A DNA stretch of 56,851 nucleotides, taken from NCBI GenBank assembly GCA_002784145.1, contig PFKE01000081.1:1-56851 (forward strand), given 5' to 3'. The notes below the pieces were generated by a model. That model was not told the DNA's origin. It made no database searches and worked only from the letters and a program-made list of their open reading frames with translations. This document shows positions 1-56,851 of the stretch, piece after piece. The position numbers were made by a program, and so were the translations under genes. The DNA is from Flavobacteriaceae bacterium CG_4_10_14_3_um_filter_33_47. Its GTDB lineage: Bacteria; Bacteroidota; Bacteroidia; Flavobacteriales; Flavobacteriaceae. Within the stretch, counting starts at the first letter, position 1. Each line of letters opens with the position of its first letter.

Positions 1-1
1 T

Positions 2-613
2 TTTGTGATGTTTTTAATTCTAGAATACAACAACACACTTGCTGAACATTCTACTTACGGAAAATTAGTCAATGCTTTGTTCGGAGCTGCAACACCTAGA
101 ACCGCTGGATTTAATTCGGTCGACATGACAGCCTTGGCGTTTCCAACTATTATGATAACTTTTTTACTTATGTGGATTGGTGCTTCGCCAGTCTCAACAG
201 GTGGTGGTATAAAAACCAGTACATTTGCTATTGCAACCTTAAATATTTTAAGTTTAGCCAAAGGAAAGCATCGTATTGAGGTTTATAGAAGAGAGATTGC
301 CGATATTTCTGTAAAAAGAGCCTTTGCAACCATATCTCTTTCATTAATTGTTATTGGATCTGGTATTGTACTCATTACCATTTTTGACCCGGAAAAAGGA
401 TTGTTAAAAATTGCGTTTGAGACTTTTTCAGCATTTGGTACCGTAGGTTTAAGTTTAGGTATCACTGGAGACTTAAGTACAGCTAGTAAACTTATTGTTG
501 CTGGAATTATGTTTGTTGGCAGAGTAAGTATGCTTTCCATAATTGTAGCTGTATTTAAAAAAATAAAACATAAAAATTATCGCTACCCAAGCGAAGAAAT
601 CACGATTAACTAA
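2..613 (+). CDS. TrkH/KtrB-family potassium uptake channel subunit, C-terminal part (5' end outside window)
   Basis: This is the membrane pore subunit of a Trk/Ktr K+ uptake system, cut by the left window edge; the reading frame is open to base 2, so the true start lies upstream. The visible 203 residues hold the last pore repeats: GAATPRTAGFN and PVSTGGGIKTSTFA match the re-entrant loop and conserved glycine-rich segment of the family. About four hydrophobic stretches follow, and the tail is basic (KKIKHKNYRYP), as expected for the cytoplasmic end. The gene is followed after 104 bp by a TrkA-type regulatory subunit on the same strand, the usual partner. Family assignment is firm; the choice between TrkH and KtrB is not possible from the C-terminus. 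Confidence 0.93.
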   Translation, partial: FVMFLILEYNNTLAEHSTYGKLVNALFGAATPRTAGFNSVDMTALAFPTIMITFLLMWIGASPVSTGGGIKTSTFAIATLNILSLAKGKHRIEVYRREIADISVKRAFATISLSLIVIGSGIVLITIFDPEKGLLKIAFETFSAFGTVGLSLGITGDLSTASKLIVAGIMFVGRVSMLSIIVAVFKKIKHKNYRYPSEEITIN

Positions 614-717
614 AAAAAAAAAAAATGAATTCAATCATTGTAAATATTTTAATATCAAGTCTATACTCAACGATTGACAAATGCCATTAAACTATTTAAA
701 AACAAACATCTAAAGAA

Positions 718-1401
718 ATGAAATATATAATTGTTGGTTTAGGAAATTTTGGAGCTTCTTTGGCTGAAAAATTAACGGCTCAAGGAAATGAAGTTATTGG
801 TATTGACAACAAAATGAATAAAGTAGATTTATTCAAAGAAAAAATTTCACATACCATTTGCATGGATTCTACAGACGAATTTACAGTCTCCGGCTTACCC
901 CTTAAAGAAACAGATGTCGTCATTATTGCCATTGGCGAAGACCAAGGCGCTAATGTGATGACGACCGCTTTATTTAAAAATTTTCAGGTAAAACGTTTAA
1001 TTAGCAGAGCTATTGATCCTTTACACGAAAAAGTGTTGATGGCCATCGGCGTAGATGAAATTGTGCATCCAGAAGAAGAAACCGCAGAACGCTGGGCAAA
1101 AAAATTGTGCTTAACAAATGTGATAGATTCATTTAAATTAAGCGACGACTTTAGCATAATAGAAGTGAATATTCCAAAGAAATTTATTGGCAAAACAATA
1201 GAAGAAATTCAATTACGAAGAAACTACAACATCTTGGCATTGACCACCATTAAAAAAACAGAAATTAAAAGCGTTGTTGGTAAAACCTGGAACGAGGATA
1301 AAGTGCAAGGTGTTGCCTCGCCAGACACACTTCTTGAGGAAAAGGATATTTTGGTTATTTATGGAGCCAATGCAGATTTACGAAAATTCACCAACCAATA
1401 A
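718..1401 (+). CDS. TrkA/KtrA-family potassium uptake regulatory protein (RCK_N + RCK_C)
   Basis: Cytoplasmic nucleotide-binding subunit that gates the Trk/Ktr K+ channel encoded just upstream. Residues 3-30 form a Rossmann start with GLGNFG and an acidic end of strand 2 (VIGID), typical of RCK_N domains binding NAD(H) or ATP/ADP. From about residue 140 an RCK_C domain follows (FSIIEVNIPKKFIGKTIEEI ... EKDILVIYGANADLRKF). The length of 227 residues equals the one-RCK KtrA type rather than the duplicated E. coli TrkA. The ATG lies 104 bp after the channel gene, preceded by an A-rich stretch with no Shine-Dalgarno, which is normal for Bacteroidota. It is probably cotranscribed with the channel. 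Confidence 0.95.
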   Translation: MKYIIVGLGNFGASLAEKLTAQGNEVIGIDNKMNKVDLFKEKISHTICMDSTDEFTVSGLPLKETDVVIIAIGEDQGANVMTTALFKNFQVKRLISRAIDPLHEKVLMAIGVDEIVHPEEETAERWAKKLCLTNVIDSFKLSDDFSIIEVNIPKKFIGKTIEEIQLRRNYNILALTTIKKTEIKSVVGKTWNEDKVQGVASPDTLLEEKDILVIYGANADLRKFTNQ

Positions 1402-1516
1402 AAAGTACACTTAAATTGGTATTAAATTTGGACTTGTTTTTGAGTTGTAAAACCCAAAGTGACAAATAATTGTATACCTTACAATTTTTAACATTCAAAC
1501 CCTATTTCAAAACACC

Positions 1517-1999
1517 ATGACCTTGTTTAATTTTAACGAAGTACAAGATATTTCTGACTGGAAGATAGTTGATGATGTGGTTATGGGCGGACAATCTAAC
1601 GGTATTTTTAGTTTAAGTGATTCTGGAACAGGACTTTTTAAAGGCAATGTGTCCTTAGAAAATAACGGTGGTTTCTCCATGGTTCAATATAGATTTGCCT
1701 GCAAGCAGTTTGAAGCTTTCACAAAGGTGTCCATCAGGATAAAAGGTGATGGTAAAGATTATCAATTTAGAATTAAATCCAACGAAAGTGATTACTACTC
1801 TTATGTAGCATCTTTTAAAACTTCAGGAGATTGGGAAACCATTGTCATCCCATTTGCTAGTATGTATCCAGCCTTTAGAGGCAAAAAAATAGATGCTGAA
1901 AATTATCCCGGAAATCAACTAGAACTCATCGCTTTTTTAATTGGCAATAAAAAAGAGGAATCTTTTCGCCTGGAAATTGAACGTATTGAGCTAATATAA
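1517..1999 (+). CDS. CIA30 family protein (complex I intermediate-associated protein 30-like)
   Basis: A 160-residue soluble beta-rich protein of the CIA30 family, recognised by VDDVVMGGQSNG near residue 20 and the Trp/Gly-rich jelly-roll pattern that follows (GFSMVQYRF, RIKGDGKDYQFRIKS). In eukaryotes the family assists complex I assembly; in bacteria the role is not established, although a galactose-binding-like fold is expected. There is no signal peptide, so it is probably cytoplasmic. A possible -7 box (TAAATTTG) lies at 1423-1430. It converges on the cysteine-synthase-like gene with a 9-bp gap and no visible terminator. Confidence 0.85.
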   Translation: MTLFNFNEVQDISDWKIVDDVVMGGQSNGIFSLSDSGTGLFKGNVSLENNGGFSMVQYRFACKQFEAFTKVSIRIKGDGKDYQFRIKSNESDYYSYVASFKTSGDWETIVIPFASMYPAFRGKKIDAENYPGNQLELIAFLIGNKKEESFRLEIERIELI

Positions 2000-2008
2000 A
2001 GTTTTATT

Positions 2009-2989
2009 TTAATCTAAATAGCCCATGGAACGCATCCAGTCGTCATTAAACATTTTAGCCACATAACGGCTTCCATGATCGTGAAATAACACCACAACTA
2101 CATCATCTTTAGTAAAATGCTCTTTTAATTGAAGAACCCCTTTAATGGCTGCACCAGCAGAATTTCCTAAAAACATAGCTTCTTCTTTAGCAAGTCGCTG
2201 TGTATAAATAGCAGCCTCTTTATCGGTTACTTTTGTAAATCCATCAATCACAGAAAAATCAACATTTTTTGGTAAAATGTCTTCTCCAATGCCTTCCGTA
2301 ACGTAAGGATAAATTTCTTTCTCATCAAAAATACCCGTTTCATGATATTTTTTAAAAACCGATCCATAGGTGTCTATACCCCAAACTTTAATGTTGGGGT
2401 TTTGTTCTTTTAAATATTTGCCAACACCAGAAATGGTTCCACCTGTACCAACGCCAACCACAAAATGGGTGATTTTCCCATCGGTTTGTTTCCAGATTTC
2501 AGGACCAGTAGATTCATAATGAGCTAGTGAATTACTAGGGTTATCGTATTGATTGACATACCACGAATTAGGCGTTTCTTCAGCCAATCGTTTTGAAACT
2601 GAGTAATACGAACGCGGATCCGTTGGTTCTACGTTATTAGGGCAAACTACCACTTGTGCGCCCATAGCACGAAGTACATCTATTTTTTCTTTGGATTGTT
2701 TATCACCAATCACAAAAACACAATGATAGCCTTTTACAATAGCTGCCAATGCTAAACCCATTCCAGTATTGCCAGACGTGCCTTCAATGATGGTTCCGCC
2801 TGGTTTTAAGCGGCCATCAACTTCAGCATCTTCAATCATTTTAAGAGCCATTCTGTCTTTGGTAGAATGCCCAGGATTGAAGGTTTCATATTTTGCTAAA
2901 ACCAAACAAGGTAATTCCTTAGTAAGAACGTTTAATTTTACAAGCGGTGTATTCCCAATGGTTTCTAATATGTTTTTTTTGTAATCCAT
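2009..2989 (-). CDS. PLP-dependent cysteine synthase / cystathionine beta-synthase family protein
   Basis: Fold-type II PLP enzyme of 326 residues, of the family that makes cysteine from O-acetylserine or cystathionine from serine and homocysteine. The PLP lysine is expected at K44 within NPGHSTKDR; the cofactor phosphate loop is VGTGGTISGVG; the asparagine loop is EGTSGNTGMGL. The canonical NPGGSVKDR motif is altered (GH for GG, T for V), so substrate preference is uncertain. The C-terminus (FHDHGSRYVAKMFNDDWM) resembles the catalytic core of cystathionine beta-synthases, but the CBS regulatory tandem is absent. It is a stand-alone minus-strand gene. A possible minus -7 box (TATTTTTG) lies at 3008-3015. 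Confidence 0.88.
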   Translation of the reverse strand: MDYKKNILETIGNTPLVKLNVLTKELPCLVLAKYETFNPGHSTKDRMALKMIEDAEVDGRLKPGGTIIEGTSGNTGMGLALAAIVKGYHCVFVIGDKQSKEKIDVLRAMGAQVVVCPNNVEPTDPRSYYSVSKRLAEETPNSWYVNQYDNPSNSLAHYESTGPEIWKQTDGKITHFVVGVGTGGTISGVGKYLKEQNPNIKVWGIDTYGSVFKKYHETGIFDEKEIYPYVTEGIGEDILPKNVDFSVIDGFTKVTDKEAAIYTQRLAKEEAMFLGNSAGAAIKGVLQLKEHFTKDDVVVVLFHDHGSRYVAKMFNDDWMRSMGYLD

Positions 2990-3145
2990 AAATTATTCAA
3001 CGATCTTCAAAAATAACAAAAAGCTATTTGGTAATTGTTAAAACTATCTTATTGTTGCGTTAGTGATGGCGCCATTGTTGGAGCTCTTTGAAAAAAGCGA
3101 CTGGCGACAGCACGACCATGCTAAAAAGCATGGGAACGCCCAAAA

Positions 3146-4381
3146 TTATTCAAAACGAATGGATTTTACCGGCGATATTTTAGTGATAACGTATGAAGGC
3201 ACCAAAAGCATGACCAAGCAGAGTATAAGCGTTCCTACATTTAAAGCCAAGATGTAAACAACATTAATATAAATAGGTGCTTCACTTACATAATAAACCG
3301 TTGGATCCAATGGAAATAATTTAAAGTATTTTTGAGCAAAAAGAAGGCTTAAGCCTATGAGGTTTCCCCAGAATAACCCTAATAAAATAAGATAGGACGC
3401 ATTGTATAAAAACAGTTTTCGAATGCTCCAGTTATTACTTCCCAAAGCTTTTAAAATGCCTATCATTTGAGTACGTTCCAGAATTAAAACCAATAATGCC
3501 GTTATCATATTAATGCCTGCAACCAAAATCATGATACCAATAATGCCATAGATATTTTTATCAAATATTTTTATCCATTCAAAAATAGAAACGTATTTTT
3601 CACTAATGGTTTGCGTGTTAAACGTTGAAGGTGTGTTTTGATAAATTTCGATGCCTTTTTGCTGAAGTTGGTCAAAATCATCCACAAACACTTCAAAACT
3701 ACCTACTTGATCGTCATCCCATTTATTAATGCGCTGTAAATGCCTAATATCTCCAATAACATAGGTGGCATCAAAATCTTGAAACCCTGAATTATAAATA
3801 CCTACAATGCTGTAAGTGATGATGTTTGGCAACTTATTTGGATCGTCTTTAGCAAAAATCATTTGAAACGTATCGCCCACATTAAATTTTAAACGGTTGG
3901 CAATGTACTGAGACATTAATACGTCTTCATTGCGCTTTTGAGTATAATCTGGCAAGCGTCCTTGTACTAAAAAATCTTTAAAATAATCCCAATGATAATC
4001 AGCGCCGACACCTTTTAAAACCAAGCCTTCAAAATCGGTTTCTGTTCTAATCACACCAAATTTTGTAGCAACTGCTTGTATATATTTAATGCCTTCAACC
4101 GTTTTAAATTCTGGGTAAAAGTCCTGTTTAGTTGAAATGGGAACGAGACTTTCCTGAGAATTATTACTATCAAAATTATTTATAATAACATGCCCGTTAA
4201 AAGCTACCACTTTATCTCTAATTTTTTGTTGCAATCCTATTCCAGTTGCAATAGCAATCATCATAACAATAATGCCTATAGCAATAGCCGAAATACCAAT
4301 TTTTATTATTGGTGCCGATATGCTACTTTTATACGCTTTACTGCCAATAATACGTTTAGCTATAAAATACTCGTAATTCAA
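3146..4381 (-). CDS. LolC/LolE-type ABC transporter permease (lipoprotein-releasing system)
   Basis: Inner-membrane permease of 411 residues with the MacB/FtsX layout: one N-terminal helix (about residues 22-48), a large periplasmic domain (about 50-270), and three C-terminal helices (about 275-300, 325-350, 372-402). LILERTQMIGILKALGSNNW before helix 3 is the conserved coupling segment of this family. In the family it extracts lipoproteins from the inner membrane for transfer to LolA; the ATPase partner is not adjacent. The gene is divergent from the muramidase gene, with only 9 bp between the start codons, so their promoters must overlap neighbouring coding sequence. Confidence 0.88.
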   Translation of the reverse strand: MNYEYFIAKRIIGSKAYKSSISAPIIKIGISAIAIGIIVMMIAIATGIGLQQKIRDKVVAFNGHVIINNFDSNNSQESLVPISTKQDFYPEFKTVEGIKYIQAVATKFGVIRTETDFEGLVLKGVGADYHWDYFKDFLVQGRLPDYTQKRNEDVLMSQYIANRLKFNVGDTFQMIFAKDDPNKLPNIITYSIVGIYNSGFQDFDATYVIGDIRHLQRINKWDDDQVGSFEVFVDDFDQLQQKGIEIYQNTPSTFNTQTISEKYVSIFEWIKIFDKNIYGIIGIMILVAGINMITALLVLILERTQMIGILKALGSNNWSIRKLFLYNASYLILLGLFWGNLIGLSLLFAQKYFKLFPLDPTVYYVSEAPIYINVVYILALNVGTLILCLVMLLVPSYVITKISPVKSIRFE

Positions 4382-4390
4382 TTTTTTAGT

Positions 4391-5608
4391 ATGATATTTA
4401 ATATTTTCAAAAATACAGTTTTATTATTTCTTTTTGCGGTGATTTCTTGTGGAAACTTAACTAAGGGTGGAACAAATAAAGAAGCCATCAAAATTCAAAG
4501 AACAGAACCGATTGTAGGTGCTAATCAAATGGATGCCTATTTGCCTTTGTTAAAAGGAAAAAGGGTTGGTATTGTTGCTAACCAAACGAGTGTAATATTT
4601 AAAGGAAGTTCAAACAAAACCTACACGCATTTAGTGGATTCATTAGTGGCCTTAGACATACATGTGGTGAAAGTTTTTTCTCCGGAACATGGTTTTAGAG
4701 GCACAGCAGATGCTGGTGAATTGGTTGATGACAGCAAGGATAAAAAAACCGGTTTACCCATTATATCACTTCATGGTAAAAACAGAAAGCCAACCAAAGA
4801 ACAGCTGCAGGATATTGATGTCATAGTCTTTGATCTTCAAGATGTTGGCGTACGGTTTTACACCTATCTTTCTACCATGCATTATGTCATGGAAGCCTGT
4901 GCAGAAGCAAACATTGAAGTCATTTTACTTGACAGACCTAATCCGAATGCACATTACATAGATGGACCGGTTTTAGATATGAAATTTAAAAGTTTTGTAG
5001 GTATGCATCCGGTGCCTTTGGTTTATGGTATGACCATTGGTGAATATGCAAAAATGATTAACGGTGAGTATTGGCTAGAACATGGCGTTGTTTGTAGTTT
5101 AACGGTCGTTCCACTAAAAAACTACACACACCAAACAAAGTATAGTTTACCCATTAAGCCATCGCCCAATTTACCCAATGATAAAGCCGTCAACCTATAT
5201 CCCAGTATAGATATCTTTAGAGGAACCGTCATTAATGCGGGACGTGGTTCCAGTTTTCAGTTACAATGCTACGGAGCACCCTTTTTTCCTAAAAGTGATT
5301 TTAGTTATATTCCAAAACCCAATGAAGGCGCAAAACATCCGAGGTTTGAAAACGAGGTTTGTTATGGAGTAGATTTGAGAAATGAACCAACCCTCAACCA
5401 TTTCACTTTAAAATATCTTATAGATGCTTACTCTAAAACACCAAAAAGCGAACCATTTTTTGGTCCTACATTTACGGTTCATGCTGGGAATGATGTTTTA
5501 CAAAAACAAATAGAATTTGGATTATCTGAAACCAATATAAAAGCATCGTGGAAAGAAGATTTAGATGCTTTTAAAAAAACCAGAGCCAAGTATCTTATTT
5601 ACAACTAA
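4391..5608 (+). CDS. DUF1343 lipoprotein, NamZ-type exo-beta-N-acetylmuramidase
   Basis: A 405-residue DUF1343 protein, the family named NamZ after the Tannerella forsythia enzyme that removes N-acetylmuramic acid from the non-reducing end of peptidoglycan fragments. Diagnostic stretches are FSPEHGFRGTADAGE, VDVIVFDLQDVGVRFYTYLSTM-like text, LLDRPNPNAHYIDGPVLD and PSPNLPNDKAVNLYPS. The track ORF begins at 4190, but its first 67 codons run antisense through the permease gene. The ATG at 4391 gives a lipoprotein signal (FLFAVISC, Cys20), so this start is chosen. The product should be a periplasmic or outer-membrane lipoprotein. The serine hydrolase next door may act on the same cell-wall fragments (inference). 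Confidence 0.9.
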   Translation: MIFNIFKNTVLLFLFAVISCGNLTKGGTNKEAIKIQRTEPIVGANQMDAYLPLLKGKRVGIVANQTSVIFKGSSNKTYTHLVDSLVALDIHVVKVFSPEHGFRGTADAGELVDDSKDKKTGLPIISLHGKNRKPTKEQLQDIDVIVFDLQDVGVRFYTYLSTMHYVMEACAEANIEVILLDRPNPNAHYIDGPVLDMKFKSFVGMHPVPLVYGMTIGEYAKMINGEYWLEHGVVCSLTVVPLKNYTHQTKYSLPIKPSPNLPNDKAVNLYPSIDIFRGTVINAGRGSSFQLQCYGAPFFPKSDFSYIPKPNEGAKHPRFENEVCYGVDLRNEPTLNHFTLKYLIDAYSKTPKSEPFFGPTFTVHAGNDVLQKQIEFGLSETNIKASWKEDLDAFKKTRAKYLIYN

Positions 5609-5627
5609 TTTATTGAAGCCTACTGTC

Positions 5628-6707
5628 ATGAAAAAGATTATGGCATTTATCATGCTAACCTTAAGTTCGTTTGGTTTTAGTCAAACAATAGATAAAACAA
5701 TACAGGCAAAACCTAAAACCGCCAAGAAAATGGCCAAAGAGTTTTTAGAAATCCATCAAATACCTGGCATGGCCATTTCGGTATCAAAACATGGCAAACT
5801 TATCTGGTCCAAAGGTTTTGGATACGCCCAATTAAAACCGAAAGTTAAAATTAAACCCAAGAAAACCATCTTTAGAGTTGCTAGTATTTCAAAGTCAATC
5901 ACCGGCATAGCTTTGGGGAAATTGATGGATGATGCCTTGATTGATATAGACAAAAGCATTTATGAATATTTGCCCAGTTACCCAAAAAAATCTTATGATT
6001 TTAGTGCGCGCCAACTTGCTGGAAATCTTGCAGGTATTAGGCATTATAAAGACAATAGCGAATATGCTCTCAATAAAAAAATGAGTATTAGCGAAGGTTT
6101 ATCGCTTTTTAAAGACGATGAATTATTATTTGAACCCGGCACTAACTTTCATTACAGTTCAATGGGCTATGTGCTATTAAGCGATGTGATGCAAAAGGCC
6201 TCAAACATCCCGTTTGATACTTATGTGAGTGATTCTATTTTTAAACCTTTGAAAATGACGCGTTCGTCCATGGAAAATTCAAATATTGAAGTCCCAAAAA
6301 AAACGGCGTTTTACAAAATTTCCACATTAAAAAGCCCCGTGATTGCCAAGCCTGTTTCAAATGAATATAAAGTGGCTGGTGGTGGATTTTTGTCAACTTC
6401 GGAAGATCTTGTGAAATTTGGCAACGAAATTATTTTCCCGAAACTGATTTCAAAAGAAACCTTATCTGAAATCATCACTTCACAACGTTTAAAATCGGGA
6501 CAAAAAACCGGATACGGCATAGGGTTTTCTGTTGGGCATTCGCAAAAAGGAACCCCAAAATATTATCATACCGGCGGTGGTGTTGGTGCTTCATCCATAT
6601 TATTAATCTACCCCAAAGAAGAACTGGTAATAGCCGTTTTAACCAATTTAACTGGTGTAAATATGATTGATTTTGGCAATCAATTAGAGTCTGCTTTTAT
6701 TGATTAA
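5628..6707 (+). CDS. Serine hydrolase, beta-lactamase class C / penicillin-binding-protein-like
   Basis: Secreted 359-residue serine hydrolase of the class C beta-lactamase/DD-peptidase/esterase family. The nucleophile motif SxxK is SISK (about residue 86, in FRVASISKS), the second motif is the Tyr of HYSSMGY, and the third is HTGG (in YYHTGGGVGASS). The track start at 5565 overlaps the upstream gene; ATG 5628 starts a clean signal peptide ending SSFGFSQ and is preferred. It follows the muramidase after 19 bp, probably as one operon. True beta-lactamase activity cannot be claimed: many relatives are peptidases or esterases. Its end lies 10 bp from the convergent GDPD gene. Confidence 0.88.
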   Translation: MKKIMAFIMLTLSSFGFSQTIDKTIQAKPKTAKKMAKEFLEIHQIPGMAISVSKHGKLIWSKGFGYAQLKPKVKIKPKKTIFRVASISKSITGIALGKLMDDALIDIDKSIYEYLPSYPKKSYDFSARQLAGNLAGIRHYKDNSEYALNKKMSISEGLSLFKDDELLFEPGTNFHYSSMGYVLLSDVMQKASNIPFDTYVSDSIFKPLKMTRSSMENSNIEVPKKTAFYKISTLKSPVIAKPVSNEYKVAGGGFLSTSEDLVKFGNEIIFPKLISKETLSEIITSQRLKSGQKTGYGIGFSVGHSQKGTPKYYHTGGGVGASSILLIYPKEELVIAVLTNLTGVNMIDFGNQLESAFID

Positions 6708-6717
6708 TAAGTCGGTT

Positions 6718-7602
6718 TCAATTTTTGGATTTTAATAAAGCCAAGAGTTTATCTGGATAATCTGTGATAATACCATCTACATTAAAAGCTATCATCTCTG
6801 CCATGGTTTCAGTGGTATTAACTGTCCAAGGAATGATTTGATAGGTTTCTTTTTGATATTTTTCAACGATTTCTTTAGAAAGTAATGGATAATATGGACT
6901 TATAATTTCTGGTTTAAAACTAAGGCTATTAAGTTTAACTTCAATGGATTCGTTTTCGTCCACCAGTAAAGCCATTTTCATGGTTGGCGATTGTTTTTTT
7001 ATTTCTTCTAAAATACGCACATCAAACGATTGTAAATTTACTCTTTTAAAAACATCAAAATCAGCAATAACTTTCAGTACTAAACGAACAAACTCTTCTG
7101 GCTCTGGTGTAAAAATAGTATCATACTCGGGTTGTGCTTTTATTTCAATATTATATCGAATATTGGGATTTAAGTTTTCTGAAAGCTTAAACACTTCAGA
7201 CAATAAAGGTTTATATACTTTTACTTTTTCTTGGTTTGGGAATTTTCCATACTTTTTTGAACCACAATCAAATTGTTTTATAGAATCGTAGTTCATTTGG
7301 TATAGGTTATATTTTAATTCGTCTTCCTTTTTAATCTCATTTCCATTGGCACCCAAACAATAATCACTTTTCATATAGGGTTCATGCGAAATAACTACTT
7401 GCTTATCCTTTGAAATAGTTAGATCCATTTCTAGTGTTGTTACGCCGAGTTCTATGGCTTTTTTAAAAGCAGGCAAAGAGTTTTCTGGCATAAGTCCTCT
7501 GCATCCTCTATGACCTTGTACATCCATGTTGATAGAAGGTTTTAAATTACAACTCAGTATACTCGTTAAAAAAAGAGCAAAAATTATGGTATTAGTTTTC
7601 AT
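6718..7602 (-). CDS. Glycerophosphodiester phosphodiesterase family lipoprotein
   Basis: Hydrolyses glycerophosphodiesters to an alcohol and glycerol 3-phosphate, in the family. The 294-residue protein starts with a lipoprotein signal (FLTSILSC). The GDPD TIM barrel follows: QGHRGCRGLMPENSLPAF carries the HRG/PEN motif, EMDLTISKD the metal-binding Glu/Asp, and ISHEP the second catalytic His. The end ITDYPDKLL matches the closing D/P motif. It overlaps the upstream hydroxylase gene by 11 bp, so translational coupling is likely. A role in phospholipid turnover near the membrane is an inference. Confidence 0.92.
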   Translation of the reverse strand: MKTNTIIFALFLTSILSCNLKPSINMDVQGHRGCRGLMPENSLPAFKKAIELGVTTLEMDLTISKDKQVVISHEPYMKSDYCLGANGNEIKKEDELKYNLYQMNYDSIKQFDCGSKKYGKFPNQEKVKVYKPLLSEVFKLSENLNPNIRYNIEIKAQPEYDTIFTPEPEEFVRLVLKVIADFDVFKRVNLQSFDVRILEEIKKQSPTMKMALLVDENESIEVKLNSLSFKPEIISPYYPLLSKEIVEKYQKETYQIIPWTVNTTETMAEMIAFNVDGIITDYPDKLLALLKSKN

Positions 7603-8434
7603 TTATATTAAGAATAGTAGGTTTTTTATACTTCTGAAAAGGCTGTTTAAGCAAGGTATTTATTTGACCATTTTCAACCTCATCAGGAAACACATCAACC
7701 CCAAAAACAAGCTTCTCCCTATCTAAATACTTATAAGTTCCAAGCAATCTGTCCCAAACAGAAAATATATTACCATAATTAGAATCGGTATAAGGTAGTA
7801 CATAATGATGGTGCACTTTATGCATGTCTGGCGATACCAAAACATAACTTAAAATTCTATCTATAGATATAGGCAATTTAATGTTAGCATGTGTAAATTG
7901 TGTGGCTACTAATGACAACGATTGATACAGCATAACAATACCCATAGGTGCACCAATAACAAAAACTCCAAAAAGTGTAAACACAAACCTAATGACACTT
8001 TCAATGGGATGATGCCTGTTAGCTGTTGTAGTATCTACATAATGATCGGTATGATGCACCAAATGAACCATCCATAAAGGTTTCACTTTATGTTCTACCA
8101 AATGTGGCAAGTAAGCCCCAAAAAAGTCCATAAACAAAACCCCAAGAATGACATATAACCAAAGGGGTGTTTCTGGTAACCAATTAAGAATCCCAAAATG
8201 GTGAGCCATAACCCAATCAGACGAATTTAATAACAAAAATGCTAAAACAAAATTGATAATAATGGTTGTTATGGTAAAGAAAATATTAGGAAAAGCATGA
8301 CGCCATTTTTTATAGTTGAATTTAAATAAAGGAACAGCGCCTTCAATCAACCAAAAAAAAGTTAAACCACCAACTAAAATAAGGCTTCGATGTGAAGACG
8401 GAATGGTTTCAAAATAATTAAGTAAATCTTGCAT
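7592..8434 (-). CDS. Sterol desaturase / fatty acid hydroxylase family membrane protein
   Basis: Integral membrane di-iron oxygenase-like protein of 280 residues. It shows the histidine clusters of the family: HLVEH, then HLVHHTDH with NRHHP, and finally HKVHHHY with the closing NYGNIFSVWDRLLGTY. Four to five hydrophobic helices surround them. The family hydroxylates or desaturates lipids such as sterols, hopanoids, carotenoids or fatty acids; the substrate here is unknown. It is upstream of and overlapping the GDPD gene, suggesting a shared lipid-related transcript. Confidence 0.9.
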   Translation of the reverse strand: MQDLLNYFETIPSSHRSLILVGGLTFFWLIEGAVPLFKFNYKKWRHAFPNIFFTITTIIINFVLAFLLLNSSDWVMAHHFGILNWLPETPLWLYVILGVLFMDFFGAYLPHLVEHKVKPLWMVHLVHHTDHYVDTTTANRHHPIESVIRFVFTLFGVFVIGAPMGIVMLYQSLSLVATQFTHANIKLPISIDRILSYVLVSPDMHKVHHHYVLPYTDSNYGNIFSVWDRLLGTYKYLDREKLVFGVDVFPDEVENGQINTLLKQPFQKYKKPTILNINEN

Positions 8435-8476
8435 GCTAGACGAAATTTATTTTAAATATAATAAAAAAGACCTTGA

Positions 8477-8968
8477 CTATTTGATTAACTTTTTCATGGT
8501 TTCAACAATGTTATATGCTGCCGGACAAATAGCCACATTTTTTAAAGTAAGATTTGATATTTGCTGAAACTTTTTTCGGTCTGTATGCGGAAATTCACTG
8601 CAAGCCTTAGGTCTTACGTCATAAATTGAACAATAATTATCTTTTCCTAAAAAAGTACAAGGCACGCTTTGAAGCACATAATCATGATCCTCATCAACTC
8701 GTAAAAACTCATTTATAAACTGTTGCGGTTTTAATTTAAAATACTTAGAGATTCGCTCAATGTCTTTGGTTGTAAATAACGGTCCTGTTGTTTTACAGCA
8801 ATTGGCACATTTTAAGCAATCAGTCTGTTTAAACTCTTGTTCATGTAACTCTTGCATGACATAATCTAAATTCTTTGGTGGTTTCTTTTTTAGTTTATCA
8901 AAGAATTTTTTGCTTTCGTTATGCTTATCTTTGGCGAGCTTTGGAAGGTTTTTTATGAAGTCTTGCAT
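8477..8968 (-). CDS. YkgJ family cysteine-cluster protein (UPF0153-like)
   Basis: A 163-residue soluble protein with the cysteine cluster C-x2-C-x2-CC (CLKCANCCKTTGP) around residue 57 and further Cys at VPCTFLG, NYCSIYDVRPKACSEFPH and AICPAAYNI. This pattern defines the YkgJ family, thought to bind Zn or an Fe-S cluster; the activity is not known. The N-terminal third is Lys-rich and helical. The start codon lies about 20 bp from the dispersed palindromic repeat at 8990-9082. Confidence 0.88.
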   Translation of the reverse strand: MQDFIKNLPKLAKDKHNESKKFFDKLKKKPPKNLDYVMQELHEQEFKQTDCLKCANCCKTTGPLFTTKDIERISKYFKLKPQQFINEFLRVDEDHDYVLQSVPCTFLGKDNYCSIYDVRPKACSEFPHTDRKKFQQISNLTLKNVAICPAAYNIVETMKKLIK

Positions 8969-8989
8969 GGTGTAAAAATAATGCTTTTC

Positions 8990-9082
8990 GTCATTACGAA
9001 GGAAGTATGACTTAAGTAATCTTTAAAATTAAACTATTAAATTAACAGATTGCCACGGCTTTTTTCAAAGCCTCGCAATGAC
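8990..9082. repeat. Dispersed palindromic repeat, GTCATTGCGAGG type
   Basis: The ends are imperfect inverted copies: the left arm begins GTCATTACGAAGG and ends AGTAATCT; the right arm begins AGATTGCCACGG and ends CCTCGCAATGAC. The right arm has an inner hairpin (GGCTTT, 4-nt loop, AAAGCC). I recognise the GTCATTGCGAGG ... GCAATCT ends as those of a REP/MITE-like repeat common in many bacterial genomes. It fills the gap between two divergent genes. No coding capacity is seen. Confidence 0.7.
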
Positions 9083-9092
9083 ATAAAGAAAT

Positions 9093-9788
9093 ATGAAAGA
9101 TTTATTTGGGAAAGCCTTATTAGATTATCAAAATAAAGAAAATTCAGAAGATATTATCACGTCTACCAATATTTCTGAAGAAGATGTTCTGCCAATCTCC
9201 TATCTTTTTAGAAGTTTTAAAGACATGCCTAAATTAGAACAAAAAGCTCTAAAATTAGCAAAAGGAAAGATTCTGGATGTTGGTTGTGGCGCTGGCAGTC
9301 ATAGTTTATACCTGCAAAAAAATGGATTTCAAGTAAAAGGTATTGACATTTCAAAAGGTGCAATTGAAGTTTGCAAACTAAGAGGCGTCAAACAAACCGA
9401 ATTAAAATCTTTTTTAGAAGAAATTGAAACTTTTGATACCATTTTAATATTGATGAATGGAACTGGCATTTTTCAAGAATTATCTCAAGTCTCCAGCCAT
9501 CTTAAGCATTTAAAATCATTGTTAAAACCAAAAGGTCAAATTTTAATTGATTCCTCAGACATTAAATATATGTATGAGGATGACGATGGTGGTTTTTGGA
9601 TGGATGCCCATGCTAATTATTACGGTGAACTTGACTACTATTTAAGCTACAAAGGCGAAAAAGAAATCCCAATGAAATGGCTCTATCTTGATTTTAATAC
9701 CTTGAAATTAGCGTGCGAAACCGTTGGACTGCACTGTGAATTGGTTTTAAAAGGTGAGCACTATGATTATTTAGCCAAACTTTATTGA
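9093..9788 (+). CDS. Class I SAM-dependent methyltransferase
   Basis: A 231-residue Rossmann methyltransferase. Motif I is ILDVGCGAGSHSLYL (about residues 68-82), followed by the acidic end of strand 2 (VKGIDIS) and motif IV-like TILILMNGTGIF. The sequence GGFWMDAHANYYGELDY and the late region PMKWLYLDFNTL are not diagnostic of a substrate. It stands alone and runs into the convergent amidohydrolase gene with a 7-bp overlap of the 3' ends. The substrate is unknown. Confidence 0.88.
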   Translation: MKDLFGKALLDYQNKENSEDIITSTNISEEDVLPISYLFRSFKDMPKLEQKALKLAKGKILDVGCGAGSHSLYLQKNGFQVKGIDISKGAIEVCKLRGVKQTELKSFLEEIETFDTILILMNGTGIFQELSQVSSHLKHLKSLLKPKGQILIDSSDIKYMYEDDDGGFWMDAHANYYGELDYYLSYKGEKEIPMKWLYLDFNTLKLACETVGLHCELVLKGEHYDYLAKLY

Positions 9789-11404
9789 TTGTAAACCGCT
9801 TTGCCATCTATAAAGGTTTTTATGACTTTTATTGTGGGAATATGGTTAAGCGGAGTTTCCATGATATCCTTATCTAAAATGATGAAATCTGCCAATTTGC
9901 CTGCTTCTATACTGCCTTTTTCTTCTTCTTCAAAGTTTGAATAAGCGGCCCAAATGGTCATACCTTTTAAGGTTTCTTCTCTAGTTAAGGCATTTTCTAT
10001 TTGAAATCCATCTTCTGGATATTGGTCTAAATCTTGCCTGGACACTGCTGCATAAAAGGTTAAAAATGGACTTACATGCTCTACAGGGAAATCGGTTCCT
10101 AAGGCTATTTTACCATACTTGTTTAATAATTTTTTAAAAGCATACCCGTTTTTTATGCGTTCGTTTCCAATACGGTCTGCTGCCCAATACATATCACTGG
10201 TAGCGTGAGTTGGCTGAATTGAAGGTATAATATCATCAAACAACTCAAAATCTTCTTCAGAAAGAATTTGTGCATGTTCAACACGCCAACGTCTATCCTT
10301 TTTGTTCTTTAAAACGGTTTTATAAGTATTTAAAACGATATGATTTGCAGAATCGCCAATGGCATGAGAATTCATTTGAAACTTAGAGTTTGAAATTCGC
10401 TTTGCTACACTTTGTAATCGCTCAAAACTATTGGATAATGTTCCGTAATGATCTGCTCTGTCGCTATAAGGTGCTCTTAACGTTGCACCTCGAGAGCCTA
10501 AAGCACCATCAGCAACAAATTTAAAAGATCTTACATTTAATTTATTTGTTTTAACAATGCCTTTGTTTAAATAGTAGTCCAAATTTCTATCATCAGATCT
10601 TGCCATTGCGTAGACACGAATATTTAATTCTCCTGCTTGCTGTAAACTATCAATGAGATCAATAACACTTTTATCAAGTCCTGCTTCATCAACCGTTGTT
10701 AAGCCCAGATTTAAACAAATACGTTCTGCGTCTTTTAACGCCATAGTAGATTTTTCTTTGCTTATGCTAGGAATTACTTTTCTTATTTCACTCATAGCTG
10801 CATCTAAAATGACTCCTGTTAGTTTGCCGTTTTCCAATATTATTTCACCACCATCAATATGAGATTCTGCGTTTAAAGCCGTTAAATTTAATGCGGCCTG
10901 GTTTACTAACATAGCATGACCATCAACACGAGTTAACACTACTGGAATGTCTGGAAACACAGAATCTAATTTCTCTTTGGTTGGAAATTCTTTTGTTTCC
11001 CAATCGTTTTGATCCCATCCTCTGCCTACTATAAACGATACTTTTTTTCTATTCTGGAAATCAATAATGCGAGTTATAACCTCATTATAACTTGTTGTAC
11101 CTTCCAATTTAACTTCTTGTTCTGCTAAACCCATTCCAAAAAAATGGCAATGTGCATCAATAAAACCTGGAACAATAGTTTGCCCTTTGGCATCAATAAT
11201 TTCTTCTGAAGTATATTTTTTCTGAATGTCATTTGATGTACCTACTTCAACAAATTTTCCGTTTTTGATTGCAAATGCTTCTGCTTCTTCAAAATTTGAA
11301 TTCACACTATAAACTTTCGCATTCATTACAATAGCATCAACTTGAAGTTTATTTTGGCAAGACACAATTGAAATTACAAATAGGAATAAAATGGTTTTTT
11401 TCAT
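9782..11404 (-). CDS. Amidohydrolase family lipoprotein (YtcJ-like)
   Basis: A 540-residue metal-dependent hydrolase of the amidohydrolase superfamily, YtcJ/NfdA-like branch. A lipoprotein signal (FVISIVSC) starts the protein. Metal-site motifs are PGFIDAHCHFFGMG (HxH), MNSHAIGDSA and RVEHAQILS, with a final aspartate in LGTDFPVEHVSPF. The C-terminal segment GKLADFIILDKDIM closes the composite beta domain. Relatives hydrolyse amides or formamides; the substrate is not predictable. As a lipoprotein it probably acts in the periplasm or at the outer membrane. Confidence 0.9.
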   Translation of the reverse strand: MKKTILFLFVISIVSCQNKLQVDAIVMNAKVYSVNSNFEEAEAFAIKNGKFVEVGTSNDIQKKYTSEEIIDAKGQTIVPGFIDAHCHFFGMGLAEQEVKLEGTTSYNEVITRIIDFQNRKKVSFIVGRGWDQNDWETKEFPTKEKLDSVFPDIPVVLTRVDGHAMLVNQAALNLTALNAESHIDGGEIILENGKLTGVILDAAMSEIRKVIPSISKEKSTMALKDAERICLNLGLTTVDEAGLDKSVIDLIDSLQQAGELNIRVYAMARSDDRNLDYYLNKGIVKTNKLNVRSFKFVADGALGSRGATLRAPYSDRADHYGTLSNSFERLQSVAKRISNSKFQMNSHAIGDSANHIVLNTYKTVLKNKKDRRWRVEHAQILSEEDFELFDDIIPSIQPTHATSDMYWAADRIGNERIKNGYAFKKLLNKYGKIALGTDFPVEHVSPFLTFYAAVSRQDLDQYPEDGFQIENALTREETLKGMTIWAAYSNFEEEEKGSIEAGKLADFIILDKDIMETPLNHIPTIKVIKTFIDGKAVYNQ

Positions 11405-11436
11405 TTTGGTGGTTTTTCAGAATCTAGTAAAAATAC

Positions 11437-11464
11437 AAAAAGCGTTCAAAATAGAACGCTTTAA
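11437..11464 (-). terminator. Rho-independent terminator after the TonB-receptor-like gene
   Basis: AAAGCGTTC and GAACGCTTT form a 9-bp perfect stem with a 6-nt loop. On the minus strand it is followed by TTTGTATTTTT. It lies 24 bp beyond the stop codon of the barrel gene and separates it from the amidohydrolase gene. The T-rich flank on the other side could make it work in both directions. Confidence 0.8.
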
Positions 11465-11487
11465 TTTTTTATTGAAAAATTATATGT

Positions 11488-13209
11488 TTAAAAATCGAAC
11501 TTATAGGTAGCACCAGCTAAAAACTGAATGCTTTGAACTGGGAAATTTTGCCATTTTTGATAACCTTCATTAGCCAAATTATTGGCTTTGGCAAACACTG
11601 ATAATTGCTCGTTAACATGATACCCTAAATGTACATTGGCATCAAAATAACTCTCTAGTGTTATGGTAAATGGTGTCGTGTTGATTAAAGGATTATTTAA
11701 AAAAAACTGGTCTTTACGTTCGCCAACATAAAACAAATTAGCACCTGCAAACCATTGCTCATTAATTTGATAATCTAAAAACAGAGAGCCTTTTACATCG
11801 GGCAAATTCCAAGCCTCTTCTTGGTTGTCTGAGTTGTAACTAAAATATTCTGCTTTTATTCCTAATTTAAAATTTCGGTTAATATCTACATTAATTTCTC
11901 CTGCAAGACTAAAGGTATCCACATCATCATAAACAATTCCAAAAGAGTTGCCATAAGAGTAGTTTTGTGAGGTTGCTGTAATCTCATTATTTATAAAAAG
12001 AGCTTTGTTTCGATCTGCTATATATCCACCACTAATATTATAGCTCATATGGCTTGAAACCTTTCCTTTTAAACCAACATACGCGTTATATAACTGATCT
12101 GTTGGTTGGATGAATAAGGTTGGCGACACAAATGGGTTTTCTGATGCTAAATCGAAATATGAGTTTTGAATTAATCGGCCTTCAATACCACCATAAGCAA
12201 TTAAAATATCGTTTACCAATCTATAAGTTGCTGTTATATTGGGGTACACATACAAGTTACTTTCATTAGCTTCGTTATCTTTTAAATAAAATACCGAAAA
12301 TCCTAAATTTACCGTTAAATCGTCTTGTTTTAATTGATATTTTGGTGTGACTCCTAATTGAAAATTACTGTATTTTAACTCGTCTGTGGTAACAAAATTT
12401 CTATCAAAGGTTCCGCTAAGATAATCAAACACTAGGTCGGTAGAAATTTCTTCTCTATCAATAGGAATGTCAATCGTTGTTTTTACAACAAACCTGTTTT
12501 CTCCGGAGCCTTGATTGTCTCCAAAACGCCTAAACAAAAAGCTGCCTGAATTAATATACGAGTTTTCGAAGGTTACATCGCTTCCAAAATGAATTCCATA
12601 AAACGAATGCCCCCCTTTTATATTGTTAGCTTCAGCATCATCAACCATAACTTGTGGCAACCCGTACCAATTATATTGTTGTTGATTAAAGCCAGCCTCA
12701 ATATTCCAAGTTAAATCTCTTAATCGTGTTGTATAATTCATGTTAATTTTTGAGTTAGAAAAATTATCCTCCAATAATAAATCTTCAATACCACCTTGAG
12801 ATGAATGATGACTGATGTAACCACCAACACTTTCGGTTCTGCTAATGCTGTGATTTAAATAAACTTCTCCTAAAATGGTTGTATACGTTCCAACGCCTAA
12901 AGTTGCATAATTATCATACAGTTTAACTGGTTTTGCTTTATCTACAACAGCCGCTTTTCCTTTAGCAGGTGTAAAGGTTGATGCCACCGGAAATGAAAAA
13001 ATATTGTATTTAATCTCTTTTTTAGTAGCCGTTTCTTCATCATCAATGGATGGTGTTTCTTTAACCTTAAAGGCATCTGAAATGGTTGGTGTATAAGGTT
13101 TCACTACATTAATTACACCGGTATTAATCGTATCTTTTTCTTGTGAAAAGACCATGGAAGTGCTTAATATGACAATGGCTAAAACCATTTTATAGATGTG
13201 CTTTCGCAT
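11488..13209 (-). CDS. TonB-dependent receptor-like outer-membrane beta-barrel protein
   Basis: A 573-residue secreted protein: signal peptide MRKHIYKMVLAIVILSTSMVFSQ, then a linker with VINVVKPYTPTISDAFK, then alternating hydrophobic beta strands to the end (QFLAGATYKFDF, terminal aromatic residue as in outer-membrane barrels). The barrel resembles TonB-dependent receptors, but no plug domain is seen before it. The track start at 13284 adds 25 residues ahead of the signal peptide, so ATG 13209 is chosen. It follows the large TPR gene and is probably in one operon with it. The ligand is unknown. Confidence 0.8.
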   Translation of the reverse strand: MRKHIYKMVLAIVILSTSMVFSQEKDTINTGVINVVKPYTPTISDAFKVKETPSIDDEETATKKEIKYNIFSFPVASTFTPAKGKAAVVDKAKPVKLYDNYATLGVGTYTTILGEVYLNHSISRTESVGGYISHHSSQGGIEDLLLEDNFSNSKINMNYTTRLRDLTWNIEAGFNQQQYNWYGLPQVMVDDAEANNIKGGHSFYGIHFGSDVTFENSYINSGSFLFRRFGDNQGSGENRFVVKTTIDIPIDREEISTDLVFDYLSGTFDRNFVTTDELKYSNFQLGVTPKYQLKQDDLTVNLGFSVFYLKDNEANESNLYVYPNITATYRLVNDILIAYGGIEGRLIQNSYFDLASENPFVSPTLFIQPTDQLYNAYVGLKGKVSSHMSYNISGGYIADRNKALFINNEITATSQNYSYGNSFGIVYDDVDTFSLAGEINVDINRNFKLGIKAEYFSYNSDNQEEAWNLPDVKGSLFLDYQINEQWFAGANLFYVGERKDQFFLNNPLINTTPFTITLESYFDANVHLGYHVNEQLSVFAKANNLANEGYQKWQNFPVQSIQFLAGATYKFDF

Positions 13210-13282
13210 AATAACTGTTGATGATTTATTATTGATTAATGTTGATTTACTATATAAGGGTCTAGACTGCGCTCGACCTAAC

Positions 13283-13299
13283 AACTTTTAACTTTTAAC
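13283..13299. repeat. Short 7-bp repeat array (AACTTTT)
   Basis: Two perfect AACTTTT units plus AAC of a third lie between the TPR gene stop and the barrel gene start. It is the smallest of six period-7 arrays found in this window; see findings. Confidence 0.6.
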
Positions 13300-13303
13300 A
13301 AAA

Positions 13304-16300
13304 TTAATCCTCTGATTTAATGGATGAATTTGTTTTTGATTCTTCCGCTTTAATTAAAGTTAATTCTTCTTTGGCTTCAGAAACAACAACATCAAATTCC
13401 TTAAAATTTTCAATAACACTTTCTAAGATATAGGTTGCCTGATAAGCATCCTTTAACGCATAAAAATTCTTTGCCATAAGCACTAATCCTTTAGCACTGT
13501 AATATTTATATCCGGAATAATCTTTGGCTAATTTTTGAACCGTGCTGTTTGAGGCTTCAAATTTACCATCTTTATTCTTAAAATAGGCATTATAATACAG
13601 GGCTTCGGCTGCCGTTTCGCCTATTGCAACAGTTTCCACTTTTGCATAATTTGCTTTAGCTTTAGCTTCATCACCTGTTTTCATGGCTGAACGTGCTATG
13701 ATTATATGAGCATCGGCTTCTATTTTATTATCAATTTTTGCATTTGATAATACTTTTTCTGCATAAGAAACAGCTTCCTTATACTTTTCTAATTGGTAAT
13801 TGGCTTTCATTAAATTAGATTGCGCAAACACCACATTCTGTGGAAAATTAGCTTCTAACTCTAATCTTTGCAATAATGGCATAGCCAAATTGTAATTTTT
13901 GGATTCCAGATAGAATTGCGATAAACGCAATAAAGCTTCTTCAGTAAATTCGTTTTGAGATGTTTCAACCACATACTTATAATGAGTGACTGCATTTGAG
14001 GCTAAATCTTTTTTATAATATAACTGGGCTATATAAAAATGAGCTTGTAAACTATGCAATCCGTTAGGAAATTGACTGATATAGCCATTAAACTGTTGGA
14101 TGGCCTTATCGGTATTATTATCTAAATATTGTTTTTCTGCAGCTTCATAGGTTGCATTATCCAAATCAGAATCTGATACCTCAACATAATCCAGTGTTTT
14201 TACCCAAGTTGCATAGTCATTTACACGACCTAAATCAATATAAATTAAACGTGCTGTGGCAACCGCTTGAACGGCTTCTGGTGTATTAGGATATTCTTTG
14301 GCAATGGTTTTAAACTTACCTAAGGCTTGTTCGTTATTGCTTGAATTGTAGTACACCAATCCTTGACGTAATAAGGATTTTGGTACGAATGAACTCATTT
14401 TGTACTCTGAATTTAAACGGTTGTAAAGTTGCATAGCCTTTTCTGACTCATTGGCTTTTACATAAGAATTCCCTAACTCATACATGGCGTCATCACGAAG
14501 TTTGGAGTTTGGATATTCTGAAATAAATTGCTCTAATTCTGTAATTTTTTTGCTGGCTTGCCCAACATAACCCGCACTTAAAGCTTTTTGAAAGAAGGCA
14601 TAATCTGAATCTATCTGATTTAGTTTAATAGCATTATTATAGGCTTTTATCGCATTATTATAATCGCTGGTAACAAAATAAGCATCGCCCAAGCGAAGAT
14701 ACGCATCATTCAATCTTACTTTATCGTCTATTTTGGTGGCCGTAAACTGATTGAAATAGCGCGAAGCAGGTTCGTAATTTTTAAGTTTGAAATACGTGTA
14801 TCCCAAATTATAATCTAGATTATGACTTTCTGGAGTTGTCTTTGAAATGGTTTGTTGTTCAAACTGTTTAAAGCCGATTAATGCCTCTTCATAATTGCTT
14901 AAATTATAGTCTGCTTCAGCTTTCCAAAAGGTAGCTCTTGCTGTATATATTTCATTTCTTGGTTCTTTTAAGGACTCGCTGAACAAGGTTCTGGCTTCAA
15001 AGTAATTTCCTTCGTTATAAAGTTCAATCCCTCTGTAAAAAGCCACTTTTTGATAGGCTACTTTGTTTTCAAAACTTCGTTTTCCTTCCAATAATTTCAG
15101 AGCCTCTTTATAGTTTTTTGAAGTAATGTACGAATCAATTAAAAGCGTTTCAAGTTCTTCTTTATAGCTTGAATTAGGGTATTTATCAAGATAGCTTGCT
15201 AAAACTTGAGGAGCAGATTGATACGGATTACCAATTTCATAACTAATCTTAGCATAATTGAGCCACGCATCTTCTTGAATTTTTAAATCGTAATTCATTT
15301 GAGAAGCGTTTCTAAAAGCGTTTAAAGCTTCTTGTTTTTTATTGACATTAATATAACTTTCGGCTAAATGGTAATAGGCATTTTGTGCAACTGAATTATT
15401 TCCACCAATAATTTTATTAAACTCTGAAATAGCTTTTTCATAATCTTTTTGCATATAATAGGCATATCCTAACTGGTAAAAATCGGTATTGCTCCATTTG
15501 CCATTTTTTCCTTTATATTCACTTAAATATGGAATAGACTCAGCGTATTTTTTTAAATTAAAATAGCTCTCTCCTATAATTTTTGAAAGTTCAGAGATTT
15601 CAGTATCATCACCTGTTATTATTCTTTCTTTGGCCAATTCAATGGCTTTTTCAAAATTTCCTAATTTAAAATTAAGATCGGCTTGATAGTACGACAGCTT
15701 TTCTTTATATTTTTCTTGGTTGTTTACCTGTTCAAAATATTCGTTAGCGGCATCGTAATCATCGCCTTCATAAGCCATAAAACCTATATAATACTTGGCT
15801 TGCGACCCGTATTCTTTTGAATTTTCAACTTTACTTAAATATTTTTTCGCGTCTTTATATTGTTTTGATGCAAAGGCGGAATATCCATTATTAAAGTTGA
15901 ATTTTTCTATTTCTTTGCTGGACAAAGCCTCTTCATTAACTTTATCATACCACTTTCTGGCATAAGCATATTTTGAGTTTTCAAAATAATAATCGGCTAC
16001 ATCGACAAAAGCGGTATTACGCTTAGTACTTGTTGGATATTTTTTTACAAAATCTTCTACTAGTTTATCAGCATTTTGTTGATTTAATCTAACAGCACAA
16101 TTAGCTATATAATAGGCACAATCAGATTGTAAAACCTCGTTTTTAGCCGTTTTTTGAATAGACCCAAACAACGATTGCGAGGCTAAATATTGTTGATTAT
16201 TGTAAAGGGTTAATGCCTTTTGATAGTCTGCTAAATCATTGGTGTATGCTGCAGATTGTTGAGCGTTTAAATGAAAGCTAAAACTAATGGCAATCCAAAG

Positions 16301-16324
16301 AAAAACTAGATTTTTTAATGTCAT
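13304..16324 (-). CDS. Large tetratricopeptide-repeat periplasmic/outer-membrane protein
   Basis: A 1006-residue protein with a signal peptide (VFLWIAISFSFHLNAQ) followed by some 20-25 TPR-like helical hairpins over the full length, for example YQLGYAYYMQKDYEKAISEF and AMYELGNSYVKANESEKAM. TPR arrays are protein-binding scaffolds; long ones with a signal peptide in Bacteroidota usually act in the periplasm. The barrel protein downstream is its likely partner, inferred from gene order. The C-terminus is rich in Lys/Glu/Ser. A perfect minus-strand promoter (TTG-N22-TATCTTTG) lies 27 bp before the start codon. Confidence 0.88.
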   Translation of the reverse strand: MTLKNLVFLWIAISFSFHLNAQQSAAYTNDLADYQKALTLYNNQQYLASQSLFGSIQKTAKNEVLQSDCAYYIANCAVRLNQQNADKLVEDFVKKYPTSTKRNTAFVDVADYYFENSKYAYARKWYDKVNEEALSSKEIEKFNFNNGYSAFASKQYKDAKKYLSKVENSKEYGSQAKYYIGFMAYEGDDYDAANEYFEQVNNQEKYKEKLSYYQADLNFKLGNFEKAIELAKERIITGDDTEISELSKIIGESYFNLKKYAESIPYLSEYKGKNGKWSNTDFYQLGYAYYMQKDYEKAISEFNKIIGGNNSVAQNAYYHLAESYINVNKKQEALNAFRNASQMNYDLKIQEDAWLNYAKISYEIGNPYQSAPQVLASYLDKYPNSSYKEELETLLIDSYITSKNYKEALKLLEGKRSFENKVAYQKVAFYRGIELYNEGNYFEARTLFSESLKEPRNEIYTARATFWKAEADYNLSNYEEALIGFKQFEQQTISKTTPESHNLDYNLGYTYFKLKNYEPASRYFNQFTATKIDDKVRLNDAYLRLGDAYFVTSDYNNAIKAYNNAIKLNQIDSDYAFFQKALSAGYVGQASKKITELEQFISEYPNSKLRDDAMYELGNSYVKANESEKAMQLYNRLNSEYKMSSFVPKSLLRQGLVYYNSSNNEQALGKFKTIAKEYPNTPEAVQAVATARLIYIDLGRVNDYATWVKTLDYVEVSDSDLDNATYEAAEKQYLDNNTDKAIQQFNGYISQFPNGLHSLQAHFYIAQLYYKKDLASNAVTHYKYVVETSQNEFTEEALLRLSQFYLESKNYNLAMPLLQRLELEANFPQNVVFAQSNLMKANYQLEKYKEAVSYAEKVLSNAKIDNKIEADAHIIIARSAMKTGDEAKAKANYAKVETVAIGETAAEALYYNAYFKNKDGKFEASNSTVQKLAKDYSGYKYYSAKGLVLMAKNFYALKDAYQATYILESVIENFKEFDVVVSEAKEELTLIKAEESKTNSSIKSED

Positions 16325-16350
16325 TAAAAATTATGGTTTTGTTTTAAAAT

Positions 16351-16383
16351 CAAAGATAATTTAATCTAAATCCTATAACGCAA
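16351..16383 (-). promoter_or_regulatory. Promoter of the TPR protein gene
   Basis: On the minus strand a -33 TTG (plus-strand CAA 16381-16383) is separated by 22 nt from TATCTTTG (plus CAAAGATA 16351-16358). This matches the Bacteroidota consensus TTG-N17-23-TAnnTTTG. The predicted transcription start is about 20 nt before the ATG. Confidence 0.65.
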
Positions 16384-16431
16384 CAATCGTGCTATAATTA
16401 TAAACCAACTTATTAAATATAAAAAAAGATT

Positions 16432-16512
16432 AAAATTGGTAGCAAACAGCTTTAGCTGAAAGACCCAATTTTAAAACTTTTAACCTCCAATTTTTAACTT
16501 TCAACTTTTAAA
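16432..16512. repeat. Hairpin plus 7-bp repeat array upstream of ftsE
   Basis: AAAATTGG (16432) and CCAATTTT (16465) enclose an inner hairpin CAGCT-TT-AGCTG. This is followed at 16478-16512 by five 7-bp units: TTTTAAC, CTCCAAT, TTTTAAC, TTTCAAC, TTTTAAA. The array ends next to a weak -7 box (TACATTTA, 16516-16523) ahead of ftsE. Nothing coding is seen in this gap. Confidence 0.65.
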
Positions 16513-16547
16513 TAATACATTTACAATTCTAAATATTTCTGAAATTT

Positions 16548-17231
16548 ATGTCCAATCCAATTTTACAATTAAAAGATGCTACTATTTCTCAAGGCGACAG
16601 TGTTGTGCTTAACCATGTAAATGTAGAAATCAATAAAGGTGAGTTTGTGTATTTAATTGGTAAAACTGGTTCTGGAAAGAGTAGCTTTATGAAAATTCTT
16701 TATGGTGATTTAATTCTTACTGAGGGAGAAGGCCATATCGTAGGCCATAATTTAAAAAACCTTAGCGATAAAGATATTCCGTTTTTAAGACGTAAACTAG
16801 GGATTGTCTTTCAGGACTTTAAATTACTTATAGACCGTACCGTTAATGAAAATCTGCTCTTTGTTTTAAAAGCTACGGGTTGGAAAGATAACAACGAAAT
16901 GAACAAAAGAGTTGAAGATGTTTTAAATAAGGTAGGCATGAAAACTAAAGGTTTTAAATATCCGCATGAACTTTCTGGCGGTGAACAGCAACGTATCGCA
17001 ATTGCTCGGGCTTTACTCAATAATCCAGAACTTATCTTAGCTGATGAACCTACAGGAAACCTTGACCCACAAACCAGTATAGAAGTGATGGAAGTACTTC
17101 AGGAAATTAATAAAAACGGCAATACTATTTTAATGGCTACCCACGATTATGCTTTGCTCTTAAAATATCCAAGCAAAACCTTAAAGTGTGATGACAATCA
17201 GGTTTTTGAAGTGGTGCAAAGACGTGTATAA
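16548..17231 (+). CDS. ftsE: Cell division ATP-binding protein FtsE
   Basis: ABC ATPase of 227 residues that, with FtsX, links the divisome to peptidoglycan hydrolase activation in the family. Walker A is GKTGSGKSS (about residue 38), the Q-loop lies in [10 protein letters not shown], the signature is [15 protein letters not shown], Walker B is [13 protein letters not shown] and the switch His is in MATHDY. The [10 protein letters not shown] wording and GDL-type spacing fit FtsE. ftsX is not next to it, which is common in Bacteroidota. The methyltransferase and glycosyltransferase genes downstream overlap it in a chain, so ftsE appears to head this operon. Confidence 0.92.
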
Positions 17232-17961
17232 TACCCTAAAAAAATATATCAAATCTGTAGTTCCAAAGAACTTCCTTTTTAAAAATGAATGGTTGTTTCG
17301 CTATTTTTATGGACTTTTTTATTTAGGAAAAAATCATCAATGTACTATTTGCTCAAAAAAATTAAGGTCATTTATCAAACTTAAAAATGAAGATTTATTA
17401 TGTCCGTTTTGTGGAAGCTTGTCAAGAAACCGAAGGCTATGGGCATTGCTAAATAGAGATGGAGCCATTAAAGGAAAAATGCTTCACTTTTCACCCTCAA
17501 GAAGTCTTTACAGAACTTTAAAAAAGGAAAAATCTATTCATTATTTTAGTTCTGATTTTGAAAATGAATTTTTAGCAGATTACAAATTTGATATCACAAA
17601 TATCAATCTACCAAACGAAACGTTTGATATCATCATTTGTTATCATATATTGGAACATGTTATAGAAGATAAAAAAGCTATGTCTGAACTTTATAGAGTA
17701 TTAAAACCCAATGGAAGGGTTTTTATTCAGACACCTTTTAAAGATGGGGAGATTTATGAAGATTTTTCGATTGTTTTGCCAGAGGAACGATTAAAACATT
17801 TTGGACAGAATGATCATGTTAGGATTTATTCTGTTGAAGGATTGAAAAACCGATTAGAAAATATTGGATTTAAAGTTGAAGTTCAAATCTTCCAAAAGAA
17901 TAAAACAGATTTTCATGATGGGTTACAATCGCCAGAAACCGTTTTAAGAGCTACAAAATAA
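17224..17961 (+). CDS. Class I SAM methyltransferase with N-terminal zinc ribbon
   Basis: A methyltransferase of about 245 residues with four N-terminal cysteines in zinc-ribbon spacing (CTICSKKL ... LLCPFCGSL) and a Rossmann domain whose motif IV/post-I text is NETFDIIICYHILEHV. FIQTPFKDGEIYED and HFGQNDHVRIYS are typical of methyltransferases in glycan clusters. The GTG at 17224 overlaps ftsE by 8 bp and gives an N-terminus ([20 protein letters not shown]) that looks right for the family. The track start ATG 17188 would overlap ftsE by 44 bp. It ends in TAATG shared with the next gene. Confidence 0.82.
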   Translation: MYNTLKKYIKSVVPKNFLFKNEWLFRYFYGLFYLGKNHQCTICSKKLRSFIKLKNEDLLCPFCGSLSRNRRLWALLNRDGAIKGKMLHFSPSRSLYRTLKKEKSIHYFSSDFENEFLADYKFDITNINLPNETFDIIICYHILEHVIEDKKAMSELYRVLKPNGRVFIQTPFKDGEIYEDFSIVLPEERLKHFGQNDHVRIYSVEGLKNRLENIGFKVEVQIFQKNKTDFHDGLQSPETVLRATK

Positions 17962-18851
17962 TGCTTTCCATTTTAATTCCCACATATAATTACAACGTAT
18001 ATCGGCTTGCCTGTCAGTTGGAAAAACAAGCGCTCAAAGCACAAATTGAGTTTGAAATTATTTGTATTGATGACGGCTCAAATTCTAAAATTAATATTGA
18101 AAACAACAAAATAAATGATCTTCAAAACTCAAAATTCATTGCCCGAGAAAAAAACGTTGGATTAAGCAATAATCGAAACGCATTGGCTAAAGCTTCAAAT
18201 TATGAAAATCTTTTATTTATTGATGGTGATTCCCTTTTAATTGATGCAGATTATTTAAAAAATTATTTAATTGCCATAAAAAAAAATACAGGCGTTATTT
18301 ACGGAGGAAGAATTCACCCAAAAAACGTTGAACCCAATAGAAAACTCCGTTGGAAATACGGTATTTATCGTGAAGATCGCTTGGCTTCAAAGCGGAATAA
18401 AAACAAATACAAAAGTGTTCTTTTTAATAATACGTTAATTAAAAAAAGTCTTTTTGATGAAATTGGTTTTGATAAAAACATCGTACAATACGGACATGAA
18501 GATACCATTTTTGCATATCATTTATTTAAGATGAAAGCCTCTGTAACACATATAGACAATCCTGTTTTGCATGGCGATGTTGACTTAAATCTGGTTTATT
18601 TTAATAAAACCATAAATGGACTCGAAAACCTTAATTTTATTTATAATACAAGATTGATAGATCCCGATTTTATTACTTTTTTAAAGATTTTCAATAAATT
18701 GAACACCTATAAATTAAATTATTTATTGGCTCTGTCGCACAAATTATTTTTCCCTTTATTCAAGTTGAGTTTAACTTCTAAAAAACCTTCATTGTTCCTG
18801 TTTGATTTATTTCGATTGAGTTACTTTTGTTATATAAACCTAAAAAAATAA
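17961..18851 (+). CDS. Glycosyltransferase family 2
   Basis: A 296-residue GT-A glycosyltransferase. The nucleotide-sugar-binding start is MLSILIPTYNYN with ICIDDGS; the DxD metal motif is FIDGD (about residue 92); the acceptor-side ED motif is in YGHEDTIFAYH. The start ATG overlaps the methyltransferase stop (TAATG) and its own stop overlaps the next start in the same way, so the three genes are translationally coupled. It probably acts on a surface polysaccharide in the cytoplasm. The sugar is unknown. Confidence 0.9.
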   Translation: MLSILIPTYNYNVYRLACQLEKQALKAQIEFEIICIDDGSNSKINIENNKINDLQNSKFIAREKNVGLSNNRNALAKASNYENLLFIDGDSLLIDADYLKNYLIAIKKNTGVIYGGRIHPKNVEPNRKLRWKYGIYREDRLASKRNKNKYKSVLFNNTLIKKSLFDEIGFDKNIVQYGHEDTIFAYHLFKMKASVTHIDNPVLHGDVDLNLVYFNKTINGLENLNFIYNTRLIDPDFITFLKIFNKLNTYKLNYLLALSHKLFFPLFKLSLTSKKPSLFLFDLFRLSYFCYINLKK

Positions 18852-19756
18852 TGCCTTTTTTCTCTGTAATCATACCGCTTTTCAATAAAGAAAAGTTTAT
18901 TAAACAGACTCTATTAAGTGTTTTAAACCAAACACTTACAGATTTTGAAGTGATTATAATAAACGATGGCAGCACAGATGACAGCCTATCTATTGCTAGT
19001 TCCTTAAAAGATAAAAGAATTCAAATTTTAAATCAACAAAACAAAGGCTTGTGCGCTTCCAGAAATTTAGGTATTAAAACTTCAAAAGGAACATTTATGG
19101 CATTTTTGGATGCCGACGATCTATGGATGGAAGATTTTTTGGAAACCATCTACAAGCTCATTCAATTACATCAAGAACAACTTATTTTTGCAACCAATGT
19201 TAAATTATTATTCCCAAATAAAACTCCCAATTTAAACAGCACAACATTTAGCATTGACAAAAAAACATTAATGACTAATTATTTTAGACAACGCAAAAAT
19301 ATTTTAGGCCCAAGCTCTTTAGTTATAAATAAATTGGTTTTTGAAGAAGTAGGTTACTTTGATGAAACCATCAATTATGGAGAAGAGGATGATTTTTATA
19401 TAAGATGTTTTAATATTTATAACTTGATTTACTATAACGATTTTAAAACCTATTACAGAACAGGTTTATCGAATCAACTAACCGCACCAAATAAAAATTT
19501 TGAACGTAAAATACCCGACTACGAAAAATATTTAAAAAACACCAATAACCCAGATTTAAAAAAATTTCTGGATTTTGTTCATTACAGACTTGTAGTTTTG
19601 TTTAAAATGGAAAAAAACCATAAACTGGTTAAATTTTATAAAAAAAAGATCGATATTTCAAATTTAACAGGCGTTCAAAAATTAAAATATTTTTTGCCTG
19701 CAGATTTGTTTTATATAACCAAAATTATTTATACAATTTTGTTAAAAAACCATTAG
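18851..19756 (+). CDS. Glycosyltransferase family 2
   Basis: A second GT2 enzyme, 301 residues: PFFSVIIPLFNKEKF and VIIINDGSTDDS at the N-terminus, DxD as FLDADD (about residue 87), and the acidic motif in NYGEEDDFYIRC. The track start at 18827 lies inside the previous gene; ATG 18851 in a TAATG overlap is the natural start. It is the last gene of the ftsE-led chain; the gap to the facing minus-strand cluster is 50 bp without a clear terminator. The acceptor is unknown. Confidence 0.9.
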   Translation: MPFFSVIIPLFNKEKFIKQTLLSVLNQTLTDFEVIIINDGSTDDSLSIASSLKDKRIQILNQQNKGLCASRNLGIKTSKGTFMAFLDADDLWMEDFLETIYKLIQLHQEQLIFATNVKLLFPNKTPNLNSTTFSIDKKTLMTNYFRQRKNILGPSSLVINKLVFEEVGYFDETINYGEEDDFYIRCFNIYNLIYYNDFKTYYRTGLSNQLTAPNKNFERKIPDYEKYLKNTNNPDLKKFLDFVHYRLVVLFKMEKNHKLVKFYKKKIDISNLTGVQKLKYFLPADLFYITKIIYTILLKNH

Positions 19757-19806
19757 ATTCTCAAAAAACTTGAGGTTGTTTTAAAAACATCAATAAAAAA
19801 ACTATT

Positions 19807-20889
19807 TCAACTTTCTAAAATAGCTTTCCATCTATTTGAAATATTTTGTTTATTAAATTTTTGAATGCTTGAAATGGCATTACTTCTAAATTTTTCTAGT
19901 AATTCTTCGTTTGAAGCCATTTTCAACAAGGCATTTGATAATTCATTTTCGTCAAACGATTCCAACAACAAGCCATTAACATTATTTTGAATAATTTCTG
20001 AAGGTCCTGTCTCACAATCAATGGCTAAAACCGGTGTTCCACATGCCAATGATTCAATTAATACTAATGGAAAGCCTTCAAAACGGCTAGTTAATACAGT
20101 AAACATGGCATTTTTCATATAAACATACGGATTACTTGTAAATGCCTGAAAAACGATTTGATTGGCGATTTTTAAATTTTTAGCTAGTTTTTCGTAGTCA
20201 TTTTTATTTTCACCTTCACCTAAAAGGATTAATTGAATACCTTTTTTATACAGCTTAGATAGAGTATATGCCCTGATTAGTAGTTTAATATTTTTGCTAA
20301 ACTCTTCAAATCTTCCACAATATAAAATGTAACGATATGGCAATTTAAATTCTTGCAGTGATTTTCGAGTTATAAATTCAATATCAACAGAATTTTGTAT
20401 GCACGACAATTTATTTTCATTATAAAATAATTTCAAAAAAGGCAACATTCCTTCACTAACTGTTATAATTTTATATGCATTTTTTAATAACCATTTGTTT
20501 ACACAGATATTTTTTATCATCGTTTGTTTAAAAGAAGCTGAGTGAACAACATAAAGAATCTTTAAATTCCTATAAACATATTTAGAAATTCCAACCTCAT
20601 GCCATAGCCCGTTGTTTCGTCCTCTATTGTCTATAACAGCATCAAAGCTATTGTCTTTTAAAAATTTTCGAAACAAAAGTGCACGCCTAATTTTATTAAA
20701 TATGGAATTACTTTTATTTTTCATTTTTCCTAGATTAAAAACTTCACCATTAAATTCAAACAATATAATATTTGACATTAATACAAGATGAACCTCATAA
20801 CCCAATTCTGTTAACATAATAGATTGCATTGCAGCAGCGCGTTCTGAACCTCCTTGACCTAAAGATGTTGCTACTATACAAATTTTCAT
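19807..20889 (-). CDS. Glycosyltransferase family 4 (GT-B fold)
   Basis: A 360-residue retaining GT-B glycosyltransferase. The N-terminal glycine loop is SLGQGGSERAA; the C-terminal donor-binding motif is SRFEGFPLVLIESLACGTPV followed by ETGPSEII (EX7E pattern). It is the last gene of a minus-strand surface-polysaccharide block (flippase, flippase, phosphoethanolamine transferase, GT4), with a 16-bp gap to the previous gene. It likely transfers a hexose during O-antigen or capsule assembly; the sugar cannot be read from sequence. Confidence 0.9.
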   Translation of the reverse strand: MKICIVATSLGQGGSERAAAMQSIMLTELGYEVHLVLMSNIILFEFNGEVFNLGKMKNKSNSIFNKIRRALLFRKFLKDNSFDAVIDNRGRNNGLWHEVGISKYVYRNLKILYVVHSASFKQTMIKNICVNKWLLKNAYKIITVSEGMLPFLKLFYNENKLSCIQNSVDIEFITRKSLQEFKLPYRYILYCGRFEEFSKNIKLLIRAYTLSKLYKKGIQLILLGEGENKNDYEKLAKNLKIANQIVFQAFTSNPYVYMKNAMFTVLTSRFEGFPLVLIESLACGTPVLAIDCETGPSEIIQNNVNGLLLESFDENELSNALLKMASNEELLEKFRSNAISSIQKFNKQNISNRWKAILES

Positions 20890-20905
20890 AAAACTTCAGT
20901 CATTG

Positions 20906-22543
20906 TTATTTTATTTTACGAGATTTTAATTCATCGTAATTTCTATTCTTCAAAAGAATTCTTTTCCTTTTTTTAAATGACCTATTAAATATACTTCTTT
21001 TGGAATCTACATATTCACTTTTAATACGACATAAATTGGCAATACTATGAAATAAATCATCTAACATATATGATCTTCTTAATTCAATTTCAATTTGATT
21101 TTTTTGTTTGTATTTTTCTGATTGCCATAAGATAAAGGGAATTTCATACATTGGTAAAGTGCCAACATCATCATTATGCCCTACAAATTTTTTTGTATTA
21201 AAAACCTCTTCCCCATGATCTGAAAAATATAAAACAAAACTTTCTTTTTTTTCACTCTGAATTTTATTTATAATAGTATTAACTACAAAATCATTATACA
21301 ATATAGCATTATCATATTCATTCAGTATATCATAATCACTTGCCTCAACAATTAAATCATTATCAATTTTATTTCTAAAAACATTGTATGATTCTGGGTA
21401 TCTATTTTTATAATAAATATGAGTACCCTGCAAATGAATGAACAAAAATTTATTGGCTTCTTTAGAATTAAGTACTTCGTCAATCTTTTCAAAAACCACA
21501 TCATCATAAGACCTAGTATCTTCTGAGCTTTCTGTAGATAAATAAAATTTGTTTTTACACGAAAAAATTAGTTTTGTAATATCTGTTTCAGCCCAACCCA
21601 CAGGTTGTTGATTGGAAATCCAATAGGTTTCAAAATTAACCGCATTTAAAAGCTGAATTATAGAACCATTTTCTTTTAAAGATTCGTCGAAATTTTGTAA
21701 ACTAAGAGCCTTTGTTATAGAAGCTGTTGTCCCAGCATGAGGACTTATTACATCTGTAAAAACACTTAAATCGTTTCTTTGAGATAACAATGGAGATGTA
21801 TTTCTTAGATAGCCATACAAAGACATATTATTTCTAGTTGTAGATTCTCCAATAATAACTACATATAATTTTGAATTTGAGATATCAGCAATTTTAGCAT
21901 CTTCAAAAATTCCCTTTTCACTTTTATAAGCATCGCTTTCCAATACTTTCGATTCAAAATAAACTACGTAAAATGACTTTAAAATAAGATAGGGCAAATT
22001 TTGGAACCTTAAGGGCGTTACCCTTATCAAAATTAAGATCAATGCAAAACAAATTATTATATTTGAACCTTTGAAGTGTGTTTTATTTATATATTTTATT
22101 GCCATAGCTCTGCTAACGATAGCGGATACAATTATTATAGTTAATAAAAGAGCATACAGGATTAAATATATATCCAAATAAAGAGAAAGGAACTCTTTAG
22201 CCTCTCCATTATTTGACTCAAAAAAAATATAAATTGCTGACGGTGATAAGTTTACATTAAAAATATAATAATAAGAAGTTTCAATAAAAACAGATATGCT
22301 AAAAAGTAAAAATGAAATAAAAAAATAAAGCCTAAATATTTTTTTGTTTTGAATAAAACATAATGGAATTATTATAATTATAGAGAAAAGAATGTTTTCT
22401 AAAAGGTTTAAAATTCTATGTGTTTGAAACCCTTTAAAAAATATATCTACTAAAAATGAAACTAAGACAACAATAAAAAACAAAAATTCTATACTAAATT
22501 CATTTTTGTTTTTACTTAACCATATTTTTTTTGAATAACTCAT
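20906..22543 (-). CDS. Phosphoethanolamine transferase, EptA-like (membrane sulfatase fold)
   Basis: An inner-membrane enzyme of 545 residues: five N-terminal helices (to about residue 190) and a periplasmic alkaline-phosphatase-fold domain. The nucleophile threonine is in VVIGESTTRNNMSLYGY; the metal motifs are FSDHGEEVF and KFVGHNDD. Relatives move phosphoethanolamine from phosphatidylethanolamine to lipid A or core sugars, often changing cationic peptide resistance. ATG 22543 is preferred to 22555 because the latter overlaps the flippase more; both overlap its 3' end at 22512. Base composition looks more AT-rich than in neighbouring housekeeping genes. Confidence 0.85.
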   Translation of the reverse strand: MSYSKKIWLSKNKNEFSIEFLFFIVVLVSFLVDIFFKGFQTHRILNLLENILFSIIIIIPLCFIQNKKIFRLYFFISFLLFSISVFIETSYYYIFNVNLSPSAIYIFFESNNGEAKEFLSLYLDIYLILYALLLTIIIVSAIVSRAMAIKYINKTHFKGSNIIICFALILILIRVTPLRFQNLPYLILKSFYVVYFESKVLESDAYKSEKGIFEDAKIADISNSKLYVVIIGESTTRNNMSLYGYLRNTSPLLSQRNDLSVFTDVISPHAGTTASITKALSLQNFDESLKENGSIIQLLNAVNFETYWISNQQPVGWAETDITKLIFSCKNKFYLSTESSEDTRSYDDVVFEKIDEVLNSKEANKFLFIHLQGTHIYYKNRYPESYNVFRNKIDNDLIVEASDYDILNEYDNAILYNDFVVNTIINKIQSEKKESFVLYFSDHGEEVFNTKKFVGHNDDVGTLPMYEIPFILWQSEKYKQKNQIEIELRRSYMLDDLFHSIANLCRIKSEYVDSKRSIFNRSFKKRKRILLKNRNYDELKSRKIK

Positions 22544-23807
22544 GTCTAAAAACAAAAAACATTAAAAAGGTATAAAACAAATAGCTTAGGGCATGTGCTT
22601 TAACAGCTCCTAAAACTCCCATATTATTTATAAAATAAACACTTGTAAAATAAATAAAAATCATATATAATAGTTCACATATTAAATACATACGAATCAT
22701 TTTTTTAGCCATAAATTGATACGCTATTGTAAATGACACAATCTTAAAAAAGTCACCAATCAATTGCCATCCAAATAAGTCTTTCATATTTAGAAAGTCT
22801 ACTGTAAAAATCAATTTTATAATAAAAACTTTAAAAACATAAATTACAATAAAACCTACCAGAACTAAGGGTAGAATGTGCTTGTAAAAATTTAATATTA
22901 TAGCTTTAAATTTAATATTTTTATTGTCTTCTGATAAAACAGGCAACAAATACATATCAAATAAGGTATAAATAAAAAGCATATAATAGTTTGATATTTT
23001 TCTAGTGCCTTCCCAATAGCCCGCTTCATTTAGTCCAACATTATTAATAATGAAATTTCTGATGAGCAAATAAATTAGTGGAATCATTATTCCCGAAAAC
23101 AAAGTCATTGAAAAAAAAGATGCTAGTCTCTTTATCACCTCTCTTGATATTAAAGTTATGTGAATATTACCAACAATAAACCTTAAAATATTAAACTGAT
23201 AAAAAAGGGAACAAAACAAAGCAAATGGCCCAATGACTATGGCCAGTAGCGCACCATTTAATTGTTTGTAATATATAAATATTACCATTAAGAGCGTTAT
23301 TAAAACATAACCCACAATATTGACACGAACTAATTCCTTAAATTTTTTTAATCCATTTATAATGGAAATAAAAAAAATATGAATAGAATAAAAAGGCATC
23401 ATTAAGGCAGATAACTTGAATAAAAAAGAAAAATCAATATTATTGAAAACCAACATACTTAAAGCTTCCGAAAATATTAAAAGTGAAGAAGAAGTTAAAA
23501 GAACTATAAATATTGAAAAAAAAAAAGATGAAGAAACAACTTGTTTAAACTCTAGGTTATTTTCTTTTGATTCTGCTACATACTTTATAGTACCATTTTT
23601 TAAACCTAAAGATGCTAAACTTTCTAAAGATTGTGTGAAATTTGACAAATTACCAGTGAGAGCAATGCCTGAAGGGCCAATTAAAATAGCCATTGTTTTT
23701 GATACAATAAATCCAGAAACAAGCTTAACAAATACGCTTATAGTACTATAAGAGGCAACTTTTATCAAAAAACTATTTTTATAAACTTGTCTTATTTCTT
23801 TTAACAT
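22512..23807 (-). CDS. O-antigen translocase (Wzx-like flippase), copy 1
   Basis: A 431-residue polytopic membrane protein of the MOP/MATE-like polysaccharide flippase family, with about 12 hydrophobic segments. The N-terminus (VKLVSGFIVSKTMAILIGPSG, LKNGTIKYVAE) is of the O-antigen translocase type. It is clearly paralogous to the gene upstream: FIVSKTMAILIGPSG against ILTSKAIAIFIGAEG, and matching YWEGTRKISNYYMLFI / FWEAMTRISKYYLMLI. In the family it flips undecaprenyl-linked oligosaccharides. The gap to copy 2 is 20 bp. Composition is AT-rich. Confidence 0.88.
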   Translation of the reverse strand: MLKEIRQVYKNSFLIKVASYSTISVFVKLVSGFIVSKTMAILIGPSGIALTGNLSNFTQSLESLASLGLKNGTIKYVAESKENNLEFKQVVSSSFFFSIFIVLLTSSSLLIFSEALSMLVFNNIDFSFLFKLSALMMPFYSIHIFFISIINGLKKFKELVRVNIVGYVLITLLMVIFIYYKQLNGALLAIVIGPFALFCSLFYQFNILRFIVGNIHITLISREVIKRLASFFSMTLFSGIMIPLIYLLIRNFIINNVGLNEAGYWEGTRKISNYYMLFIYTLFDMYLLPVLSEDNKNIKFKAIILNFYKHILPLVLVGFIVIYVFKVFIIKLIFTVDFLNMKDLFGWQLIGDFFKIVSFTIAYQFMAKKMIRMYLICELLYMIFIYFTSVYFINNMGVLGAVKAHALSYLFYTFLMFFVFRHELFKKNMVK

Positions 23808-23827
23808 TTAAAATATTAGTTTAATAT

Positions 23828-25132
23828 TTAATTTTCATTCTTCACAACATCTACTCCAAACAGCGAACTTCCAAATATCAACAATACAACGCCATAATAC
23901 ATTAAGTAACTAACAAAATGACCTATGACAGCTCCTTTTACACCATAAGAATCAATTAAATAAACACTGGTTATGTATAATATAACAACAAAAAATGCTT
24001 CGGTAACAATGTAATGCCAGAACATTTTTTTAGCTAAAAATTGATAAGCAATGACAATAGATAAAACTTTTACAAAATCACCCAATAACTGCCATAAAAA
24101 CAAATCCTCTACGGGTTGAAATTCCTCTGAAAAAATCCCCAAAACAATAAAAGGTCTTAATAAGTAAATAATGATTAAACCAACTGCAAATAGTGGCATT
24201 ACCGTTTTGTAAAAACCAAAAACTTCCTTTCTAAACTCTTTAATACCATCAATCTCACTAAACCTTGGTAAGATATAAAGTGCCATTAATGAACTTATAA
24301 GCATTAAGTAATATTTTGAAATTCTGGTCATAGCTTCCCAAAAACCAGCATCTTTGTATCCCACATTATCAATAATATAATTTCGAATAGCCAATAAAAC
24401 CAATGGCAAAATTATAGATGAAAACAAAGCCATCATGGAGTAGGGACTCATCCGTTTTAAAACTCCTAAACTCATTTGTTTTACTTGAATAAGTGGCACT
24501 AAAGTTCTTCTGTTAATAATACCAACCAATGTAATTAGACAAATTAAAGCTTCGGCAATTGCCAAAGATATTAACGCCCCTTCTATTTTATTTTGATAGA
24601 TTAACAATAAGCTTATTGAAAGTCCTAAAATCTGCCCTATAATGTTTATAACGATAAGCATTTTGTAATTTGAAAATCCGTTCATTATTGAAAATGAGAA
24701 CATATTCAAAGCGTAAAAAGGCAAAACAATGGCAAATATTTTAATTACATAGGGGTAATTGTTGTACGTGGGGAATATAATATTATTAATACTTTCTGCA
24801 TTAAAATAGCAAAGGGTTGAAACGGCTATGGTTGCAATAAACCCTAAGTAAAAAACAGTGGATAGGGTCTTACTCAATTTAGCAGCATTATCCTTAAATT
24901 CAGCTACATATTTCACTAAACCATTATAAAATCCTAAAATAGAAATGGTTTGAAAAGAGCTAACAAAATTTCTTAAATTTCCTATTAAAGCCAATCCTTC
25001 AGCCCCAATAAAAATAGCAATGGCTTTTGAAGTCAAAATTCCTGCAATAATTTTAGTCAATAAAGACGCCGTTTGTAACGGGGTTACTTTTACTAATACT
25101 TGCTTGTTTATGTAGGACAATAATTTCTTCAA
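23828..25132 (-). CDS. O-antigen translocase (Wzx-like flippase), copy 2
   Basis: A 434-residue paralogue of the preceding flippase, first gene of the minus-strand polysaccharide block. Landmarks are TPLQTASLLTKIIAGILTSK, FIGAEGLALIGNLRNF and FYNGLVKYVAEF; about 12 transmembrane segments are visible. Having two flippases side by side suggests either duplication with diverged substrate or one serving a second glycan. The start is preceded by a 161-bp AT-rich gap to the next operon, which holds that operon's terminator. Confidence 0.88.
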   Translation of the reverse strand: MKKLLSYINKQVLVKVTPLQTASLLTKIIAGILTSKAIAIFIGAEGLALIGNLRNFVSSFQTISILGFYNGLVKYVAEFKDNAAKLSKTLSTVFYLGFIATIAVSTLCYFNAESINNIIFPTYNNYPYVIKIFAIVLPFYALNMFSFSIMNGFSNYKMLIVINIIGQILGLSISLLLIYQNKIEGALISLAIAEALICLITLVGIINRRTLVPLIQVKQMSLGVLKRMSPYSMMALFSSIILPLVLLAIRNYIIDNVGYKDAGFWEAMTRISKYYLMLISSLMALYILPRFSEIDGIKEFRKEVFGFYKTVMPLFAVGLIIIYLLRPFIVLGIFSEEFQPVEDLFLWQLLGDFVKVLSIVIAYQFLAKKMFWHYIVTEAFFVVILYITSVYLIDSYGVKGAVIGHFVSYLMYYGVVLLIFGSSLFGVDVVKNEN

Positions 25133-25249
25133 ACAATATAATTATTTGTTAAGTATGAAGTAAACAGGAAATAAACTTAAAAATTGTAAAACAATTAAAT
25201 TTATATCTTAAATAATGCCAAATATACAAAATCATTTAAAGCCACTTTC

Positions 25250-25272
25250 TTAAAAAAGCTTAGGCTTTTTAA
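25250..25272 (-). terminator. Terminator of the typA - ygjV-like operon
   Basis: On the minus strand AAAAAGC-CTAA-GCTTTTTT forms a 7-bp stem with a T tract, starting 22 bp after the stop codon of the 77-residue membrane protein. Confidence 0.65.
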
Positions 25273-25293
25273 ACTTTAAAAACGCCTGAATAC

Positions 25294-25527
25294 CTAATTT
25301 TTCTTAAAAAACAAATAGTAAATATTGATTGCAAAAATTATGGCATTAGTAATGATGATAGGTTTTGATAAAGGTTGAAGCATAAAACCATAGATCACAA
25401 ATATTAAACATCCAAAAGAATTGACGATCCTTAATTTGATTACAGACTTCATTGTAAAAGAGATAAGTACTGTTGCCATGGCAAAATAACCCACCCATTC
25501 TGATATTGAAATACCTAAAATATCCAT
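25294..25527 (-). CDS. Small three-helix membrane protein, YgjV-like
   Basis: A 77-residue, very hydrophobic protein with three predicted helices: VGYFAMATVLISFTM, LRIVNSFGCLIFVIYGFML and IIITNAIIFAINIYYLF, with a short Lys tail. The pattern fits the YgjV inner-membrane family (PF10688), often mislabelled as uroporphyrinogen decarboxylase in flavobacterial genomes. Three helices with a conserved Asn/Tyr region also recall SemiSWEET-type half transporters, which is only an inference. It starts 2 bp after the PnuC-like gene, so they are coupled. Confidence 0.65.
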   Translation of the reverse strand: MDILGISISEWVGYFAMATVLISFTMKSVIKLRIVNSFGCLIFVIYGFMLQPLSKPIIITNAIIFAINIYYLFFKKN

Positions 25528-25529
25528 AC

Positions 25530-26294
25530 TTATATTGTTATTTTTTCTAGTTTTAAATCACCATTCAATTTCCAATCAAAAAAGGTTAAGATAGCATTCG
25601 CTAAATAAAAGATATGTTTAATAACATTGGCTAAATTTCCTTGAATACCGTTTTTAATGATTTGTGCCATATTATAAAAAGACCAAGTTAAAAACGTTTG
25701 TTCGTATTTAAACGCAGTACTTATATTTCCAACCAGTGAAATTCCAAAAATAATGGCCACGGTATGCTTAAAAATTGAATTTTTTATTTGGGTTCCAAAT
25801 ACATAAAAACCAAAATAAACTAAACTGTATGAAACAATAAAAGCCGCCAACACCAATAAATAATAAGTTGCATCAGCTTTTTTGATACGCTCTCCACGGT
25901 ACCATTTTTTAGTTGTAAAAATAGCAATTAAAAAAGTTAGCGGATAGGTAATTACTGCCGAATGATTGCCAAACAAATAATCAATAATTCCAGAATTTAC
26001 CGTTGTAAATATACCTATTAAATTTCCTAAATTTTGTTGTTTTACAATCATTCTCGCTGCCAGCAATGATATGATTGCGCCAATGGTAGATAACAGTCCT
26101 ATTGGAAATGCGCCTTCAGATATGTAGCTAAAAAAATTTGTTAATGGAATTCCAAATTGAATACGACCATTAAAGTAGATGGTTTCGTGAAAATCTTTGT
26201 ATATACAAATACATAACACCAGAATTACACCCGTTAAATCAATATATTTTGAGTGTACAATTTTTCTTAAAAGAAAATGTTCTGTTGGCAGCAA
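25530..26294 (-). CDS. Polytopic membrane protein, possibly PnuC-like vitamin transporter
   Basis: A 254-residue membrane protein with about seven helices. The layout GLLSTIGAIISLLAARMIV, GNLIGIFTTVNSGIIDYLFG, LTWSFYNMAQIIKNGIQG and the final HIFYLANAILTFFDWKL resembles PnuC transporters, which take up nicotinamide mononucleotide/riboside or related vitamins by facilitated diffusion. The classical WxxWxxxN motif is only partly seen (WSFYN), so substrate is open. It lies 9 bp after typA and 2 bp before the YgjV-like gene in an apparent three-gene operon. Confidence 0.5.
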   Translation of the reverse strand: MLPTEHFLLRKIVHSKYIDLTGVILVLCICIYKDFHETIYFNGRIQFGIPLTNFFSYISEGAFPIGLLSTIGAIISLLAARMIVKQQNLGNLIGIFTTVNSGIIDYLFGNHSAVITYPLTFLIAIFTTKKWYRGERIKKADATYYLLVLAAFIVSYSLVYFGFYVFGTQIKNSIFKHTVAIIFGISLVGNISTAFKYEQTFLTWSFYNMAQIIKNGIQGNLANVIKHIFYLANAILTFFDWKLNGDLKLEKITI

Positions 26295-26303
26295 ACCTTA
26301 ATG

Positions 26304-28103
26304 TTAAATACTTTTATTTCGTTTTCTGTCTACTTCCGTTAAAAATATTTTACGTAAACGTATATGTTTTGGAGTAACCTCAACGTATTCATCTTTTTGA
26401 ATATACTCCAAAGCTTCTTCTAATGAAAATTTAATTGCAGGTACAATTCTAGCTTTATCATCAGCACCAGAAGAACGAACATTACTTAATTTTTTAGTTT
26501 TAGTAACATTGACCGTCATATCATCGCCACGAGAATTCTCTCCAATAACCTGACCTTCATAAATATCTTCTCCCGGATCAACAAAAAAGCGTCCTCTGTC
26601 TTGCAATTTGTCAATAGAATAAGGAATGGCTTGCCCTTTTTCCATAGACACTAAACTACCATTTTGGCGTTCAGGAATGCCTCCTTTTAAGGGTTGGTAT
26701 TCTTTAAAACGATGCGACATGATGGCTTCACCAGCCGTTGCTGTTAACAATTGGTTACGCAAACCAATAATCCCTCTTGAAGGAATCATAAATTTACAAA
26801 TCATGCGATCGCCTTTAGCTTCCATACTTAGCATTTCTCCTTTGCGAAATGAAACCATTTCGATGGCCTTACCCGAAACTTCTTCTGGTAAATCTATAGT
26901 CATTTCTTCAACTGGTTCACACTTTACGCCATCAATTTCTCTTATAATTACCTGTGGTTGACCAATTTGAAGTTCGTAACCTTCACGACGCATGGTTTCA
27001 ATTAAAACAGATAAATGCAAGACACCTCTACCAAATACCATAAATTTATCAGCACTATCTGTTTCTTCTAAACGAAGTGCTAAGTTTTTTTCAAGCTCTT
27101 TATAAAGTCTGTCTTTTATATGTCTAGATGTTACATATTTTCCGTCCTTTCCAAAAAATGGTGAATCATTAATGGTAAATAGCATACTCATCGTTGGCTC
27201 ATCAATAGCTATGGTTTTTAATGCTTCTGGTTTTTCAAAATCTGCAACAGTATCACCAATTTCAAATCCTTCTAAACCAACCAACGCACAAATATCTCCT
27301 GCTTGAACAGATTCCACTTTTTTACGCCCTAACCCTTCAAAAATGTGAAGTTCTTTAATTTTAGATTTTGTTATTTTACCATCTCTTTTAACTAAAGAAA
27401 TGTTCATTCCCACTTTTAATTCGCCTCTTTGTAAACGACCAATCGCAATACGGCCGGTAAAAGAAGAATAATCTAAGGAGGTGATTAACATTTGTGTAGA
27501 TCCTTCTGAAATTTTTGGAGAGGGTATGTGATTGATTACCATATCCAATAATGGTTCAATGGTTGTGGTTGGGTGTTTCCAATCGTCGCTCATCCAGTTT
27601 TGTTTGGCAGAGCCATAAACCGTTGGAAAATCTAATTGCCACTCTTCTGCCCCTAATTCAAACATTAAATCAAAAACAGATTCATGAACTTCTTCAGGAG
27701 TACAGTTTTCTTTATCAACTTTATTAATAACCACACATGGTTTTAAACCTAAATCAATGGCCTTTTGTAATACAAAGCGCGTTTGCGGCATAGGACCTTC
27801 AAAGGCATCAACCAATAATAACACACCATCAGCCATATTTAAAACACGTTCAACTTCACCGCCAAAATCGGCGTGACCAGGTGTATCAATAATATTGATT
27901 TTGGTATCTTTATAAATGACTGATACATTTTTAGAAGTGATGGTAATACCTCTTTCACGTTCTAAATCATTATTATCAAGAATTAAATCGCCTGTATTTT
28001 CATTGTCACGAAATAAATGACAGTAGTACATGATTTTATCAACCAAGGTTGTTTTACCGTGATCTACGTGTGCAATAATTGCAATGTTTTTTATATTAGC
28101 CAT
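26304..28103 (-). CDS. typA: Ribosome-associated GTPase BipA/TypA
   Basis: Translational GTPase of 599 residues, the normal length. G1 is [10 protein letters not shown]2/switch I is [12 protein letters not shown]3 is [16 protein letters not shown]4 is NKVDKENC and G5 is GSAKQNW. The C-terminal domain motif [18 protein letters not shown] is specific for BipA/TypA. In other bacteria it assists 50S assembly, mainly at low temperature. A minus-strand -7 box (TACCTTTG) lies at 28127-28134, 23 bp before the ATG. It heads the operon with the PnuC-like and YgjV-like genes. Confidence 0.97.
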
Positions 28104-28126
28104 AATAGTGCCTCTTTTTAAGCGCG

Positions 28127-28134
28127 CAAAGGTA
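28127..28134 (-). promoter_or_regulatory. -7 box of typA
   Basis: Plus-strand CAAAGGTA reads TACCTTTG on the minus strand, a perfect TAnnTTTG. The predicted start lies about 15 nt before the typA ATG. No good -33 TTG is seen. Confidence 0.5.
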
Positions 28135-28225
28135 CGTTATATTTTGTAATTAAGTTAATTATATGTTATAATAAAAAAATGGCATACTAAGCGGTTTGCA
28201 AATACGTTTTTTAATTAAAATCATA

Positions 28226-28588
28226 ATGCTAAAATTCATCACTCAATATACAAAATTTGTTCCTTACTTTTATTTTATAAGTATTGTAGCTTATTGGTTT
28301 ACAGATATTAACAAAACCGAAGGCATTACAGCATATCCCATTTTATTATTGGGAATTCCGTTTTTATGGCAAATAATTAAACCCAATAAAAGCTTGAATT
28401 TTATTCTTGGAATAACCTTTGTTTGTGTCTCGTCTTATTTAATTTTAGCCTATCTTTTTAGTATTCTTAACATGATCACGTTGTCAACATCTATTAAAGT
28501 GTTTTTGGTATATGGCGGTATTTTTATTTTATTAAATTTTGTAATGGCATTATGGATTATAAGAAATAGTATTCACAGAACCTTTTAA
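28226..28588 (+). CDS. Small membrane protein of unknown function (four helices)
   Basis: A 120-residue hydrophobic protein, not recognised. Four transmembrane stretches are visible: FVPYFYFISIVAYWF, ITAYPILLLGIPFLWQII, FILGITFVCVSSYLILAYLF and VFLVYGGIFILLNFVMALWI. ATG 28226 is preferred to 28196, because the extra ten residues add a basic extension close to the typA promoter region. It lies 32 bp ahead of the kdsA start and on the same strand, but kdsA has its own -7 box. Confidence 0.65.
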   Translation: MLKFITQYTKFVPYFYFISIVAYWFTDINKTEGITAYPILLLGIPFLWQIIKPNKSLNFILGITFVCVSSYLILAYLFSILNMITLSTSIKVFLVYGGIFILLNFVMALWIIRNSIHRTF

Positions 28589-28593
28589 ATGTG

Positions 28594-28601
28594 TAACTTT
28601 G
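28594..28601 (+). promoter_or_regulatory. -7 box of kdsA
   Basis: TAACTTTG matches TAnnTTTG exactly and lies 19 bp before ATG 28621. This supports ATG 28621 over the track's TTG at 28612, which would fall almost at the transcription start. Confidence 0.55.
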
Positions 28602-28620
28602 CATTTTTAAATTGAAAGAT

Positions 28621-29439
28621 ATGACGCTTTACGATGTCCCTAAACTAAAATACACTAGCTCAAATAATTTTTTCCTTTTGTGTGGTCCATGTGCTATTGA
28701 AGGCGAAGACATGGCTTTAAGAATTGCTGAGAAAGTAGTAAAAATTACCGATTCTCTTCAAATTCCTTACATCTTTAAAGGCAGTTTTAAAAAAGCTAAC
28801 CGAAGCAGAATTGATAGTTTTACTGGTATTGGTGATGAAAAAGCATTAAAAATTTTAAAAAAAGTTTCTGATACTTTTAATATTCCAACAGTAACTGATA
28901 TTCATGAAATATCTGATGCTGAGTTGGCTGCTCAATATGTTGATGTCTTGCAAATCCCAGCATTTTTAGTACGTCAAACAGATTTGGTTGTAGCTGCTGC
29001 CAAAACAGGCAAAGTGGTTAATCTTAAAAAAGGACAATTTATGAGTCCTGAAAGCATGAAGCATGCAGTACAGAAGGTTAAAGATGCAGGAAACGATAAA
29101 GCTTGGATAACCGACAGAGGCACCATGTTTGGTTATCAAGATATGATTGTGGATTTTAGAGGCATTCCTACCATGCGCCAATATGCGCCAACTATTTTGG
29201 ATGTAACACATTCTTTACAACAACCTAATCAAAGTAGTGGCGTAACTGGTGGAAGACCGGAGATGATTGAAACCATTGCAAGAGCTGGCGTTGTAAATCT
29301 TGTAGACGGCCTTTTTATTGAAACCCATTTCAATCCTGAAAATGCCAAAAGTGATGGTGCGAATATGTTGCACTTAGATTATTTAGAAAAACTTTTAACC
29401 AATTTAGTAACCATTAGAAAAACTGTAAACACCATTTAA
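28621..29439 (+). CDS. kdsA: 3-deoxy-8-phosphooctulonate (KDO-8-phosphate) synthase
   Basis: Condenses phosphoenolpyruvate with arabinose 5-phosphate to KDO 8-phosphate, the first committed step to the Kdo of the LPS inner core. The 272-residue length is standard. FLLCGPCAIEGED, YIFKGSFKKANRS, VTDIHE, QIPAFLVRQTDL, WITDRGTMFGYQD and VTHSLQQPN are all family landmarks. The track's TTG start adds three residues; the ATG 28621 fits the -7 box upstream. It is a cytoplasmic TIM-barrel enzyme; the Cys in LLCGPC may or may not be a metal ligand. Confidence 0.96.
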   Translation: MTLYDVPKLKYTSSNNFFLLCGPCAIEGEDMALRIAEKVVKITDSLQIPYIFKGSFKKANRSRIDSFTGIGDEKALKILKKVSDTFNIPTVTDIHEISDAELAAQYVDVLQIPAFLVRQTDLVVAAAKTGKVVNLKKGQFMSPESMKHAVQKVKDAGNDKAWITDRGTMFGYQDMIVDFRGIPTMRQYAPTILDVTHSLQQPNQSSGVTGGRPEMIETIARAGVVNLVDGLFIETHFNPENAKSDGANMLHLDYLEKLLTNLVTIRKTVNTI

Positions 29440-29452
29440 TCTACTCATTAAA

Positions 29453-30316
29453 ATGAAATTATCCTCTTTATTAATAGCACTATTTACCATTGTTTTTTGC
29501 ACATTGCCTTTTTCGGGGTTTTCACAAGATTCCATTTCAAAAAAATATACCTCAACCAAAAAAGGGAAATTTTTTATTAGTTGGGGAGGCAATAGAGAAA
29601 CGTATTCAAAATCAGATATCACTTTCAAAGGAGACAACTACAATTTTACCATTAAAGATGCCTCTGCTAGAGACAAACCAAAAGGATGGCATATTGATTA
29701 TTTAAATCCTACAAGAATAACCATTCCACAAACCAATGTAAAAATGGGATATTTCATTTCAGACCACTATGCAATATCCTTTGGTGTTGATCATATGAAA
29801 TATGTGATGAATCGCAATAAAGATAGAATTATTGATGGATTTATTAATTTACCTAGCGAAGAAGCAGGATCTGTTTACAATGGTACTTACAACAATGAAT
29901 TATTTAATGTTTCTGAAGATTTCCTAAAGTTTGAACATACCAATGGCTTAAATTTTGCCTATCTGGAATTTGCAAGGTTTGATGATATTTCATCCATATT
30001 TAATTTACCAAATACCGATAAATTTCAAGTAAACCTTACTGAAGGTCTAGGTGGCGGTATTTTGTACCCAAAAACAAATACTACCTTATTACAAAAAGAC
30101 AGATATGATGAATTTCATTTAGCTGGTTATGGTGTTTCTATTAATGCTGGGTTAAATTTTACTTTTTTTAAACATTTTTTTATTGAAGGAGATTTAAAAG
30201 GTGGATACATTGATATGCCAGACATAAGAACCACCAGCAATTCTTCAGAAAGTGCGTCTCAACATTTCTTTTATTTACAGCGAATAATTTCTTTTGGTGG
30301 TATTTTCAGAATTTAA
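29453..30316 (+). CDS. Secreted outer-membrane beta-barrel-like protein, unknown function
   Basis: A 287-residue protein with a signal peptide (LIALFTIVFCTLPFSGFSQ). The body has alternating aromatic/hydrophobic strands such as FAYLEFARF, INAGLNFTFFKHFFIEGDLKGG and FFYLQRIISFGGIFRI, ending in an aromatic-hydrophobic strand, so a small outer-membrane barrel is likely. I do not recognise a named family. It starts 13 bp after kdsA and is probably cotranscribed, which would place it in an envelope context. It overlaps the convergent DUF1801 gene by 4 bp. Confidence 0.75.
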   Translation: MKLSSLLIALFTIVFCTLPFSGFSQDSISKKYTSTKKGKFFISWGGNRETYSKSDITFKGDNYNFTIKDASARDKPKGWHIDYLNPTRITIPQTNVKMGYFISDHYAISFGVDHMKYVMNRNKDRIIDGFINLPSEEAGSVYNGTYNNELFNVSEDFLKFEHTNGLNFAYLEFARFDDISSIFNLPNTDKFQVNLTEGLGGGILYPKTNTTLLQKDRYDEFHLAGYGVSINAGLNFTFFKHFFIEGDLKGGYIDMPDIRTTSNSSESASQHFFYLQRIISFGGIFRI

Positions 30317-30696
30317 GCAATATTAGCCCATACCTTTTTACTTTTACTCAATAATCGAGAAGCTTCAAGCAAAAGTTCAATAAAATGGTTATGGTCTAAA
30401 TCTTCTATGTTTTTTAGTTGAATGGACCGGACTTGCTTGCGTTTATTGTCGTTCTTTAAAATTGGAAATTGCTTTTCTAATAAAATACCTTGAACAAAAG
30501 CGACATCCACATAATTCTTTCCTTTTAAAACATTTAAATACAGCATGGGCTTTTTATCCATGTTGTAAAAAGGAATTTTATAACTATATCGTTCCTCTAC
30601 TTGTGGCAAGGTAATTAAAATAATACTCTTTACACAAAGCATTATGGATTGATAGGGCTCTTTTTGATTGAGAAAATAATCATCAACAGGTCTCAT
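30313..30696 (-). CDS. DUF1801 domain-containing protein
   Basis: A 127-residue cytoplasmic protein of the DUF1801/YdhG-like fold. Landmarks are the early helix (QKEPYQSIMLCVKSIILI), ERYSYKIPFYNMDKKPMLYLNV and the segment ILKNDNKRKQVRSIQLKNIED. The fold is small alpha/beta; the biochemical role is unknown. It stands alone on the minus strand between two plus-strand operons, and its upstream gap also carries the operator/promoter of the next operon. Confidence 0.75.
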   Translation of the reverse strand: MRPVDDYFLNQKEPYQSIMLCVKSIILITLPQVEERYSYKIPFYNMDKKPMLYLNVLKGKNYVDVAFVQGILLEKQFPILKNDNKRKQVRSIQLKNIEDLDHNHFIELLLEASRLLSKSKKVWANIA

Positions 30697-30763
30697 TAAT
30701 TCAAATTAAAAATATTTTCAAACTTAATAAAAATTTATGGTGAAACATTGGAAATAATTTATT

Positions 30764-30782
30764 TACTTTGCTATTCAAAGTA
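30764..30782 (+). promoter_or_regulatory. Dyad operator 1 (TACTTTG-N5-CAAAGTA), upstream of membrane/HTH operon
   Basis: A perfect 7-bp inverted repeat with a 5-nt spacer (CTATT), followed at once by CTTTAAATTATG with the start codon. Flanks ATT before and CTTTAAATTA after are shared with the copy at 32033-32051. The spacing fits a homodimeric winged-helix regulator, and one is encoded in the operon. The left half also resembles a -7 box, so binding would block transcription initiation (inference). Confidence 0.7.
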
Positions 30783-30791
30783 CTTTAAATT

Positions 30792-31415
30792 ATGAATAAC
30801 AAAGATTATTTAAAAGACATTAGCGACATTAAAAATTTAATGAATAGATCCTCTCGATTTATTTCATTAAGTGGATTATCAGGGATATTAGCTGGTGTTT
30901 ATGCACTCATTGGAGCGTATTTAGCGAATGGCATCATAACTAAAATCCAAATGGAAACTCATCCGATCAAAAGATTTCTGATTGGTTACGATTCTATTGG
31001 AACCTTATTAATTATTGCCTTTACTGTAATTGTATTATCTGTTTTAACAGCTATATACTTAACTTACAGAAAAACTAAAAAACAACATGAGAATATTTGG
31101 GATATATCATCTAAACGACTCATTATAAATTTTTTAATTCCATTATTGACTGGTGGTATATTTTGTATTGTACTTATTGATAAAGAATATTTTGACCTTA
31201 TAGCCTCTTCAACACTTATTTTCTATGGTTTGTCCTTGATAAATGCTTCAAAATATAGTATTGGAGATATTCAATATCTGGGTTTTATTGAAGTAGTTTT
31301 AGGACTTATATGCGCCATGTTTCCTGGTTATGGATTTTGGCTTTGGGTGATTGGTTTTGGAATTATGCATATTATCTATGGTACTTATATGCATTTTAAA
31401 TATGACAAGCAATAA
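30792..31415 (+). CDS. Membrane protein of unknown function, first gene of HTH/creD module
   Basis: A 207-residue protein with about six hydrophobic segments (LSGILAGVYALIGAYLANG, LLIIAFTVIVLSVLTAIYLTY, IINFLIPLLTGGIFCIVLI and others). The N-terminal 20 residues are polar and cytoplasmic-like. The family is not recognised. It lies 10 bp after operator 1, 11 bp before a second small membrane protein and in the same run as a winged-helix regulator, so it is probably controlled by that regulator. Confidence 0.7.
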   Translation: MNNKDYLKDISDIKNLMNRSSRFISLSGLSGILAGVYALIGAYLANGIITKIQMETHPIKRFLIGYDSIGTLLIIAFTVIVLSVLTAIYLTYRKTKKQHENIWDISSKRLIINFLIPLLTGGIFCIVLIDKEYFDLIASSTLIFYGLSLINASKYSIGDIQYLGFIEVVLGLICAMFPGYGFWLWVIGFGIMHIIYGTYMHFKYDKQ

Positions 31416-31426
31416 CATAAATTATT

Positions 31427-31717
31427 ATGATAACACAAAATAAACGATGGATAGGTATCTTAGGTTCTGCAACACTTATTCTACTCGTCCCATTAATTGC
31501 TATGCAGTTTACCAATGAAGTGAAGTGGGAATTATCAGATTTTATAATAGCAGGCATTCTATTATTTGGAACAGGTTTAATGCTAGAGATGTTTATGAGG
31601 AAAATAAAAAACAAAAAAAACCGAATAGCCCTAATTGTAATACTTGTAGCTTTACTTATATTAACTTGGATTGAACTTGCCGTTGGCATTTTTGGATCTC
31701 CTATAGCCGGAAGCTAA
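31427..31717 (+). CDS. Small three-helix membrane protein of HTH/creD module
   Basis: A 96-residue protein with three hydrophobic segments (GILGSATLILLVPLIAMQF, FIIAGILLFGTGLMLEMFM, IALIVILVALLILTWIEL) separated by a basic loop (RKIKNKKNR). No named family is recognised. It is placed between the larger membrane protein and the regulator with 11-bp and 7-bp gaps, so it must be cotranscribed. Confidence 0.7.
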   Translation: MITQNKRWIGILGSATLILLVPLIAMQFTNEVKWELSDFIIAGILLFGTGLMLEMFMRKIKNKKNRIALIVILVALLILTWIELAVGIFGSPIAGS

Positions 31718-31724
31718 GAAATTA

Positions 31725-32018
31725 ATGAGCATTATTAACAACATAAATAAAGTATTTGACCACAGAATCAGACTGGGTATCATGTCCGTTTTGATGGTGA
31801 ATGAATATGCCGATTTCAAAATGTTAAAAGACCTTCTAAAAGTTACCGATGGTAATTTAGCAAGCCATACCAAAGCCTTAGAATGCGCCAATTACATTAA
31901 AATACAAAAACAATTTATAGGCAGAAAACCAAACACAAGATACAGCACAACAAAACTGGGCGAATTAGAATTTAAAAAACATATCGACGCTCTTGAAAAA
32001 TTAATTAATACACAATAA
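31725..32018 (+). CDS. Winged helix-turn-helix transcriptional regulator (HTH_34-like)
   Basis: A 97-residue stand-alone winged-helix protein. The helix-turn-helix is FDHRIRLGIMSVLMVNEYAD followed by the recognition region LKVTDGNLASHTKALE; the wing is IGRKPNTRYSTTKLGE. This fits the small MarR/ArsR-like regulators of Pfam HTH_34 type that bind DNA as dimers. It has no ligand domain. It is the third gene of its operon; the dyad TACTTTG-N5-CAAAGTA in front of both this operon and creD is its probable operator, which would make it autoregulatory (inference). Confidence 0.88.
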   Translation: MSIINNINKVFDHRIRLGIMSVLMVNEYADFKMLKDLLKVTDGNLASHTKALECANYIKIQKQFIGRKPNTRYSTTKLGELEFKKHIDALEKLINTQ

Positions 32019-32032
32019 TTTTTTTATTCATT

Positions 32033-32051
32033 TACTTTGCATTACAAAGTA
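32033..32051 (+). promoter_or_regulatory. Dyad operator 2 (TACTTTG-N5-CAAAGTA), upstream of creD
   Basis: The same perfect 7-bp inverted repeat as operator 1, spacer CATTA, with the same flanks (ATT before, CTTTAAATTA after). AAAGTACTTT inside it is also a perfect 10-bp palindrome. It lies 18 bp before the creD start. Confidence 0.7.
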
Positions 32052-32069
32052 CTTTAAATTAAATAAATC

Positions 32070-33434
32070 ATGGAAAGCAAACACACACTTCAACAAAACA
32101 AATTTGGTAATTGGCTAAAAACATCCATTACCGCAAGAATGCTTATGGTAGGATTTTTAATTTTAATTTTATTAATTCCATTAACATTCATTGAAAGCTT
32201 GATTTTAGAACGCTCTTTTCGCCAAAAAGATGTGGTAAACGAAATCAATCAAAAATGGGGAAATAACGTTTTGATTTATGGGCCCATTCTTAAATTACCC
32301 TATAAAACATACAACGAAATTTCCATCTTTAATGATAAAACTAAAATCTACAGAAAGGAAATTGAGACGACCATAAATTATGCCTATCTATTTCCCGAAG
32401 TACTTGATGCCAAATCAACGGCTGAATCAAAAACCTTGCATCGAGGTAATTTTGAATCGGCAGTATTTACAACCAAAATGAATTTTTCAGGCAACTACAT
32501 TGTTACTGATTTATCTTCAAAAGACATTAAAAATGAAGATATTGTCTGGAATAAAGCGTCCATAATTGTCAACACATCAAACTTAAAAGGCATCAAAAAT
32601 GAAATGCGAATGATGTTGAATGAAAACACCTATAATTTTGAAACCAATTTTAATGAATCATTAAGCCATTTGGACGAATTAGAATCGAGTTTTATTAATG
32701 AAAAGGATCTTCCAATAACCAACTCCGTAAATTTCAAGTTTGATATGACCTTCAATGGCAGCCAACAAATTGAGTTGATTCCTATTGGAAAAACCACGAC
32801 CATGAAGATGGAATCAAACTGGGTAGACCCAAGTTTTATAGGGAATTATTTGCCAAACGATGAAACAAAAGTCATTAGTGCTGATGGTTTTAAAGCAGAC
32901 TGGAAAGTACTGCACATCAACCGGGCATTTTCACAACAATATTTAAACAAAATTCCAAATTTGGACGAATTTGCTTTTGGCACAAAATTTATGGTGATGG
33001 TTGATGAGTATCAAAAAAGTGAACGCTCTGCCAAATATGGCTTTCTGGTCATTGCTTTGACATTTTTAGTGTTCTTTTTAATACAAACCTTGAGCAAAAT
33101 TCATATTCACCCGTTTCAATATTTGATGATTGGATTGGCACTTACTATGTTTTACACTCTTTTGGTCTCCATTTCTGAACATAGCAATTTCTTGAAAGCC
33201 TATTTAATTGCAGGTATTTCGGTGATTGTTCTCATCAGCTTATATTCAAAATCAATCCTCAAAACGTTTAAGTTTCCCCTATTTATTGGCATATCCTTAA
33301 CGGCCCTTTACGCCTTTATTTATATTATTATTCAATTGGAAAATTATGCGCTTTTAGTTGGTAGTATAGGCTTGTTCTTAATTTTAGCTGCTGTGATGTT
33401 TGTTTCTAGAAAAATCGATTGGAACAACGGTTAG
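32070..33434 (+). CDS. creD: CreD family inner-membrane protein
   Basis: A 454-residue protein of the CreD family (inner-membrane protein tied to envelope integrity and beta-lactam response in proteobacteria). Layout: one N-terminal helix (MLMVGFLILILLIPLTFIESLI), a periplasmic domain (about 55-310, with VNSVNFKFDMTFNGSQQIELIPIGK-like text) and five C-terminal helices. LERSFRQKDVVNEINQKWG and FIGNYLPNDE match the family pattern. In E. coli creD is controlled by CreBC; no two-component system is present here, and the winged-helix regulator upstream with the shared dyad seems to replace it. A terminator follows. Confidence 0.9.
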   Translation: MESKHTLQQNKFGNWLKTSITARMLMVGFLILILLIPLTFIESLILERSFRQKDVVNEINQKWGNNVLIYGPILKLPYKTYNEISIFNDKTKIYRKEIETTINYAYLFPEVLDAKSTAESKTLHRGNFESAVFTTKMNFSGNYIVTDLSSKDIKNEDIVWNKASIIVNTSNLKGIKNEMRMMLNENTYNFETNFNESLSHLDELESSFINEKDLPITNSVNFKFDMTFNGSQQIELIPIGKTTTMKMESNWVDPSFIGNYLPNDETKVISADGFKADWKVLHINRAFSQQYLNKIPNLDEFAFGTKFMVMVDEYQKSERSAKYGFLVIALTFLVFFLIQTLSKIHIHPFQYLMIGLALTMFYTLLVSISEHSNFLKAYLIAGISVIVLISLYSKSILKTFKFPLFIGISLTALYAFIYIIIQLENYALLVGSIGLFLILAAVMFVSRKIDWNNG

Positions 33435-33457
33435 TTTTATTGGCTAATTACTTATAA

Positions 33458-33492
33458 GTGTTTCCCTGAATTGCTTCGGGGAAATGCTTTTT
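33458..33492 (+). terminator. Terminator of creD
   Basis: GTGTTTCCC and GGGGAAATGC form a stem with a few wobbles, with an inner GAA/TTC extension around a TTGC loop, followed by TTTTT. It starts 24 bp after the creD stop. Confidence 0.75.
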
Positions 33493-33530
33493 CTAAAATC
33501 ATTTAAAAATAAAGAATCCTTGATTTTTTA

Positions 33531-33582
33531 TTTTGCTACTAGCTTTATTCAAAAAATAAAATTAAAAAAGCTAGCAATTTTA
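33531..33582. repeat. Inverted repeat between creD and the saccharopine-dehydrogenase-like gene
   Basis: TTGCTA-ct-AGCTTT pairs with AAAGCTAGCAA across about 20 nt of A/T-only spacer. It lies just beyond the stop of the minus-strand gene, so it may be its terminator, although the T tract is not clean. Confidence 0.4.
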
Positions 33583-33601
33583 GGAAAGAAACAAAATTAA
33601 T

Positions 33602-34816
33602 TTATTCCAATCCATCAACATAATCTTGCAAATAAGCAAACCGTGAGGTCAATTGTCCATTTTCGGTAATCTTTGCACGCGCCAAAACACCATCTTTATC
33701 ATTATTAAAAAATGCTGGCATAACGTGTTGCAAAAACTGATTACCAAAACCTTCACTGGCATCCTTTGGAAGTTCACATGGCAAATTATCAACAGACATT
33801 ACTGCAATGGCGCTTTCGTTTTTATAACCTGTCTCTGCTTCGGTTTGTGGGTCGTAACCATAAAATGGCTCTTCTATGGTTGACGTTCTTAAGGTAGTAG
33901 GAATAGGCCCATTATTAACATCACAACTTATATCTGCAATTACTTTAATTTTAAAATCAGAGGATTTTACAGCTTCCTTCGTAAAAAATTCAGGAGCTCC
34001 ATTGCCATAAAAATGCCCAGCAATATAATAGTTGGTCACCTTAGCAAATCGCATAAAATTTGATTCATAATCCTGCGGATTATTAAAAAAATCAAACATA
34101 TCAATAACCTTTCCATCTTTTCGTTTATTATAATCTAATACATCAATTTTACAATAAACGGGTTCATTAAAAGTTTGATTTAAATAGTCATCTACTGAAA
34201 CCTTTTTTATAGGCACAGCATCCAGAATTTCTTGAGATCCATTGGCAACTTTACCACTTCCTGTAAGAAGTATTTTGATGTTAGGAAAGGTAAGGTTTTG
34301 TAATTGATTGATTAAAGCCTTTTGGTCATGTATGGCTTCGGCTTTTGGTAAATTCCATACATTATATTTTAATCCCCATGCTCTAAAGCCATTATAAGTT
34401 CCCACTATGCCAGCATAACGTCCAAAACCAATTAAACGAAATCCTTTTTCATTCACAATGGTTTCGTGGTCGTACAATACAATATTCTTTTCTAGAACAG
34501 CCTTTAGAAGCTTTCTGTTATAAGGTTGCTTTTTGATGGTATGAGAAAAGAAAAAATATGCTTTATTAGGAATTAAATTTTCAATGGGTACTTCTTTTAC
34601 GCCAATAAACACATCACAATCACTTACGTTATGGGTTACTTTAAATCCTGCTTTGGTGTAATCTTTATTAGAGAACACTCTAATATCACTTGATTCAATT
34701 TTAAATATTGCATCTGGAAATTGTTTTTGTGCTTGAATTAATTTTGATGGCGTTAACACAACACGTCTGTCTGCTGGCGTTTTTCGTTCTTTTATGATTG
34801 TAAATTTGATGCCCAT
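33602..34816 (-). CDS. Saccharopine dehydrogenase / alanine-dehydrogenase-like NAD(P)-dependent oxidoreductase
   Basis: A 404-residue enzyme of the lysine-forming saccharopine dehydrogenase/alanine dehydrogenase fold. The N-terminal catalytic domain starts KFTIIKERKTPADRRVVLTP; the Rossmann loop is ILLTGSGKVANGSQEIL (about residue 170); VIADISCDVNGPIPTTL-like text is typical of LYS1-type enzymes. It would oxidise saccharopine to lysine or a related substrate with NAD. The track start at 34903 gives 29 extra residues without a signal; ATG 34816 matches family N-termini. No lysine-pathway genes adjoin it, and the true substrate in Bacteroidota is uncertain. Confidence 0.85.
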   Translation of the reverse strand: MGIKFTIIKERKTPADRRVVLTPSKLIQAQKQFPDAIFKIESSDIRVFSNKDYTKAGFKVTHNVSDCDVFIGVKEVPIENLIPNKAYFFFSHTIKKQPYNRKLLKAVLEKNIVLYDHETIVNEKGFRLIGFGRYAGIVGTYNGFRAWGLKYNVWNLPKAEAIHDQKALINQLQNLTFPNIKILLTGSGKVANGSQEILDAVPIKKVSVDDYLNQTFNEPVYCKIDVLDYNKRKDGKVIDMFDFFNNPQDYESNFMRFAKVTNYYIAGHFYGNGAPEFFTKEAVKSSDFKIKVIADISCDVNNGPIPTTLRTSTIEEPFYGYDPQTEAETGYKNESAIAVMSVDNLPCELPKDASEGFGNQFLQHVMPAFFNNDKDGVLARAKITENGQLTSRFAYLQDYVDGLE

Positions 34817-34887
34817 ATGGTAATTGATTATTTTAATAACATGCCAAGTTATTAATTGGTATAAATTTTGTGCTAATGTAAAAGGTT

Positions 34888-34920
34888 TTGAATGGTTATA
34901 CAAACTTTTTGATACCTTTG
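34888..34920 (+). promoter_or_regulatory. Promoter of the structured RNA upstream of ssrA
   Basis: TTG (34888-34890), 22-nt spacer, TACCTTTG (34913-34920): a full match to TTG-N17-23-TAnnTTTG. The predicted start, about 7 nt after the box, falls exactly at the first paired base of the RNA candidate. Confidence 0.65.
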
Positions 34921-34925
34921 CAACC

Positions 34926-35029
34926 CGCGTTAAGGATTAAAGCGGCATCCTTTTTTGCAAATAGAAGCAAAAAAGATATAGCGGAAAGCCTGACGCACTT
35001 TTGCCATTAAAACAAAAGTGGGTAACGCG
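34926..35029 (+). ncRNA. Candidate structured RNA between a strong promoter and ssrA
   Basis: About 104 nt with strong pairing. An outer stem is CGCGTTA/TAACGCG. Inside, CTTTTTTGC/GCAAAAAAG (8-nt loop) and CACTTTTG/CAAAAGTG form two hairpins. GCGTTA-a-GG can instead pair with CCTGACGC, which would make a long rod with an internal bubble (ATTAAAGCGGC against ATAGCGGAAAG) as in 6S RNA. The wording GGATTnAAGCGGCATCC ... ATATAGCGGAAAGCC is one I believe recurs in Flavobacteriia. It may be the 6S-Flavo class or another known motif; this was not searched. It may also be cotranscribed with ssrA. Confidence 0.5.
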
Positions 35030-35061
35030 ATGATAAAAATTATTTTTCAATTAATGAGTAT

Positions 35062-35451
35062 GGGGTCGACTGGTTTTGACAGCGAGATTAATTGAATGGT
35101 AAGCACGCCGTGTAATGACTTTGAAACACGTAAAAGGCTAGGTCAAAATTTAAACGGCGAGAATAACTACGCTTTAGCTGCTTAATCTGAATCGAGTAAG
35201 ATAAGCCTCGGCACACAAGGTGTGCAAGCTAAATGTCTCTAGAAAGCCTTGGTTAGCGGCGGTCTGTATAGAGGCATCGTAAAAGTTAACATAGATAGGG
35301 TAGTGCTTTGATGCCCTTTTGAAACTAAAAAAGATAAGTTGTGAGTAGAGTGTTTTTAATCAGCTTACAATCGAAAACCATGAAAAAACTAAACGTGTAG
35401 AAAGCCTTTTTGTTACTTGTTTGGACGAGAGTTCGATTCTCTCCGGCTCCA
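35062..35451 (+). ncRNA. ssrA: Transfer-messenger RNA (tmRNA)
   Basis: Rescues stalled ribosomes by trans-translation. The 5' end GGGGTCGAC pairs with the 3' CGGCTCC to form the acceptor stem; GTTCGATTCTC is the T arm. The tag reading frame at 35156-35185 (GGC GAG AAT ... GCT GCT TAA) encodes GENNYALAA, the flavobacterial tag. About 390 nt in total. The CCA end is not encoded (ACTA follows), so it must be added after processing. A near-consensus -7 box (TATTTTTC) is about 15 nt before the 5' end. A strong terminator follows at 35454-35490. Confidence 0.96.
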
Positions 35452-35453
35452 CT

Positions 35454-35490
35454 AAAAACCCTTGTATAGCTATATTTTACAAGGGTTTTT
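35454..35490 (+). terminator. Terminator of ssrA
   Basis: AAAAACCCTTGTA and TACAAGGGTTTTT form a 13-bp inverted repeat with an 11-nt AT-rich loop and a T tract. It starts directly after the tmRNA 3' end. Confidence 0.9.
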
Positions 35491-35517
35491 CTTTTTAGTT
35501 GACTATTTAGTTGACAC

Positions 35518-35713
35518 CAAAACTTAACTGATAGAGACAAGGAATTTCTGTTAAGCTTTAACAAAGCAACTCCTAAATGGAACATTTATAATTTTGAAAA
35601 ATTCCCTAGCTGTCCAATGGAAATTGCAAAATCTTATTAAGATTAAGGCTAGCAATTTAGAAAAGTATAATACTCTTAATTTTTATTTGGAAGAAGTATT
35701 TAAGAAATCGTGA
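35518..35713 (+). pseudogene. Frameshifted C-terminal remnant of an AbiEii/AbiGii-type nucleotidyltransferase toxin
   Basis: Two adjacent frames read as one protein end. The first gives FLLSFNKATPKWNIYNFEKFPSC. The second, one base later at 35618, gives WKLQNLIKIKASNLEKYNTL and FYLEEVFKKS, then stop TGA at 35711. Together they resemble my memory of the C-terminus of AbiEii/AbiGii nucleotidyltransferase toxins (FLLSFKxGxPxW ... LPxxxWKLxNIxKLK ... HxxxLxxLE). Deleting one C in TGTCCAATGG would restore CQW in frame. No start codon or N-terminal part remains. It directly follows the ssrA terminator, a favoured integration position. The family call is from memory. Confidence 0.5.
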
Positions 35714-35953
35714 GACTTCCAAAAATCAACAAACATTAGAGTATAACAACCAATATTATTAAAGTTTAGTTACTTGAAATAATTCATTATCTTTTAAAAT
35801 AGAATCTTCAAATTTTGACCTTATAAGCTTTTTTTGAATATATAGGTTGTTTCCAACTTGTTTAATCTGTTTTAATCCTTCTTCTGAAACTATGACAAAC
35901 AAAAAGGGGAAGCCTACAATTAATCTATCAATAAACTAAATAAAAGTATATGA
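35714..35953. other. Gap between ssrA and tRNA-Leu, decayed accessory DNA
   Basis: The 666 bp between ssrA and tRNA-Leu hold no complete gene. Besides the toxin remnant, the minus strand has an open frame at 35759-35935 (58 codons, stop-to-stop, no ATG) with protein-like composition (VIVSEEGLKQIKQVGNNLY, FEDSILKDNELFQVTKL). It looks like the end of a lost gene. I do not recognise the family. No second copy of the tmRNA 3' end (att repeat) is seen here. Confidence 0.45.
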
Positions 35954-35983
35954 TTGAAATTATAAAATTCATTATTATATTTG
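35954..35983 (+). promoter_or_regulatory. Consensus promoter with no gene behind it
   Basis: TTG (35954-35956), 19-nt spacer, TATATTTG (35976-35983). Transcription from about 35990 would meet a terminator at 36067-36097, giving an RNA of roughly 105 nt. It may be an sRNA gene or a promoter left from the decayed island. Confidence 0.45.
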
Positions 35984-36066
35984 TGCCAACGAAATTCAAT
36001 TTTCTTACTAAAGAATACAGTAAAGTTTATAACAAATCAAAACTGGTAATTCACAGATTAGTCTTT

Positions 36067-36097
36067 AAAAAGTTAAGTTTGTATCCTTAACTTTTTT
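36067..36097 (+). terminator. Terminator upstream of tRNA-Leu
   Basis: AAAAAGTTAAG and CTTAACTTTTT form an 11-bp perfect stem with an 8-nt loop and a T tract. The last T is also the first base of the tRNA-Leu -7 box. Confidence 0.7.
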
Positions 36098-36104
36098 ATT
36101 TTTG
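36097..36104 (+). promoter_or_regulatory. -7 box of tRNA-Leu
   Basis: TATTTTTG, a perfect TAnnTTTG, 13 bp before the mature tRNA 5' end. A TTG lies 15 nt upstream (36079-36081), slightly short of the usual spacing. Confidence 0.55.
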
Positions 36105-36117
36105 CAGAATTCTTTTT

Positions 36118-36202
36118 GCGCACGTGGCGGAATTGGTAGACGCGCCAGCTTGAGGGGCTGGTATTCGCTTAGAATGTGGAAGTTCGAGTCTTCTCGTGCG
36201 CA
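36118..36202 (+). tRNA. tRNA-Leu (anticodon GAG)
   Basis: An 85-nt class II tRNA. The acceptor stem GCGCACG/CGTGCGC is perfect with discriminator A. The D arm is GGCGGAATTGGTAGACGC, the anticodon arm is CCAGC-TTGAGGG-GCTGG with anticodon GAG, a long variable arm follows, and the T arm contains GTTCGAGTC. The CCA end is not encoded (CTT follows). It reads CUC/CUU codons. Confidence 0.96.
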
Positions 36203-36256
36203 CTTTTCAAATATAAAATCCATGGATGTTTTTTTAAACTGATTATTTTAATTAAT

Positions 36257-36290
36257 ATTGTTCAACTTTTTTTTATTAATAATGAACAAT
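36257..36290. promoter_or_regulatory. Inverted repeat ATTGTTCA-N18-TGAACAAT over the merR start
   Basis: An 8-bp perfect inverted repeat with an 18-nt spacer. It covers the region just before the start codon of the CarH-like regulator and includes the ATG itself. A weaker repeat of the same half-site and spacing (TGTTTA-N18-TAAACA, 37208-37237) is in front of crtI, which suggests an operator shared by both genes. Confidence 0.4.
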
Positions 36291-37190
36291 TTAAGAACTG
36301 AGTTTAGTATCAAAGATTTAGAAAATCTTAGTGGAATAAAAGCTCACACCATTAGAATTTGGGAAAAACGTTATAATTTATTTCAACCTAAAAGAACCGG
36401 GACCAACATTAGATACTATTCAACAGAAAGCCTTCAAAAAATTTTAAATGTTGCTTTTTTAAACAATAACGGTTATAAAATTTCTAAAATTTCAAGGTTA
36501 AACAATCAAGATATTTCTTCTTTGGTTAAAGAGGTTGCAGCAAAAGATCTTTACAAAGACGATCATAGCATAAGTGCCTTAAAACTTGCCATGTTAACAT
36601 TTGATCAGCATTTGTTTTCTAAGACATACAATGAGTTATTGAGCAAAAAAACATTTAAGGAAATCTTTTATGATGCCTTTTTACCCCTTTTAAATGAAAT
36701 TGGCCTCTTGTGGCAAACAGGTACTATAACTCCCGCACATGAGCACTTTATTTCAACTAGAATAAAACAGAAAATACTATTAAACATCGAGAAAACTCAA
36801 GATAAAGAGAAAAATAATTGCAAAAAAACATTTGTGTTTTTTCTTCCAGAAAATGAGATCCATGACATTGGCCTTCTTTTTATTAATTATAAATTGATAA
36901 ACAGAGGTTACGAAACCCTATTTTTAGGACAAAGCATTCCAACGGACAACTTAAAAGATTTATTGAAGTTTTATAACGAAATTATCTTTATTTCGTATTT
37001 TACTGTAAAGCCCGATAAAGAGCATCTCACTAATTACCTTGAAGATTTTTATCAAAAACTTTTAAAAGACAAACCAAATGAACTTTGGATTTTGGGATAT
37101 ATGTTGGAACATTTAGACTATGATAATATTCCAGAGAAAATAATTCCTTTTTTAAGTATTGAAAAATTAGTTAATAAATTACAAAATTAA
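36282..37190 (+). CDS. MerR-family regulator with B12-binding domain, CarH/LitR-like
   Basis: A 302-residue regulator. Residues 8-75 form a MerR winged helix (SIKDLENLSGIKAHTIRIWE, IRYYSTE). A helical bundle follows with W144-x9-E154-H155 (WQTGTITPAHEH), the motif that holds the adenosyl side of adenosylcobalamin in CarH. A cobalamin domain has E-x-H-D-x-G (EIHDIG, His194), the axial-ligand motif. In CarH, dark AdoCbl-bound tetramers repress carotenoid genes and light breaks them. The carotenoid genes start 48 bp downstream on the same strand, so a light/B12-controlled repressor is a well-supported inference. ATG 36282 is chosen over 36258 because it starts at the usual place before the HTH. 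Confidence 0.85.
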   Translation: MNNLRTEFSIKDLENLSGIKAHTIRIWEKRYNLFQPKRTGTNIRYYSTESLQKILNVAFLNNNGYKISKISRLNNQDISSLVKEVAAKDLYKDDHSISALKLAMLTFDQHLFSKTYNELLSKKTFKEIFYDAFLPLLNEIGLLWQTGTITPAHEHFISTRIKQKILLNIEKTQDKEKNNCKKTFVFFLPENEIHDIGLLFINYKLINRGYETLFLGQSIPTDNLKDLLKFYNEIIFISYFTVKPDKEHLTNYLEDFYQKLLKDKPNELWILGYMLEHLDYDNIPEKIIPFLSIEKLVNKLQN

Positions 37191-37207
37191 GTTAAATATC
37201 ATTATTT

Positions 37208-37237
37208 TGTTTAGCTTTTTTATACTTTTGTTAAACA
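37208..37237 (+). promoter_or_regulatory. crtI promoter with inverted repeat
   Basis: TACTTTTG (37223-37230) is a perfect -7 box, 8 bp before the crtI ATG. It lies inside the inverted repeat TGTTTA-N18-TAAACA. TTTTGTT also recurs as a direct repeat 21 bp apart. A MerR-type repressor bound here would cover the promoter. The leader would be very short, so the main transcript may start elsewhere. Confidence 0.4.
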
Positions 37238-37238
37238 T

Positions 37239-38699
37239 ATGAAACTATCAATTATTGGTTCTGGATTTTCGTCATTAGCTGCAGCTTGTTATCTAGCAAA
37301 GAGTGGCTATGAGGTTACTATTTTTGAAAAAAACAAAACCATTGGTGGTCGTGCAAGACAATTGATAAAAGAGGGTTTTACTTTTGACATTGGCCCAACC
37401 TGGTACTGGATGCCAGATGTTTTTGAGCGTTTTTTTTCAGATTTTAATAAGCAACCATCAGATTATTACGCGTTGGAAAAATTAAATCCAGCCTACAGCG
37501 TTTATTTTGGCGTTAATGATTACATCACCATTGAAGATACCCTAGAGAAAATTATTTTGGCTTTTGAGAAAGAAGAAAAAGGTTCTTCTGTAAAGCTCAA
37601 AAAATTTATAAACAATGCCAAAAACAATTATGATATTGCTATTAAAGATCTGGTTTACAATCCCGGCGTTTCTCCTTTAGAATTAATAACATTTCAAACA
37701 GCAAAAAAAATAAATCAATTCTTCAGCAACATTAAAAGAGATGTTAGAAAAGAATTTAAAAATGATAGACTGGTAAAAATTCTAGAATTTCCTGTGCTGT
37801 TTTTAGGCGCCAAACCAAGTGATACACCTTCTTTTTATAGTTTTATGAATTATGCCGATTTTGGTCTTGGAACCTTTCATCCAAAAAAAGGCATGTATCA
37901 AGTTATCTTGGCCATAGAATCTTTAGCTAAAGAACTTGGTGTTAAAATAAAAACCGAGAGTCCAATTGAAAAAATAATGGTTGAAAACGGTCAAGCTAAA
38001 GGAATTGTTTCAAATGGAAAAACCTACTTGAGCGATGTGGTTTTAAGCGGAGCCGATTATCATCATACTGAAACCTTATTAGACAAACCATACAGACAAT
38101 ACTCAGAAAATTATTGGAGTAAAAAAACATTCGCTCCTTCTTCTCTCCTGTTTTATGTAGGTTTTGATAAAAAATTGATAAATGTAAATCACCACACACT
38201 TTTTTTTGATGTGGATTTTGATAAACACGCTGAAGCCATTTATGATACTGCAAAATGGCCTGAAAACCCTTTATTTTATGCTAGTTTTCCTAGCAAAACA
38301 GATATGAATTCTGCGCCAGAAGGTAAAGAAGCTGGTATTTTTTTAATTCCACTCGCTCCTGGATTAGAAGACACACCTGTATTAAGAGATATTTATTTTG
38401 AAAAAATAATGACACGTTTTGAAAGATTAACATCTCAAAACATAAAAAAGCATATCATATTTAGGGAGTCATTTTGTGTTAATGATTTTGTAAATGATTA
38501 CAATTCGTATAAAGGCAATGCTTATGGAATGGCAAACACGTTAACACAAACAGCATTCTTAAGACCTAAATTAAAAAGCAAAAAAATTAAAAATTTATTT
38601 TTTACGGGTCAATTAACGGTTCCAGGACCAGGCGTTCCTCCGGCTTTGATTTCAGGCAAACTAGTGTCAGAATTAATAACCAAACATCACCTTATATAA
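37239..38699 (+). CDS. crtI: Phytoene desaturase
   Basis: FAD-dependent enzyme that turns phytoene into lycopene (four desaturations in most bacterial forms). 486 residues. The N-terminal dinucleotide fold is IIGSGFSSLAAACYLAKSGY with E31-type acidic end (VTIFEKN) and GGRARQ; the substrate region is FDIGPTWYWMPDVFERFF. The C-terminal FAD motif is FFTGQLTVPGPGVPPALISG, a signature of bacterial CrtI. It is the first structural gene of the crtI-B-Z-Y cluster and lies 2 bp before crtB. It is membrane-associated. Confidence 0.96.
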   Translation: MKLSIIGSGFSSLAAACYLAKSGYEVTIFEKNKTIGGRARQLIKEGFTFDIGPTWYWMPDVFERFFSDFNKQPSDYYALEKLNPAYSVYFGVNDYITIEDTLEKIILAFEKEEKGSSVKLKKFINNAKNNYDIAIKDLVYNPGVSPLELITFQTAKKINQFFSNIKRDVRKEFKNDRLVKILEFPVLFLGAKPSDTPSFYSFMNYADFGLGTFHPKKGMYQVILAIESLAKELGVKIKTESPIEKIMVENGQAKGIVSNGKTYLSDVVLSGADYHHTETLLDKPYRQYSENYWSKKTFAPSSLLFYVGFDKKLINVNHHTLFFDVDFDKHAEAIYDTAKWPENPLFYASFPSKTDMNSAPEGKEAGIFLIPLAPGLEDTPVLRDIYFEKIMTRFERLTSQNIKKHIIFRESFCVNDFVNDYNSYKGNAYGMANTLTQTAFLRPKLKSKKIKNLFFTGQLTVPGPGVPPALISGKLVSELITKHHLI

Positions 38700-38701
38700 A
38701 C

Positions 38702-39541
38702 ATGAAGACATTATTTGATACCGTTTCATACCATTGCAGTAAGGTTGTTACAAAATCTTATAGCACATCGTTTTCATTAGCAACTAAAATGTTAGCTAAA
38801 CCCATTAGAAATGATATTTATAATATTTATGGCTTTGTTAGATTTGCCGATGAAATTGTTGACTCTTTTCATGATTATGATAAAACGACACTTTTTGATA
38901 ATTTCTCCAGAGATTTGGAAGATGGCTTACTGCATAAAATTAGTTTGAATCCTATTCTAAATTCTTTTCAACATACCTATCATAAATATGGAATTGAAAA
39001 ACATTTAGTAGACTCTTTTATGGAAAGTATGTGTTTAGATTTGCATAAATCAAACTATTTAACTCACGAGGAGTTTAAAAAATATATTTATGGTTCGGCA
39101 GATGTGGTTGGCCTCATGTGTTTAAAGGTTTTTGTTAAAGGAGATAATGAAAAATATAATGAATTAAAAGATTCTGCTATGTCATTGGGTTCTGCTTTTC
39201 AAAAAGTAAATTTCCTTAGAGATTTAAAAGCAGATCATGAAGGCTTAGACCGAAGTTACTTTCCAAATGCTGATTTGAATAATCTTGACGAGATGGCAAA
39301 ATTAGATATCATACAGGATATTGAGCAAGATTTTGCAAAAGGTCTTCAAGGAATAAAAATGCTGCCTATTGAGGCAAAATTTGGTGTTTTTATGGCCTAC
39401 AGATATTACAACCAATTATTAAAAAAATTAAAGAAAACACCGGCTTTACAAATAAAACAAGCAAGAATACGCGTTTCAAATCATAAAAAAATAGAGCTCT
39501 TAATGCGTAGTTATGTAAAATATCAATTAAATTTAATGTAA
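38702..39541 (+). CDS. crtB: Phytoene synthase
   Basis: Condenses two geranylgeranyl diphosphates to phytoene. 279 residues of the squalene/phytoene synthase fold. The two aspartate-rich motifs are DEIVDSF (first, about residue 51) and LRDLKADHEGLDRSYFP (second). YIYGSADVVGLMC and ALQIKQARIRVSNHKK also match. It follows crtI by 2 bp and precedes crtZ by 9 bp. The GGPP synthase gene is not in the window. Confidence 0.96.
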   Translation: MKTLFDTVSYHCSKVVTKSYSTSFSLATKMLAKPIRNDIYNIYGFVRFADEIVDSFHDYDKTTLFDNFSRDLEDGLLHKISLNPILNSFQHTYHKYGIEKHLVDSFMESMCLDLHKSNYLTHEEFKKYIYGSADVVGLMCLKVFVKGDNEKYNELKDSAMSLGSAFQKVNFLRDLKADHEGLDRSYFPNADLNNLDEMAKLDIIQDIEQDFAKGLQGIKMLPIEAKFGVFMAYRYYNQLLKKLKKTPALQIKQARIRVSNHKKIELLMRSYVKYQLNLM

Positions 39542-39550
39542 ATTTATAGC

Positions 39551-40000
39551 ATGCAAACTATTTATTGGATCTTAGTATTTATTACCGTTTTCTGCATTAT
39601 GGAATTTATGGCTTGGTTTACTCATAAATACATTATGCATGGTTTTTTATGGAGTTTACATAAAGATCATCACAAAAAAGATCATGATAGCTGGTTTGAG
39701 CGTAATGACGCGTTTTTTATTTTTTACGCCATAGTAAGTATGACCTGCTTCTATTTGTGGAGCTACGAAAACATATGGTATTGTTTACCAATAGGTTTAG
39801 GCATCATGGCTTATGGGGCAGCCTATTTTCTTGTTCATGACATCTTTATTCATCAACGTTTTAAATTATTCAGAAATGCCAATGGCTGGTATGCTAAAGG
39901 TGTAAGACGCGCTCATAAAATTCATCACAAACATTTAGGAAAAGAACATGGTGAGTGCTTTGGAATGCTATTTGTTCCTTTTAAATACTTCAAACAATAA
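39551..40000 (+). CDS. crtZ: Beta-carotene hydroxylase, CrtZ type
   Basis: A 149-residue membrane non-heme di-iron hydroxylase that puts 3-hydroxyl groups on beta-carotene rings, giving zeaxanthin. The His motifs are HKYIMH, HKDHHKKDHDSW, HDIFIHQRF and RRAHKIHHKHLGKEHGECFGML, as in bacterial CrtZ. Four hydrophobic helices are seen. It is between crtB and crtY with short gaps, in one operon. Confidence 0.95.
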   Translation: MQTIYWILVFITVFCIMEFMAWFTHKYIMHGFLWSLHKDHHKKDHDSWFERNDAFFIFYAIVSMTCFYLWSYENIWYCLPIGLGIMAYGAAYFLVHDIFIHQRFKLFRNANGWYAKGVRRAHKIHHKHLGKEHGECFGMLFVPFKYFKQ

Positions 40001-40014
40001 TTACCGTCTAATAA

Positions 40015-41166
40015 ATGCTTTCAACGAATCATTTCGATTATATTATTATTGGAAATGGTTTAGCTGGATTACAATTGGCCTTAGAATTATCAAAAGATTC
40101 ATTTTTTGACGACAAACAAATCGCTTTAATTGATACATCCAAAAAAGACATCAATGATAAAACTTGGTGTTTTTGGGAAAAAGGCTCTGGAAAATGGGAT
40201 CATATAATCTATAAATCTTGGAAGGGTTCAAATTTCTATTCGTCTAAAAAATCTTTAAGCTTAAATTTAGAGCCTTATACCTATAAAATGATAAGGTCTT
40301 TAGATTTTTACAATCATGCTAAAACCATTCTATCAAAAAAAAATAATTTCAACTTTATCAATGAACATGTGTTAAGTGTTGAAGAACGTGATACCGTTTT
40401 TATTAAAACAGACTCTAAATCATATCATGCAAATCATGTTTTTGATAGTAGAATTAACGACTCTTTTTTTAATAAAAACAACAACTACACTATTATAAAC
40501 CAGCATTTTAAAGGCTGGATTATAGAAACTGAAAAAGACACTTTCAACACAGATTCTTTTACCATGATGGATTACCGTTTAAAAGATGGAAACCAAACAA
40601 CCTTTACCTATGTACTTCCTTTTACTTCAAAAAAAACACTTGTCGAGTTTACCTATTTTACAAAACACACGGTTGAGGACAATATATATGACAGCTTCCT
40701 GAACCACTATATTTCAGACATTTTAAAAATCGATACGTATCATATTTTAGAGGTTGAAACGGGCAATATCCCAATGACCAATTTTCCTTTTTCAAAAGAT
40801 TCTTCAAAAGGTATTACAAAAATTGGAACTGCTGGTGGTTGGGTTAAAGGCTCAACAGGTTATTCTTTTAAGCATACCGAAAAAAAAGTTTCAAAAATAG
40901 TAGAAAACTTAAAAAAAAATAGAATGCCATCAAAAGGGTTTACTAACAAGAAATATCAAATATATGATGCTGTTTTTCTTAAAGTTTTAGCGGATGAAAA
41001 CAAAAAAGGAGAATGGATTTTTGAACAATTTTATTCTAAGAACGATATTAAAACCATGTTTAGGTTTTTAGACGAAGAATCTTCATTTTATGAAGAAGTA
41101 AAAATCATGAAATCTTTATTTTCTTGGTCTTTTATAAAGGCCTTTTTCAAGACTTTATTCTTTTAA
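40015..41166 (+). CDS. crtY: Lycopene beta-cyclase, CrtY type
   Basis: Cyclises both ends of lycopene to beta-carotene. 383 residues. The FAD/NAD motif is IIIGNGLAGLQLALEL; NDKTWCFWE is the CrtY hallmark; MMDYRL, FPFSKDSSKGITKIGTAGGWVKGSTGYSF-type text is the conserved C-terminal half (residues about 260-290). With CrtI, CrtB and CrtZ it completes the route from GGPP to zeaxanthin. It ends convergent with the TlpA gene, overlapping it by 12 bp, so antisense effects between the two 3' ends are possible. Confidence 0.95.
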   Translation: MLSTNHFDYIIIGNGLAGLQLALELSKDSFFDDKQIALIDTSKKDINDKTWCFWEKGSGKWDHIIYKSWKGSNFYSSKKSLSLNLEPYTYKMIRSLDFYNHAKTILSKKNNFNFINEHVLSVEERDTVFIKTDSKSYHANHVFDSRINDSFFNKNNNYTIINQHFKGWIIETEKDTFNTDSFTMMDYRLKDGNQTTFTYVLPFTSKKTLVEFTYFTKHTVEDNIYDSFLNHYISDILKIDTYHILEVETGNIPMTNFPFSKDSSKGITKIGTAGGWVKGSTGYSFKHTEKKVSKIVENLKKNRMPSKGFTNKKYQIYDAVFLKVLADENKKGEWIFEQFYSKNDIKTMFRFLDEESSFYEEVKIMKSLFSWSFIKAFFKTLFF

Positions 41167-41718
41167 CAACGCATCAATGGTGGCTCTCACTTTATCACTA
41201 TTCCAATTGGCAGCTCCTTCTTCATCAATGATAATATTACCAGATGTATCAATTAGAAACGTCCTTGGAATGGATGACACTTTGAATAAACCAGAATCGT
41301 TTTTTATGGGTCTAAACACCTTAAATGTATAATCGTTTTTCTCTAAAAAAGAATTGATTTCTAGATAGTTATCTGAGGTAACAAATAAAAAAACAACCTT
41401 ATTTTGGTAATCATTATAAAGTTTTTGCATACTAGGCATTTCTGCAATACAAGGCGGACACCATGTTGCCCAAAAATTTATTAGAACCACTTTTCCTTTA
41501 GCGCTTTCAAAGTCAAAAAACTGTTCGTTTTCATCTTTTAGCTTCCAATCATAGCTTTTTAAAGCCTTTGCTTTTTCACTTGTTTGAACTGAAGGGCTTA
41601 TTAAAGCCATGCCTTTATTTAAAAAGACTTGAATGGGCTTTCGGGTTTGTGGAATGATTAAAATAAGAATAACCAATATAAAAAAAAGATTGCTTATTTG
41701 TGATTTTGTAAATTTCAT
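41155..41718 (-). CDS. TlpA-family thioredoxin-like protein
   Basis: Membrane-anchored thiol-disulfide protein, 187 residues. One N-terminal helix (NLFFILVILILIIPQ) anchors it with the thioredoxin domain in the periplasm. The active site is WATWCPPCIAEMPS (CPPC, about residue 85), and the cis-Pro loop is VSSIPRTFLID. Such proteins reduce apo-cytochromes or other periplasmic thiols. Start ATG 41718 is chosen over 41736 because a perfect minus -7 box (TAACTTTG, 41734-41741) would otherwise lie inside the coding region. Confidence 0.92.
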   Translation of the reverse strand: MKFTKSQISNLFFILVILILIIPQTRKPIQVFLNKGMALISPSVQTSEKAKALKSYDWKLKDENEQFFDFESAKGKVVLINFWATWCPPCIAEMPSMQKLYNDYQNKVVFLFVTSDNYLEINSFLEKNDYTFKVFRPIKNDSGLFKVSSIPRTFLIDTSGNIIIDEEGAANWNSDKVRATIDALLKE

Positions 41719-41733
41719 AAAAAATAATTCATT

Positions 41734-41741
41734 CAAAGTTA
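41734..41741 (-). promoter_or_regulatory. -7 box of the TlpA gene
   Basis: Plus-strand CAAAGTTA reads TAACTTTG on the minus strand. It lies 15 bp before ATG 41718 and decides the start codon. Confidence 0.5.
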
Positions 41742-41784
41742 AGTCTTTATTTTAGACTATTTCTCATCAGTTTCTAAAAACAAA

Positions 41785-41850
41785 ATTATCGCAAATTCAC
41801 AAATTATTTGTTTCAAGTCCCATACTTTTAATTTGCAAATTCGCGGTAAA
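41785..41850. repeat. Imperfect inverted repeat between tlpA-like and DUF5606 genes
   Basis: CGCAAATTCACAAATTA and TAATTTGCAAATTCGCG are inverted copies with 14 of 17 positions matching, about 22 nt apart. The similarity extends a few bases outward. It is followed by GTGAATTCGTGGC, a fragment also seen in related form near 50820. It could be a degenerate dispersed repeat. No coding function is seen. Confidence 0.45.
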
Positions 41851-41902
41851 ATTAATCATCATAATATAAAAATATGTGAATTCGTGGCAAAAAAAGCATT
41901 AA

Positions 41903-41931
41903 AAAAAACCCTCTGAATTTAGAAGGTTTTT
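41903..41931 (-). terminator. Terminator of the DUF5606 gene
   Basis: On the minus strand AAAACCTTCT and AGAGGGTTTT form a stem with one mismatch around a 6-nt loop, followed by a T-rich run. It is 15 bp after the stop codon. Confidence 0.7.
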
Positions 41932-41945
41932 AATGGAATATAAAT

Positions 41946-42371
41946 CTATTCTTCTTCGTCTTGTTTTTTGTCTGCCCCATCATTTAATTCGGGTAGCAAA
42001 TTATGTTTTTGTAACAGATTATACCATTGGATAACTTTTTTAATATCACTGACATACACTCTGTCTTCATCATAATCTGGTAATACTTCAAAGAAATATT
42101 CTTCTAATTTATCTTTGCTCTCTTTTGAAGTTACACGAGTTGGTTGGCCGTTTTCTTTTTCTTTAATTTTTAAGAAAACCTGTTTTAAAGGCAGTTCTTC
42201 ATTTAACGTATAAATGGCAATTTCGCTTAATACACTAACATTTTGCTGAATGCTTACAGACAATTTTTTATGGTCTATTAATGATTCGGCAATAAAACCA
42301 GCACGTGTTTGAGTGACCAATTTAAATAAACCTGGTTTTCCAGCAATAGCTATAATTTTTTCTAAGCTCAT
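41946..42371 (-). CDS. DUF5606 domain-containing protein
   Basis: A 141-residue cytoplasmic protein of the Bacteroidota family DUF5606. The conserved start is LEKIIAIAGKPGLFKLVTQTRAGFIAESL; DYDEDRVYVSDIKKVIQWYNLL is the second conserved block; the tail is acidic (KKQDEEE). The function is unknown; the N-terminal part resembles small beta-barrel domains. It is next to def and ruvX on the same strand, a common flavobacterial arrangement. A near-consensus -7 box is seen at about 42389-42396 (minus). Confidence 0.88.
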   Translation of the reverse strand: MSLEKIIAIAGKPGLFKLVTQTRAGFIAESLIDHKKLSVSIQQNVSVLSEIAIYTLNEELPLKQVFLKIKEKENGQPTRVTSKESKDKLEEYFFEVLPDYDEDRVYVSDIKKVIQWYNLLQKHNLLPELNDGADKKQDEEE

Positions 42372-42424
42372 AAATTATTTTTAAAAGGGGCAAATATCAC
42401 TTGTTTGTTAGTGTTTTGCAAGTA

Positions 42425-43015
42425 TTATCGTTTCTTTTTTTGATCTGGAAAACGCATTCTGTATTCAACATTTATGTTTCCCTTTGATATATTGGCTAGT
42501 CTTCCTTTAATTAAACGTTTTTTTAAAGCAGACAGTTTATCTGTGAATAAAATGCCTTCAATATGATCGTACTCATGTTGTATAACTCTTGCCACTAAAC
42601 CTTCATAGTCTTCAACATGCTTGTTAAAATTTTCATCTTCATATTCAATGGTCAATTTAGGCTTCCTAAAAACATCTTCTCTAATATCGGGAATACTTAA
42701 ACAACCTTCATTAAAAGCCCAGACATCACCTTGTTCATTGGTAATTTTGGCATTGATAAAAACACGTTTAAAATCTTTTAAAGCAGTACGCTCTTCAAGC
42801 GTTAAGTCATCATCCTCAGAAAAAGGAGTCGTGTCAATAATAAACAAACGTATAGGCAATCCTATTTGTGGTGCCGCTAAACCAACCCCAAAGGCATTAT
42901 ACATGGTTTCAAACATGTTTTCAATAAGCGTATCAAGATTTGGATACTCTTTAGTTATTGGAGTTCCCATTTTTTTTAAAACGGGGTCACCATAGGCTAC
43001 AATAGGTAAAATCAT
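42425..43015 (-). CDS. def: Peptide deformylase
   Basis: Removes the formyl group from nascent N-terminal methionine. 196 residues. Motif 1 is GVGLAAPQIG, motif 2 is EGCLSIPD (metal Cys) and motif 3 is QHEYDHIEG (two metal His and catalytic Glu). The C-terminal extension (LSALKKRLIKGRL, MRFPDQKKKR) is of the Bacteroidota type. The promoter is at 43039-43072 on the minus strand. Confidence 0.97.
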   Translation of the reverse strand: MILPIVAYGDPVLKKMGTPITKEYPNLDTLIENMFETMYNAFGVGLAAPQIGLPIRLFIIDTTPFSEDDDLTLEERTALKDFKRVFINAKITNEQGDVWAFNEGCLSIPDIREDVFRKPKLTIEYEDENFNKHVEDYEGLVARVIQHEYDHIEGILFTDKLSALKKRLIKGRLANISKGNINVEYRMRFPDQKKKR

Positions 43016-43038
43016 GGTTGTTTTTTGAAAATTTTATG

Positions 43039-43072
43039 CAAAAATACAACACTTACTATTTATCACACACAA
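43039..43072 (-). promoter_or_regulatory. Promoter of def
   Basis: Minus-strand TTG (plus CAA 43070-43072), 23-nt spacer, TATTTTTG (plus CAAAAATA 43039-43046). It starts 24 bp before the def ATG. Confidence 0.55.
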
Positions 43073-43094
43073 TTAAAGAAAAAAACTAAGGGTG

Positions 43095-43514
43095 TTAATA
43101 GTCTTTTTTAGAATATAAATAGCTTTGAAGAATTAAGGTAGCGCTTATTTCATCAACTAAAGCCTTATTTTTTCGTTGCTTTTTTTTCAATCCACTGTCA
43201 ATCATGGTTTGAAATGCCATTTTTGAAGTAAAACGCTCATCAACACGCTTAATTGGAATAATCGGAAATGTTTTTTCTAAAATGGTCATGAAAGATCTAA
43301 TGTGCAGTTCACTTTCAGATGGCGTATTATCCATTTGTTTAGGTTCGCCAATTAAGAATAGCTCTACCAGTTCTTTTTTGGTATAATCTTGCAGAAAACC
43401 AATTAATTCTTTGGTATTAACGGTGGTTAACCCAGACGCAATAATTTGCAACTCGTCTGTTACAGCTATTCCTGTTCTCTTTAAACCATAATCAATGGCT
43501 AGTATTCTAGGCAT
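43095..43514 (-). CDS. ruvX: Putative pre-16S rRNA nuclease / Holliday junction resolvase-like YqgF
   Basis: RNase H-fold protein of 139 residues. ILAIDYGLKRTGIAVTD holds the first catalytic Asp, FLIGEPKQMDNTPSE the middle motif, and RVDERFTSKMA the Glu motif, with a final acidic residue in ALVDEISATLILQSYL. In E. coli the protein trims the 5' end of 16S rRNA. It follows a minus -7 box TATTTTTG (43529-43536) and lies upstream of def with a 79-bp gap. Confidence 0.93.
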   Translation of the reverse strand: MPRILAIDYGLKRTGIAVTDELQIIASGLTTVNTKELIGFLQDYTKKELVELFLIGEPKQMDNTPSESELHIRSFMTILEKTFPIIPIKRVDERFTSKMAFQTMIDSGLKKKQRKNKALVDEISATLILQSYLYSKKDY

Positions 43515-43543
43515 AAGGTAATTTTATACAAAAATAAACAAAA

Positions 43544-43575
43544 AAAAGAGGTTGCCCGTATGAACAACCTCTTTT
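43544..43575 (-). terminator. Terminator of the small secreted protein gene
   Basis: AAAAGAGGTTG and CAACCTCTTTT form an 11-bp perfect stem with a 10-nt loop; on the minus strand the stem runs into TTTTTTTTG. It is 29 bp after the stop codon, and the ruvX -7 box is directly behind it. Confidence 0.85.
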
Positions 43576-43603
43576 CAAACTTTATAGATATGAACTTTAA
43601 TGA

Positions 43604-43894
43604 TTATGCTACTTTTTCTCTATAAATTTTTGGAAATAATAAATTTATATTTTGAACATTTCTAACTCTGTTTAAATAAATTCTAATATCGCTACTACTT
43701 CTTGCAATCACTTCATTAGTAGTATTTAATGCTTTAGAAATAATTAATTCAGAAGAAATTAAAACATTCATTTCTGAAATTGGATTTACATGTAACTCAT
43801 TAACCGATACAACTTTTGACTCAGTCGTTTTTTCTTGTGCGTTTGCTACTGAGAAAGAAAGTAATAAAATTAAAAGGATGTAAATTGTTTTCAT
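43604..43894 (-). CDS. Small secreted protein of unknown function
   Basis: A 96-residue protein with a signal peptide (IYILLILLLSFSVANAQ) leaving a mature domain of about 78 residues. It is rich in Asn/Ser/Ile, with VSVNELHVNPISEMNVLISSELIIS and RIYLNRVRNVQNINLLFPKIY, and has no cysteine. No family is recognised. The track start at 43933 adds a hydrophilic 13-residue extension; ATG 43894 starts a clean signal peptide. It has its own terminator, so it is probably a monocistronic, real gene. Confidence 0.65.
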   Translation of the reverse strand: MKTIYILLILLLSFSVANAQEKTTESKVVSVNELHVNPISEMNVLISSELIISKALNTTNEVIARSSSDIRIYLNRVRNVQNINLLFPKIYREKVA

Positions 43895-44016
43895 ATGATT
43901 TGGGTTATTTTGATAGGTCAAATATATAGACACTTAAACCCTGATATATAATAAATTAGTTGTAACCATTTAGATTTTCGATGAGTAGAGATAGCACATC
44001 ATTTTATCGACGAATA

Positions 44017-44142
44017 GATGAAATGCTATGTTTTTCTGCTTAAATAAGCACAAAATGCATTTCATCGATAAATAATTTTAGTTGAAAGGATTAATTGAAT
44101 TAAATATTTTAAAAATCATTTTAAAAACAGGTGCATTTCATC
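44017..44142. repeat. Three-copy GCATTTCATC repeat able to form alternative hairpins
   Basis: GATGAAATGC (44017-44026) pairs perfectly with GCATTTCATC (44057-44066); the loop holds a nested TGCTTA-AA-TAAGCA hairpin. A third copy, GCATTTCATC, is at 44133-44142. Upstream ATAGCACATCATTTTATC (43991-44008) can also pair with the first segment. The rest of the 329-bp gap between the secreted protein gene and dapD shows only the dapD -7 box. Confidence 0.5.
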
Positions 44143-44195
44143 AGAAAATTTAATTTATAATAGCTTGTTAAACTTTTTATTTTAAACATAGGTAC

Positions 44196-44203
44196 TATCT
44201 TTG
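44196..44203 (+). promoter_or_regulatory. -7 box of dapD
   Basis: TATCTTTG is a perfect TAnnTTTG located 20 bp before the dapD ATG. The repeats at 44017-44142 are upstream of it and so are not part of this transcript's leader. Confidence 0.6.
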
Positions 44204-44223
44204 TCAAAAAAAGAACGTAAGGA

Positions 44224-45039
44224 ATGACACATTTACAACAAATTATAGAAAAAGCCTGGGAAAACAGAGAACTTTTAAAAACCCATGAAACAACCTCTGC
44301 AATAAGAGAAGTTATTTCGTTATTAGATTCTGGGAAGCTTAGAGTTGCCGAACCGGTTGAAAATGGTTGGCAGGTTAACGAATGGGTAAAAAAGGCTGTT
44401 GTTTTATATTTTCCAATTCAAACTATGGAGACCATCGAAGTTGGACCATTTGAGTTTCATGATAAAATACCATTAAAAACAGGTTATGCAGAAAAAGGTA
44501 TTAGAGTTGTTCCTCATGCCGTTGCTCGTCATGGTGCTTATATTTCAAAAGGCACTATCTTAATGCCAAGCTATGTTAATATTGGCGCTTATGTAGATGA
44601 AGGTACCATGGTTGATACTTGGGCAACGGTTGGCAGTTGTGCCCAAATTGGCAAAAATGTCCATTTATCTGGTGGCGTTGGTATTGGTGGTGTTTTAGAA
44701 CCATTGCAAGCGGCACCTGTTATTATTGAAGACAACGCTTTTATTGGGTCTCGCTGCATTGTTGTGGAAGGTGTTCGCGTGGAAACCGAAGCAGTTCTTG
44801 GAGCCAACGTGGTATTGACCATGAGCACTAAAATAATTGATGTAACAGGAGAAACACCTATTGAATATAAAGGTAGAGTACCTGCGCGTTCTGTAGTAAT
44901 TCCTGGTAGTTACACTAAAACATTTCCTTCTGGAGAGTTTCAAGTACCTTGTGCCTTAATTATAGGAAACCGAAAAGAAAGTACCGATAAAAAAACATCA
45001 TTAAACAATGCCCTTCGTGAAAATGATGTGGCGGTGTAA
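44224..45039 (+). CDS. dapD: 2,3,4,5-tetrahydropyridine-2,6-dicarboxylate N-succinyltransferase
   Basis: Transfers succinyl from succinyl-CoA to tetrahydrodipicolinate in the succinylase branch of diaminopimelate/lysine synthesis. 271 residues, the standard length. The N-terminal helical domain is followed by left-handed beta-helix hexapeptide repeats (SYVNIGAYVDEGTMVDTWAT, CAQIGKNVHLSGGVGIGGVL) and the C-terminal RVPARSVVIPGSYTKTFPSG. It provides the DAP cross-link residue of peptidoglycan. It has its own promoter. Confidence 0.97.
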   Translation: MTHLQQIIEKAWENRELLKTHETTSAIREVISLLDSGKLRVAEPVENGWQVNEWVKKAVVLYFPIQTMETIEVGPFEFHDKIPLKTGYAEKGIRVVPHAVARHGAYISKGTILMPSYVNIGAYVDEGTMVDTWATVGSCAQIGKNVHLSGGVGIGGVLEPLQAAPVIIEDNAFIGSRCIVVEGVRVETEAVLGANVVLTMSTKIIDVTGETPIEYKGRVPARSVVIPGSYTKTFPSGEFQVPCALIIGNRKESTDKKTSLNNALRENDVAV

Positions 45040-45071
45040 AAAGTTTTAACAGTAACGTTTATTAAGTTTCT

Positions 45072-46154
45072 ATGCTGTATAAGTTTTTAATTTACATATC
45101 ATATAGTTATGCAATCCCCATTGGGAATCCTCTTGAAAAAGAAATTATTAAACGTGGTTATACAGTAAAGTGGTTTAGTGATATAGATGATGGAGCCAAA
45201 GTATTACAAGGCAAAGAAAATAAACTAAATAACATAAAGGATGTTATTTTATATAATCCGGATATCATTCTTACAATTACAGATAGTGTCCCTGATTTTT
45301 TAAGAGGTTTAAAAGTACAGATATTCCATGGCTTTAATGCTGAAAAAAGAACATTTAAAAAAGATCATTTTAGAATTAGAGGTTTTTTTGATTTGTATTG
45401 CACTCAAGGCCCTAGTACCACATCTGTTTTTAAAAGTATCGCTAAAAAACTCAAACACTTTGAAGTTATAGAAACAGGATGGAGTAAAGTTGACCCATTA
45501 TTCCCTATAACAAAAGATTTTAAAGATGATATTCCAACTATTTTTATTGCTTCAACATTTACAGAACGGCTAAGCCTTGCCTATAACGATTCTGTTTTTT
45601 ATGAAATTAAAAGACTTGCTAACTCTGGGAAATTTAATTTTTTAATGGTATTACACCCTAAAATTCCTATAGAATTGGTTCATAAATGGAAGTCATTAAA
45701 TAATGACCATTTCAGGTTCTACGATACAACAAATTTGATTTCATTAATGAAAAAGGCAGACATAATGATTGCCGATACAACATCAGCAATTCAAGAATTT
45801 GGGTTACAAGGAAAACCAACTATTACAATAAATCATTATATAGCTAAGCCATATTTGATAAATATAACAAATGCTTCACAAATTGAAGAAACCATATATT
45901 ATGCCCTTTCTTATCCAGATAAAATCTTAAGTGAATTACATGTTTTTAACAAAGAATTACATCCTTATACAGATGGAAAATCAAGCGAGCGTGTTATTTC
46001 TACAACCATAGCCTTTTTACATAAAAACAAAAATTATCTCAAAAAAAAACCTCTCAATTTAATTAGAAAATACAAATTAAGGAAACGCTTAAAGTATTTT
46101 ACCTTAAAAAGTTTCGATAGTCCCTTTACCTTAGAATCAAAAATTAATACATGA
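45072..46154 (+). CDS. CDP-glycerol:poly(glycerophosphate) glycerophosphotransferase-like protein
   Basis: A 360-residue GT-B-like protein of the TagF/CDP-glycerol glycerophosphotransferase family. Supporting text is QIFHGFNAEKRTFKKDHF, FDLYCTQGPSTTSVF, VIETGWSKVDPLF, MVLHPKIP and the donor-site-like IMIADTTSAIQEFGLQGKPTI. In Gram-negative bacteria such proteins may add glycerol phosphate or another group to surface glycans. The C-terminal 50 residues are very basic, fitting membrane contact. The 3' end overlaps the next GT2 gene by 4 bp (ATGA). Confidence 0.82.
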   Translation: MLYKFLIYISYSYAIPIGNPLEKEIIKRGYTVKWFSDIDDGAKVLQGKENKLNNIKDVILYNPDIILTITDSVPDFLRGLKVQIFHGFNAEKRTFKKDHFRIRGFFDLYCTQGPSTTSVFKSIAKKLKHFEVIETGWSKVDPLFPITKDFKDDIPTIFIASTFTERLSLAYNDSVFYEIKRLANSGKFNFLMVLHPKIPIELVHKWKSLNNDHFRFYDTTNLISLMKKADIMIADTTSAIQEFGLQGKPTITINHYIAKPYLINITNASQIEETIYYALSYPDKILSELHVFNKELHPYTDGKSSERVISTTIAFLHKNKNYLKKKPLNLIRKYKLRKRLKYFTLKSFDSPFTLESKINT

Positions 46155-46909
46155 TTAAACTTTCTGTTGTTATTATTACCTATAATGAAGAAGAGCATTT
46201 AAAAAAATGCCTAGGTTCTTTAACTAATGTTGCCGACGAAATTATTGTAGTTGATTCATTTTCTAAAGACGGTACCCAAAGTATATGTAAAGAATTTAAC
46301 GCGACATTTTACCAACATCGATTTGAAGGTTATATTGAACAGAAAAACTATGCCATATCTCTTGCTAAGTATGATTATATTTTATCGCTTGATGGTGACG
46401 AGGCCCTCTCAGAAAGCTTAAAATCGAGTATCTTAAGCGTTAAAGCCAATTGGCAATTTGATGGCTATTATTGTAATAGGCTTAATAACTATTGCGGACA
46501 ATGGATTAAACATTCTGATTGGTATCCCGATAGAAAATTAAGGCTCTTTAAAAAAGGAAGCGGAGAATGGAAAGGCATTAATCCGCATGATGTTTATACT
46601 TTAAAAAAAGAACTTAAATCGGGTACTTTAAAAGGTGATTTATTGCATTGGATTTACAGGGATTATTCTGAACATAATTTGAAAATTGAAAAATTCTCAA
46701 GCATTGCTGCCCACGCCTATTATGAACTAGGCAAAAAATCGTCAATCTGGAAAATTATATACAGACCTATTTGGGCTTTTTTTAAAGCTTACTTTTTAAG
46801 ACTTGGGTTTTTAGACGGTTTGAACGGATGGATTATTTGTGTACAAACCTACCATGTTACCTTTTTAAAGTATGTTAAACTTTATAGACTTTGGAAAATC
46901 AAGCCCTAA
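46151..46909 (+). CDS. Glycosyltransferase family 2, LPS core type (WaaE/KdtX-like)
   Basis: A 252-residue GT2 enzyme. The start is KLSVVIITYNEEEHLKKCL with DEIIVVDSFSKDGT; the DxD motif is SLDGDEAL; YPDRKLRLFKKGSGEWKG and the later HWIYRDYSEH are typical of the WaaE/KdtX group that adds a sugar to the LPS inner core. It overlaps the CDP-glycerol-type gene by 4 bp and converges on the kinase gene. Location beside an LPS-kinase-like gene supports the core assignment. Confidence 0.88.
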   Translation: MIKLSVVIITYNEEEHLKKCLGSLTNVADEIIVVDSFSKDGTQSICKEFNATFYQHRFEGYIEQKNYAISLAKYDYILSLDGDEALSESLKSSILSVKANWQFDGYYCNRLNNYCGQWIKHSDWYPDRKLRLFKKGSGEWKGINPHDVYTLKKELKSGTLKGDLLHWIYRDYSEHNLKIEKFSSIAAHAYYELGKKSSIWKIIYRPIWAFFKAYFLRLGFLDGLNGWIICVQTYHVTFLKYVKLYRLWKIKP

Positions 46910-46926
46910 TTTATTGTTTACCGACA

Positions 46927-47685
46927 CTATCCTAAAAATTTCTTTTTCAATCGTTTTTTTCTGTGGAATTTCTCCTGAAAAGACTCTGTTTCCTTCCACA
47001 TTAATTCAAATATTTTATTGTAATCACCCTCAGTAGATTTTGCATACTCGTCACTCATTACTTCTACCATAGATTTATGGATAGTAAGTTTTGAAAAGTT
47101 TTTTATCCTTGTTTCAAAATCCAATGGCTTAAAACGCATTCTATTTAAATCCACTAAATAAAAATCATAGGCTTTACCATTCTTTTTTATTAAGGTATTG
47201 CCCGGTGAATGATCTAAAAAAAGGATGCCTTTTTCGTGTAATTGAAACGTAAATCTTGTAAATGCCCTTAAAATGTTATCGTAATCAGGTATATTAAAAT
47301 CTTTTGTAAGCTCTCTATAAGTTAAATCGCAGTCCAAATGCACACTAACATAAAAACTTTTTTTAAAGAAAAAAAGTGTAGTATATTCAAAATAAGCGAT
47401 AGGTTTTGGCGTGCCTACTCCTAAGTCTGTTAACTTAATCGCGAATTCAAAAGATCTTTGGGCTTTGCTTTTCCTAAAAAACTTATAGACGATTTGATTA
47501 ACAAAATGAGGTCTTTTAAAAGATTTAATATTAAGTTGGTTGCCATTAAGTTCAATAACCTTAATGATGTTTCTTTTTCCAACACCCCCACGATAACTAT
47601 CGAAATCACGGATTGTATTAGTTATCGATTCCTTATCTTTTTCGCTAACATCAATATTAAAATACTTAAACTCTGTTCCTTCCAT
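46927..47685 (-). CDS. Lipopolysaccharide kinase-like protein (Kdo/heptose kinase, InaA family)
   Basis: A 252-residue protein-kinase-like fold enzyme. The catalytic loop is FLDHSPGNTLIKK (Asp/His ... Asn) and the metal loop is FYLVDLNRMRF; the ATP-lysine region is QLNIKSFKRPHF. This is the layout of Kdo kinases (KdkA) and WaaP-type heptose kinases, which phosphorylate the LPS inner core. The C-terminus is strongly basic (KFHRKKRLKKKFLG), consistent with binding to membrane or LPS. It is convergent with the GT2 gene 17 bp away. kdsA elsewhere in the window supplies Kdo. Confidence 0.8.
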   Translation of the reverse strand: MEGTEFKYFNIDVSEKDKESITNTIRDFDSYRGGVGKRNIIKVIELNGNQLNIKSFKRPHFVNQIVYKFFRKSKAQRSFEFAIKLTDLGVGTPKPIAYFEYTTLFFFKKSFYVSVHLDCDLTYRELTKDFNIPDYDNILRAFTRFTFQLHEKGILFLDHSPGNTLIKKNGKAYDFYLVDLNRMRFKPLDFETRIKNFSKLTIHKSMVEVMSDEYAKSTEGDYNKIFELMWKETESFQEKFHRKKRLKKKFLG

Positions 47686-47724
47686 TTATTTTAATTTATA
47701 GCCTTACTATTTAAGCTTAATAAA

Positions 47725-47759
47725 TTTTTATTTCTTGATTCTTGATTCTCTATTCTCAA
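47725..47759. repeat. 7-bp repeat array (TTCTTGA type)
   Basis: Five consecutive 7-bp units: TTTTTAT, TTCTTGA, TTCTTGA, TTCTCTA, TTCTCAA. It is in the divergent gap between the kinase and the rhamnosyltransferase-like gene. Near it a minus -7 box (TATCTTTG, 47837-47844) could serve the kinase gene. Confidence 0.6.
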
Positions 47760-47866
47760 AATTACCATTAATTACGCCATATCTTTAAAGCTCCTTAATA
47801 GTACCCTAATAATTTTATTAGAAATTTGTATCATTGCAAAGATAAGTTTCAAAAATTAATAACGGA

Positions 47867-48712
47867 ATGTTCAAACATTTTTTAATCACTCGTTTTAACC
47901 TAAGACAACCCGATTGGAAAGCTAGCAAAAATAATAAATCTGTGCTTACAGATGCATGGCATAAAAACAGGTTTGAGCTTTTTATCGATTTTTGTTTTAA
48001 CAGTGTTGCTTCTCAAACAAACAAAAATTTTGAATGGTTGGTATTTTTTGATACTACAACACCAGAAAAATACAAAAAAATAATTGTGGAGCTTGAAACT
48101 AAAATGGATAATTTTACTCCTATTTTTGTTGATGGTATGGATCAATTTTTACCAGGCATTATAAACCATGTAGCATCCTGCAATACCCCTTATTTAATTA
48201 CAAGCAGATTAGATAACGACGACTGTATTGGTAAGTTATATATAGAAAATATTCAAAAACAATTCTATAATCAAAATTTTACAGCCATTGATTTTGTTGA
48301 TGGCTATACCATTCAAACACATCCTTCAGTTAAAGTTGGAAAACGGTTTGACCAATATAATCCATTTATTTCATTAATTGAAAAAAACGAAAATCCCAAA
48401 ACGGTTTGGTCCATTAGACACTCGCATTGGAAACGGGAAAAGCATGTCATTCAAATTAGAAACTCTAGAGTTTGGTGTTCTATAATACACGATGAAAACA
48501 AGGTCAATGAATTTTTAGGTTATGGGCATGTTAATATTTCAGACTTGTTCAAAGACATTAGTATAAACCAAGAAAAAGAAACTGTTATTAAGAAAGACCA
48601 TGTTCCTCAAAAAAAATGGAAATGGCAAAGTACTTTTAACCTCATTTCTTCTTATTGGAATTACGGCTTTAAAAAGTTTAAAAAAACAATGGGGCTATAT
48701 AAAATTAAATAA
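47867..48712 (+). CDS. Putative rhamnosyltransferase-like glycosyltransferase
   Basis: A 281-residue protein of the Rhamno_transf type (PF11316). The conserved start is FKHFLITRFNLRQPDW; FELFIDFCFNSVASQTNKNF and EWLVFFDTTTPE follow; the metal-binding-like motif is SRLDNDDCIG; SHWKREKHVIQIRNSRVW is a later block. It is a GT-A-like fold cytoplasmic enzyme. Its position near LPS genes supports a role in surface glycan synthesis; the sugar is not certain. Confidence 0.78.
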   Translation: MFKHFLITRFNLRQPDWKASKNNKSVLTDAWHKNRFELFIDFCFNSVASQTNKNFEWLVFFDTTTPEKYKKIIVELETKMDNFTPIFVDGMDQFLPGIINHVASCNTPYLITSRLDNDDCIGKLYIENIQKQFYNQNFTAIDFVDGYTIQTHPSVKVGKRFDQYNPFISLIEKNENPKTVWSIRHSHWKREKHVIQIRNSRVWCSIIHDENKVNEFLGYGHVNISDLFKDISINQEKETVIKKDHVPQKKWKWQSTFNLISSYWNYGFKKFKKTMGLYKIK

Positions 48713-48730
48713 TCTTTTGTTTATCTCCTT

Positions 48731-49291
48731 ATGAACAAAGAAATAAACAACACACTACAAACCTTAAAACAAGGTGGTCTTATCCTCTACCCAACCGATA
48801 CGGTTTGGGGCATTGGTTGCGATGCTAGCAATACAGAAGCCGTAAAAAAAATCTATCAATTAAAACAACGAAACGATAGCAAAGCCCTTATTTGTTTAGT
48901 TGCCGATGATAGAATGCTAAAAAAATATGTGAAAAAAATACCCGAAGTGGCTTTTAATATTTTAGATGTAACAGAAAATCCTATCACCATTATTTATGAC
49001 GACGCACAAAATTTAGCCGAGAATTTAATCGCCGAGGACCATACCATTGCCATAAGAATTCCTAATGATGATTTTTGTTTTCAATTATTACGACGGTTTA
49101 ATGGTGCTATTGTGTCTACCTCAGCAAATACAAGTGGGCAACCAACTCCAAAATCATTCAAAGAAATAGCTCCAGAGGTTTTAAAAGGTGTAGACTATGT
49201 TGTAAATTTGCATCTCGAAAAAACTTGTAACAAACCATCGACTATTATTAAATTGGGCAATGATGGAAAAGTTAAGGTAATAAGAGCATAA
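48731..49291 (+). CDS. L-threonylcarbamoyladenylate synthase (TsaC/Sua5 family)
   Basis: Makes threonylcarbamoyl-AMP from threonine, bicarbonate and ATP for the t6A37 modification of ANN-reading tRNAs. 186 residues, the short TsaC-like form without the Sua5 C-terminal domain. Landmarks are GGLILYPTDTVWGIGCDA, QRNDSKALICLV, TIAIRIPNDDFCFQLL and the closing AIVSTSANTSGQPTPKSF. It lies 19 bp after the previous gene. Its 3' side is the inverted heptamer array. Confidence 0.94.
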   Translation: MNKEINNTLQTLKQGGLILYPTDTVWGIGCDASNTEAVKKIYQLKQRNDSKALICLVADDRMLKKYVKKIPEVAFNILDVTENPITIIYDDAQNLAENLIAEDHTIAIRIPNDDFCFQLLRRFNGAIVSTSANTSGQPTPKSFKEIAPEVLKGVDYVVNLHLEKTCNKPSTIIKLGNDGKVKVIRA

Positions 49292-49366
49292 AAACTCAAA
49301 TTTCAAGAACCAAGTTCCAAACTAAATTATATTGGAATTTGGAATTTGATTATTGGAATTTAATTG
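49292..49366. repeat. Opposed 7-bp repeat arrays forming a hairpin
   Basis: Five units of the form AAnnnCA (AAACTCA, AATTTCA, AGAACCA, AGTTCCA, AACTAAA), a 5-nt centre TTATA, then five units of the opposite orientation (TTGGAAT, TTGGAAT, TTGATTA, TTGGAAT, TTAATTG). CAAGTTCCAA pairs with TTGGAATTTG (one G-T). The array fills the whole gap and ends at the start codon of the next gene. Confidence 0.7.
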
Positions 49367-50785
49367 ATGAATTACAAAGAAGCATTACACCATCCAATAT
49401 TTAAAATTATAGCGCAATCTGCTAAAGAGTTAGAGCTTGAGGCCTATGTGATAGGTGGTTTTGTGCGTGATTTTATTTTAGGCAGAGGCGATGCCAAAGA
49501 TATCGATATTGTCACCGTTGGCAATGGCATAAAACTGGCAAAGCAAGTCGCAAAAAATCTCCCTGAAAAAACAAAGGTTCAGGTTTTTAAAACCTATGGA
49601 ACCGCCATGCTCCATTTTGATGGTATCGACGTTGAATTTGTTGGTGCCCGAAAAGAATCTTATCATGAAGATAGTAGAAATCCAGTGGTTGAAAATGGCA
49701 CGCTTGAAGATGACCAAAACAGACGAGATTTCACAATAAACGCTTTAGCATTAAACTTAAATGAGGCACATTTTGGTAATTTATTGGATCCGTTTGATGG
49801 CATTCAAGATTTGAAGGACAAAATAATTCGTACCCCATTAAATCCTGATATTACTTATAGCGATGACCCTTTAAGAATGATGCGTGCCATAAGGTTTTCA
49901 AGCCAACTTCATTTTAAAATTGAACAAACGTCTTTAAAAGCCATTTCAAAAAACAAGCATCGCATTCAAATTATTACCAGTGAGCGTATTGTTGTTGAAC
50001 TCCATAAAATTCTGGAAAGCAAAACGCCTTCGCTTGGTTTTATTCAGTTGGATGAAACTGGATTATTAAACTATATTTTACCAGAACTAACAGCCTTAAA
50101 AGGCATTGACGAAGTTGAAGGGCAACGTCATAAAGATAATTTTTATCACACTCTTGAAGTGGTTGATAATATTGCTTTAAATACTGATAACCTATGGTTA
50201 CGCTGGGCAGCGCTATTGCATGATATTGGGAAAGCACCCACAAAAAAATTCAACAAAAAAGTAGGCTGGACCTTTCATGGGCATGAATTTGAGGGCTCAA
50301 AAATGGTATATCATTTATTCAAACGCCTTAAAATGCCATTAAATGACAAAATGAAATTTGTTCAAAAAATGGTGTTTATGAGCTCCAGACCTATTGTGCT
50401 GGCTAATGATGAAGTTACTGATTCTGCTGTTAGGCGATTGGTTTTTGATGCTGGCGAATTTGTAGATGATTTAATGACGCTTTGTGAAGCAGATATTACC
50501 ACAAAAAATCCAAAAAAATTCAAAAAATACCATAACAATTTCAAAATTGTTCGTGAGAAAATTATTGAAGTTGAAGAACGAGATCATATAAGGAATTTTC
50601 AACCACCCATTTCAGGTGAAGAAATTATGGAAGCTTTCAATTTAAAACCTTCAAAAGAAATAGGCATTATAAAAGAAGCTATCAAGGAAGCTATCCTTGA
50701 AGGAGAAATTCCTAATGAACATGAAGCTGCATTTCAACGTATGCTAAGTGAAGGTAAACGTTTGGGGCTTTCAATTAACAATTAA
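49367..50785 (+). CDS. CCA tRNA nucleotidyltransferase / poly(A) polymerase family with HD domain
   Basis: A 472-residue enzyme that adds or repairs the tRNA 3' CCA end (needed here, since tRNA-Leu and tmRNA do not encode CCA). The nucleotidyltransferase head has [31 protein letters not shown] and [13 protein letters not shown] are further family motifs; [14 protein letters not shown]-like text forms the flexible loop. The C-terminal HD domain has [10 protein letters not shown] and LLHDIGK. The track starts at TTG 49364; ATG 49367 is preferred. The last codons (SINN-stop) are inside a 7-bp repeat array. Confidence 0.93.
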
Positions 50786-50813
50786 CAATTAACAATTTAC
50801 AATTTACAATTAA
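50772..50813. repeat. 7-bp repeat array (CAATTAA/CAATTTA) overlapping a stop codon
   Basis: Six consecutive units: CAATTAA three times, CAATTTA twice, CAATTAA. The stop codon of the CCA-enzyme gene (50783-50785) is inside the second unit. An ATTCGTG...ACGTGGC fragment follows up to the ctaA start. Confidence 0.75.
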
Positions 50814-50838
50814 CAAAATTCGTGTATACGTGGCTAGT

Positions 50839-51855
50839 ATGAAAAAGGATAACAAAAAAGTCATTTATTGGTTATTAACAGGATGTTTACTCATTTTCGT
50901 CATGGTTGTGGTTGGTGGTATTACAAGACTGACTCATTCTGGGTTATCCATTTCAAATTACAAATTAATTTCTGGTGTAATTCCACCCATGAATGAGATT
51001 GAATGGCAAGATGCCTTTGATTTATACAAACAATATCCAGAATACCAAAAACTCAATAATCATTTCAACCTTCAGGATTTTAAAGACATTTATTTCTGGG
51101 AATGGTTACATCGGGTTATAGGTAGGTTTATAGGCTTGGTGTTTCTTATTCCATTTTTATATTTTTTATTTAGCAAACAACTCACTAAAGCAACGGTAAG
51201 AAAGTCCATTGTATTACTTGCTCTTGGTGCCTTTCAAGGTTTTATGGGCTGGTATATGGTTAAAAGCGGTTTGGTTGATAATCCAGACGTAAGCCACTAC
51301 AGATTAGCGGCGCATTTAACAACAGCCTTTGTAACATTTGCCTATACATTTTGGGTTGCTTTAGACTTAATGTTTCCCAACAGAAAAGTAATTAACGTTG
51401 ATTTTAGAAATTTTATACGATCGGCCTTGGCCATTTTAATCCTTCAAATTATTTATGGCGCTTTTGTTGCAGGATTAGATGCTGGTTTTATACATAATCA
51501 TTGGCCTATGATGAGTGAAGGGAAATTTATGCACGAAACCGTTTTTATTGAGCAGCATCCTTGGTATAAAAACTTTATCGAAGGTAAAAGTGGTGTGCAA
51601 TTTGTGCACAGAATGTTAGCTTATTTAGTGGTGATTTTTATAGTTGCTATATGGTATAAATCAAAAAAATTGAACCCAACAACCACACAATCAAAAGGAA
51701 TTTTGGCTTTATTAATCATGGTTGGAATACAATTTATTTTAGGGGTTCTCACCATTTTAATGCAGGTACCTGTTTGGCTTGGTGTTGCACATCAGGTGGG
51801 TGCTTTTGTTTTATTAAGTGCTATGATATTTACGCTACATCGCTTTAGTAAATAA
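50839..51855 (+). CDS. ctaA: Heme A synthase (CtaA/COX15)
   Basis: Oxidises the C8 methyl of heme O to heme A for aa3-type oxidases. 338 residues, COX15 length, eight helices. The heme-binding motifs are VVVGGITRLTHSGLSI (GGxTRLTxSGLS), EWLHRVIGR, HYRLAAHLTTA, and late FVHRMLAYL and GVAHQVGAFV. A GTG three codons upstream (50830) is the track start; ATG 50839 is preferred. The gap upstream consists mainly of the heptamer array. Confidence 0.95.
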   Translation: MKKDNKKVIYWLLTGCLLIFVMVVVGGITRLTHSGLSISNYKLISGVIPPMNEIEWQDAFDLYKQYPEYQKLNNHFNLQDFKDIYFWEWLHRVIGRFIGLVFLIPFLYFLFSKQLTKATVRKSIVLLALGAFQGFMGWYMVKSGLVDNPDVSHYRLAAHLTTAFVTFAYTFWVALDLMFPNRKVINVDFRNFIRSALAILILQIIYGAFVAGLDAGFIHNHWPMMSEGKFMHETVFIEQHPWYKNFIEGKSGVQFVHRMLAYLVVIFIVAIWYKSKKLNPTTTQSKGILALLIMVGIQFILGVLTILMQVPVWLGVAHQVGAFVLLSAMIFTLHRFSK

Positions 51856-51867
51856 TTCAAAAACCAT

Positions 51868-51875
51868 TACATTTG
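51868..51875 (+). promoter_or_regulatory. -7 box of the pRiA4b ORF-3-like gene
   Basis: TACATTTG, a perfect TAnnTTTG, 18 bp before the ATG. It indicates that this gene is transcribed separately from ctaA. Confidence 0.5.
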
Positions 51876-51893
51876 CAACTTAATTTATAACAA

Positions 51894-52406
51894 ATGATTT
51901 ACAGGTTTAGAGTTATTCTTGACAATGATACGGATGAAGATGTGTTTCGTGATTTAGAAATAAAAGAAACAGATACCTTAGAAGATTTACATAATGCCAT
52001 TACCCAATCTTTTGGATTTGACGGCACTGAGATGGCATCATTTTACGCAAGTGATGAACAATGGAACCAAGGTGAAGAAATTTCGTTGTTTGATTTGAGC
52101 GAGGATGCTTCTGTTAAATTAATGAACGAAACTTCCATAAACAGTATGGTTTATGAAATGCAACCCAAGCTTATCTATGTTTATGATTTTTTTAATTTAT
52201 GGACCTTTTTTGTTGAATTAGCCGAAATTGTTGATGAAGTTGACGGCAATACCTATCCCAATTTAATATTCTCGAAAGGACAAATTCCAGATGTTGCTCC
52301 TGAAAAATTCTTTGAATCTGAAGATTTAGATGATTACAATGAATTTGAAGACGATTTAGATATAGACGATTACGAGAATTTGGATTTTGATGAAAACTGG
52401 AATTAA
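51894..52406 (+). CDS. pRiA4b ORF-3 family protein (IS1096 passenger TnpR-like name)
   Basis: A 170-residue acidic protein of the PRiA4_ORF3 fold (PF07929): MIYRFRVILDNDTDEDVFRDLEI, DTLEDLHNAITQSFGFDGTE, EQWNQGEEISLFDL and YVYDFFNLWTFFVELAEI are family landmarks. The tail is a run of Asp/Glu (EDLDDYNEFEDDLDIDDYE). The biochemical role is unknown. Despite the family name, no transposase or recombinase is near, so mobility is not implied. Confidence 0.85.
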   Translation: MIYRFRVILDNDTDEDVFRDLEIKETDTLEDLHNAITQSFGFDGTEMASFYASDEQWNQGEEISLFDLSEDASVKLMNETSINSMVYEMQPKLIYVYDFFNLWTFFVELAEIVDEVDGNTYPNLIFSKGQIPDVAPEKFFESEDLDDYNEFEDDLDIDDYENLDFDENWN

Positions 52407-52415
52407 GCCATTCAT

Positions 52416-53471
52416 TTAAAATTTTGGATTAACATTTTCATAGTTTCTCAACACATACGCCAAGGCATTTTTAATAATATCGCCCATAGATTTACATCGC
52501 TTAAACTTAACATCAAGAGTATATTCGTATATTTTTGACTTTAATAAATCAATATTCTCTTTGGTTGAAATAGTGTCGTTCGCCATACATTCCATCAACC
52601 GCTCTATCCGGTCGTGATAGCTCTTAAATCGCTTTGCAATAATGGAACGCTCTTCAATTTTATATTGATCAATGGATAACTTTTGAAAACTATCGGTCAC
52701 TAATTTTACCATCGTAAAATTTTCTTTAAAAAATTGAGGACGATAAATGTTAATTTTACCTTCATAAGATTGTTGATCAAAATCAATAGCCCTAATTCTA
52801 TACACTACTTGGTCAAAATCATGCGTAGGCACAATAACGTAGTTGTAAGAACGCATATCGCCCAATAACCTAATCATACAGCGTTCATTAAACTTTACAA
52901 ACTCTTTAGCTATTTGAGATTTTTCAGATTTAGAGCATTTTGGCAACATATTTTTAATAAAATCGTCCCCAGGAATTCCAGAAATATGTTCTTCTATTAA
53001 GGTGTCTTTATACACCAAAAAATTCAAATTATAAGGCGATAACATATGTTCCAATTCCAACCCATAAACACGCGAAGCATCGGCTCTTTTAATATAAAAA
53101 TAAGTGAAGTTATCATTTAAAATATTCCTGACTTTAATTCTGAATGGTTTGGAATTTCCAAACGTACAATAATCTATGGCATCAACATTTAAAAACGGAA
53201 TAGAACTTTCATTCCCGTCAGAATGTAAAATAGTATACACTTTTTTAAGACTTAAATCTATTTCTTCCCGTTCAAACTCACTGTAATAAACACGAATCCA
53301 AAGCGTATCATTCTCAAATGCATCATAAACTGTTATGGAACCTTGAAATCTTAGTAAATCTTCATAAAATATAGGAAGCTTTATATTTCTGTTATATTCT
53401 GAAAGATAATCATGCAACGTATCATTTACAGGATAAGAAGGTTTCTTCTTTGAAATTTTTAAATCTTCCAT
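52416..53471 (-). CDS. Conserved hypothetical protein with a kinase-like catalytic core
   Basis: A 351-residue protein whose family I do not recognise. The middle part reads like an aminoglycoside-kinase/HipA-like fold: LIEEHISGIPGDDFI (hinge), RLLGDMRSYNYVIVP (Asp and Asn in catalytic-loop spacing) and RIRAIDFDQQSYEG (metal-binding DFD). The N-terminal 130 residues look beta-rich (DTLWIRVYYSEFE, PFRIKVRNIL). No signal peptide or membrane helix is seen. It is convergent with the previous gene. Kinase activity is an inference from motif spacing only. Confidence 0.6.
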   Translation of the reverse strand: MEDLKISKKKPSYPVNDTLHDYLSEYNRNIKLPIFYEDLLRFQGSITVYDAFENDTLWIRVYYSEFEREEIDLSLKKVYTILHSDGNESSIPFLNVDAIDYCTFGNSKPFRIKVRNILNDNFTYFYIKRADASRVYGLELEHMLSPYNLNFLVYKDTLIEEHISGIPGDDFIKNMLPKCSKSEKSQIAKEFVKFNERCMIRLLGDMRSYNYVIVPTHDFDQVVYRIRAIDFDQQSYEGKINIYRPQFFKENFTMVKLVTDSFQKLSIDQYKIEERSIIAKRFKSYHDRIERLMECMANDTISTKENIDLLKSKIYEYTLDVKFKRCKSMGDIIKNALAYVLRNYENVNPKF

Positions 53472-53587
53472 TTATAATTAAAATTTAAAGCTTATTTTTT
53501 AAATACATTTGTAACAAATTTAAGCAACTATCGTCATATTTTTAACTAACCCGTTGATTTTAGCTCAACGAAAAAAAATATAATACT

Positions 53588-54484
53588 TTGGAGTCTATCC
53601 TTACCATCAACAATCTAACAAAAAAATTTGGTTATTTAACAGCTGTAAAAGATTTAACCTTTACCATTAACAAAGGTAATGTTTATGGCATTTTAGGACC
53701 CAACGGAAGCGGCAAATCAACAACCCTTGGAGTTGTTCTAAACGTTGTCAATAAAACATCAGGCTCTTTTCATTGGTTTGATGGCAATACTTCTACACAT
53801 AATGCTTTAAAAAAAGTGGGTGCCATTATTGAAAGGCCTAACTTTTACCCATATATGACGGCTTATCAAAACTTGAAATTGGTTTGCAAAATTAAAGAGG
53901 TTGATTACAGCAAAATTGAAGAAAAATTGGAGTTGGTTGAATTATTGGATAGAAAAGACAGTAAATTCAGCACCTTTTCTTTAGGAATGAAGCAACGTTT
54001 AGCCATTGCTTCTGCCCTGTTGAATGATCCAGAAATTTTAATTTTAGACGAACCAACCAATGGTTTAGATCCTAAAGGCATTCATCAAATTAGAGAAATT
54101 ATAAAAGAAATTGCCAGTACAGGCACTACTATTTTGTTGGCGTCTCATTTGCTGGATGAAGTGGAAAAAGTCTGCACACATGTTGTGGTATTACGTAAAG
54201 GTGAAAAACTGTACTCTGGAAGAGTTGATGAAATGATTTCAAGTTATGGTTTTTTTGAATTGAAATGCCATAGGCAAGAAGAACTTGTTGCGTTTTTAGA
54301 AAGCCACACGTCTTTTGGAAAAGTTATCCAAAAAGACCATTTGATAACTGCGTTTTTAAATGAACCATTAGAATCTGCCGCTTTTAATAAATTATTGTTT
54401 GAAAAAGGCTTTACATTATCGCACTTAGTTCAGCGCAAAGAAAGTTTAGAAGAGCAATTCTTAACACTAACCAACAACCAATAA
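53588..54484 (+). CDS. ABC transporter ATP-binding protein
   Basis: A 298-residue ABC ATPase of the ABC-2 exporter type. Walker A is GPNGSGKST (about residue 38), the Q-loop is in IIERPNFYPYM, the signature is FSLGMKQRLAIASAL, Walker B is ILILDEPTNGLDP and the switch His is in LLASHLLDEVEKV. The C-terminal 80 residues form the extra domain usual in this group. The start is TTG 53588 (MESILTINNL); no in-frame ATG fits. The permease follows after 99 bp that contain a heptamer array. Confidence 0.93.
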   Translation: MESILTINNLTKKFGYLTAVKDLTFTINKGNVYGILGPNGSGKSTTLGVVLNVVNKTSGSFHWFDGNTSTHNALKKVGAIIERPNFYPYMTAYQNLKLVCKIKEVDYSKIEEKLELVELLDRKDSKFSTFSLGMKQRLAIASALLNDPEILILDEPTNGLDPKGIHQIREIIKEIASTGTTILLASHLLDEVEKVCTHVVVLRKGEKLYSGRVDEMISSYGFFELKCHRQEELVAFLESHTSFGKVIQKDHLITAFLNEPLESAAFNKLLFEKGFTLSHLVQRKESLEEQFLTLTNNQ

Positions 54485-54529
54485 CCTAGAAATTTGTTGA
54501 ATCGATTAGTGTTGATTCGTTTAAACACT

Positions 54530-54571
54530 AAAACCTGAAACTAGAAACTAGAAACTAGAAACTAGAAACCT
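54530..54571. repeat. 7-bp repeat array (GAAACTA)
   Basis: AAAACCT, four perfect GAAACTA units and GAAACCT follow each other without gaps, just before the permease start codon. A small hairpin (AGTGTT/AACACT, 54508-54529) precedes it. Confidence 0.8.
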
Positions 54572-54583
54572 AAAACAAAAAAA

Positions 54584-55414
54584 ATGTACCGATTACTCAA
54601 TATAGAAATTCAAAAACTATTGCATAACAGAGCAAGTAAAATTTTAATCATTGCTTATTTTGTACTCCTTACCTCAATTGCACTCATAGCAGCAATTAAG
54701 TTTGATATTGGCCCCATAAAATTTCATTTAGCAGAAATGGGCATTTTTAATTTTCCGTACATCTGGCATTTCAACACTTATTTTGCTGCCATTTTTAAAT
54801 TGTTCTTAGCCATTATTATAGTCTCCATGATGGCCAATGAGTACAGTAATAAAACACTCAAACAAAACTTAATAGACGGGTTGAGCAAGAAAGAATTTAT
54901 TTTATCTAAATTCTACACCGTCATTTTATTTTCTTTGATTTCAACTATATTTATTTTTGTTGTTTCGTTAATTCTTGGTTTATCGTTTTCTAATTATACA
55001 GAGCTGAGCATTATATTTTCAGACCTGGAATTTATTTTGGCGTTTTTTGTTAAGCTTATAGGTTTCTTCTCGTTTTGTTTGTTTTTAGGTATTTTGGTAA
55101 AACGTTCTGCATTTGCCTTAGGGTTTTTATTTGTGTGGCAATTTATTGAAGGCATTGCTTTTGGGTTATTAAGGTGGCAAACAGATGCCGATATAGCAAC
55201 TGATGTGATGCGCTTTTTTCCATTAAATGCCATGTCAAACTTAATTAAGCAACCTTTTTCACGTTTAAGTGCTGTACAATCTGTAGCAAATCAAGTGGGT
55301 GAAAAATTCGATTTTGACTATGCAGTTCATTGGTATGAAATTTTAATTGTTTTAGGATGGACTGCTGTATTTATCTTTTTATCGTACAGATTATTAAAAA
55401 TGCGTGATTTATAA
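54584..55414 (+). CDS. ABC-2 type transporter permease
   Basis: A 276-residue membrane protein, partner of the ATPase upstream. Six helices are seen, among them ILIIAYFVLLTSIALIAAI, LFLAIIIVSMMANEYSN, LFSLISTIFIFVVSLILGL and ILIVLGWTAVFIFLSYRLL. MMANEYSNKTLKQNLIDGLSKKEF is the coupling segment of ABC-2/NatB-type permeases. The exported substrate is unknown. The stop codon overlaps the region of the next gene's promoter. Confidence 0.88.
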   Translation: MYRLLNIEIQKLLHNRASKILIIAYFVLLTSIALIAAIKFDIGPIKFHLAEMGIFNFPYIWHFNTYFAAIFKLFLAIIIVSMMANEYSNKTLKQNLIDGLSKKEFILSKFYTVILFSLISTIFIFVVSLILGLSFSNYTELSIIFSDLEFILAFFVKLIGFFSFCLFLGILVKRSAFALGFLFVWQFIEGIAFGLLRWQTDADIATDVMRFFPLNAMSNLIKQPFSRLSAVQSVANQVGEKFDFDYAVHWYEILIVLGWTAVFIFLSYRLLKMRDL

Positions 55415-55422
55415 TATCTTTG
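55415..55422 (+). promoter_or_regulatory. -7 box of the T9SS cargo gene
   Basis: TATCTTTG, a perfect TAnnTTTG, right after the permease stop. The expected start is at about 55429, which favours ATG 55441 over ATG 55429. Confidence 0.55.
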
Positions 55423-55440
55423 GTAGCTATGCTACAGAAG

Positions 55441-56851
55441 ATGAAAAAAATCACATTATTAGTTATTCTCCTATTTATAGGCTTTAAATCATTTAGCCAA
55501 AGCGAAGCTGCTAATTGGTATTTTGGCTTTGGTGGTGGCATTCGCTTTAATCAAATCGCAAATAATATAACCTCTTTAAATGACGGCCAATTATTTACCA
55601 ACGAAGGCTGCGCATCTATTTCCGATGATACCGGAGGTTTGTTATTCTACACCGACGGAACTTCTGTTTGGAATAGAAATCACAATGTGATGCCTAACGG
55701 ATTTGGTTTATTTGGTGATTCATCAAGTACCCAATCTGCCATTATTGTTCCAAAACCGAATGATCCCGATAAATATTATGTTTTTACAGTAGATATTAAC
55801 AATCGGCAAAATGGTGTAACTCGTGGTTTAAATTATTCTGAAATTGATATCACTTTAGATGGTGGTTTGGGAGATGTAACCAATAACAAAAATGTAAATT
55901 TACTTCAACAGAGTTCAGAAAAAATAACTGCCGTTTTAAAAGATTGTATTTCAAAATCTATTTGGGTGGTAGCATTCTCTTCAACCAATGGCATTAACGG
56001 CGATTTTAATACCTTCCATGCTTTTGAAGTTGATAATATTGGGATAAATCCTGTTTCTGTAAAATCACCATTTAATCTGTCTGTTCAAGATGCTAGGGGC
56101 TATTTAAAACTCTCGCCAGATGGTACTAAAATGGCTTCTGCCAACGTTAGAAATGGTTTGTATTTATATGATTTTGATACCCAAACTGGAGTGGTTAGCA
56201 ACCAATTGCCTATAGAAATTCAAGGAAATAGTATCAATCCTTATGGGATTGAGTTTTCACCAAATAGCCAACTTCTATACGTACATGCATCAAACGATTT
56301 CTTTAGTCCAGGGAGTAATGCAGATCAAAATCCATCCAATCATACCTCAACGTTATTACAATATAATTTATTAGCAGCAGACATTGAAGGGTCAAGTATC
56401 GTTATTGATAACAGAAATCTGTATAGAGGTGGATTACAACTAGGTCCTAACGGAAAAATATATAGAGCTTTAAGCGCAACCTATAACCAAGGCTTACCTT
56501 TCCTTGGAATTATTAATAATCCAGACAATATAGGTCTGGCTAGTAATTATGTGCACAATGCCATTAATTTAGCTCCTAACGAATCTTCTCAAGGCTTACC
56601 TCCTTTTATAGCTTCATTTTTCAACACTCAAATTGATATTATAAAAAATGGTGAAAGTAGCATTAATTTAGAACTTTGTGATGGCGACATTTACAAGCTA
56701 TCTTCTGAAAATATTCCTGGCGCTACCTATATTTGGACCCAAGACGGAAACCCATTACCAGAAACAACCTATGACCTTGAGATTTCTCAACAAGGCCATT
56801 ATGAAGTTTTTATTAACCCAAATAATGGCGATTGTGCTATTGAAGGTCAAG
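55441..56851 (+). CDS. Large secreted protein, likely T9SS / gliding-motility-associated cargo (3' end outside window)
   Basis: This gene is missing from the ORF track because it is open to the right edge. The first 470 residues are visible. A signal peptide (KKITLLVILLFIGFKSFSQ) is followed by a beta-propeller-like region: ANWYFGFGGGIRFN, FYTDGTSVWNRNHNVMPNG, GYLKLSPDGTKMASAN, YGIEFSPNSQLLYVHAS and LQLGPNGKIYRALS. Then a PKD/Ig-like domain begins (NLELCDGDIYKLSSENIPGA, YIWTQDGNPLPE). This order is typical of flavobacterial proteins ending in a gliding-motility-associated type B sorting domain; that end is not visible, so secretion route is an inference. Confidence 0.85.
   Translation, partial: MKKITLLVILLFIGFKSFSQSEAANWYFGFGGGIRFNQIANNITSLNDGQLFTNEGCASISDDTGGLLFYTDGTSVWNRNHNVMPNGFGLFGDSSSTQSAIIVPKPNDPDKYYVFTVDINNRQNGVTRGLNYSEIDITLDGGLGDVTNNKNVNLLQQSSEKITAVLKDCISKSIWVVAFSSTNGINGDFNTFHAFEVDNIGINPVSVKSPFNLSVQDARGYLKLSPDGTKMASANVRNGLYLYDFDTQTGVVSNQLPIEIQGNSINPYGIEFSPNSQLLYVHASNDFFSPGSNADQNPSNHTSTLLQYNLLAADIEGSSIVIDNRNLYRGGLQLGPNGKIYRALSATYNQGLPFLGIINNPDNIGLASNYVHNAINLAPNESSQGLPPFIASFFNTQIDIIKNGESSINLELCDGDIYKLSSENIPGATYIWTQDGNPLPETTYDLEISQQGHYEVFINPNNGDCAIEGQ

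Follow-up and report, generated by a model that had tools for sequence, protein, structure and literature searches.

We propose that a stretch of the genome of the Flavobacteriaceae bacterium CG_4_10_14_3_um_filter_33_47 encodes a self-regulating switch for membrane genes, in which a dimer of a winged-helix protein of the HTH_34 family would repress two promoters by way of a duplicated palindrome, TACTTTG-N5-CAAAGTA, and would be relieved from them via M207, a membrane protein encoded at the head of the regulator's own operon. Based as it is on genome comparison and predicted structures, we give this reading a probability of about two in three. The window, by which we mean the whole 56,851-nucleotide stretch of contig PFKE01000081.1 that was analyzed, holds the following features of the locus:

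30313..30696, minus strand: DUF1801/DUF5655 gene (PF08818, 6.7e-13), divergent from operator 1
30764..30782, plus strand: operator 1, TACTTTG-CTATT-CAAAGTA, preceding the M207-M96-regulator operon
30783..30786, plus strand: CTTT extension that gives operator 1 its direction (99-100% conservation of the four positions over 86 aligned sites)
30792..31415, plus strand: M207, a 207-aa membrane protein, obligate partner of the regulator and proposed sensor/anti-repressor
31427..31717, plus strand: M96, a 96-aa membrane protein, an optional and mobile member of the regulon
31725..32018, plus strand: HTH_34 winged-helix regulator, 97 aa (PF13601, E 6.5e-28)
32033..32051, plus strand: operator 2, TACTTTG-CATTA-CAAAGTA, preceding creD
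32052..32055, plus strand: CTTT extension that gives operator 2 its direction (94-97% conservation over 87 aligned sites)
32070..33434, plus strand: creD (PF06123, E 4.4e-141), target of operator 2 and exchangeable in relatives

Direct reading of the sequence confirmed that the window has exactly two copies of the dyad and that they share the flanks ATT before and CTTTAAATTA after while differing in their spacers, CTATT and CATTA, all as the original prediction had described. Its spacing of 18 bp between the second dyad and the creD start codon (ATG at 32070) is also correct, but the first dyad ends 9 bases, not 10, before the ATG of M207 at 30792. The genes themselves are closely set, with gaps of 11 bases between M207 and M96, 7 between M96 and the regulator and 51 between the regulator and creD. 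No further exact or one-mismatch copy of the dyad was found in the whole 2.94-Mb genome (97.6% complete), and its 26 sites with two mismatches, these two included, are no excess over the 39 obtained with a reversed-pattern control. The chance expectation for an exact dyad is approximately 0.06 per genome (12 matches to the reversed pattern in 201 genomes), and a chance repeat was ruled out by these controls, in the whole genome and in the 201 genomes. CTTT, whose bases lie outside those by which the sites were selected, follows the dyad in 94-100% of the aligned family sites (86 and 87 for the two operators), and its conservation makes the site directional, TACTTTG-N5-CAAAGTACTTT, an extended form in which one may see three half-sites, ACTTTG, CAAAGT and ACTTT.

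Is the dyad an operator, and is the HTH_34 protein the one that reads it? Our family sample comprised 201 genomes, nearly always one per genus, of which 100 have an ortholog of the regulator (E below 1e-28). Of these 100, 87 carry the exact dyad, against 3 of the 101 genomes that lack the regulator (Fisher p 2e-38); all 13 regulator genomes without an exact dyad carry copies with one or two mismatches at the locus, and in two of the three regulator-less genomes with a dyad (L132 and L133) no gene begins within the short distance that is usual. A gene-anchored test, for which intervals were picked by gene position only (the 130 bp that precede M207 and the 150 bp that follow the regulator), found the dyad with at most two mismatches ahead of M207 in all 86 loci, 67 of them exact, relative to none for the reversed pattern at the same tolerance and 7 of 1720 for shuffles. 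Behind the regulator gene it was found within 150 bp in 78 of 87 loci (shuffles, 4 of 1740), and it is absent from the creD loci of all five regulator-less genomes that have that gene. Where M207 is absent, in L106, near-sites lie on both sides of the regulator gene itself. The dyad thus stands before the orthologous operons of related genomes, and its co-occurrence with the regulator, together with the gene-anchored counts, bears out the original proposal that it is an operator linked to the HTH_34 protein. Its place in front of the regulator's own operon likewise agrees with the autoregulation that had been suggested. From these comparative data we conclude that the dyad is a real operator; the HTH_34 regulator very likely binds it and represses its own operon.

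The operator ranges over the Bacteroidota and into a few further phyla. When 11.3 million GTDB genome contigs were scanned for the extended site, blind to genes, at least 80 readable loci came up, and among those listed most have the regulator, M207 or a target gene adjoining. One locus (L135) has a short partial match to the regulator only, and the motif matches in L163 and L166, with no regulator in view, are apparently due to chance. Within a sample of the phylum the extended site, with one mismatch at most, occurs in 107 of 346 genomes, with 4 matches in all for the reversed control, and these results together with the named loci indicate that it is kept in Flavobacteriales, Cytophagales, Chitinophagales, Sphingobacteriales and Bacteroidales.

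The protein encoded between the dyads was correctly recognized beforehand as HTH_34-like: it scores 97.2 bits with PF13601 (cut-off 27) and covers the profile entirely (1-80 of 80). Its AF2 model (pLDDT 94) has a recognition helix at residues 42-54 and a long C-terminal helix at 77-96, and the best match to its fold in the PDB is 1ub9, PH1061 of Pyrococcus (Foldseek TM 0.88), which also matches in sequence (2.7e-8). Further structural matches are MarR and PadR proteins, including PadR Rv3488, YusO and NadR; the Pfam models for MarR or PadR did not match the regulator (for MarR, none at E up to 0.1). Three residues of the recognition helix, D42, S47 and H48, are invariant in 88 family sequences. 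Relatives of the regulator in other phyla keep D42 and H48 and have S, T or R at position 47, and four HTH_34 paralogs of the same family at dyad-less loci have S/K/Q, V and Q at positions 42, 47 and 48. The signature TDGN[LI][ASN][ST]H occurs in 106 of 109 regulators from dyad-bearing loci, the three exceptions having only S for T at the first place, and this ties the site to its protein as closely as sequence comparison by itself allows. A second HTH_34 subfamily was seen in L122, L124, L125 and L126, where the helix reads T[SKQ]GN[IL]SVQ and there is no dyad.

In the mechanism that we infer, a dimer of the 97-aa protein would bind the palindrome directly, and because each of the two sites lies across the -7 region and the point where transcription is expected to begin, binding would block RNA polymerase at both promoters: at promoter 1, ahead of M207, M96 and the regulator, the outcome would be autorepression, and at promoter 2 creD would be silenced too. 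As the regulator consists of a winged helix and one C-terminal helix with little else, close to a bare DNA-binding domain, and has no conserved cysteine, the signal most likely reaches it via M207, which would sense the state of the membrane or envelope and pull the regulator off the DNA. A thiol switch was ruled out, C54 of the window regulator not being conserved.

What is it about M207 that suggests this role? It has no Pfam or NCBIfam family above cut-off and no PDB fold below E 0.2 by Foldseek; its AF2 model (pLDDT 90) has six long helices after a first, N-terminal one (3-24), and its most conserved stretch is the N terminus, IKxMMxRSSRFISLSGLSG. With a strong match (E below 1e-70) required of an ortholog, M207 accompanies the regulator in 99 of 100 genomes, and an intact copy is missing from every one of the 101 others; three further genomes have remote relatives only (E 1e-12 to 1e-17). 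M207 precedes the regulator in nearly every locus. In one genome a remnant of M207 with stops lies with a fragment of the regulator (G122:C1:1393693-1394387) and the genome has no dyad, so the module has apparently decayed as a unit. The two membrane proteins that the original prediction had treated as partners alike are therefore not equivalent, M207 being obligate and M96 optional and mobile, and the invariant unit, as judged by these comparisons, is the operator, M207 and the regulator.

An alternative that keeps the same operator and regulator is that the regulator senses a small molecule itself, at its dimer interface in the manner of MarR proteins, and that M207 is merely regulated; M207 could, in the same vein, simply be the most conserved target and not a sensor. 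What speaks for this is the likeness of the fold to that of MarR and PadR proteins, among which there are several ligand binders, as well as the lack of a recognizable sensory domain in M207. However, a protein of 97 residues offers little beyond its winged helix and single C-terminal helix in which to house a ligand, the tie of M207 to the regulator is far tighter than that of creD (59 regulator genomes vs 5 others), and M207 has kept its position before the regulator nearly everywhere, as has a transmembrane protein in other phyla. We consider direct sensing of a small molecule unlikely, albeit a serious candidate, and retain M207 as the probable route of the signal.

The order of site, transmembrane protein of approximately 200 residues and HTH_34 protein recurs in Aminicenantes and Epsilonproteobacteria MAGs, assignments that, as for MAGs generally, may contain errors. 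The transmembrane protein of the Aminicenantes locus (L148) matches the M207 profile weakly (E 1.8e-5, 78%) and is likely a homolog, and no homology to M207 was found for that of the Thermotogota locus L138. At the Epsilonproteobacteria MAG locus (L180, 1-6510) the site, a transmembrane protein and an HTH_34 protein head an operon that continues with a DUF1801 gene and genes for a LolA-like protein, an outer-membrane-type protein and an RND-like transporter. It is tempting to see in all this an ancient, phylum-wide and partly cross-phylum form of membrane-state signaling, in which an obligate six-helix sensor of no known family would directly hold or release a bare winged-helix repressor that controls swappable membrane targets through one conserved operator, a system that would be distinct from the two-component, ECF sigma and LytTR systems; we offer this broader view tentatively, and rate it at somewhat less than an even chance.

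Does the regulator repress at these sites, or might it activate? In Flavobacterium psychrophilum a TAnnTTGY box has been placed at positions -12 to -5 (PMC9723704), and the left half of the dyad with its next base, TACTTTGC, matches that box, which supports the original observation that the dyad overlaps a -7-like element. There is also a preference for TTG about 21 bases upstream at site 1. In most relatives the base that follows TACTTTG at site 2 is A, not a pyrimidine, so outside this window TAnnTTGY is well matched at site 1 only. If the -7 box is used, transcription is predicted to start at about 30776 and 32045, with a bound protein spanning -12 to about +11. That the regulator is instead an activator recruiting polymerase at the dyad would suit the fixed orientation of the site and its fixed distance to the start codon, with CTTT giving it a direction, but the dyad covers the -7 box and extends into the expected start, which is a blocking position, and in the LytTR regulatory systems (LRS), functionally the nearest analogue, the activators bind upstream of -35 (PMC6193735), so we regard activation as improbable. 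Upstream of dyad 2, at about 32019-32025, there is a run of seven T followed by A; the run (positions -14 to -8) stands at a fixed distance in 87 loci, its last bases 92-98% conserved, and is absent before dyad 1, and is possibly a promoter element.

The genes behind the two operators differ greatly in their constancy. M207 follows dyad 1 in all 83 scored family sites; dyad 2 (about 87 sites) is followed by CreD in 38, by a Coq4-like protein in 21, by DUF4153 in 14 and by M96 in 4, and one site each precedes an MpaB/Lcp-type oxygenase, a DoxX/MauE-like protein and DUF2809. Small membrane proteins also stand among the exchangeable targets. Among the second genes downstream in relatives are DUF1361 and DUF218, and a papain-like C92 amidase is another dyad-linked gene. 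Some genera have an M96 homolog inside the operon; in L101, L108, L110 and L113 it lies behind dyad 2, and in L127 and L130 it is beside a distant dyad of its own. Distant dyads also precede an MpaB-type gene (L188) and a DUF2809-MpaB gene pair (L152), and so the original statement that the regulator has no other visible target holds for the present genome but not for its relatives. The DUF1801/DUF5655 gene lies upstream of the operon on the minus strand in 60 of 87 loci, never on the plus strand, and is directly divergent in 32; in L180 the DUF1801 gene is inside the operon, after the regulator. It may share the operator and is a candidate for a further member of the module. No phage match to the locus was found, and a mobile or phage origin was rejected.

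The gene behind dyad 2 in the window is a true creD, whose product scores 471 bits with PF06123 (profile 2-428 of 428) and 467.8 bits with the NCBIfam CreD equivalog (E 3.3e-140, cut-off 275), and that the dyad precedes it was correctly seen at the outset. The original prediction went further and took the module to be a dedicated control of creD by a one-component regulator in place of CreBC. In its favor, dyad 2 is followed by creD more often than by any other gene, and creD is enriched in genomes with the regulator (p 7e-18), being present in 59 of 100 of them vs 5 of the 101 others; in this genome the description is locally true. However, 41 of the 100 regulator genomes have no creD, and other targets occupy the same place. 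CreD is consequently within the regulon without being its defining member, and as an account of the module the earlier reading, being too narrow for a set of exchangeable targets, is highly improbable. CreD is an inner-membrane protein required for envelope integrity in Stenotrophomonas maltophilia (PMC4689548), which makes a connection with the envelope reasonable but falls short of showing it; that envelope stress is the signal is a guess drawn from CreD and the other targets.

Finally, the idea that the dyad is a hairpin in a leader RNA or a repeated promoter element without a regulator has in its support that the stem could fold and that its left half resembles the -7 box, but it is scarcely credible, because the presence of the dyad depends on the regulator gene, as that of a general promoter element would not, and because the hairpin is rejected by the lack of an Rfam match and by the uncompensated changes at the dyad ends. 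In the left half the outermost base is variable (T, A or C), and of the 76 sites that deviate from T..A at the ends only 2 are still complementary, a pattern that favors recognition of DNA by a protein.

We conclude that the regulon is real and broad in range, that its parts are of known kinds, and that it is, to our knowledge, undescribed. Genome comparison brings out the site, its link to the regulator, the obligate pairing of M207 with the regulator and the exchangeability of the targets, and for none of the operator, the pair or the regulon did we find a description in the open-access literature. In the open literature we likewise found nothing relevant on CreD with HTH_34, DUF4153 or the motif, and no paper that gives the HTH_34 family a function, operator, target or membrane partner. 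HTH_34 regulators are common in Bacteroidota, and one subfamily of them can now be linked with targets, with an obligate partner in the membrane and with an exact operator. Most of these targets (DUF4153, DUF2809, DUF1361, Coq4-like, MpaB-like and CreD) are of unknown function, and their assignment turns orphan membrane genes into one testable regulon. The genera with the module include the culturable Flavobacterium. For CreD it also suggests a route of control outside the Proteobacteria that does without CreBC.

How does the proposed switch compare with systems that are known? CreD itself is shared with the CreBC/CreD system of Gammaproteobacteria, but there a two-component system controls near creD, whereas here the candidate is a one-component winged-helix protein for which CreD is only one optional target. 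The cre box is TTCAC-N6-TTCAC, and it has no match on the plus strand of the window. Nor were creB or creC found adjoining creD, whose neighbors at the locus are M207, M96 and the HTH_34 gene before it and a minus-strand gene without resemblance after it. Closest in plan are the LRS, in which a transcription regulator and a transmembrane protein are encoded in one operon that is autoregulated through promoter repeats, in many phyla (PMC6193735). The candidate here for a transmembrane protein that would control the activity of the regulator is M207, an obligate partner with six predicted membrane helices in the regulator's operon. The LRS, however, have LytTR domains, direct repeats upstream of -35, positive feedback and a membrane inhibitor (PMC6193735), whereas the present locus has an HTH_34 protein that probably represses and a repeat that is inverted and lies across -7/+1, and a LytTR-type DNA-binding domain is absent from its regulator, HTH_34 being the only domain above cut-off. 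MarR and PadR repressors resemble it in their small winged-helix fold and in a palindromic operator over the promoter, and differ from it by the obligate membrane partner. PH1061 (PF13601; 1ub9) is of the same family and fold, with the recognition helix TPGNLDSH where the window regulator has TDGNLASH. Relative to the HTH_34 family in general, then, what the comparison adds, for one subfamily, is its operator, its set of targets and its obligate partner in the membrane.
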